From a virus, in the IMG/VR virus record IMGVR_UViG_3300030108_002424, positions 1-24,165 of that record: a stretch of 24,165 bases of DNA, one strand, 5' to 3'. Numbering within the stretch: position 1 is the first letter of the stretch; each line of letters starts with the position of its first letter. A model generated the notes under the pieces. That model ran no database searches, had not been told where the DNA came from, and was given only the letters and a program-made list of their open reading frames with translations. Positions 1 through 24,165 of the stretch are shown here, piece by piece. The translations under genes and the position numbers were made by a program.

Positions 1-135
1 GGTGTTATGTCAGCTAATTCTTTTGGTGAAAGAGACTTCGACCCTAAAATTAGCTATTGGACAGAGCTAAAACAACAGTATTTAAAAGATAATCCAGATG
101 TGATAACACTAGACAACTATAAGGAAAAAAAATGA
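1..135 (+). CDS. Hypothetical protein, 3' part only
   Basis: An open frame runs from the first base to a TGA at 133-135, giving 44 visible residues that end in a lysine-rich tail (DNYKEKK). Its true start lies outside the window unless the ATG at 7 is used. The stop overlaps the ATG of the next gene (ATGA at 132-135), the spacing seen throughout this phage, which supports it being translated. The residues are polar with no recognisable motif, and I cannot assign a function. Confidence 0.55.
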   Translation, partial: GVMSANSFGERDFDPKISYWTELKQQYLKDNPDVITLDNYKEKK

Positions 136-341
136 TTGAGACTGTAGTAGCATTGTTGATGTTTATTAATGGAGAAATTAAAGAACACCGTATACAAGAA
201 AACATGGCTGCATGCTTACGTGGTAAGAGGGTTGCAGAGAGAGATTATAACCCAAGTGTAAGTTATAAATGTATAAAATCAAAAGCAGAAACAGAGATAT
301 ACATGGGTCAAAAAAGCATTAAAAAGATAATATTAGATTAA
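132..341 (+). CDS. Small hypothetical phage protein, 69 aa
   Basis: The start ATG overlaps the preceding stop and the stop TAA (339-341) shares a base with the next ATG, so it is tightly coupled on both sides. The N-terminus (ETVVALLMFINGEIKEH) is mildly hydrophobic; the rest is charged with two cysteines and many lysines. I recall similar small proteins beginning MIET.ALLMF..GEIKEH in marine phage contigs, but none with a known function. It lies directly upstream of the lysis genes, though nothing in the sequence ties it to lysis. Confidence 0.7.
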   Translation: MIETVVALLMFINGEIKEHRIQENMAACLRGKRVAERDYNPSVSYKCIKSKAETEIYMGQKSIKKIILD

Positions 342-412
342 TGGAAAATACTTTAATAGTTTTTGTCTTGCTTTGTATTGTAATATATGTAGGATTGAAG
401 GATAACTTATGA
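341..412 (+). CDS. Single-TM micropeptide upstream of endolysin, 23 aa
   Basis: A 23-codon ORF fills the gap between its neighbours, sharing one base with the previous stop and overlapping the endolysin start by 4 bp (ATG at 409, TGA at 410-412). The peptide starts MENT, has a continuous hydrophobic stretch (LIVFVLLCIVIYVGL) and ends KDNL: one membrane span with charged ends. Translational coupling to the peptidase suggests a lysis accessory such as a minimal pinholin-type or regulatory peptide, but that is inference. A separate holin candidate lies at 16633. It may also simply be a translational coupler. Confidence 0.5.
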   Translation: MENTLIVFVLLCIVIYVGLKDNL

Positions 413-894
413 GATTAAGTAAACATTTTAGTCTTGAAGAAATGACCCGTTCTATGACGGCTGCTCGTAAGGGCATCGACAACACACCAGGGTCAGGTGA
501 GATACACAATCTCACTGAGGTTTGTTATAATATATTAGAACCCCTTCGTGCAAAGTTTGATAAACCAATTACAATAACATCAGGCTATCGATCCGAAGCA
601 CTTTGCGAAGCCATCGGCAGCAAAAAAACTAGCCAGCATGCCAAAGGGCAGGCGGTTGACCTAGAAATTATGGGTATTCCTAATATAAAAATAGCTTATT
701 GGATAGAAGCTAACTGTGATTTTGACCAGCTCATACTTGAATACTACAAACCAAACGACGGACAAGCAGGATGGGTTCACGTATCTTACAATGAAAAAGG
801 TGTTAATAGAAAACAAGTGCTGACTTTCGACGGAAAGAAATACGAGAACGGACTTCCTGAGATGAAGTGGAAGGGTGGTCAGGTTGTAGAATGA
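409..894 (+). CDS. Endolysin, peptidase M15 family (D-Ala-D-Ala carboxypeptidase-like)
   Basis: This is a 161-residue zinc peptidase of the M15 type used by phages to cut peptidoglycan cross-links. It shows SQHAKGQAVDLEI (75-87), with H77 and D84 as predicted zinc ligands, and GWVHVSY (121-127), with H124 as the third ligand. ITSGYRSEALCEAIG (56-70) is the usual substrate-cleft segment. The length is typical of the stand-alone catalytic domain, with no cell-wall-binding domain or signal peptide, so a holin would be needed for export. The ATG overlaps the stop of the membrane micropeptide, and the stop overlaps the next ATG. Confidence 0.9.
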   Translation: MRLSKHFSLEEMTRSMTAARKGIDNTPGSGEIHNLTEVCYNILEPLRAKFDKPITITSGYRSEALCEAIGSKKTSQHAKGQAVDLEIMGIPNIKIAYWIEANCDFDQLILEYYKPNDGQAGWVHVSYNEKGVNRKQVLTFDGKKYENGLPEMKWKGGQVVE

Positions 895-1097
895 AATGGG
901 TAACAGAAATTGTTGATGGTATTTGTCCTGAGTGTGTTCAAAAAACTATATTAGTATCAGTGGATCAATTTTATAGATGCACTAGATGTGGTTCAGATCT
1001 AGAGCAAAAAATAAATGGAAGAATATCCTATATTCCTGCGAATCTTTCTAAAGAAGATTACAAAATGGTCTTAAGAAAAGATGGCGAAGAAGTCTAA
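891..1097 (+). CDS. Zinc-ribbon-like small protein, 68 aa
   Basis: The ATG at 891 was chosen over an upstream one at 867 because it makes the usual 4-bp ATGA overlap with the endolysin stop. The protein carries two CxxC knuckles, CPEC (C12, C15) and CTRC (C30, C33), separated by 14 residues, which matches a four-cysteine zinc ribbon. The C-terminal half is charged. Function is unknown; zinc ribbons of this size often bind nucleic acid or protein partners. It overlaps the next small ORF by 17 bp. Confidence 0.7.
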   Translation: MKWVTEIVDGICPECVQKTILVSVDQFYRCTRCGSDLEQKINGRISYIPANLSKEDYKMVLRKDGEEV

Positions 1098-1212
1098 GTT
1101 TGGCGTAAATACGTACGTAAAAAGAACACCGCCCAAAATAGGTCGACACAAGAAACGAATGAATAAATCTGAAAAACTTAATTATAAGAAGTACCGGGGA
1201 CAAGGCCGTTGA
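1081..1212 (+). CDS. Small basic protein, 43 aa
   Basis: The protein begins MAKKSKFGVNTYVKRTPPK and ends YKKYRGQGR, so nearly a third of its residues are Lys or Arg. It resembles short basic proteins I recall from marine phages (KKR.GRHKK.LNK.EK..YKKYRGQGR pattern), whose function is unknown to me; nucleic-acid binding is plausible from charge alone. It overlaps the zinc-ribbon gene by 17 bp, and its TGA is embedded in the -35 box of the next promoter. Confidence 0.65.
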   Translation: MAKKSKFGVNTYVKRTPPKIGRHKKRMNKSEKLNYKKYRGQGR

Positions 1213-1237
1213 CATTTATATAAGATTATCCTATACT
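1209..1237 (+). promoter_or_regulatory. Sigma70-type promoter, leaderless start
   Basis: TTGACA (1209-1214), a 17-bp spacer and TATACT (1232-1237) make a near-consensus promoter. Only six bases separate the -10 box from the ATG at 1244, so the predicted transcription start falls on or next to the start codon. No Shine-Dalgarno sequence could fit. Confidence 0.75.
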
Positions 1238-1243
1238 CCCCTT

Positions 1244-1447
1244 ATGAAAGATAAACAGATAAAAATAAAACTAAAAGGCATTTCACAAAAACAATGGTCA
1301 GTTTTTTTATTAGAGTTAAACATGATGAAAAATGAATGGAGACCATATGGTGTTTTAGTTGATATCGATGCTCCTAATTTTAAAAAGATTGTAACTTTAG
1401 GAACACGAACTCATGACGTTAATAAGAAGCTTAGAAAAACAAACTAA
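1244..1447 (+). CDS. Hypothetical protein, 67 aa, probably leaderless mRNA
   Basis: This small basic protein starts MKDKQIKIKLKGISQKQWSV. No conserved domain is recognised. A strong promoter sits immediately upstream and places the transcript start at the ATG, so translation is probably leaderless. An internal ATG at 1322 would give a shorter product but has no better start context. The protein probably belongs to a phage-restricted family. Confidence is good that the ORF is real and low on function. Confidence 0.65.
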   Translation: MKDKQIKIKLKGISQKQWSVFLLELNMMKNEWRPYGVLVDIDAPNFKKIVTLGTRTHDVNKKLRKTN

Positions 1448-1450
1448 GTT

Positions 1451-1666
1451 ATGGAGTTAATAATTTTAACGGACGGGTTGTATCATTTAGTTCCCGTGAC
1501 AAAAGAAATGTTAGAGGGACTAAGCATAGTAAAAAAAGTAAACATAAGTTGTCCTGAATTTTGTGACATTTTAAGAATAAAATTATCAACTTATTTAGAT
1601 ACACCTGTTAATCGTCATGTTATGAATGATGGCAGCGGTGATTTCTTTGGATGTGTCTGTCGTTAA
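1451..1666 (+). CDS. Hypothetical protein, 71 aa
   Basis: The ORF follows the previous stop after three bases and would be co-transcribed from the promoter at 1209. It has a beta-like N-terminus (MELIILTDGLYHLVPVTKEM) and four cysteines, two of them close to the end (FFGCVCR). No Shine-Dalgarno sequence is evident. Its stop overlaps by 4 bp the stop of a gene on the opposite strand. Function is not recognised. Confidence 0.55.
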   Translation: MELIILTDGLYHLVPVTKEMLEGLSIVKKVNISCPEFCDILRIKLSTYLDTPVNRHVMNDGSGDFFGCVCR

Positions 1667-1875
1667 ATAGTGGATAAAGGTTGACAGTTAAACTTAATAT
1701 AAAGTTCGTATTTGTTAACATCTTTTCTGCCAAGCTCTTTCATTTTTTTACTTGATTCTTCATAACCAAAAGTCAAACAATCATACATAGTATTAAATTG
1801 ATTTGGCCAAGTATATGGTGGCATACATATACCTTCTACAGCGCTACATATTACTAAACTTAATAATATTTTCAT
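1663..1875 (-). CDS. Small secreted cysteine protein, 70 aa
   Basis: On the reverse strand, the product begins MKILLSLVICSAVEG, a short positively charged and hydrophobic stretch that reads as a signal peptide, followed by a region with cysteines (C17, C33, C64) and aromatic residues. An exported periplasmic or envelope role fits. I recall similar short proteins in marine phages but no function. It is convergent with the gene ending at 1666, and a reverse-strand promoter (1889-1917) and an AGGA motif precede its ATG. It stands alone against the surrounding forward genes. Confidence 0.65.
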   Translation of the reverse strand: MKILLSLVICSAVEGICMPPYTWPNQFNTMYDCLTFGYEESSKKMKELGRKDVNKYELYIKFNCQPLSTI

Positions 1876-1888
1876 TGACTAATATCCT

Positions 1889-1917
1889 ATATTATGAAAT
1901 AAAATCTATTCTTACAA
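1889..1917 (-). promoter_or_regulatory. Promoter for the reverse-strand secreted protein
   Basis: Read on the reverse strand, TTGTAA (1912-1917), a 17-bp spacer and TAATAT (1889-1894) lie just upstream of the ATG at 1873-1875. The predicted leader is only a few bases long. Confidence 0.45.
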
Positions 1918-1939
1918 ATATGAAAGAAGGATATATCAA

Positions 1940-2128
1940 ATGACAGATACAAGCAAATATAAAAACATCACAGTCACGCATAAGACTTATGATGATTTAG
2001 ATATTTTACGAGACAAAGTTCTTGATCCAAATTTAAAGTTAAGCAGAAGTCAAGCTGTAACTTATTTGGTTAACGAAAAGAAAAATAAATTAAATGGTAA
2101 GGTGGCACATGGAAAAAACAAATCATAA
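1940..2128 (+). CDS. Small protein, possible ribbon-helix-helix regulator, 62 aa
   Basis: AAGGA at 1927-1931 lies 8 bp before the ATG. The N-terminal strand-like segment KNITVTHKTYDDLDILRDK, followed by LSRSQAVTYLVNE, resembles the beta-strand, helix, helix plan of ribbon-helix-helix (Arc/CopG-type) DNA-binding proteins. The length is also right for that fold. This is fold-pattern inference without a diagnostic motif. The 3' end overlaps the next gene by 20 bp. Confidence 0.6.
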   Translation: MTDTSKYKNITVTHKTYDDLDILRDKVLDPNLKLSRSQAVTYLVNEKKNKLNGKVAHGKNKS

Positions 2129-2285
2129 AGTTATTTGTCCAGAGTGTAAAGGAAACGGATATCTTCGTGTCCCCTATCATTTAGCAAGAGAAGAAGTAAC
2201 CGTTAAGTGTGATACCTGTAAATGTGAAGGAGAAATCACACTAACTGAAGAAGATTTTATCGATCAATTCGTAAAAGCAAATTAA
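2109..2285 (+). CDS. DnaJ-type zinc-finger-like small protein, 58 aa
   Basis: The ATG at 2109 was chosen because AAGGTGG at 2099-2105 provides a ribosome site; an ATG at 2094 has none. The protein contains CPECKGNGY and CDTCKCEGE, that is two CxxCxGxG-like knuckles as in the DnaJ cysteine-rich domain, here only one pair and so one zinc site. The C-terminus is acidic. It may bind protein or nucleic acid; the partner is unknown. It overlaps the gene before it and is 1 bp from the one after. Confidence 0.7.
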   Translation: MEKTNHKVICPECKGNGYLRVPYHLAREEVTVKCDTCKCEGEITLTEEDFIDQFVKAN

Positions 2286-2286
2286 C

Positions 2287-2508
2287 ATGTTAACAAGCGT
2301 AGATATAAAAAGAATGGCTGATGATAAAAGAGTCGCTGAACTTAAAATGGTTGTCGATCAAAGAGATACAACTATATTGTTTTTGAAAAAACAGTGTGAG
2401 TTTTTAAAAACCAAGTGTCGAGAATCAGGGACCAAGCGAAAAGAAATGGAAGATGAGATTAATAGATTATGGGAAGAGAATCAAAATCTCTCAATTGTAA
2501 AGAAGTAG
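2287..2508 (+). CDS. Coiled-coil hypothetical protein, 73 aa
   Basis: Almost the whole protein is charged and helical, with heptad-like hydrophobic spacing in the second half (MEDEINRLWEENQNLSIV), consistent with a coiled coil. The ATG follows the previous stop directly, with no clear ribosome site of its own, so it is probably translationally coupled. The 3' end overlaps the homing endonuclease gene by 40 bp. No function can be assigned. Confidence 0.55.
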   Translation: MLTSVDIKRMADDKRVAELKMVVDQRDTTILFLKKQCEFLKTKCRESGTKRKEMEDEINRLWEENQNLSIVKK

Positions 2509-2846
2509 ATATTTATTTAGCTGGACTCTTTGATGGCGAAGGGTGCGTGACTTATAAAAATGTTATGAGACACAGGAAAGGTAAACCTAGAGCTTACCCT
2601 ACCTGGAACATAAGATTAGAAATAGCTATGACTTGCGAAAGAACTATACAATTTGCTTTAGATAACTTTGGTTGTGGAACTATAAATTTTAGACCAAAAT
2701 ATCCACATCAAACTATGGATCAATATCGTTGGCGTTGTTCTCACAGAGATGCTTTACAGTGTGCTAAAAGAATGTTACCATACAGCGTAACTAAAAAAGA
2801 TAAATTAGAAAGTATAGTTAAACATTATGAAATTAAAGATTCTTGA
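2469..2846 (+). CDS. LAGLIDADG homing endonuclease-like protein, 125 aa
   Basis: YLAGLFDGEGCV (16-27) is a LAGLIDADG motif, with E24 in the position of the catalytic acidic residue. The rest fits the short single-motif type, which acts as a homodimer: a beta-rich middle (WNIRLEIAMTC), FGCGTI, and a basic C-terminus. It is free-standing, not inside an intron or intein that I can see. The start overlaps the coiled-coil gene by 40 bp and the end overlaps the cytosine methyltransferase start by 20 bp. It could spread itself or its neighbours into related phages. The family call is firm; activity is unproven. Confidence 0.8.
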   Translation: MGRESKSLNCKEVDIYLAGLFDGEGCVTYKNVMRHRKGKPRAYPTWNIRLEIAMTCERTIQFALDNFGCGTINFRPKYPHQTMDQYRWRCSHRDALQCAKRMLPYSVTKKDKLESIVKHYEIKDS

Positions 2847-4242
2847 TTTATTTTCTGGGCTAGGTGGTTTCTCACTTGGTTTAGAACGTACAGGAAACTT
2901 TGAAACTATAGCTTTTTGTGATAACGATAAATACAGCAATTTAGTGCTGCAAAAACATTGGAAAGGAGTTAAGATATATAACGATGTCAAAGAAATCACA
3001 AAAGAAAGACTCGAGGCAGATGGAATTCAATCTCCCGATATCATCACAGGAGGTTTCCCGTGCCAACCGTTCTCGGTCGCAGGCAAACAAAAAGGAACGA
3101 GTGACGACAGACATCTCTGGCCTGAGATGTTTCGAATCATCAAAGAGTTTACCCCGAGGTGGGTTATTGGAGAAAATGTCAAAGGTCTTGTTAACCTCCA
3201 AGACGGCATGGTCTTCGAGACTGTGTGCACTGACTTGGAAGGAGAAGGATACGAAGTCAGGGCGTTCAATATTCCAGCTGCAGGTGTCGGTGCTCCCCAC
3301 AGGAGAGAAAGAATCTGGATTGTTGCCCACAGAAAAGAATCTATGGTCAACGCCGACGACGTTCGACTCGAACAACATAACGAAACCAAGGAAGAAACAT
3401 CCTGGTGGAGGACAAGTACCACCTTTAAACCAACAAGTGATGTGGTTAACACCATCAGCAACGGTGAGAGGCGAGAGATCTCCCGAAGCGATGAAGAAGA
3501 GAGAAGAATACAGGAAGAGCATAGGCAGGACGACAGTTCCGCCAGGCTCACTAGCAGAACAAGTTCAATACGGCAAACCAACAACGGACATGAAGATATG
3601 GAGGACTCCCGACGCACATTGCAACAGGGGACCGAGCTCCGAGAAAAGAATGAAGATGAAGTTAGAGAAGGGTATGCCAATCAGTATCAACGATCAGGTA
3701 GCACATCCGAATCTAATGTGGCCAACGCCAAGGGCGAAGGAACCAGGGAGAACGACGAAAGGTTACGGTCGAGGACTAGCGGAGTTAGTGGAAGGCAAGA
3801 AACAAGTGGAACCGAAGAAGATGTGGCCAACACCTACGCAAGACTCAGCGACGGAACGTACGAAGAAGTACAGTCAAGGGGGCAAACCTCTGACACTAGC
3901 AGTAAAGGAAGCACAGATGTGGCCAACACCGAGAGCAACGATCGGCATGACCATGAAGCTGTCACAAGGGATGGCGGATCTTCGGCACAAGAAGTATTTG
4001 GAAACGGAAGTAGCTTATCAGGAGAAAGCTCCTGGTGGCACACTGAACCCGACGTGGGTCGAGTGGCTCATGGGATACCCGGCAGAGTATACAGACTTAA
4101 AGGATTGGGAAATTCTATCGTCCCGAAAATTGCGGAAGAAATCGGTAAAGCCATAATGGAAGCCGAAGCTGATGATATTGAGTACCAAGGTGGTGGAGCT
4201 TACAAAGCTATGTTAAAACTATTTAATGAGAATTTAAAATGA
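2827..4242 (+). CDS. DNA (cytosine-5) methyltransferase, C5-MTase family
   Basis: The 471-residue protein has the C5-MTase motifs in order: I DLFSGLGGFSLGL (7-19, S-adenosylmethionine binding), IV GGFPCQPFSVAG (75-86, catalytic C79), VI GENVKG (115-120), VIII RRERIWIVA (159-167) and X GLGNSIVPKIA (426-436). Between about 170 and 410 lies a hydrophilic region rich in Glu, Arg, Ser and Thr with repeated DVANT/NVANA segments. This stands where a target-recognition domain should be and may not fold as one. The DNA here is visibly richer in GC than its surroundings and carries a second long reading frame. It probably protects phage DNA from host restriction. It overlaps the Dam-like gene by 4 bp. 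Confidence 0.9.
   Translation: MKLKILDLFSGLGGFSLGLERTGNFETIAFCDNDKYSNLVLQKHWKGVKIYNDVKEITKERLEADGIQSPDIITGGFPCQPFSVAGKQKGTSDDRHLWPEMFRIIKEFTPRWVIGENVKGLVNLQDGMVFETVCTDLEGEGYEVRAFNIPAAGVGAPHRRERIWIVAHRKESMVNADDVRLEQHNETKEETSWWRTSTTFKPTSDVVNTISNGERREISRSDEEERRIQEEHRQDDSSARLTSRTSSIRQTNNGHEDMEDSRRTLQQGTELREKNEDEVREGYANQYQRSGSTSESNVANAKGEGTRENDERLRSRTSGVSGRQETSGTEEDVANTYARLSDGTYEEVQSRGQTSDTSSKGSTDVANTESNDRHDHEAVTRDGGSSAQEVFGNGSSLSGESSWWHTEPDVGRVAHGIPGRVYRLKGLGNSIVPKIAEEIGKAIMEAEADDIEYQGGGAYKAMLKLFNENLK
2984..4156 (+). CDS. Overlapping +2-frame ORF within the cytosine methyltransferase, 390 aa
   Basis: A 390-codon ORF lies entirely inside the methyltransferase gene, in another frame of the same strand. 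It shows ordered, non-random features: ISSQEVSRANRS near the start, LCALTWKEKDTKSGR, six WPTP-type motifs (LWSTP, MWLTP, IWRTP, then MWPTP three times) and NPTWVEWLMGYP close to the end. I recall these signatures from phage proteins and from the C-terminal part of other C5-methyltransferases, but cannot verify that here. AAAGGAG (2962-2968) lies 15 bp before the ATG, longer than ideal. It may be a true overlapping gene or the remnant of a frame-shifted methyltransferase tail. Function is unknown. Confidence 0.55.
   Translation: MSKKSQKKDSRQMEFNLPISSQEVSRANRSRSQANKKERVTTDISGLRCFESSKSLPRGGLLEKMSKVLLTSKTAWSSRLCALTWKEKDTKSGRSIFQLQVSVLPTGEKESGLLPTEKNLWSTPTTFDSNNITKPRKKHPGGGQVPPLNQQVMWLTPSATVRGERSPEAMKKREEYRKSIGRTTVPPGSLAEQVQYGKPTTDMKIWRTPDAHCNRGPSSEKRMKMKLEKGMPISINDQVAHPNLMWPTPRAKEPGRTTKGYGRGLAELVEGKKQVEPKKMWPTPTQDSATERTKKYSQGGKPLTLAVKEAQMWPTPRATIGMTMKLSQGMADLRHKKYLETEVAYQEKAPGGTLNPTWVEWLMGYPAEYTDLKDWEILSSRKLRKKSVKP
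3341..3930 (+). repeat. Six in-phase ATGTGGCCAACACC-like repeats inside the methyltransferase
   Basis: Related 14-mers occur at 3341, 3440, about 3597, 3716, 3821 and 3917; three are ATGTGGCCAAC(A/G)CC. The distances between them (99, 156, 120, 105 and 96, taking 3596 as the third start) are all multiples of three. The repeats therefore keep phase and are read as VNA/VANT in the methyltransferase and as W(S/L/R/P)TP in the overlapping frame. Confidence 0.7.
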
Positions 4243-4745
4243 AAGGACATTTAAACTTAATAGCTTCGCATAATACTTATGGGAAGAGAACTAATTTACT
4301 GATGAAATACATTAGGACTCCTGATGAAATATGGGAGATGTTATCACAGGAATTTAATTTTACCGTAGATGCGTGTGCTTCTGACAAAAGTCATTTAGTT
4401 GATAAGTATTGGACAAAAGAAAACTCAGCTTTAACTAAAAATTGGGATGGAGAGATTGTTTATTGTCATCCAATGTACGATACTAAGATTCCTAGATTTG
4501 TTAAGAAAGCTATGGAAAGTAAATGTTTAACAGTATTTTTATTACCTGCATCTACTAATAGCTTATACTTTCACCGATATTTTTGGGATAATGTTAATCA
4601 TAAACCTAGAGATAATGTTCAAGTAAGGTTTTTAAGAAAAGCAAAAGATGAACAACACGGTTTTAAAATGGCAACCGACGATGGTGAGTTACCTGAGAGA
4701 GGATACTTAAGACCTCTAATGATTGTGGTGGTGGATAATAGATGA
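4239..4745 (+). CDS. Phage Dam-like adenine N6-methyltransferase with altered catalytic motif
   Basis: The 168-residue protein follows the phage Dam family plan: RTPDEIWEMLSQEFNFTVDA (26-45) for the N-terminal substrate/cofactor region, then YWTKENSALTKNW (57-69). The catalytic NPPY/DPPY position reads HPMY (77-80), so a key asparagine or aspartate and a proline are missing. It may be inactive, or it may be a specificity or regulatory paralogue of the second Dam-like gene at 4866. The start overlaps the cytosine methyltransferase stop. An internal ATG at 4302 immediately before the conserved part is a possible alternative start. Confidence 0.75.
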   Translation: MKGHLNLIASHNTYGKRTNLLMKYIRTPDEIWEMLSQEFNFTVDACASDKSHLVDKYWTKENSALTKNWDGEIVYCHPMYDTKIPRFVKKAMESKCLTVFLLPASTNSLYFHRYFWDNVNHKPRDNVQVRFLRKAKDEQHGFKMATDDGELPERGYLRPLMIVVVDNR

Positions 4746-4864
4746 AGATAATAATGATAATACTAATTGTTGTATTCTTTAGTGGTTGTTCTAAAGTAGA
4801 ATTTGATGGATTCGATCCTACAACGTCGACGGTAAAATGGATAATTAAAAAGGATAAGAAATAG
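4742..4864 (+). CDS. Small lipoprotein, 40 aa
   Basis: This ORF starts with an ATGA overlap of the upstream stop. The N-terminus MKIIMIILIVVFFSGC is a lipoprotein signal with lipobox FSGC, so C16 would be lipidated after signal peptidase II cleavage. Only 25 residues follow, ending in a lysine-rich tail. Small lipoproteins of this kind in phages can be outer-membrane spanin subunits or superinfection-exclusion proteins; either role is inference. No inner-membrane spanin partner is seen nearby. It sits between the two Dam-like genes. Confidence 0.65.
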   Translation: MKIIMIILIVVFFSGCSKVEFDGFDPTTSTVKWIIKKDKK

Positions 4865-4865
4865 T

Positions 4866-5315
4866 ATGGTTACAAAATTAAAACCGAAAGACAATAAGTT
4901 TCATAAAGGAAACAGTGAAGATAAAAAACATTATTGGTTAACACCACCTGAACTTTATAAAGTTTTAAATGATGAGTTTAAATTTGACTTTGATCCTTGT
5001 CCTTATCCAAAGCCCGAAGATTTTGATGGACTTGAAATAGATTGGGGTCAATCTAGTTATGTGAACCCACCTTTCGGATCTATTATACATAAAGGAAAGA
5101 AAAAAGGAGTTACGGCCTGGGTTCGTAAAGCTCTTGCAGAAAATGAAAAAGGTAAAAAAGTTGTATTAGTTTTTCCTATTGATAAATGGATTTTAATGTT
5201 ATTAAAAGCAGGCGCTGAGGTTAGAAACTTAGGCGATGTTAAATGGTTAGCAACCGAAGATAAAAAACCAGGCAAAGGGACAGGCAGACATATTGCTTGT
5301 TTTATATTGAAATGA
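4866..5315 (+). CDS. Phage Dam-like adenine N6-methyltransferase, intact motif
   Basis: The 149-residue protein contains YWLTPPELYKVLNDEFKFDF (23-42), DPCPYP (43-48) and the catalytic motif NPPF (67-70) within SSYVNPPFGS. VVLVFPIDKW follows, as in the phage Dam family of adenine methyltransferases. It would methylate adenine, probably to evade restriction, with the recognition site unknown. It is the likely active member of the tandem pair with the gene at 4239. The stop overlaps the exonuclease start by 4 bp, so modification and recombination genes are translated together. Confidence 0.8.
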   Translation: MVTKLKPKDNKFHKGNSEDKKHYWLTPPELYKVLNDEFKFDFDPCPYPKPEDFDGLEIDWGQSSYVNPPFGSIIHKGKKKGVTAWVRKALAENEKGKKVVLVFPIDKWILMLLKAGAEVRNLGDVKWLATEDKKPGKGTGRHIACFILK

Positions 5316-5992
5316 AATGGAATAAAAAATTTGAGTATCCTAAAACGGTCAGAGAGATGGTCGAGGGACAACGACACTATAATATAAATAATGAAAAGCT
5401 TCCTTCAGTTACAACGATCTTGAGCAAGACTCAGACTGCCGAGAAACAGCAGGGACTAGCCGATTGGCGAGCTCGAGTAGGCGAGGAACAGGCAACAAGG
5501 ACCATGGACCAGGCGGCAGCTAGGGGGACAGCAATGCACGCAATATTAGAACACCACATACTAGGTAAAAATAGGCTTGATTTGACCGATATAGGGCAGG
5601 AGGCTCACAAAATGGCTGATGTGGTCATAGAGAAAGGACTTTGTAATATCGACGAAATATGGGGCTCTGAGGTGGCTTTATATTACCCTGAGTTATTTGC
5701 AGGGGCAACCGATCTAGTGGGGATATATAAAAAAGCAGATAGTATAATGGATTTCAAACAAACGAACAAGCCAAAACGTAGAGAGTGGGTGGAGGACTAC
5801 ATGCTACAGCTAGCAGCGTACACGATGGCTCACAATTATGTCTATAATACTAAGATTCAACAGGGTGTAATATTGATGTGTAGCAAAGATGGGTACTTCC
5901 AGGAGTTCATTGTATCCGGAAAAGAGTTCCAAAAATACCAACACGAATGGCTCAAAAGGCTTGATTTATATTACAAAAACATCAAAAAGTAG
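5312..5992 (+). CDS. PD-(D/E)XK exonuclease, RecB/Cas4/MGME1-like
   Basis: The ATG at 5312 makes the standard 4-bp overlap, so it is preferred over 5297. The 226-residue protein has the RecB-type nuclease motifs in order: RGTAMHAILE (71-80, H76), E120, AGATDLVG (130-137, D134), MDFKQ (146-150, D147 and K149) and QLAAY (166-170). Phage enzymes of this type degrade DNA ends for recombination, replication or nucleotide scavenging. No polymerase or single-strand-binding protein is visible next to it, so its exact role is inferred. A small inverted repeat follows the stop. Confidence 0.85.
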   Translation: MKWNKKFEYPKTVREMVEGQRHYNINNEKLPSVTTILSKTQTAEKQQGLADWRARVGEEQATRTMDQAAARGTAMHAILEHHILGKNRLDLTDIGQEAHKMADVVIEKGLCNIDEIWGSEVALYYPELFAGATDLVGIYKKADSIMDFKQTNKPKRREWVEDYMLQLAAYTMAHNYVYNTKIQQGVILMCSKDGYFQEFIVSGKEFQKYQHEWLKRLDLYYKNIKK

Positions 5993-6009
5993 TCTGTATA
6001 CTCTACAGA
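5993..6009. terminator. Weak hairpin after exonuclease
   Basis: TCTGTA (5993-5998), a 5-base loop and TACAGA (6004-6009) form a 6-bp stem directly after the stop codon. There is no good T run downstream on the forward strand. On the reverse strand a short T run follows the stem, so it could equally stop leftward transcripts from the small terminase gene. Confidence 0.3.
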
Positions 6010-6058
6010 TTATAAAATAAAAAAACAAAAAAATTTTTTTTAAAATGACACTTTTCGG

Positions 6059-6186
6059 TATACAAATGCTAGAAGTGTTATATACCAACGTTTATTCGCT
6101 GAAATTTGTATCCAAATTTGTATCCTGAAAATATACAAATTCTAGAATGCTTATATACCAACGCTTATTTAATGAAATTTGTATCC
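6059..6186. repeat. Two 55-bp tandem direct repeats with inverted ends
   Basis: Units at 6059-6113 and 6132-6186 match at 47 of 55 positions by eye. Both share TTATATACCAACG and TATACAAAT on the left, and GAAATTTGTATCC on the right. ATACAAAT at the left edge is the reverse complement of ATTTGTAT at the right edge, so each unit is bounded by inverted repeats. An extra ATTTGTAT sits between the units at 6116-6123. Confidence 0.8.
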
Positions 6187-6268
6187 TGAGGGTTTATCAG
6201 CGTGGCTGTCTAGGGGACGCGCGCACGGAAAAGGTAATCAAAAATATTTTATTTTAAAAATTAACCTG

Positions 6269-6274
6269 TATACT
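6269..6274 (+). promoter_or_regulatory. -10 element with leaderless geometry
   Basis: TATACT (6269-6274) is six bases from the ATG at 6281, exactly the spacing of the promoter at 1209-1237. No convincing -35 box is seen at the expected distance, where the sequence is only T/A-rich. Confidence 0.35.
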
Positions 6275-6280
6275 AGGGCT

Positions 6281-6571
6281 ATGCCTAAGAGAAGAAGAAA
6301 ACAAGTCGTAGGCCATTCAACGCCCGACTTACCCTATCCTAAAGTCCGAGTCGAGTGGATCGATATCTTATCCGATTCAGGCTGGGCTACTGATAAAGAG
6401 TTCGACAAAATGGATTTAAGTCACCCTGTGAATGAAGGTTGGTTATATTCTAAAGATAAGAAATCAATTAAATTGTTTGCGTCTTTTGATAAAGAGGATG
6501 ATGGTAGTATTACTTTTGGGGATCGGACGATGATTCCTCGTCAGTGTGTGAAGAAGATGACAAAGATTTAA
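6281..6571 (+). CDS. Hypothetical phage protein, 96 aa
   Basis: The ATG at 6281 was chosen because the frame upstream overlaps non-coding repeats and the protein then begins with a natural basic N-terminus (MPKRRRKQVVGHSTPD). The rest is soluble and acidic, with DLPYPKVRVEWIDI and IKLFASFDKEDDGSITFGDR. I recall similar 90-100 residue proteins from marine phages, with no known role. The last 62 bp overlap the 3' end of the antisense small terminase gene. No ribosome site is present, and the nearby -10 element suggests a leaderless transcript. Confidence 0.65.
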   Translation: MPKRRRKQVVGHSTPDLPYPKVRVEWIDILSDSGWATDKEFDKMDLSHPVNEGWLYSKDKKSIKLFASFDKEDDGSITFGDRTMIPRQCVKKMTKI

Positions 6572-7046
6572 CAGGTGCGTTTAGTTGCTTCTTCGCTTTT
6601 TTAAGTTCTATTTCTTCAGCTTCAATTACTTTAATTTTTTCTTTTAGTTCTGCCGTTGAAAGATCATCAAGTTTACCTGTACGCATTTCAGTTCTGTTAA
6701 TATATAAATCAGAAGCTTTACCACGCAACTCTTCAGCCCTAATTGCTGCTTGCATGTTGCCTTTCTTTTCAGATTTAATACCTAGATTTCCAAGTCTTGC
6801 TATGTGGTTTTCATAATTGACTTCAAACTTGTTAAGTTTTTCTCTCCTGAGTTCTGTCAAATAAGCTACCACCTTTGGAGATTTTTTAATGTTTTGAAGC
6901 TCTGATGCTGTGAACCTAGCTCGGTCTGCACTATATCCCGCTTGTATCGCAGCTTCCGTGCCTGTAACTGGTCCGTCTTTGCCACCGAAAACTAATATCT
7001 CGCAGAATTTCATCTGCATCTCTGTTAATCTACTTGGTACTCCCAT
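6510..7046 (-). CDS. terS: Terminase small subunit (Terminase_2-like)
   Basis: The 178-residue reverse-strand protein has the N-terminal DNA-binding helices of small terminases: LTEMQMKFCEILVFGG (7-22), TEAAIQAGYSADRARFTASE (30-49) and KKSPKVVAYLTELRR. A coiled segment (AELKEKIKVIEAEEIELKKA) follows and supports oligomerisation. It would recognise the packaging site and load the large subunit. Unusually, it lies 5.3 kb from the large terminase gene and on the opposite strand. The serine- and aspartate-rich C-terminus is encoded in the region overlapping the gene ending at 6571. Confidence 0.8.
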   Translation of the reverse strand: MGVPSRLTEMQMKFCEILVFGGKDGPVTGTEAAIQAGYSADRARFTASELQNIKKSPKVVAYLTELRREKLNKFEVNYENHIARLGNLGIKSEKKGNMQAAIRAEELRGKASDLYINRTEMRTGKLDDLSTAELKEKIKVIEAEEIELKKAKKQLNAPVKSLSSSSHTDEESSSDPQK

Positions 7047-7050
7047 ATAC

Positions 7051-7078
7051 TTGCATTATATAAGATTTTGTGTATATA
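7051..7078 (+). promoter_or_regulatory. Divergent forward promoter candidate
   Basis: TTGCAT (7051-7056), 16 bp and TATATA (7073-7078) precede the gene at 7093. It overlaps the reverse promoter of the small terminase gene, so the two would compete for polymerase. Confidence 0.4.
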
Positions 7079-7082
7079 TCAA
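7055..7082 (-). promoter_or_regulatory. Promoter of small terminase gene
   Basis: On the reverse strand TTGATA (7077-7082), a 16-bp spacer and TATAAT (7055-7060) precede the start codon by eight bases. The transcript would begin one or two bases from the ATG, so it is nearly leaderless and lacks a ribosome site. Confidence 0.65.
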
Positions 7083-7092
7083 CATTAGAAAT

Positions 7093-7317
7093 ATGATAGA
7101 CGGAAAGACATTTAGACAAGGTTTAGATAAGTTTTTTAAATCGCCTGTATGTCAAGGTGCCCGAGTTCAAATTGAATTACCCAATGGTGAAATGTATGAC
7201 ATCACAGGAGCAAAACTTTTGGAGAATAGAATCATAGGTTCTAAAGAATCACATCGCCTGGTATTGACCTGCAAAAAACCCACCGCAAAGATGGGTAAAA
7301 TAATTAAATCTTTATAG
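7093..7317 (+). CDS. Hypothetical protein, 74 aa
   Basis: The ATG at 7093 starts MIDGKTFRQGLDKFF; the open frame further upstream is antisense to the terminase gene and was not used. A strand-like middle (ARVQIELPNGEMYDITGAKL) and a basic C-terminus (KKPTAKMGKIIKSL) suggest a small beta-rich fold, possibly binding nucleic acid. No domain is recognised. There is no Shine-Dalgarno sequence in the short predicted leader. It is divergent from the small terminase gene and precedes a strong promoter at 7318. Confidence 0.65.
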   Translation: MIDGKTFRQGLDKFFKSPVCQGARVQIELPNGEMYDITGAKLLENRIIGSKESHRLVLTCKKPTAKMGKIIKSL

Positions 7318-7345
7318 TTGACAATATAATATTATCCCTTATATT
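7318..7345 (+). promoter_or_regulatory. Sigma70-type promoter
   Basis: TTGACA (7318-7323), 16 bp and TATATT (7340-7345) form a good promoter directly after the stop of the previous gene. The leader is about 15 bases and contains AAAGGA (7355-7360), six bases before the ATG at 7367. Confidence 0.75.
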
Positions 7346-7366
7346 CTTACATAGAAAGGATATATT

Positions 7367-7759
7367 ATGAAAAATAAAACTAAACTTACAGGCCTAGAAC
7401 TTAATTGTATTGAAGTTGCAGTACAACATCTTATAGACGAGTTAGAAGATGCTCTTAAAGATAAAATGGATTCTTTTTATGTCTATAAATCTTTAAAAGA
7501 AAGATTAAACGCAACCAAGTCAGTTAAGAAAAAACTTTGGAATGTAAGTGGATTAATAGATGATTTAGAACAATCACATTATCCTGTAACGGCACAACAA
7601 GTTGCTAAATTTACAGACACTTATGATCACGGGGATTCTGATTGTTGGATTGCAGATATTCTTAATGCAGAGGTAAATATACCTAAGCTAAGACACGCAA
7701 TCAGAGGCTTGGATGAAAAAAACCCAGGCAATATTGGTTATTTATATAGAAAGGAATAG
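7367..7759 (+). CDS. Hypothetical protein, 130 aa
   Basis: The first gene of a small forward operon with a clear promoter and ribosome site (AAAGGA). The protein is soluble, mostly helical and acidic: GLELNCIEVAVQHLIDELED near the start, KERLNATKSVKKKLWNVSG in the middle and YDHGDSDCWIADILNAEVN toward the end. No known domain or catalytic pattern was recognised. It is followed four bases later by another small gene. Early expression is suggested by the promoter; role unknown. Confidence 0.7.
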   Translation: MKNKTKLTGLELNCIEVAVQHLIDELEDALKDKMDSFYVYKSLKERLNATKSVKKKLWNVSGLIDDLEQSHYPVTAQQVAKFTDTYDHGDSDCWIADILNAEVNIPKLRHAIRGLDEKNPGNIGYLYRKE

Positions 7760-7763
7760 AATA

Positions 7764-7940
7764 ATGCCAATACAAAGCAGACATATAGGATCTATTTTAT
7801 GGAACCATTATGAGTGGTGCCTAAAAGAAGGTAGAGATACCTCTTGGTATTTCTGTGATGATACTTCACAGGAACCAAAACAAAAAAATATAGAAAGAAA
7901 GGAGGTAGAACATGGTGGAAATGGAATACATAATCGTTAA
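7764..7940 (+). CDS. Hypothetical protein, 58 aa
   Basis: The ATG at 7764 is preferred to one at 7713 because AAAGGA lies just upstream (about 7751) and it starts after the previous stop. The product begins MPIQSRHIGSILWNHYEWCL and turns highly charged toward the C-terminus. No domain is recognised. Its last 29 bp overlap the next gene, whose strong ribosome site lies inside this ORF. Confidence 0.55.
   Translation: MPIQSRHIGSILWNHYEWCLKEGRDTSWYFCDDTSQEPKQKNIERKEVEHGGNGIHNR
7898..7905 (+). promoter_or_regulatory. Strong Shine-Dalgarno that fixes the start at 7912
   Basis: AAAGGAGG lies six bases before the ATG at 7912, one of the best ribosome sites in the window. It is inside the previous ORF and supports translation of the overlapping gene. 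Confidence 0.75.
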
Positions 7941-8202
7941 AAGAGTAAGATTAAGTGGCGATAGTGAAGACTTACTATCTATTCAAAAGACAGCAAAAAC
8001 TTTGAAAGAAGCACTTAAATACACTACAGCTCTCGAGATGTTAGAAGAAGATTCTTCAGGTAGAGTATCTTATGAAATCAAGATAGATATCAAAGATGCG
8101 TTTAAATACTTAAATCTAAGTGATGATGGACTAACAAAATCAAATGAAAGCACAAGTGAGTTTAATATAGCTAATCGTAATTCAGTAGTAAATATTAAAT
8201 AA
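7912..8202 (+). CDS. Hypothetical protein, 96 aa
   Basis: Third gene of the 7367 operon, with the strongest ribosome site of the group. A beta-like N-terminus (MEYIIVKRVRLSGD) leads to helical AKTLKEALKYTTALEMLEED and a strand SYEIKIDIKDA; the C-terminal 25 residues are polar and probably disordered. This is a small alpha/beta protein with no recognised family. A short AGCC-AAAT-GGCT hairpin (8209-8220) follows its stop but has no T run. Confidence 0.65.
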   Translation: MVEMEYIIVKRVRLSGDSEDLLSIQKTAKTLKEALKYTTALEMLEEDSSGRVSYEIKIDIKDAFKYLNLSDDGLTKSNESTSEFNIANRNSVVNIK

Positions 8203-8243
8203 ACTTCTAGCCAAATGGCTTCGGTTGTGTTACGTCGAAAAAG

Positions 8244-8636
8244 ATGGCACGACCGGAGTCAAAATTATACGCAGATCTCAAAAAAATTACCAAAGACTTT
8301 AAGTGGACAAGGCTTGAAAATTGGGCTTCATTAGGCACTCCTGACCTCCTTGGGTTCCATCCAAAAAAGTTTTTTTTCACACTAGAATTGAAAGTAACAA
8401 AACGCAACAAAGTAGCCCTGAGCCCACATCAGGTGGCCTGGCACCTGAGTCGTGGTCCAGGTAGCTTTGTGCTTGTGCATTGTATACATCTTAAGCAATA
8501 TCGCCTGTACCCTGGGTCTAGAATCGAGGAGCTTTTCCGCTTGGGCTTGAACCTTGAACCGTTGGTTCTTGGTTCGCTTGATGCCTGTGCCTGTAGTCTA
8601 AGAGAGTTTGTGCCTGTGCCTGAGGTCTACAAATAA
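8244..8636 (+). CDS. VRR-NUC/Holliday-junction-resolvase-like PD-(D/E)XK nuclease
   Basis: Residues 1-75 have the compact nuclease pattern: RLENWASLGTPDLLGF (23-38, E25 and D34), LELKV (47-51, E48 and K50) and SPHQVAWHL (60-68, Q63). This matches VRR-NUC enzymes, which cut structured DNA such as junctions or flaps. The C-terminal part (about residue 76 onward) is encoded by DNA resembling the repeats at 9590-9970. The tail DACACSLREFVPVPEVYK lies in two clear copies and may be repeat-derived rather than part of the fold. No ribosome site is evident before the ATG. Confidence 0.7.
   Translation: MARPESKLYADLKKITKDFKWTRLENWASLGTPDLLGFHPKKFFFTLELKVTKRNKVALSPHQVAWHLSRGPGSFVLVHCIHLKQYRLYPGSRIEELFRLGLNLEPLVLGSLDACACSLREFVPVPEVYK
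8582..8629 (+). repeat. Two copies of the TGCCTGTGCCTG-type repeat at the nuclease 3' end
   Basis: TGCCTGTGCCTGTAGTCTA (8582-8600) and TGCCTGTGCCTGAGGTCTA (8611-8629) match the core of the non-coding array at 9628, 9711 and 9950. A weaker copy is at 8502-8520. The last copy is followed by an A-rich run as in the array. Confidence 0.75.
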
Positions 8637-8685
8637 AAATAAAAAAAATTTTTCCGAGAATCATATAGCAAGCAGCCCAGGTTCC
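8637..8685. terminator. A/T tract between convergent genes
   Basis: The short gap between the forward nuclease gene and the reverse GP88-like gene holds an A-run followed by a T-run (about 8638-8653). Such a tract could end transcription from both directions, but no stable GC stem is present. Confidence 0.25.
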
Positions 8686-9291
8686 TTAGTGCTTGCCGTA
8701 AGCTATATTCTTAACGTCACGACTCCAGCAAGCTCGACAGCTTCCGCAGGTGTTGCCCTGCTCCGCTGCGGGACAAGTCTTGTCTTTGGTCACGACAGTC
8801 GAAGTCCACGGCCAAAAGCTTACCGGGCCCTGGTCGATCATATGCGAGCTAAATCTAATTATTAAATTTTTAGGAACTACTTCAGGATCCATCAAAGTCA
8901 AAAATTTTGCTTCACGGGTTGGCAGCCAGTGCCTGGTCTCTGGGGTACGCTTGCACACTTCGAATATGTTTTTTAAATGCTCCACGCTCTGGATGTCGCC
9001 TGAGTCGTGCCATCTAAAAAATTCGTTCCCTGAGACCAGGATCACCATAGCTTCGACCCATCGCGGAGAGCTCAACGCCTGTCGCCTTCGCTCTAATGCT
9101 TTTTGTACGTTGCCGAATCTATAACGACCCTTTAAAGCGTAGCAACCATAGCAGACGCTGCCTGGGATCTTAACTAGCTTTGCGCCTGTAATGCAACGGG
9201 ACGCGGGCAAGTTAAAACATGGGCCCGGCATTTTGGAGGGCTTGCTAAGCCCTCCCGTTATTTCCTTAGCTTGTTTTTTATTCAGGGGCAT
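8686..9291 (-). CDS. GP88-like cysteine-rich phage protein
   Basis: The 201-residue reverse-strand protein has features I associate with the phage GP88 family: PGSVCYGCYALKGRYRF (43-59), FFRWHDSGDI (91-100), RTPETRHWLPTREAKF (115-130) and a cysteine cluster TCGSCRACW (181-189). The nine cysteines suggest a metal or iron-sulfur site; biochemical function is unknown. GGAGG (9301-9305) lies nine bases before the ATG, inside the upstream gene, with which it overlaps by 14 bp. Base composition is richer in GC than in most of the window, suggesting a different origin. Confidence 0.7.
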   Translation of the reverse strand: MPLNKKQAKEITGGLSKPSKMPGPCFNLPASRCITGAKLVKIPGSVCYGCYALKGRYRFGNVQKALERRRQALSSPRWVEAMVILVSGNEFFRWHDSGDIQSVEHLKNIFEVCKRTPETRHWLPTREAKFLTLMDPEVVPKNLIIRFSSHMIDQGPVSFWPWTSTVVTKDKTCPAAEQGNTCGSCRACWSRDVKNIAYGKH

Positions 9292-9517
9292 TCGTTACGT
9301 CCTCCCAGTTATCCCCGTTTTTAACTTTTATGATGTCCCGGGCGTATATACTGCCAGATTCTGAAAACATTCCAATTTCATCTCCATTAGAAAAAATTAA
9401 AACAATGTTTTTCAAGCCCTTGCCCTGTTTTGGAGATTCTAACAGCTTACCAGATACTGGTGTACCTAATTGCATTGTTAAAATCTTATCGCCTTTTTTT
9501 AGGTTTTTATATTCCAT
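9278..9517 (-). CDS. Hypothetical protein, 79 aa, possible small beta-barrel
   Basis: The first gene of the two-gene reverse operon with the GP88-like protein. The sequence (YKNLKKGDKILTMQLG, then KNIVLIFSNGDEIGMF and ARDIIKVKNGDNW) has the short strands and glycine turns expected of an SH3-like barrel, but no family signature. GAGG (9526-9529) lies eight bases before the ATG. The promoter just upstream contains a perfect palindrome, so the operon is probably regulated. The product might bind nucleic acid or assist the GP88-like protein; both are inferences. Confidence 0.65.
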   Translation of the reverse strand: MEYKNLKKGDKILTMQLGTPVSGKLLESPKQGKGLKNIVLIFSNGDEIGMFSESGSIYARDIIKVKNGDNWEDVTNAPE

Positions 9518-9542
9518 AATATAAACCTCGCTTTCTAATTTT

Positions 9543-9571
9543 TAAATATCCCATATTATATGGGCTGTCAA
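9543..9571 (-). promoter_or_regulatory. Promoter with operator-like palindrome in the spacer
   Basis: On the reverse strand TTGACA (9566-9571), a 17-bp spacer and TATTTA (9543-9548) form a promoter for the two-gene operon. The spacer contains CCCATAT-T-ATATGGG (9550-9564), a perfect inverted repeat. A dimeric repressor or activator bound there would sit directly under RNA polymerase. Confidence 0.65.
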
Positions 9572-9589
9572 TAAAAAATCGTGCAAGCT

Positions 9590-9990
9590 TCACCGGGCCC
9601 GGCTTCGCTGCCGCTGTGGCGTGGTCGTGCTTGTGCTTGTAGTCTATTTATAAAGAAAAAAAAAATAAAACTTTGCGTGAAGCACGTGGCGAGCTGCCTG
9701 GTCTGCTGTGTGCTTGTGCTTGTAGTCTATACATAAATAAAAAAAAAATAAGTGTTGTAAAATTGCAACAGTTTTTTGGTGATGAGGTGCGTGGAGCTCC
9801 ACCGGGTCTGCTGTGTGTTTCTGCGTGTGTTGGTGAAAACTACGTGGAGCTTTACCGGGTCTGCTGTGCGTTTCTGCTTGTAAACTGAATTTTTCATTGG
9901 TTTATTGAGATGAGAGACGTAGAAGCTGTTGGAGCTTACTGTGTGTTTCTGCTTGTGCCTGAAGTCTACACATAAATAAATAAAAATAAC
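9590..9990 (+). repeat. TGCTTGTGCTTGTAGTCTA repeat array
   Basis: Core copies lie at 9628-9646, 9711-9729 and 9950-9968 (with C/T and A/G variants). Each is followed by ATAAA-type A-rich sequence. Two units without the TAGTCTA part, 9790-9828 and 9843-9881, match at 35 of 39 positions, spaced 53 bp. They share CGTGGAGCT, ACCGGGTCTGCTGTG and TTTCTGC. Unit spacing is irregular (about 50-110 bp), unlike CRISPR or simple tandem repeats. Confidence 0.75.
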
Positions 9991-10014
9991 CCCCGCAACC
10001 TAAGGTTGCAGGGG
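9990..10014. terminator. Strong GC hairpin at the end of the repeat array
   Basis: CCCCCGCAACC (9990-10000), loop TAA and GGTTGCAGGGG (10004-10014) form an 11-bp stem with one C/A mismatch. The downstream ATCTTT is a poor T run on the forward strand. On the reverse strand a T-rich run follows, so leftward termination is the better fit. Confidence 0.5.
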
Positions 10015-10071
10015 ATCTTTAGAAAGGTTGTATTCTCTAAAACTTATTTCATTGCTGAAATTGGAGAATAC

Positions 10072-10085
10072 ATATCCCATATAAT
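10072..10085 (+). promoter_or_regulatory. ATATCCCATATAAT motif, possible -10 region
   Basis: TATAAT at 10080-10085 is a perfect -10 hexamer preceded by ATATCCCA, a word that recurs beside other starts in this window. No -35 box is found at 16-18 bp, so if this is a promoter it needs another factor or is weak. Confidence 0.35.
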
Positions 10086-10157
10086 CATATTTTATTTTTT
10101 TTCAAGGTGTGATATATATAAAGAACAAATCAATCAATGATTTGTAGAAAGGAAAAA

Positions 10158-11111
10158 ATGGCTAGAGTGAAAATGAATAACGAGTATCGGACAAAGATAG
10201 CAAATCAAGTCCGAAATGCGTTAGACAATGATAAGTTAAACTCAAAGCGAGAGGCTTATTATCAACACCTAGAACTTGTCAAAGAACAATATCCAAAATT
10301 CTTTGACGAGGCAAAAACGATTGTCCAAAGGTCTTACCCTAAAGAACATTGTGATACTTTAAATCACTTTAAAAATCTTTATGGCGATCCTTGTGATGTT
10401 GTTGCGAAAGATAGTTGTTATTATTTTGCTTATACTGATAATGATATGAGTGAAGAAGAATACCATAACAACGAGGTCAAAAAACATTTTGATTTCAAGT
10501 TAAATGGTAATCTAAATGGTAATGAATATGATCGTAATGACGACTTTGCCTATTCTTATTATCGAGATGAGATGAAAGAAAGAAATCTCAATCCTGATAT
10601 AAACATTGAGCAAGAGGACAATCAAAATAACCCTCATTGGGAAAAACACAAAAACGCAAATAAAAGTTTTATCAAAGAAGTTGAAAATGACTTCAATGGT
10701 AATTTTGCGTGTGATGTTATAGGTACATCTTATTGTCGTTCAAGGGCGATTGCGTGTACTAAAGAGGAATTTCAAAGAATGAATGAATTCATTCAAATGA
10801 AATCTAATTTAGTCAAGTATCATCAAGAATGGCAAAGAGGAATTAGAGAGGATATGAAAGATATCAAAGCCTCTTTAAAACTTTTAAGAAACCTAGATGA
10901 GGGTATCGATTTAGCGAATAAAACTTTCGAGGCACTTGATATTGATACTCGACTTGAAGAAAGTCAAATTATCAGATCGAACTCGACAGGATTAGTTTTA
11001 TATAGTCCTGAAAATGTCGCTAGTCGTATAGCAGAAAGAAGAAAGGCGAAACTAACAAGAGAGGAAAAAATCGCCTTATATAAACAAATGCAATCTAGTG
11101 GAATAAACTAG
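10158..11111 (+). CDS. Hypothetical protein, 317 aa, first gene of an accessory operon
   Basis: AGAAAGGA (10146-10153) places the start at 10158 rather than 10137. The protein is large, soluble and highly charged, rich in Asn, Asp, Glu and Lys. It opens MARVKMNNEYRTKIANQVRN, has VAKDSCYYFAYTDNDMSEEE near residue 90 and a helical C-terminal half (REDMKDIKASLKLLRNLDEG; RIAERRKAKLTREEKIALYK). The N-terminal layout faintly recalls the putative nucleotide-modification-associated Nmad5 domain, but I would not assign it. No catalytic motif is visible. It leads five genes ending at a strong terminator. Confidence 0.7.
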   Translation: MARVKMNNEYRTKIANQVRNALDNDKLNSKREAYYQHLELVKEQYPKFFDEAKTIVQRSYPKEHCDTLNHFKNLYGDPCDVVAKDSCYYFAYTDNDMSEEEYHNNEVKKHFDFKLNGNLNGNEYDRNDDFAYSYYRDEMKERNLNPDINIEQEDNQNNPHWEKHKNANKSFIKEVENDFNGNFACDVIGTSYCRSRAIACTKEEFQRMNEFIQMKSNLVKYHQEWQRGIREDMKDIKASLKLLRNLDEGIDLANKTFEALDIDTRLEESQIIRSNSTGLVLYSPENVASRIAERRKAKLTREEKIALYKQMQSSGIN

Positions 11112-11121
11112 GTTGATAAAC

Positions 11122-11147
11122 GAGGCGATCTTGTATAAGGTCGCCTC
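11122..11147 (+). terminator. Hairpin in operon, possible attenuator or RNA-processing site
   Basis: GAGGCGATCTT (11122-11132), loop GTAT and AAGGTCGCCTC (11137-11147) form an 11-bp stem with one G-T wobble, straight after the stop of the 317-residue gene. No T run follows, so it is more likely an mRNA 3'-end stabiliser or partial terminator than a full stop. Confidence 0.5.
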
Positions 11148-11167
11148 ATAATAGAAAGGAAAACAAA

Positions 11168-11314
11168 ATGAACAAAGAAATGTTAAACGAGATTATCAGA
11201 TTAATAAAAGTTAATACTGATAATAATTTAATCTTGCTTAAAGAATTAATTGAACAAAGAGCTAGATTAGAAAAACTAGAGAAAGAAAGAGAGGTTAAAG
11301 CTGATGTTGTTTAA
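11168..11314 (+). CDS. Small coiled-coil protein, 48 aa
   Basis: GAAAGGA (11154-11160) lies seven bases before the ATG. The peptide starts MNKEMLNEIIRLIKVNTDNN and has leucine/isoleucine heptads through LILLKELIEQRARLEKLEKE, a likely short coiled coil. It overlaps the next gene by 11 bp. Small coiled-coil phage peptides often bind host or phage proteins, but nothing here identifies a partner. Confidence 0.6.
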   Translation: MNKEMLNEIIRLIKVNTDNNLILLKELIEQRARLEKLEKEREVKADVV

Positions 11315-11663
11315 AAAAAATGACAAGATAGCGATTGTTGTAAAACCAAAAACGCACAATGGTTTTGTTAATCAAAATGATTACTTTAATCGTTATGGCG
11401 AAATGAGAGAGGGATCAAAGTTTCTTGTTTCCAAAAACATTTTAGTTTATTGGGATACACAAGCAGAAAACTTTCGATCTTTCAATTTAAGTAATATTGT
11501 ATCTATAACAAATCTATCTCGAACACCTTTAGAGGTTAACAAGAAAGAGAAAGAAAAAATCGAGAGAGAAAAAAAGAAAGGTATTAATTGTCTTTCTTGT
11601 AATGCGACCTTGCAACACGACTATCGGAATAAGTTTGATAGCAACTATTGTGGAGATTGTTAA
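11304..11663 (+). CDS. Hypothetical protein with C-terminal zinc ribbon, 119 aa
   Basis: The N-terminal two-thirds is a beta-rich unknown domain (KIAIVVKPKTHNGF; FLVSKNILVYWDTQAENF). A lysine/glutamate-rich helical linker (79-92) leads to a C-terminal CLSC (C96, C99) and CGDC (C116, C119), a four-cysteine zinc ribbon that ends exactly at the C-terminus. Binding to nucleic acid or a transcription component is plausible. The stop is immediately followed by the next ATG. Confidence 0.65.
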   Translation: MLFKKNDKIAIVVKPKTHNGFVNQNDYFNRYGEMREGSKFLVSKNILVYWDTQAENFRSFNLSNIVSITNLSRTPLEVNKKEKEKIEREKKKGINCLSCNATLQHDYRNKFDSNYCGDC

Positions 11664-11807
11664 ATGATAGAAATATTATTAGATATACCTTTTGAACTTA
11701 AATTAATTTTTCTAGGTGGATTGTCAGCAATCTGCCTAGAGTGGATTAGAAGTTATAGAGAGAAAAAAAGAAAACGACAAGAAAGGTTGAACAATATAAA
11801 ATGGTAA
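11664..11807 (+). CDS. Small membrane protein, 47 aa
   Basis: This ORF starts directly after the previous stop and overlaps the next gene by 7 bp. A hydrophobic span (PFELKLIFLGGLSAICLEWI, about residues 9-28) is followed by a strongly basic tail (RSYREKKRKRQER), predicting one membrane helix with the tail in the cytoplasm. Function is unknown. Its precise fit between two genes argues that it is real. Confidence 0.6.
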   Translation: MIEILLDIPFELKLIFLGGLSAICLEWIRSYREKKRKRQERLNNIKW

Positions 11808-12052
11808 AGAATATATGTCAAAATCCTAGTTGTTGGTCAAAGAGAAATAAAGATCAATGGAACAAAAAAATAAATGCTTACCAATCAAGAAAGGCATATT
11901 TTTCCATTGATCGTTCTTATAAAACATATACCTATTTTTGCACAACAAGTTGTGCAACTCAATGGCTAGAGGATAATCTCGAAAACATAATCGAGAGAAA
12001 ACATTGTCCTGATAAAATCATTGAAAAAATAATAGAACCTCAACCACGATAG
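11801..12052 (+). CDS. Zinc-binding-like hypothetical protein, 83 aa
   Basis: The last gene of the accessory operon. Cysteines are arranged as CQNPSC (C6, C11) and CTTSC (C47, C51), a plausible treble-clef or MYND/FCS-like zinc site, with aromatic FSIDRSYKTYTYF between them. The C-terminal third is helical and charged. No specific family is recognised. Two hairpins, the second a textbook terminator, follow within 80 bp. Confidence 0.65.
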   Translation: MVKNICQNPSCWSKRNKDQWNKKINAYQSRKAYFSIDRSYKTYTYFCTTSCATQWLEDNLENIIERKHCPDKIIEKIIEPQPR

Positions 12053-12058
12053 TCTATG

Positions 12059-12085
12059 CGTAGGTTATAAATTTTATAACCTACG
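12059..12085 (+). terminator. Perfect 12-bp hairpin, no T run
   Basis: CGTAGGTTATAA (12059-12070), loop ATT and TTATAACCTACG (12074-12085) pair perfectly. The stem is AT-rich and lacks a T run, so it is more likely an RNA 3'-end protector or protein site placed just before the true terminator. Confidence 0.5.
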
Positions 12086-12093
12086 AACAAAAT

Positions 12094-12128
12094 TCAGGCG
12101 ACAAGTTGCTTGTCGCCTGATTTTTTTT
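12094..12128 (+). terminator. Strong rho-independent terminator
   Basis: TCAGGCGACAAG (12094-12105), loop TTG and CTTGTCGCCTGA (12109-12120) form a perfect 12-bp GC-rich stem followed by eight T residues (12121-12128). It separates the accessory operon from the packaging genes. Confidence 0.9.
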
Positions 12129-12339
12129 GCCTGAAATTTCGACCAATAAAGTATGCTGATAAGCATACTATTTATTTAGATATAAGAGTACGAAGTACAT
12201 TATAATAGAGGTACCAATACAATGTTAAAATAGTATTGATTAAAAACATTAAATACCTTAAAACAAAAAAAGGGATCCTAATGTTAGTATAAAGATAAGG
12301 ATTGATACAGTCATAGACCTTTAAATCGTGACTCAATAT
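12129..12339 (+). promoter_or_regulatory. Leader and control region of the terminase operon
   Basis: About 210 bp without a gene. An 8-bp perfect inverted repeat AGTATGCT-GATA-AGCATACT (12150-12169) resembles an operator. TATAAT (12201-12206) is a good -10 hexamer, but no -35 is clear. Just past the predicted transcript start, CAATAC (12215-12220) pairs with GTATTG (12233-12238). The long, AT-rich remaining leader contains no obvious Shine-Dalgarno near the terminase start. Confidence 0.4.
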
Positions 12340-13818
12340 ATGAGCAAGTCAAAAAAAAATATTATAAAAAATTTTGAGAACCCAGATAATGAAAGAGATT
12401 ATTATCTTTCAAAGATAAAGCTACACCAAAAAGAAAAGGAGTCCCGGGTCAAAGATGATTTTTTAGAATTTGTAAAACACATGTGGCCTGAATTTGTAGA
12501 AGGGTACCATCATAAAATTATTGCAGAAAAATTTAATAAATTAGCACGAGGCGAAATCAAGAGACTCATTGTCAATATGCCTCCAAGACATACCAAATCA
12601 GAATTTGCATCTAACTATTTACCTGCTTGGATGATTGGTAGGAATCCAAAATTAAAAATTATTCAAACAACTCACACGGCAGAACTTGCTGTAAGGTTTG
12701 GTCGTAAAGCTAAAAATGCAATTGATTCTTCTGAGTACCAAGAAGTTTTTAAAACTAAACTTCAAGAAGATTCTAAAGCAGCAGGGAGATGGGAAACTGA
12801 AGGTGGAGGTGAATACTTTGCGGCTGGTGTTGGTGGAGCGATTACAGGTCGTGGTGCAGATTTATTGATTATTGATGATCCACACAAAGAACAAGATGCA
12901 TTAAGCAAAGAAGGTTTTGACAAAGCTTATGAATGGTATACTTCAGGACCTAGACAACGTTTACAACCTGGTGGAGCAATTGTAGTTGTAATGACTCGTT
13001 GGTCTACAAAAGATTTAACAGGGCGCTTGATCCATGGTCAAAAAGAAGTGAAAGGTGATCAGTGGGACGTGGTTGAGTTTCCTGCCATACTACCATCAGG
13101 ATTACCTGTGTGGCCTGAATATTGGAAGATAGATGAATTAGAAAAAGTAGAAGCAACTCTGCCAATTGCAAAATGGAATGCACAATGGATGCAATCTCCA
13201 ACAGCAGAAGAGGGTGCAATCATAAAACGAGAATGGTGGAACGATTGGGCTCACGACAGACCTCCTGCTACAGAATATATTATTCAATCTTACGATACAG
13301 CTTTTCTTAAAAAAGAAACAGCCGACTATTCTGCGATAACAACTTGGGGCATGTTCCGTGATGATGAAAACCAAATGCATATAATATTATTAGATGCTGA
13401 AAAAGATAGGTACGAGTTCCCTGAGCTACGACGCGTGGCTCATGAATCATTTTTATTTTGGCGACCTCAGATGGTATTAATCGAGGCTAAGGCATCAGGG
13501 ATACCATTAACTCATGAGTTATCAAGAATGGGTATACCTGTTGTCAACTACACCCCATCAAAAGGAAATGATAAGCACGTTCGTGTGAATACTGTTGCAC
13601 CTTTTTTTGAAAGTGGTAGAGTATGGGCTCCGATGCATAAACAATATGCACAGGAAGTTGTCGAGGAATGTGCCGCATTTCCAAATGGAGATCATGATGA
13701 CTATGTGGATTCGATGACTCAAGCAATAATGAGATTCAGACAAGGTGGATTTTTACTTCACCCTGAAGATGAAAAAGAGGATATTAAACCTAGAGAACCT
13801 AGGGTCTATTATGGTTAA
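12340..13818 (+). CDS. terL: Terminase large subunit
   Basis: The ATPase/nuclease motor that packages DNA into proheads. With the ATG at 12340 the protein has 492 residues. It shows Walker A-like PPRHTKSE (81-88), Walker B LLIIDDP (175-181), coupling motif VVMTRWS (216-222), and the RNase H-like nuclease with SYDTAF (D319), VLIEAKASG (E382) and DHDDYVDS (453-457 region). Length and motif order are normal. A GTG at 12328 would add four residues; neither start has a clear ribosome site. The last few bases overlap a short basic ORF. Confidence 0.95.
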   Translation: MSKSKKNIIKNFENPDNERDYYLSKIKLHQKEKESRVKDDFLEFVKHMWPEFVEGYHHKIIAEKFNKLARGEIKRLIVNMPPRHTKSEFASNYLPAWMIGRNPKLKIIQTTHTAELAVRFGRKAKNAIDSSEYQEVFKTKLQEDSKAAGRWETEGGGEYFAAGVGGAITGRGADLLIIDDPHKEQDALSKEGFDKAYEWYTSGPRQRLQPGGAIVVVMTRWSTKDLTGRLIHGQKEVKGDQWDVVEFPAILPSGLPVWPEYWKIDELEKVEATLPIAKWNAQWMQSPTAEEGAIIKREWWNDWAHDRPPATEYIIQSYDTAFLKKETADYSAITTWGMFRDDENQMHIILLDAEKDRYEFPELRRVAHESFLFWRPQMVLIEAKASGIPLTHELSRMGIPVVNYTPSKGNDKHVRVNTVAPFFESGRVWAPMHKQYAQEVVEECAAFPNGDHDDYVDSMTQAIMRFRQGGFLLHPEDEKEDIKPREPRVYYG

Positions 13819-13969
13819 ACGATTAACGAGAACAATACCACCATTAAGAGGACCTAACCCACAGGGGTTGAATGTTCCGTTAAAACAAGTTAAAGTAGTA
13901 AGATTGGAGAAATTAAATGGCAGACGACAATATCGACAAAGCTCTTCCCAACGTAGAGCAAACAGTTAA
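13811..13969 (+). CDS. Small basic protein between terminase and portal, 52 aa
   Basis: The ATG at 13811 overlaps the terminase end and the ORF runs 53 bp into the portal gene in another frame. The product is basic, beginning MVKRLTRTIPPLRGPNPQGL and ending RRQYRQSSSQRRANS. I recall comparable short proteins (MVKRLTRTIPP..GPN.QGLNVPL) between the two genes in marine phages, which supports reality. No function is known. The tail beyond the portal start may be a translation by-product. Confidence 0.55.
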   Translation: MVKRLTRTIPPLRGPNPQGLNVPLKQVKVVRLEKLNGRRQYRQSSSQRRANS

Positions 13970-16421
13970 GCTACCCGCAGAAGAAGAAATCGTAGAAGCA
14001 CAAGAGACGATCGAAGAATCATTGCCCGGGGAACCTGAAGTCATTGAACAAGAAGATGGTTCGGTTGATATTAATTTTGAACCAGGAGCAGTAAACGAAG
14101 CAGGAACTCCAGATCATTACACAAACTTAGCAGAATTATTACCTGAAGATATTTTAGATAAAATAGGTTCTGAACTTTATTCAAACTACACAGAATACAA
14201 ACAATCAAGAAAGGATTGGGAAGATTCTTATAGTAAAGGTTTAGATCTTTTAGGATTTAAATATGTTAATCCTTCACAGCCTTTCGAAGGAGCTTCAGGT
14301 GCCACGCACCCTGTACTAGCCGAAGCAGTAACACAGTTTCAAGCAGGAGCGTATAAAGAATTATTACCCGCTGACGGACCTGTCAGAACTCAGATTTTAG
14401 GAGCTATCACTCCACAGAAACACGATCAAGCAGAACGTGTTAAAAATTTTATGAATTACCAATTAATGGATGTCATGCAGGAATATGAACCTGATTTTGA
14501 CCAAATGCTTTTCTATCTCCCTCTTGCCGGCTCTTCCTTTAAGAAAGTCTACTATGATGATCTTTTAGAAAGAGCCGTTTCCAAATTTGTACCTGCCGAT
14601 GATTTAATCGTGCCGTACACTGCAACGTCATTAGAGGAAGCAGAAGCTGTTATACACACAGTAAAAGTTTCAGAGAACGATTTAAGAAAACAACAGCAAG
14701 CAGGTTTCTACAGAGATATAGAAATTAATCCTGGTTATTTAGAAGACGATCCTGTTACAAAAAAAGAAAGAGAATTAGAAGGTGTTAAAAAAACAGGAAG
14801 AGATGAAAGTATATTTCAATTAATCGAGTGTCATGTTAATTTAGATTTAGAAGGTTTTGAAGATAGAGATGATTCGGGTGATACAACAGGAATTAAACTA
14901 CCATACCTTGTAACTATCGATACATCTTCAAGAAAAGTTTTAGCAATCAAACGAAACTACAAAGCTGATGATCCCCTGAAGAAAAAGATCCAATACTTTG
15001 TCCATTTTAAGTTTCTCCCAGGACTAGGTTTTTACGGCTTTGGTTTGATTCACATGATTGGCGGTTTGTCTAGAACAGCGACTCAAGCGCTACGTCAATT
15101 ATTGGATGCGGGTACCCTCTCTAATTTGCCCGCAGGATTTAAACAACGTGGAATTCGTATTTCTGATCAGGCTCAATCGATTCAGCCAGGCGAGTTCCGA
15201 GATGTAGATGCACCAGGTGGAAACATCAGAGATGCATTTATGACTTTACCTTTCAAAGAACCATCAGCAACATTATTACAACTAATGGGTATTGTAGTGA
15301 ACGCAGGTCAAAGATTTGCTGCTATATCCGACATGAGTGTAGGTGATGGTAATCAAGGTGCTGCGGTTGGTACAACAGTTGCATTACTTGAAAGAGGTTC
15401 ACGTGTAATGTCTGCAATCCACAAGAGATTATATGTTGGATTAAAACATGAATTTAAATTACTAGCAGATTGTTTCAAAACTTATTTACCTGATGAATAT
15501 CCTTACGATGTTGTGGGTGCACAAAGAAATATTAAACTACAAGACTTTGATAACAAAGTTGATATTATTCCTGTAGCTGATCCAAATATATTTTCACAAG
15601 CACAGAGAATATCTATTGCACAAACAGAATTACAATTAGCAAATTCAAACCCTGGTATGCACAATATGTACGAAGCTTATAAAAGTATGTATCAAGCAAT
15701 TGGTGTTAAAAATGTAAATTTAATTTTACCACCACCTCAGCCCCCTGTACCAACAGATCCTGCTACAGAAAATATTATGGCAATGTCAGGCAAACCTTTT
15801 CAAGCATTTCCAGGTCAAGACCATAGAGCTCACATAGATACACACCTTGCATTTATGGGAACAAATATGGCTAGAAATAATCCAATGGTTTTAGCTGCAT
15901 TAGAAAAAAATATTTTTGAACACATTGCTCTAATGGCACAAGAGCAAATTGAACTAGAGTTTAGAGAAGACATTCAAAGAATGAGTGCACTGCAACAGAA
16001 TCCAATGATGGCTCAGAATCCTGAAATGCAAACAATGATACAAAATTTAAATATTAAGATGGAGGCTCGAAAAGCTAAACTTGAAGCAGAAATGACTATT
16101 GAGTTTATGAAGGAAGAGCAAAGAACGATCGGTGAATTTGGTAATGATCCAATAGCTAAATTAAGAGCAAGAGAACTCGATCTAAAAGCTATGGATGATC
16201 AAAGAAAACGAATGGAAGGTCAAGAACGAATCGATCTTGATAGAATGAAATCTATGATGAACCAAAGACTTCAAGAAGAGAAGATGGAGCAAAACGAAGA
16301 ATTAGCTGAATTACGAGCAAATACTTCATTAACCAAAACTCAAATGAGTATTGACGGGAAAATAGAAAATGATAGATTCAAACAAAGAGATGTAAGAATC
16401 TTGAAAGGTCCTCGTAGATAA
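13917..16421 (+). CDS. Portal protein, P22-like
   Basis: The 834-residue protein follows the large terminase and matches the long P22-type portal family, the dodecameric ring through which DNA enters and leaves the capsid. An acidic, probably disordered N-terminus (1-65) precedes the conserved core with QPFEGASGATHPVLAEAVTQ (120s), GAYKELLPADGPVRTQILG and FLPGLGFYGFGLIHMIGGLS. The C-terminal 150 residues form a long charged helix (KMEARKAKLEAEMTIEFMKE), as expected for a barrel/tail-facing domain. GGAGA precedes the ATG by seven bases. Confidence 0.85.
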   Translation: MADDNIDKALPNVEQTVKLPAEEEIVEAQETIEESLPGEPEVIEQEDGSVDINFEPGAVNEAGTPDHYTNLAELLPEDILDKIGSELYSNYTEYKQSRKDWEDSYSKGLDLLGFKYVNPSQPFEGASGATHPVLAEAVTQFQAGAYKELLPADGPVRTQILGAITPQKHDQAERVKNFMNYQLMDVMQEYEPDFDQMLFYLPLAGSSFKKVYYDDLLERAVSKFVPADDLIVPYTATSLEEAEAVIHTVKVSENDLRKQQQAGFYRDIEINPGYLEDDPVTKKERELEGVKKTGRDESIFQLIECHVNLDLEGFEDRDDSGDTTGIKLPYLVTIDTSSRKVLAIKRNYKADDPLKKKIQYFVHFKFLPGLGFYGFGLIHMIGGLSRTATQALRQLLDAGTLSNLPAGFKQRGIRISDQAQSIQPGEFRDVDAPGGNIRDAFMTLPFKEPSATLLQLMGIVVNAGQRFAAISDMSVGDGNQGAAVGTTVALLERGSRVMSAIHKRLYVGLKHEFKLLADCFKTYLPDEYPYDVVGAQRNIKLQDFDNKVDIIPVADPNIFSQAQRISIAQTELQLANSNPGMHNMYEAYKSMYQAIGVKNVNLILPPPQPPVPTDPATENIMAMSGKPFQAFPGQDHRAHIDTHLAFMGTNMARNNPMVLAALEKNIFEHIALMAQEQIELEFREDIQRMSALQQNPMMAQNPEMQTMIQNLNIKMEARKAKLEAEMTIEFMKEEQRTIGEFGNDPIAKLRARELDLKAMDDQRKRMEGQERIDLDRMKSMMNQRLQEEKMEQNEELAELRANTSLTKTQMSIDGKIENDRFKQRDVRILKGPRR

Positions 16422-16439
16422 CCTATAATAGGAGACATT

Positions 16440-16631
16440 ATGAAAAAAAATAAAAATAGTCACGCAGGTATGACTCACGTAGACCATGATATGTTTATTA
16501 ACAAAGATGGTTTTGCAAAAGGTGGAGTTGAGATTGAAGCAACAAAACCTAATGAGTCTCAAACTGTGGATGTAAAGGGTACTAGAAGAATTAGACCCGA
16601 GAAGAAACCTGTAAAGGCAACTTGGTACTAA
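16440..16631 (+). CDS. Hypothetical protein, 63 aa
   Basis: AGGAG (16430-16434) precedes the ATG. The product is short, charged and likely disordered: MKKNKNSHAGMTHVDHDMFI at the start, ETKP/NESQTVDVKGTRRIRP in the middle. It lies in the portal-holin gap and ends two bases before the holin gene. A virion-internal role is possible from position alone; no domain is recognised. Confidence 0.6.
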   Translation: MKKNKNSHAGMTHVDHDMFINKDGFAKGGVEIEATKPNESQTVDVKGTRRIRPEKKPVKATWY

Positions 16632-16632
16632 T

Positions 16633-17016
16633 ATGTGGTTATCGGCAATTAGATTAGCCGTTTCTGCTGGTAGTAAAATTTATGCTAACAAGCAGAAGGC
16701 CAAGATGGCAATGTCAGAAGCACAGCTCCTGCATGCCGAGAAGCAAGCCCGAGGTGAGGAAGCTTACCAGGGCAAATTGTTAGAAGCTAGACAATCAGAC
16801 TGGAAGGACGAGGCCGTTTTGATAATTCTCTCAACGCCCGTCGCTGTTCTGGCCTGGGCGGTCGTCAGTGACGATCCGACTGCCATGGATAAGGTGAAAC
16901 TTTTCTTTGAGATGTTTTCACAATTACCAAGCTGGTTTACTAATTTATGGATACTTGTAGTTGCGAGTATTTATGGTATAAAGGGAACACAAATTTTTCG
17001 TAACGGAAAAAAATAG
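16633..17016 (+). CDS. Holin, GTA-type (3TM/2TM family)
   Basis: The 127-residue protein has a basic, amphipathic N-terminus (LAVSAGSKIYANKQKAKMAM), a charged middle with SDWKDEAVLIILSTPVAVLA (about 55-74, first span) and a second membrane span FTNLWILVVASIYGIKGTQI (102-121). This matches the holin type found near gene-transfer-agent and marine-phage head genes. It would form the membrane lesion that lets the endolysin at 409 reach the wall. The position within the head operon, far from the endolysin, is consistent with late expression. Confidence 0.7.
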   Translation: MWLSAIRLAVSAGSKIYANKQKAKMAMSEAQLLHAEKQARGEEAYQGKLLEARQSDWKDEAVLIILSTPVAVLAWAVVSDDPTAMDKVKLFFEMFSQLPSWFTNLWILVVASIYGIKGTQIFRNGKK

Positions 17017-17027
17017 GAGATTTAAAA

Positions 17028-17588
17028 ATGGCGAATCCAAGATATAACACACAAGTTACTCAACCTAGAGGTAACACTAAGAGAGTAGGAAAAATGGGTG
17101 GTGGCATGATGATGAAACGACCTATGATGAAAGCAGGCGGAAGAATTGCAGGCGCTGCTAGAAGAGCACAACAACACGGATACTATACACCTGACATGGG
17201 TATGAAGGGTGGAAAGATGTATGCTAAAGGTGGAAAAGTTTCTGGTAAGAAAAGAATTATTGCAGGTGGTAGAGGTAAAGCAAAAGACTACCCTGGAATT
17301 AAAAAAATTATTGAAATGAATAAAAAAGGTAAAAAAAGATTTAAAGATGGTGGTTCAGCTTTAAAACCTGTAGACAAAAGTAAAAACCCTGGTCTAGCAA
17401 AGTTACCAACTAAAGTTAGAAATAAAATGGGATTTATGAAAAAAGGTGGCAGAGTTCATAAGAATACTCGAAGAATGAACAGACTTGAAGAACTTGGTAG
17501 AGTTGATGCTGAAAGAGCAAGAACTCGAAGAGGTAAAAGAAATCTTAAAGCAGAGAAGAAAAGAATAGTTAGGGAGCTTAAAAAATAA
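17028..17588 (+). CDS. Gly/Lys/Arg-rich basic protein, 186 aa
   Basis: AGGAG (17015-17019) lies eight bases before the ATG. The protein is extremely basic with repeated K-x-GG-K elements (MKGGKMYAKGGKVSGKKR; FMKKGGRVHKN) and methionine-rich GGGMMMKRPMMKAGGR. The C-terminal 45 residues are a long Arg/Lys helix. Low complexity prevents family assignment. A nucleic-acid-binding protein packaged with DNA is plausible given charge and location. It overlaps the next gene by one base. Confidence 0.65.
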   Translation: MANPRYNTQVTQPRGNTKRVGKMGGGMMMKRPMMKAGGRIAGAARRAQQHGYYTPDMGMKGGKMYAKGGKVSGKKRIIAGGRGKAKDYPGIKKIIEMNKKGKKRFKDGGSALKPVDKSKNPGLAKLPTKVRNKMGFMKKGGRVHKNTRRMNRLEELGRVDAERARTRRGKRNLKAEKKRIVRELKK

Positions 17589-18157
17589 TGGCTGAAAAGA
17601 AAAAAGCAGGTAGAATCAGAAAAGGAATTGATAAGATTCGAAAAAAAATTGCACCAACTTTCGGTGAGCAATTTGCTAAAGCTAGAAAAGAAGGTAAAAA
17701 AACTTTTAGATCAACTAGAGATGATACTAAAAAAGGTAAACTTCGTTATTCTACAATGACTAAAAAAGAAGTTGCTAAAAAAATTGCAGCTGGAAAAAGA
17801 GATGATGCAAAAGTTCAACCTAACGCACCTAAAAAAACAGGCACTTATGAAAAAGCAACAGGCACTAAGTTAAGTGCTAGAGGAAAAGCTTTCAAAGCAG
17901 CTAGAAAAGCAGGTAAAAAAGAATTTACTTTTGAAGGTAAAAAATACAGCACTAGATTAAAAGGTGAAAAAGAAAAGAAACCTTTTATCGACATGAAGAA
18001 AAAAATGGTTAACATTTCTAAACCTGAACTATCAGGAAAAACTTCCAAAAAAATTAAAAGAGCTGTAAGAGGAAACACTACAGGTTTTGATATTCAAGCT
18101 GCTAGAAAAGGTGGTTTAATCAGAGGGATTCCTAAACTAGCTAAAAAAGGGTTCTAA
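17588..18157 (+). CDS. Lysine-rich basic protein with internal repeat, 189 aa
   Basis: A second basic protein. It contains two copies of a pattern like F..ARK.GKK.F followed by KYSTR/RYSTM: FGEQFAKARKEGKKTFRST (26-44) and AFKAARKAGKKEFTFEGKKY (101-120). I recall the second pattern (AFR.ARKAGKK.FTW.GKKY) in many phage structural proteins. It probably binds nucleic acid or capsid interior; this is inference. It is directly coupled to the preceding gene. Confidence 0.65.
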   Translation: MAEKKKAGRIRKGIDKIRKKIAPTFGEQFAKARKEGKKTFRSTRDDTKKGKLRYSTMTKKEVAKKIAAGKRDDAKVQPNAPKKTGTYEKATGTKLSARGKAFKAARKAGKKEFTFEGKKYSTRLKGEKEKKPFIDMKKKMVNISKPELSGKTSKKIKRAVRGNTTGFDIQAARKGGLIRGIPKLAKKGF

Positions 18158-18158
18158 T

Positions 18159-18470
18159 ATGACTAAGCTTTGTCCTAGAGGAAAAGCCGCAGCGAAAAGA
18201 AAATTTTCAGTGTACCCAAGCGCATATGCGAACGCCTACGCAAGTAAAATTTGTGCAGGTAAAATAAAAGATCCCTCAGGTAAAAAAAGAAAAGATTTTA
18301 AAGGACCTAAACCTGCAGGTAAAGCTATGGGTGGTAGAATTTATAAAGCAGGAGGCGGGGTAGCAGAAGCCGCTGAAAGATTAAGAAGACAAGGATTAAA
18401 AAGCGGAGGCATAGCTAGAGGTTGTGGTAGGGTTATGTCAAATAGACGAAAAGTTACCAAAGTATATTAA
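18159..18470 (+). CDS. Small basic cysteine-containing protein, 103 aa
   Basis: Begins MTKLCPRGKAAAKRKF and contains VYPSAYANAYASKICAGK (18-35), a motif I recall in short phage and giant-virus proteins of unknown role. The C-terminal part has GGRIYKAGGG and GLKSGGIARGCGRV, which is basic and glycine-rich. It starts one base after the previous stop. A virion DNA-binding or head-internal protein is a reasonable guess, unproven. Confidence 0.65.
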   Translation: MTKLCPRGKAAAKRKFSVYPSAYANAYASKICAGKIKDPSGKKRKDFKGPKPAGKAMGGRIYKAGGGVAEAAERLRRQGLKSGGIARGCGRVMSNRRKVTKVY

Positions 18471-18474
18471 TACA

Positions 18475-18753
18475 ATGGCTGGTTTAAAAGAGTGGTTCAA
18501 ACAAGATTGGGTCGACATAGGTGCCAAAAAGAAAGGCGGAGGTTTTAAAAAATGTGGAAGAAAATCTGCAAGTGGTTCAAAACGAAAGTATCCAAAGTGC
18601 GTCCCTGCTGCCAAAGCAGCAAGGATGACAGACTCTCAGAGGCGGAGTGCCGTTGCAAGGAAAAGAAGTAAACCACAAGGCGTTGGTGGTAAACCCACAA
18701 ACGTAAGAACATTTGCAAAAAGAAAATCAATGAGTATGGGAGGCTTGGTGTGA
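18475..18753 (+). CDS. Small basic protein with DWVDIG motif, 92 aa
   Basis: The ATG at 18475 follows the previous stop; an earlier in-frame ATG at 18424 would overlap that gene. The protein has LKEWFKQDWVDIGAKKKGGG, KKCGRKSAS and KRKYPKCVPAAKAARM, then a basic tail with KPQGVGGKPTNVRTF. I recall this pattern as a widespread uncharacterised family in phages and giant viruses. The paired cysteines (GFKKCGR, YPKCVP) might bind metal. The end overlaps the next gene's GTG start. Confidence 0.7.
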   Translation: MAGLKEWFKQDWVDIGAKKKGGGFKKCGRKSASGSKRKYPKCVPAAKAARMTDSQRRSAVARKRSKPQGVGGKPTNVRTFAKRKSMSMGGLV

Positions 18754-19058
18754 GAACAGATTTTGCAACTAGACCTAAATTAGCAAAAGGTGGTATGCCA
18801 CCAAGGAATAAGAAAAATTATCGTCCAACTAAGTCGGGCGCGGGTATGACAAGAGCAGGTGTCAAAGCCTATAGAAGATTAAATCCTGGCTCAAAACTAA
18901 AAACAGCCGTGACTGGAAAAGTGAAGAAAGGGTCAAAAGCTGCTAAACGTAGAAAATCATTCTGCGCAAGATCACTAGGACAAATGAAAAAATTCCCTAA
19001 AGCAGCAAAAGATCCAAATTCTCGTATCCGTCAGGCACGAAGAAGATGGAAATGCTAG
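18750..19058 (+). CDS. Small basic protein with KTAVTGKV motif, 102 aa, GTG start
   Basis: Starts with GTG at 18750, overlapping the previous stop by 4 bp. Contains GAGMTRAGVKAYRRLNPGSK followed by LKTAVTGKVKKGSKAAKRRK and SFCARSLGQM, ending RRRWKC. This conserved signature is one I recall from another uncharacterised phage and giant-virus family, found beside the one at 18475. Highly basic, so interaction with DNA or RNA is likely. No enzyme motif is visible. Confidence 0.7.
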   Translation: MRTDFATRPKLAKGGMPPRNKKNYRPTKSGAGMTRAGVKAYRRLNPGSKLKTAVTGKVKKGSKAAKRRKSFCARSLGQMKKFPKAAKDPNSRIRQARRRWKC

Positions 19059-19207
19059 ATAAAATAATATATCCAATTTTACGTTTTATAATGAAATACT
19101 CAGGCGCATTAAATTCATGGGCTTGGCGTAAACATGTAAAGATACTTGAAAAAAATCGTATCAACGAGGATGAAGAATATTTAAAAGAATTAAAGAAAAA
19201 ATTATGA
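19052..19207 (+). CDS. Small hypothetical protein, 51 aa
   Basis: An ORF fits exactly in the gap: its ATG overlaps the preceding stop by 7 bp and its TGA overlaps the next ATG. The peptide begins MLDKIIYPILRFIMKYSGAL, an amphipathic or weakly membrane-associated segment, and ends in a charged helix (EDEEYLKELKKKL). No family is recognised. Overlap at both ends argues for real translation. Confidence 0.55.
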   Translation: MLDKIIYPILRFIMKYSGALNSWAWRKHVKILEKNRINEDEEYLKELKKKL

Positions 19208-19485
19208 TAAAAGACCCTAAAGTTGGAACAGGTAAAAAACCAAAAGGTTCTGGTAGGAGATTATATACGGATGAAAATCCTAAAGACACTGTTGGAATTA
19301 AGTTTGCGACCCCTGCGGATGCTCGTAGGACTGTGGCAAAAGTTAAACGAATCAGCAAACCATACGCAAGAAAAATCCAAATACTTACAGTCGGTGAACA
19401 AAGAGCCAAAGTTATGGGTAAGGCGAAGGTGGCAAGCATATTTAAGAAAGGTAAGGAAGCAATTAGAAAAGGGAGAAAAGCATGA
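19204..19485 (+). CDS. Small basic protein with RLYTDENPKDTV motif, 93 aa
   Basis: Contains KPKGSGRRLYTDENPKDTVG and IKFATPADARRTVAKVKR, then KIQILTVGEQRAKVMGKAKV, a pattern I recall as a domain of unknown function (possibly DUF5824) in phages and giant viruses. With the proteins at 18475 and 18750 it forms a trio of small basic families of this kind. It starts with an ATGA overlap and shares its last bases with the next start. Confidence 0.7.
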   Translation: MIKDPKVGTGKKPKGSGRRLYTDENPKDTVGIKFATPADARRTVAKVKRISKPYARKIQILTVGEQRAKVMGKAKVASIFKKGKEAIRKGRKA

Positions 19486-19682
19486 GTAGAGTGGGAATGA
19501 TAAATGCAATGCGAGCTAGATATGAAGCAGATATTGCAGAGGCAGATGCCACGATAAATATCTATTTGAATAATCCTGTGGGTATTGGGGAACATCCACA
19601 ACATTTAGAAGAAATAGATAAATTAATGGCTAAAATAGCCGAAGCTAAAGATAAACTAGAATCATTAAAGGAGTTTGAATAA
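19482..19682 (+). CDS. Small helical protein, 66 aa
   Basis: A 4-bp overlap couples it to the previous gene. Sequence: helix (MRARYEADIAEADATINIYL), a conserved-looking turn NNPVGIGEHPQH and a second helix (LEEIDKLMAKIAEAKDKLES), i.e. a helical hairpin. I recall a similar NPVGIGEHPQH motif in other phages. Suggests an oligomeric accessory of the head module; no function is established. Confidence 0.65.
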   Translation: MSRVGMINAMRARYEADIAEADATINIYLNNPVGIGEHPQHLEEIDKLMAKIAEAKDKLESLKEFE

Positions 19683-19924
19683 TGGAAGATTTAGTATTAG
19701 TTGCCAAATTACAAAGAATAATAACCCAAAGACATGAAGATATTGTTACTGCAATGGCCTCAGGAGCTGTTGACAATATGGAAAAATATCAATATATGTT
19801 AGGACAGATACGAACTTATCAGTATCTATTACAGGAAATATCCACCCTGCTAAATAAAAAGGAGCAAAATGAAAAAGACGGAACAGTCATCGACATCAAA
19901 CCCAAAGGTAGTCCTACCAAATAA
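19682..19924 (+). CDS. Small helical hypothetical protein, 80 aa
   Basis: The ATG shares a base with the previous stop. A long helix (LQRIITQRHEDIVTAMASGA; YQYMLGQIRTYQYLLQEIST) is followed by a charged C-terminal tail (TVIDIKPKGSPTK). The pattern suggests a helical hairpin with the same size class as the protein at 19482, perhaps a partner. The final 56 bp overlap the start of the co-chaperonin gene. Confidence 0.6.
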   Translation: MEDLVLVAKLQRIITQRHEDIVTAMASGAVDNMEKYQYMLGQIRTYQYLLQEISTLLNKKEQNEKDGTVIDIKPKGSPTK

Positions 19925-20306
19925 GGATTTAGTTGGGGTTAAAAAATCAAAAGAAAAAGATTTATCATCAGATTCAGCTAAACTACCTAATCCAACAGGT
20001 TGGAGAATTTTAGTTTTACCTTTTAAACAAAAGGAAAAAACTAGCGGTGGTATTTATTTAGCAGATGAAACAGTAGAGCGATCACAAGTAGCGTCAACTT
20101 GTGGTTTGGTATTATCTATGGGTCCTCATTGTTACGACAAAGAGAGATACCCTGAAGGTCCGTGGTGCAAAAAAGGTGATTGGGTTATCTTTGCAAGATA
20201 TGCTGGATCACGAATTAAAATAGACGGGGGTGAGATAAGACTTCTCAATGATGATGAAGTTTTAGCGACCGTGGAAAACCCTGAAGATATCTTCCACGAA
20301 TTTTAA
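19869..20306 (+). CDS. GroES-like co-chaperonin
   Basis: The 145-residue protein carries the Cpn10 fold signatures: GWRILVLPFKQK (44-55), mobile loop with SGGIYLAD (59-66) that would contact GroEL, and GDWVIFARYAGSRIKIDGGE (103-122) plus DDEVLATVE. It has a phage-specific N-terminal extension of about 40 residues and an insertion around GPHCYDKERYPEGPWC (85-100). It likely directs host GroEL to fold capsid protein, as T4 gp31 does for its major head protein. AAGGAG precedes the start by four bases, inside the previous ORF. Confidence 0.85.
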   Translation: MKKTEQSSTSNPKVVLPNKDLVGVKKSKEKDLSSDSAKLPNPTGWRILVLPFKQKEKTSGGIYLADETVERSQVASTCGLVLSMGPHCYDKERYPEGPWCKKGDWVIFARYAGSRIKIDGGEIRLLNDDEVLATVENPEDIFHEF

Positions 20307-20324
20307 CATAGAGGAGTAAAAACT

Positions 20325-21338
20325 ATGCCAAGCGAAGAAGACAAAAAAACAATTGATATCGACACTAGTGGTCCTGGTGCCGAGGTCGAATTGCAAGAAG
20401 AAAAGAAAGAAGATATTATTGAACAACCAGAGGAAAAAAATAATGAAACAAAAACTGAGCAAAGTGTTCAAGACAATAATCAGCCCGATGATTCATCTAA
20501 GAAATCTGATGAGCAGCCTAATGTTTCTGAAACTAAGGACGATGGGAGTGATAAACAACCAAGTCAAGGTAAAGAGCATGAAGACTATTCTGAAGGCGTT
20601 AAGAAAAGAATAGCAAAGCTCACTAAAAAAATGCGTGAAGCTGAAAGACAACGTGATGAAGCGTTATCTTTTGCAGAACGTACTAAAAAAGAAAGAGACG
20701 CACTTACTTCTAGAGTTTCTAAACTTGATACAGGTTATGCATCAGAGATGGAAAATAGAATTAAGTCATCTTTGGCAGCCGCACAATCAAAATTGAAGAC
20801 TGCTAGAGAAAATAACGACATTAAATCAGAAGTTGAAGCGTCAACTTCCATTTCTCAACTAGGTTATGAACAAGCTAAACTAGCAGAACTTAAAACTAGA
20901 CAAGAAATGGAGTCAAAAGCAAGAGAGGAAGAGGCTAAAAACCCTAAAAAACCTCAAATGCCTGCGAACAATCCTGAAACTGACCCTAAAGCTACCGAGT
21001 GGGCATCAAAAAACACTTGGTTTGGCTCAGATTCGGCTATGACGTACACTGCTTTTGATTTACATAGAAAACTTACTGAAGAAGAAGGGTATGATCCTCA
21101 ATCTGACGACTATTATAGTGAGATTGATAAGAGAATTAAACTTGAATTTCCGCATAAATTTGGTAAGATAAAGGAAACGACTAGTAAACCTACTCAAACT
21201 GTTGCATCTGCAACGCGTAGTCCAAAGACAGGTCGCAAATCGGTGAAACTCACATCTTCACAAGTAGCAATTGCTAAAAAATTAGGTGTGCCACTAGAAG
21301 AATATGCGAAACAACTTATGAACACGAAGGAGGCATAA
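20325..21338 (+). CDS. Capsid scaffolding protein
   Basis: Position just upstream of the capsid genes and composition fit a scaffold. A very acidic, disordered N-terminus (1-90) is followed by a long coiled coil (VKKRIAKLTKKMREAERQRD; ALTSRVSKLD) and then a helical C-terminus with ATEWASKNTWFGSDSAMTYT, DLHRKLTEEEGYDP and a basic end (KKLGVPLEEYAKQ). The basic C-terminus would bind the capsid shell interior, as in P22-like scaffolds. GAGGAG lies upstream. There is no protease motif, so it may be released intact. Confidence 0.75.
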   Translation: MPSEEDKKTIDIDTSGPGAEVELQEEKKEDIIEQPEEKNNETKTEQSVQDNNQPDDSSKKSDEQPNVSETKDDGSDKQPSQGKEHEDYSEGVKKRIAKLTKKMREAERQRDEALSFAERTKKERDALTSRVSKLDTGYASEMENRIKSSLAAAQSKLKTARENNDIKSEVEASTSISQLGYEQAKLAELKTRQEMESKAREEEAKNPKKPQMPANNPETDPKATEWASKNTWFGSDSAMTYTAFDLHRKLTEEEGYDPQSDDYYSEIDKRIKLEFPHKFGKIKETTSKPTQTVASATRSPKTGRKSVKLTSSQVAIAKKLGVPLEEYAKQLMNTKEA

Positions 21339-21342
21339 GCAT

Positions 21343-21843
21343 ATGAAAAAAATAGATAAAAAAGCCAAAAATCGTGCGAGTCAAACGAGCAAAAGTGATT
21401 CAACGAAAGTTGAAACACAATCTGCAAAGGTTCAGGTAAAACAAAAACCTAAAGTTTGGGCTCCACCATCGTACTTAGATACGCCCAACGCGCCGAACGG
21501 CTACAGACACAGATGGGTCAGGGTAGAAATCCTTGGATTCGTCGATACTAAAAATGTTCAAGGTCGATTAAGATCTGGATATGAATTAGTAAGAGCAGAC
21601 GAATATCCCAAAGAGGACTTCCCCGTAGTGCAAGACGGCAAATACGCAGGGGTGATCGGGCACGGAGGCCTAGTGCTGACTAGGGTACCAGAGGAGATTG
21701 CGAGACAGCGTACTGATTATTATATGAATCAAGCGCAGGATCAAATGAAGGCAATAGACAACGATCTCATGAAGGAACAGCATAAGGGAATGCCTATCGA
21801 TATTGATAGACAATCTCGTACAACCTTCGGTGGCAAAGAATAG
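21343..21843 (+). CDS. Conserved head-region protein, 166 aa
   Basis: Lies between scaffold and decoration/capsid genes. After a disordered lysine-rich N-terminus (1-40), it has PPSYLDTPNAPNGYRHRWVR and a conserved-looking block VQGRLRSGYELVRADEYP, then GKYAGVIGHGGLVLTRVPEE. I recall this arrangement in other phage head operons, where the role is uncharacterised. The C-terminal helix (YYMNQAQDQMKAIDNDLM) suggests oligomerisation. Probably a virion or assembly protein. Confidence 0.7.
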   Translation: MKKIDKKAKNRASQTSKSDSTKVETQSAKVQVKQKPKVWAPPSYLDTPNAPNGYRHRWVRVEILGFVDTKNVQGRLRSGYELVRADEYPKEDFPVVQDGKYAGVIGHGGLVLTRVPEEIARQRTDYYMNQAQDQMKAIDNDLMKEQHKGMPIDIDRQSRTTFGGKE

Positions 21844-21851
21844 TTAATTTT

Positions 21852-21879
21852 TTAACAATTCCAACCAACGAATTATATT
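21852..21879 (+). promoter_or_regulatory. Promoter candidate for capsid genes
   Basis: TTAACA (21852-21857), 16 bp and TATATT (21874-21879) form a moderate promoter. The predicted transcript would begin near 21886, in a small hairpin GAGATG-GTAAAA-CATCTC (21884-21901). GGAG (21908-21911) follows before the ATG at 21920. Confidence 0.45.
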
Positions 21880-21919
21880 AACCGAGATGGTAAAACATCT
21901 CACTTAAGGAGAAAAAACT

Positions 21920-22498
21920 ATGGCTAATAGTTCAGCAGTAGGTTTCGGCTTGAAACCTATTAAAATGTATGGCAATGGTTATGAAAACATGGGTTTAGGT
22001 GAATACCCTGTTGCAGCATCCTCTGACGCTATCTACAACCAAGATTTGGTTTGTCAGCATACGACAGGATTTGTAATAGTTGGTATCGCTGGTACAGAAG
22101 ATATTATCGGCTCACTTAATGGTGTTTTCTACACTGACGCTACTACAAACAAGCCAACGTTCCAGAACTACCTTCAAGCCTCAAACACTGCATCAGACAT
22201 CGTTGCACTAGTCAATGATAGTCCGATTCAACAGTATGAGATTAGAAGCGACGCGACTGGAGCCTCTTCACAAGCAAGTGTAGGGGAAGTTGCAGATATA
22301 ACTTACGTTGCAGGAGCAAGTCCGAACTACGTTTCGAAAACAACTCTTGCATCAGCAGGTATAGCTGCAGGTGCGTCTAAACAATTAAAAATAATTGGTG
22401 TCTCAAGAGACCCGGAAAATAATGATCTTTCATCGGCTAACGTCGTGTGGAGAGTTGTTATTAACGAGTCATTCTTTTTAGATGCCACAGGAATCTAA
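21920..22498 (+). CDS. Probable capsid decoration or head protein, 192 aa
   Basis: Starts eight bases after GGAG. The protein is alanine/serine-rich, neutral and beta-type, with GFGLKPIKMYGNGYENMGLG, TGFVIVGIAGTEDIIGSLNG, and a C-terminal VVWRVVINESFFLDATGI. Soluble, with no signal or membrane segment, it directly precedes the major capsid gene, the place and size of head decoration proteins. No domain is definitively recognised. Confidence 0.6.
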   Translation: MANSSAVGFGLKPIKMYGNGYENMGLGEYPVAASSDAIYNQDLVCQHTTGFVIVGIAGTEDIIGSLNGVFYTDATTNKPTFQNYLQASNTASDIVALVNDSPIQQYEIRSDATGASSQASVGEVADITYVAGASPNYVSKTTLASAGIAAGASKQLKIIGVSRDPENNDLSSANVVWRVVINESFFLDATGI

Positions 22499-22514
22499 TA
22501 GGAGTAATTAAATT

Positions 22515-23423
22515 ATGGCTATATCACGAAATCAACTAGTTAAAGAACTAGAGCCAGGTTTGAATGCACTATTCGGCCTGGAGTATAAACAGTATGATCA
22601 AGAACATACTGCTATATACACAACAGAGTCATCTGACAGAGCTTTCGAAGAGGAAGTTATGTTGTCAGGTTTCGCTCAAGCACAAGTAAAACCAGAAGGT
22701 TCAGGTGTTGTTTATGACAAGGCTCAAGAAACTTTCACAGCTAGATACACTAACGAAACAATTGCGTTAGCGTTTGCTATAACTGAGGAAGCGATTGAGG
22801 ATAACTTGTATGACAGACTTGCTTCTAGATATACAAAAGCTTTAGCTAGATCAATGGCTCAAACAAAACAAGTTAAAGCGGCTGCACCATTAAACAATGG
22901 TCTACCTGGAGGAAGTTTCAATTCAGGTGACGGTGTAACGTTATTTAACACTACGCACACAACTATTGCTGGATCTTTCAGCAATACTTTAGCGACTGCT
23001 GCAGACTTAAACGAAACTTCATTAGAGCAAGCGATGATTGACATTGCTGCGCTTACTGATGAAAGAGGTTTAAAAATCGCAGCGAAAGCTACAAGAATGA
23101 TTGTGCCATCTGCACTTCAATTTACTGCCGACAGACTTATGAATTCTGCTGGTAGAGTTGGAACTGCTGATAACGATATCAACGCACTAAGAAACATGGG
23201 AATGATTCCTGGAGGATACTCTATCAATCACTACCTAACAGACACAGACGCGTTCTATCTAATCACAGACGTGCCAAATGGTATGAAACATTTCGAAAGA
23301 GCTCCATTAACTACAAAAATGGAAGGCGACTTCGATACTGGAAATGTTAGATACAAAGCTAGAGAAAGATACGTATTTGGCGTATCAGACCCTAGAGGTA
23401 TTTTTGCATCACCAGGTGCTTAA
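22515..23423 (+). CDS. Major capsid protein, HK97-fold type
   Basis: The 302-residue protein is the right size and place for the shell subunit. It contains AITEEAIEDNLYDRLASRYT (89-108), GLPGGSFNSGDGVTLFNTTH (130-149 region), IAAKATRMIVPSAL, and ends VFGVSDPRGIFASPGA, a pattern similar to Mu gpT-like/HK97-fold capsids. There is no obvious N-terminal scaffold extension, in line with a separate scaffold gene upstream. AGGAG lies just before the start. A terminator-like hairpin follows the gene. Confidence 0.8.
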   Translation: MAISRNQLVKELEPGLNALFGLEYKQYDQEHTAIYTTESSDRAFEEEVMLSGFAQAQVKPEGSGVVYDKAQETFTARYTNETIALAFAITEEAIEDNLYDRLASRYTKALARSMAQTKQVKAAAPLNNGLPGGSFNSGDGVTLFNTTHTTIAGSFSNTLATAADLNETSLEQAMIDIAALTDERGLKIAAKATRMIVPSALQFTADRLMNSAGRVGTADNDINALRNMGMIPGGYSINHYLTDTDAFYLITDVPNGMKHFERAPLTTKMEGDFDTGNVRYKARERYVFGVSDPRGIFASPGA

Positions 23424-23437
23424 TAATTAAAAATTTT

Positions 23438-23460
23438 GAGGCGGGACACAATCCCGCCTC
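23438..23460 (+). terminator. Hairpin after major capsid gene
   Basis: GAGGCGGGA (23438-23446), a 5-base loop and TCCCGCCTC (23452-23460) make a perfect 9-bp GC-rich stem. The following ATTGTTT has few T residues, so it may be a partial terminator or mRNA end protector for the abundant capsid message. Confidence 0.6.
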
Positions 23461-23485
23461 ATTGTTTAAATAGAAAGAAAAAACC

Positions 23486-23734
23486 ATGAAAAAATTCCGA
23501 ATAAAAATTAAAGCATATGGATATTGGGCAGATTTTACTGTTCAAGCGTCTGAAGAGGGTAAATCCTTAGAAAATGCTATCATTGACAAACTAGGAAAAA
23601 ATGATATAAAATGGGATAAATCTGATTTTTATGATCAGAGAAAAACATGGTTAACATACGAGGAAATTGTAAATGATAAACGACCTTTACAAACAAAAAA
23701 CGTCCTTGGAGTTGAGCTGGCAACAGGAGCATAA
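23486..23734 (+). CDS. Hypothetical protein, 82 aa
   Basis: GAAAGAAA before the ATG may serve as a weak ribosome site. The product is a small alpha/beta protein (KKFRIKIKAYGYWADFTVQA at the start; SDFYDQRKTWLTYEEIVNDK later). No family is recognised. The ORF overlaps the next one by 62 bp in another frame. It lies in the structural region; role unknown. Confidence 0.6.
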   Translation: MKKFRIKIKAYGYWADFTVQASEEGKSLENAIIDKLGKNDIKWDKSDFYDQRKTWLTYEEIVNDKRPLQTKNVLGVELATGA

Positions 23735-23882
23735 TTTACATGGTAAATATACTCTTGACATGGTCAGAATTGATGACAAAATTAGAGAAGTCATCACTGA
23801 GATAAAGCTTGAAGAAGCTAAGATTGCTACAAGAGAAAATGCAATCGCTAATTCGGCTCCACAAGTTTCAGTAGCTACTTAA
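23673..23882 (+). CDS. Small helical hypothetical protein, 69 aa
   Basis: GAGGAA (23660-23665) lies about seven bases before the ATG, inside the previous ORF, and supports this overlapping start. The protein is mostly helix (LYKQKTSLELSWQQEHNLHG; DDKIREVITEIKLEEAKIAT) with a small-residue tail ending QVSVAT. It has the size and helical form of a phage head-tail or chaperone-like accessory, without a specific motif. Confidence 0.6.
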   Translation: MINDLYKQKTSLELSWQQEHNLHGKYTLDMVRIDDKIREVITEIKLEEAKIATRENAIANSAPQVSVAT

Positions 23883-23926
23883 AAAAAGCTACATCGTTGA
23901 AAACGCACATTCATTATAAGGCTCTC

Positions 23927-23955
23927 TTGCACTCAATATAAATCTGTTGTATAAA
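23927..23955 (+). promoter_or_regulatory. Sigma70-type promoter for the last gene
   Basis: TTGCAC (23927-23932), a 17-bp spacer and TATAAA (23950-23955) give a good match. The predicted transcript begins near 23962, inside CACTAAGA (23961-23968). Confidence 0.6.
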
Positions 23956-23960
23956 TAGCA

Positions 23961-24004
23961 CACTAAGATAAATAAATCATAAATTGGTTGTTCTCTTCTT
24001 AGTG
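23961..24004 (+). promoter_or_regulatory. 5' leader stem-loop
   Basis: CACTAAGA (23961-23968) pairs perfectly with TCTTAGTG (23997-24004), with a 28-base loop. It sits at the predicted 5' end of the message. A competing TTCTC/GAGAA pair overlaps its right arm. The ribosome site AAGGAG (24020-24025) lies outside the stem, between direct repeats GGCGCT. Confidence 0.45.
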
Positions 24005-24036
24005 AGAATGACTGGCGCTAAGGAGGCGCTGATTAT

Positions 24037-24165
24037 ATGACAACACACTTTTCAAATGGTGTAACAAACGTACCTGGCAAAATGCTGAGTTCGTCTGTTT
24101 TTACAAAAGCAAGACAACCTCTTATTACTGGTAATGATAACGAATTCGCTTTTCAAACTGATTTC
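24037..24165 (+). CDS. Probable structural protein, N-terminal part only
   Basis: The ATG at 24037 lies 11 bases after AAGGAG and has its own promoter. The 43 visible residues begin MTTHFSNGVTNVPGKMLSSS and continue open to the edge of the window. I recall a similar start (TTHFSNGVTNV) in phage head/virion proteins downstream of capsid genes. Function cannot be stated from the fragment. Confidence 0.65.
   Translation, partial: MTTHFSNGVTNVPGKMLSSSVFTKARQPLITGNDNEFAFQTDF

Follow-up and report, generated by a model that had tools for sequence, protein, structure and literature searches.

A phage-type C5-cytosine methyltransferase locus that probably encodes one enzyme as two polypeptides in overlapping reading frames

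The window, that is, the whole stretch of viral DNA analysed (24,165 nucleotides, positions 1 to 24,165 of IMG/VR record IMGVR_UViG_3300030108_002424), carries a C5-cytosine methyltransferase gene, here called alpha, and wholly nested within it on the same strand a second ORF, beta, which lies +1 relative to alpha (Table 1). Alpha matched PF00145 (1.3e-52), TIGR00675 (6.9e-46) and phrog_363 (1.7e-81), and motifs I, IV (PCQ), VI (ENV), VIII and X of the C5-cytosine methyltransferases were all found in frame 0. The motif IX and target-recognition domain that such an enzyme should hold in the same chain were absent from alpha, the IX-like motif and a series of modules being encoded in the +1 frame. 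A sequence-only reading of this DNA had pointed out a 390-codon frame inside a methyltransferase frame intact from motif I to motif X; both ORFs were confirmed and, by the stop statistics given below, lie far beyond chance. The ordered motifs which it had listed for the second frame, ISSQEVSRANRS, six W-x-T-P motifs and NPTWVEWLMGYP, were all located. The conserved N-terminal part of beta reads LLEKMSKVLLTSKTAW...LTWKEKDTKSGRSIFQLQ.

The G+C content at the locus was 0.50, against 0.33–0.34 in the kilobases on either side. Directly downstream of alpha, two genes of Dam-family methyltransferases were identified (4239-4745 and 4866-5315; PF05869, 3.1e-14 and 1.2e-07), so that three DNA methyltransferase genes follow one another. 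Upstream, an ORF at 2469-2846, LAGLIDADG-like and matching phrog_5046 'HNH endonuclease', overlaps the first 20 nt of the methyltransferase gene and is possibly a homing endonuclease adjoining the methylase. In another part of the window, an ORF at 19161-19604 on the minus strand and ORFs at 19204-19485 and 19223-19489 on the plus strand overlap one another.

Table 1. Positions of the two overlapping genes and of their motifs in the window
Feature	Position	Strand	Frame	Remarks
alpha, C5-cytosine methyltransferase, 471 aa	2827..4242	+	0	motifs I-VIII and X with a low-complexity linker between
motif I, DLFSGLGG	2845..2868	+	0	
AAAGGAG, Shine-Dalgarno-like	2962..2968	+		15 nt ahead of the +1 ATG at 2984
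beta, 390 aa, ATG start	2984..4156	+	+1	six W-x-T-P modules and motif IX
motif IV, GGFPCQPFS	3049..3075	+	0	with catalytic Cys
doubly constrained segment	3163..3330	+	0 and +1	frame-0 motifs VI-VIII and conserved N-terminal part of beta
motif VI, ENV	3172..3180	+	0	
motif VIII, APHRRERIW	3292..3318	+	0	
six-module array	3344..4042	+	+1	frame 0 merely kept open here
modules 1-3, WSTP, WLTP, WRTP	3344, 3443, 3599	+	+1	
modules 4-6, WPTP	3719, 3824, 3920	+	+1	
motif-IX-like, LNPTWVEWLMGYP	4043..4081	+	+1	+1 constraint in 180 aligned tails
motif X, LGNSIVP	4105..4125	+	0	constraint back on frame 0

Between motifs VIII and X alpha showed no constraint as a protein and was predicted to be disordered. 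In its AF2 model, residues 1-170 mostly had pLDDT values of 80-98, residues 232-418 fell below 50, and a helix containing motif X was placed at 420-452. A Foldseek search with this model gave M.HaeIII and M.HhaI as best matches over an alignment of about 170 columns. Frame 0 therefore resembles a catalytic domain without a recognition domain. Beta matched phrog_1008 (3.4e-22, the best stretch being residues 16-173), whose label 'DNA methyltransferase' is silent on the nested frame, the modules and the missing catalytic domain, and no relative of beta was detected in Pfam, NCBIfam or PDB. The AF2 model of a two-module beta was poor (pLDDT 53). The general form of motif IX is L-T-P-R-E-x-A-R-L-Q-G-F-P, with which we take LNPxWVEWLMGYPxxY of beta to agree. 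Read in frame 0, the W-x-T-P of the +1 frame corresponds to V-A-N/D-T/A/S, and NPxWVEWLMGxP to EPxVGRVAxGxPxR.

The nested two-frame arrangement is common to hundreds of phages and bacteria. A tblastn search with the +1 protein against named phages returned 24 records, and in 14/14 records with fetched regions the match was +1 to a methyltransferase frame; the same position was found for all relatives from a scan of viral contigs (80 kept of 577). In an unbiased set, selected solely by the methyltransferase N-terminus (2827-3318), the +1 frame was open over 176-533 aa in every one of the 73 distinct loci (a contig end cut some of these ORFs), while the +2 ORFs of these loci measured just 9-68 aa. 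Bacterial genomes from many phyla showed the nested form in about 70 of 75 distinct loci, and a search of plasmids gave three distant matches only. Annotation of these loci was inconsistent, public records often giving one frame only; the record of L005 (KT997847.1) has a truncated frame-0 methyltransferase together with a second-frame ORF labelled 'putative cytosine-specific methyltransferase'. One chromosome record of an uncultured Roseovarius MAG (OX638333.1) was matched at five sites (L205-L209) with the same length and score each time, as if from a multicopy prophage.

Stop codons were then compared with expectations from synonymous resampling. In 106 relatives, 7 stops were observed in the +1 frame against about 1,585 expected; they divide into 1 against 787 between frame-0 codon 60 and motif VIII, and 6 against 798 in the module region. 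Conversely, when the +1 codons were resampled, 685 frame-0 stops were expected in the shared segment and none was present. Although the relatives share kinship, the deficit far exceeds what non-independence could explain, and these near-zero counts in both frames indicate therefore that selection holds both of them open. A sliding-window test on 116 distinct N-terminal regions, which superseded a first set of 39 sequences, located the onset: +1 stops were frequent up to position 2996, after which a single one occurred in all sequences as far as 3354, and the +2 frame was closed by stops throughout. Chance or codon bias as the source of the +1 ORF was ruled out by the synonymous resampling and by the closed +2 frame.

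Codon-position patterns suggest how selection is divided along the gene. Upstream of the +1 start the third positions of frame 0 were the most variable, as in an ordinary gene, and from about 3160-3187 onward frame-0 synonymous variation or entropy was 0.18–0.73 of background. Counted as minimal changes, the module region varied 255/154/674 times at positions 1/2/3 of the +1 codons (671 sites each), and conservation was 0.85–0.96 for the +1 protein versus 0.63–0.88 for the frame-0 protein, with +1 higher in every cluster of at least 4. In 180 aligned tails the constraint rested on the +1 frame through LNPxWVEWLMGYP and on frame 0 from motif X, the frame-0 third-position entropy being 0.24–0.68 ahead of motif X and 1.60 at it. 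The nearest relative of the window, L015, repeated this pattern pairwise: upstream of the +1 start, frame-0 positions 1/2/3 differed 2/1/11 times, from motif X onward 3/5/13 times, and in the modules the differences were 7/1/29 at +1 positions, equivalent to 29/7/1 in frame 0. The module region is therefore conserved as a +1 protein and not as a frame-0 protein. These alignments point to frame 0 being selected from motif I to motif VIII and once more from motif X, and the +1 frame alone in between; in the comparison of substitution patterns which the sequence-only reading had proposed, selection in the shared part thus fell mainly on the second frame. Frame-0 conservation as the origin of the +1 ORF was likewise ruled out by the codon-position counts.

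In many loci the final +1 stop lies 1-2 codons ahead of the first +1 ATG. A 6-nt Shine-Dalgarno match was found at 60 of 114 first +1 ATGs, with spacings of 7, 9 or 12 nt, compared with 91 of 735 other ATGs of the same region having a match of at least 6 nt. In the window the spacing of 15 nt is long, relatives with a 6-nt match having 7-12 nt. These features support an initiation of beta separate from that of alpha, which in the window would take place at 2984. In some loci (L278, L300 and L313) the +1 ORF starts level with the frame-0 gene, its first residues being MSW or MSY (MNELALFAGAGGG in L313), and therefore the frames overlap there across the entire alpha.

The same modules were also found outside the overlap, where homologues had been sought as a check on the second frame. 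In L043, L210 and L313, frame 0 stops just past motif VIII and the +1 ORF consists of modules, motif IX and motif X; motif X likewise lies in the +1 ORF of L317 and L326. Two annotated genes are present in Arthrobacter phages Orcanus (gp40/41) and DrYang (gp77/78) and in Streptomyces phage Samy (gp49/50), alpha having motifs I-VIII and beta the modules with IX and X, and a later scan counted 16 further loci with this separate-gene layout. Single-ORF fusions of motifs I-VIII, PTP modules, IX and X were identified in L343, L344, L360, L388, L393 and L403. In the five fusions that were scanned, phrog_1008 matched the C-terminal half (to 3.5e-51), and phrog_116 or phrog_363 matched along the chain; the same C-terminal part was matched, weakly, by a profile built from nested beta proteins. 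The W-T-P and EWLMG.P signatures thus turn up in further phage proteins, as the sequence-only reading had stated, and some C5-methyltransferases contain them in the methyltransferase frame itself. Because the first module or modules of the fusions remain in +1, these genes appear to descend from an ancestor with the overlap, and the fused loci could in part be frameshifts. Finally, in L066 (4060-4752; also in L067) the +1 ORF extends about 690 nt beyond the frame-0 stop with extra W-x-T-P modules and no overlapping methyltransferase frame; phrog_1008 matched this part by itself (7.6e-10), and it also matched the beta of the de-overlapped loci. Two bacterial loci, L213 and L233, have an indel that fuses frame 0 to the +1 tail and leaves motif X stranded in another frame; these are inactive copies or sequencing errors.

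The 283 modules of 75 proteins were grouped into 51 types at 45% identity. Each protein had 1-7 modules, in 56 distinct ordered arrangements, and the modules have been shuffled: their order is F-E-A-I-C-G in the window, E-a-A-C-G in L016 and A-C in L091. No protein had the same type twice, whereas 22.7 would be expected under random dealing at 45% identity with array ancestry ignored; at 35% identity repeats do occur, in 19 proteins against 39 expected. Modules with separate specificities would be expected to show such avoidance of repeats, though it is not proof of them. A longer module type, NLPxxxEFxxYLxSxTSIKELxxxTxxxKTxIEHWFRKDN...PSIEDW, was present in L172 (3980-4402), L148, L149, L159 and L164, and also within L027, L043 and L081. 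By its sequence it looks like a helix-turn-helix DNA-binding segment, and in several loci the +1 ORF runs about 400 nt beyond the frame-0 stop.

Because the modules elsewhere stand in line with the methyltransferase, as a second gene or fused to it, the +1 ORF would most likely supply target recognition and motif IX, as one subunit of a two-polypeptide C5-methyltransferase. Judged from these comparisons, the whole locus would be one C5-cytosine methyltransferase made as two polypeptides from overlapping frames, to which we give a probability of roughly 0.86. Alpha would supply the S-adenosylmethionine-binding and catalytic motifs I-VIII and end with motif X, the linker of about 240 codons between them being held open, not conserved as protein and predicted to be disordered. 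Beta, from its own start, would contribute the conserved N-terminal segment, the interchangeable W-x-T-P modules and motif IX, all three jointly replacing the target-recognition domain. Both chains would assemble in trans into the active enzyme. Each module probably reads its own DNA target, and a multispecific enzyme of this kind may protect phage DNA against several restriction enzymes. Of the earlier proposal that one segment encodes two protein families, the two proteins stand, but their being unrelated families does not, beta being likely half of the same enzyme.

Other explanations of the +1 ORF were weighed. A programmed +1 frameshift past motif VIII could produce a single chain of motifs I-VIII, modules and IX, with the unshifted product as by-product. 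The strong +1 constraint beginning only at about 3160-3187, the complete one-chain enzyme to be expected in L313, L210 and L043 from a shift close to where alpha ends, and the existence of fused genes agree with it. However, at a nested locus this would leave the shifted product lacking motif X and the unshifted product lacking motif IX, and frame 0 is open across the module region (0 of 685 expected stops), which is needless for a by-product. The shift, which the sequence-only reading had offered as an alternative, is moreover unneeded, since the +1 ORF opens immediately ahead of an ATG often preceded by a Shine-Dalgarno sequence, and we consider it improbable. Somewhat less probable still is a +1 protein that is independent of the methyltransferase and overprinted on it, sharing nothing but the DNA; it could be, for instance, a phage regulator or anti-restriction protein. 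Its lack of a Pfam or PDB relative would suit this, and such an overlap would be ordinary overprinting, but modules and motif IX lie in line between VIII and X in the fused methyltransferases, some beta genes carry motif X, and a methyltransferase accompanies beta at almost every examined locus.

A relic of a frameshifted former methyltransferase tail, also suggested from the sequence, or an artefact of frame-0 conservation or codon bias, is hardly credible. The two bacterial loci L213 and L233 do resemble indel fusions. Nevertheless, the module region is the less conserved as frame-0 protein, +1 codon positions 1 and 2 are conserved, and stop avoidance is extreme in both frames; the strong purifying selection on the +1 frame contradicts a relic. 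Separately, a hidden homing endonuclease like that of the ShiLan element was ruled out, beta having no HNH or other Pfam match.

Two-polypeptide C5-methyltransferases have precedents. The small subunit of M.EcoHK31I is reportedly, in work by Lee et al. of 1995, read from an alternate frame inside the gene of the large subunit. The window is alike in this feature, with 2984-4156 lying +1 within 2827-4242. The large subunit of M.EcoHK31I (YGGCCR) contains motifs I-VIII and X and the small one motif IX (PMC3404938), the same division as in the window, and therefore this kind of enzyme is already known. Its predicted target-recognition domain was assigned to the large subunit (PMC3404938), whereas here recognition is assigned to beta. 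Also unlike M.EcoHK31I, beta of the window type has a shuffled array of 1-7 modules and the constraint across the variable region lies on beta. M.AquI alpha/beta is a C5-methyltransferase naturally split in the variable region, and M.SssI fragments complement if cut between motif VIII and the target-recognition domain (PMC3404938). The M.AquI split resembles the arrangement of L313, Orcanus, Samy and DrYang, but its beta carries motif X, while in the window beta is fully nested and X belongs to frame 0.

In multispecific phage C5-methyltransferases of the SPbeta/phi3T/rho11s type, interchangeable recognition modules stand in tandem between motifs VIII and IX. The window and its relatives have a tandem module array, with 1-7 modules per protein in the set counted, and the likeness would hold if these modules recognise DNA. 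The multispecific enzymes are, however, single chains in one frame, while the modules of the window begin with W-x-T-P and lie in a second frame, one-frame forms being found only at other loci. On the multispecific phage enzymes, Trautner 1996 is cited in PMC12707154. The ShiLan element is an out-of-frame HNH endonuclease in a phage methylase gene (PMC11855218), similar to the present case in that a hidden ORF occupies another frame of a phage methylase and the host frame is kept open. It is, however, a mobile insertion encoding a homing endonuclease, whereas the hidden frame described here would be a part of the enzyme and occurs in nearly all relatives. No description of such a nested module array, of its breadth or of the division of constraint came up in the open-access literature that was searched. 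As the two-polypeptide division is already known from M.EcoHK31I, what is new is the breadth of the arrangement, the modular array carried by the second frame and the way in which constraint passes from one frame to the other.

The overlap is long (hundreds of codons on the same strand), has clean evidence of selection in both frames and extends over many phages and bacterial phyla, and yet most records seen annotate the locus as one methyltransferase or as a hypothetical protein. The nested frame explains the apparently disordered variable region of these methyltransferases. The natural nested, split and fused versions are a ready set for testing how recognition by C5-methyltransferases is built. 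We lean slightly towards a wider proposal, namely that these loci form a widespread class of C5-methyltransferases whose specificity resides in a nested, out-of-frame exchangeable subunit, one W-x-T-P module corresponding to one target, with arrays shuffled between phages as different specificities are selected for, and with one DNA segment that has to remain open as an inert linker for the catalytic frame and at the same time evolves as recognition modules in the other frame. Phages would swap methylation specificities through cassettes of about 30-50 codons if the modules are separate recognition units, and such cassette exchange, if true, would be useful for the prediction of restriction resistance and for methylase engineering.

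Follow-up and report, generated by a model that had tools for sequence, protein, structure and literature searches.

What is the function of the G/T-rich repeat array that lies between a leftward operon and a rightward gene in this phage fragment? The window, meaning the whole stretch of DNA that was analyzed, is the 24,165-base virus record IMGVR_UViG_3300030108_002424. Protein matches show that it is part of the genome of an uncultured phage, a relative of Pelagibacter phage HTVC027P; identity to HTVC027P is 66% for terL, 71% for the portal and 54% for the exonuclease. The accessible text of PMC12753301 classes HTVC027P as an HTVC023P-type pelagiphage, reports all of its early genes as having no known function, and describes the mechanism by which its transcription starts as open. 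HTVC023P-type phages are considered highly abundant among SAR11 phages in the accessible part of PMC9599517.

A preliminary description of the window, made from the letters of the DNA, had placed a degenerate repeat array at positions 9590-10014, and repeats are indeed found there above chance. A repeat search returned four copies of a 39-nt unit (at 9685, 9790, 9843 and 9918, with spacings of 105, 53 and 75), and a tail unit of 42 nt came up three times (at 9627, 9710 and 9949, with spacings of 83 and 239). When as many as three mismatches are allowed, the tail motif TGYYTGTGCYTGTRGTCTA matches five times in the window versus a mean of 0.07 expected from 100 shuffles, none of which reached five. 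Two of the five matches fall outside the 9590-10014 span, at 8582-8600 and 8611-8629. The palindrome GTGGAGCTCCAC pointed out earlier is present at 9791-9802. Repeat motifs encode the C-terminal tail of ORF 8244-8636 (ACACSL / VPVPEVYK), and in HTVC027P gp32 they encode a Q/A-rich C-terminal tail. The features of the locus are listed in Table 1.

Table 1. Features in and around the repeat array (positions in the window)
Feature	Positions	Strand	Basis
Two more tail-motif copies, within 3' end of ORF 8244-8636	8582-8629	+	motif search
GP88-family gene, leftward operon	8686-9291	-	Pfam PF17338, E 6.6e-27
P-minus, predicted leftward promoter, TTGACA-N17-TATTTA; overlaps palindrome 9548-9566	9543-9571	-	motif
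Repeat unit 1, degenerate; tail motif TGCTTGTGCTTGTAGTCTA at 9628-9646	9590-9646	+	repeat and motif search
A-rich linker	9647-9669	.	sequence
Repeat unit 2; tail motif 9711-9729	9685-9729	+	repeat and motif search, unit alignment
A-rich linker	9730-9749	.	sequence
Small inverted repeat GTGTTGTAAAATTGCAACA	9752-9770	.	sequence; kept in 5 close relatives
Repeat unit 3, with palindrome 9791-9802	9790-9828	+	repeat search, unit alignment
Repeat unit 4	9843-9881	+	repeat search, unit alignment
Repeat unit 5; tail motif 9950-9968	9918-9968	+	repeat and motif search, unit alignment
A-rich linker; minus-strand reading is U-rich tail of putative terminator HP2	9969-9989	.	terminator scan, clade loci
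HP2, putative intrinsic terminator of predicted short minus-strand RNA	9990-10014	-	terminator scan (11-pair stem); 13/13 clade loci
CCUUUC linker of predicted minus-strand RNA (plus strand GAAAGG)	10022-10027	-	13/13 clade loci
HP1, first hairpin of predicted minus-strand RNA; arms 10029-10040 and 10061-10072	10029-10072	-	stem in 13/13 loci
Weak promoter-like site for predicted minus-strand RNA	10084-10113	-	9/12 matches
Conserved gene, 317 aa, right of array; ATG 10158	10158-11111	+	ORF list, relatives, model

The array had been said to hold no gene, and coding is not evident in it, because relatives differ there by indels of one or two bases and by the absence or addition of a unit of ~53 bases. 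The only ORF that crosses part of the array is a mechanical one of 71 aa with a TTG start. The CRISPR and simple tandem repeat readings, like the coding one, had also been rightly set aside. The copies are 64-93% alike and their spacing is irregular, which does not fit a CRISPR array, and TRF gives only two short runs in the array, of period 6 and 12. A type III toxin-antitoxin RNA array was rejected as well, since the downstream 317-aa gene has no toxin endoribonuclease match. Rfam returned no match in the window and none at E<=1 in 12 relatives, and further Rfam matches were all below the gathering threshold. Elsewhere in the window, two long plus-strand ORFs overlap in different frames (2827-4242, 471 aa, and 2984-4156, 390 aa), the first of which we take, by its appearance, to encode a DNA methyltransferase.

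What would have refuted the preliminary reading, a unit confined to the window and unconserved in relatives, did not turn up: the repeat unit is present in other phages and is kept in place. The exact tail motif occurs on 20 viral-contig stretches, 14 of which come from related phages according to protein matches. The other six (L014, L018, L022, L026, L028 and L029) encode no related protein, and there the motif is without the A-rich tail. Within the window's clade, judged in loci whose contig extends far enough, the array keeps one slot and one orientation, flanked on one side by the GP88-family gene on the minus strand and on the other by the 317-aa gene on the plus strand. Relatives of the 317-aa gene are encoded on 516 viral-contig stretches, 80 of which were retained. 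Among 69 checked loci with such a relative, 45 have a GP88 match, on the minus strand in every case, and the gap between the two genes is 376 to 1,851 bases and sometimes contains further genes; the remaining 24 gave no GP88 match, partly because the contig ends first. The AlphaFold2 model of the 317-aa protein (pLDDT 79) has no match in the PDB at E<=0.001, and the gene has no PHROG match and a Pfam match below threshold only. In HTVC027P, the leftward gp33 and gp34 adjoin the slot and make up an expression cluster of their own at 6-9 h post-infection according to the accessible text of PMC12753301, which is consistent with a separately controlled leftward unit, without being proof of one. 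The main text of that paper does not mention non-coding, ncRNA, sRNA, intergenic or promoter, and PMC9599517 does not mention noncoding or intergenic elements. Literature searches returned no paper on a promoter with direct repeats in a pelagiphage and, among titles and the first lines of abstracts, nothing related on pelagiphage small RNA.

The conserved slot and strand, as well as a near-invariant core with variable flanks, argue against a family of dispersed repeats that invades intergenic DNA and the ends of genes but has no fixed function. Such a family would account for the copies that lie within ORF 8244-8636 at its 3' end, for those near the start of terL in L012, L013 and L019, and for copy numbers that differ among relatives, but there is only a slim chance that it explains the array.

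The unit is an imperfect dyad of ~38 bp; its right half (GCTGTGTG-YTTSTGCTTG) is conserved, its center is variable, and the two halves are constantly unlike (CACGTRGC versus CACACAGC). A selection of 34 from the 45 units counted, leaving out duplicates and units of other length, aligns over 51 columns with no internal gaps and with variable centers. One inverted-repeat register is prominent, with 258 Watson-Crick cells versus 83-174 in twelve others. These features could reflect a plus-strand noncoding transcript, a row of 38-nt hairpins rich in G-U pairs, and the G/T-rich strand would then be explained because plus-strand hairpins use many G-U pairs. Register 53 of the 34-unit set has 78% of its cells paired on the plus strand versus 48% on the minus strand, and the plus-strand share in other registers is 31-55%. 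By a strand-symmetric score, the unit stems hold 177 G-U versus 20 A-C, and the G-U share is 90% in real units versus 80% in shuffled ones. However, covariation of the pairs is no greater than column make-up alone would give (303 of 500 shuffles were equally high, in a test of little power given that the 3' arm hardly varies), RNAalifold predicts no pair in the units, and the folding z-scores (mean -0.75) are not below those of coding controls (-0.89). Nor was any plus-strand promoter-like site found at 9200-10300. The folding and covariation checks therefore do not support the plus-strand hairpins that the G/T bias had suggested, and a transcript of this kind is unlikely. Instead, we would read the array as protein-bound DNA rather than as RNA, because the pairs show no excess covariation, the z-scores resemble those of coding DNA and a predicted promoter lies at its left edge. 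Helical phasing of the units was considered and rejected; its naive p of about 1e-4 becomes 0.46 when related spacings are merged into 7 classes, and the second clade contributes just one spacing class, 53-55.

The left-edge promoter motif, TT[GT]AC[AT]-N17-TA, is found in all 11 clade loci examined. In distant relatives, CAAGCNN heptads, as read on the minus strand, often run directly into the TTGACA -35 box. AAGC stands directly before TTGACA at 24 of 87 distinct minus-strand sites versus 0 of 43 on the plus strand, and at least two CAAGC-type words lie upstream of 41 of 70 sites versus 62 of 486 background windows. Across 80 loci (421,490 bases), many of them related, runs of GCTTGNN-type words number 380 on the plus strand and 1 on the minus strand; 252 of these runs lie no more than 1.5 kb upstream of the 317-aa gene. 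The TGCTTGTGCTTG motif of the window looks like these heptads and is possibly a relative of them. Heptads in phase into a leftward -35 box can be seen in L011 (17396-17428 and 17719-17737 of MN698241), L070, L084, L106 and others. A host origin of the heptads was pursued with four GCTTG-type heptads and led nowhere: there were at least 118 genome-contig matches, and the 80 listed come from scattered taxa, none titled Pelagibacter.

The preliminary description had the array end at a strong hairpin. The hairpin exists, but it lies outside the array as a separate minus-strand element, HP2, which seems to be the leftward terminator that closes a predicted short minus-strand RNA. HP2 has the stem-loop and following T-rich tail of an intrinsic terminator, and T predominates there when the minus strand is read (11-12 of 14 positions; 5 of 6 in L033, which is truncated) but not on the plus strand (2-5 of 14). 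Equivalent hairpins of 10-16 pairs, several of quite different sequence, are present in all 13 window-clade loci, and the HP1 stem is short in two of these (6 pairs in L031 and 8 in L040). Summed over the clade loci, the HP1 and HP2 stems have 17 A-C versus 4 G-U mismatches on the plus strand, an excess expected if the RNA is read on the minus strand, where A-C becomes G-U; the 13 loci are related, and independent events are fewer than these counts. A stem scan of the whole region in the window's clade alone gave 9 G-U versus 15 A-C (p 0.31). Promoter-like sites such as the one assigned to the short RNA number 4 in the region versus 2.7 expected. Leftward transcription should stop before the array because of this minus-strand terminator at its right edge. 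HP2 resembles an intrinsic (Rho-independent) terminator in its GC-rich stem and minus-strand U-rich tail, but what it would close is a short RNA that carries an anti-Shine-Dalgarno-like linker, not a known gene. The earlier suggestion of small RNAs holds in one part: the hairpin seems to mark the end of a short minus-strand RNA, but this RNA is separate from the repeat units. AGAAAGG-type ribosome-binding sites precede genes near the array (7354, 7749, 7897, 10147, 11154 and 11781), and GAAAGG occurs 21 times on the plus strand of the window and 4 times on the minus strand. As a general ribosome-binding site of these phages GAAAGG was ruled out, because it precedes 7 of 86 starts in HTVC027P and 4 of 29 tested starts in the window.

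Other HTVC023P-type loci contain a minus-strand hairpin, here called E1, in the slot of the array. A strand-symmetric stem scan of 60 loci, which are not independent, counted 18 G-U on the plus strand versus 70 on the minus strand (p 2e-8). In an alignment of 21 E1 sequences, half of 42 hairpins picked with a pattern that required some pairing and allowed G-U, 94.4% of cells pair versus 78.5% after shuffling, and 62 versus 20 cells are changed on both sides; none of 500 shuffles reached either value. The 61 to 13 count on E1 is biased, unlike the 60-locus scan, because the pattern required pairing and allowed G-U. A covariance model of E1 was run over 80 sources (523,846 bases, near-duplicate loci excluded) and matched 50 of them at E<=1e-5 on the strand that carries the leftward genes. 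HTVC027P, in which the hairpin lies upstream of gp35, and phage 023Pt_psg01 are among the 50; 20 of the 50 had supplied training sequences and some others are near-copies. In sources with E1 on both strands, the leftward-gene strand always scores higher. The model had no match in the window or in the searched members of its clade, and E1 had none in Rfam in the 12 loci tested. These comparisons strongly suggest that E1 is a new covarying minus-strand RNA hairpin outside Rfam. Examples are L063, L092, L100 and L011 (8594-8645), besides 46 other sources, and some loci have two or more copies. As with the large structured RNAs GOLLD, ROOL and OLE in the accessible accounts of them, the slot of the relatives contains structured noncoding RNA hairpins; it differs in that its RNA has no Rfam match and is known here as hairpins alone. 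A further minus-strand motif, TATAGGTCG ... TTGCAAAC ... CGCCTA, is common to L007, L055 and L061 in its exact pattern and occurs in a looser form in L005 and L008. Palindromes like TTTAGAA-N3-TTCTAAA are present in slot stems of L101, L106, L034 and others, and presumably recall the Irr iron-response box of alphaproteobacteria.

The leading explanation, tentative and quite possible if somewhat short of probable, is that the array serves this HTVC023P-type phage as a cis-acting control region at the DNA level. It would span the gap between the terminator of the leftward RNA (HP1-CCUUUC-HP2, 10072-9990) and P-minus (9571-9543), which would drive the operon with the GP88-family gene. A putative DNA-binding protein, from the phage or the host, may sit on the units, the A-rich linkers between them should bend the DNA, and the bound protein may control P-minus and perhaps also a divergent promoter of the rightward gene. 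The array region has a conserved position, a defined unit anatomy, and terminator and promoter motifs; protein binding, DNA bending and regulation are what we infer for it. Shared slot and orientation, the motifs at both edges, the lack of plus-strand promoter-like sites at 9200-10300, gap-free units with one register and the heptads of relatives are points in favor of a DNA control region. On the other hand, the constant difference between the dyad halves is odd for the site of a symmetric dimer, and a region devoted purely to promoter control would not be expected to have copies within the end of a gene or beside other genes.

Direct repeats beside A-rich stretches in the main noncoding gap would also suit a replication origin, with initiator repeats and A-rich stretches for unwinding, as in oriL and oriR of phage SPP1, whose origins consist of direct repeats and an AT-rich unwinding element (PMC6316719, accessible part). 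The array shares direct repeats and A/T-rich stretches with oriL and oriR; however, its several units stand at irregular intervals, an A-rich linker accompanies most of them, and no initiator gene was found adjoining the array. An origin is improbable: GC skew, the check proposed earlier, has no switch at the array and so gives no origin signal, the primase, helicase and polymerase genes of HTVC027P lie about 10-16 kb from the slot, and no initiator protein was identified.

Position between the small- and large-terminase genes would instead fit a packaging (pac) site, with the small terminase as the protein that binds it. The small terminase of the window matches Pfam Terminase_2 (PF03592; E 1.2e-5) with 26.4 bits against a cut-off of 26.1, which places it in that family. 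SPP1 gp1 belongs to the Terminase_2 family. The SPP1 pac region has direct repeats, overlaps promoters and is proposed to be recognized as bent DNA in the accessible parts of PMC4737164 and PMC6316719. The circular assemblies of HTVC023P-type genomes (PMC9599517, accessible part) and the absence of common 20-mers between the first and last 3 kb of HTVC027P also fit permuted ends. The array resembles the pac region of this Bacillus phage in its direct repeats and promoter motifs, and in DNA near terminase genes that is proposed to be bent, but pac of SPP1 overlaps the small-terminase gene, whereas the array is about 2.5 kb from it. A pac site is hence a rather remote prospect.

Finally, the DNA control region may be part of a larger arrangement, although as a whole this picture is more doubtful than probable. 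The slot would be a noncoding RNA control locus of widespread SAR11 phages, with E1 in distant relatives and, in the window's clade, a short minus-strand RNA whose CCUUUC may pair with the nearby AGAAAGG sites, and the array would act as a protein-bound enhancer of the leftward operon, analogous to the CAAGC heptads. A conserved control region that combines an unusual promoter layout and a divergent small RNA would make this locus a specific site at which the takeover of the host by these phages can be tested.
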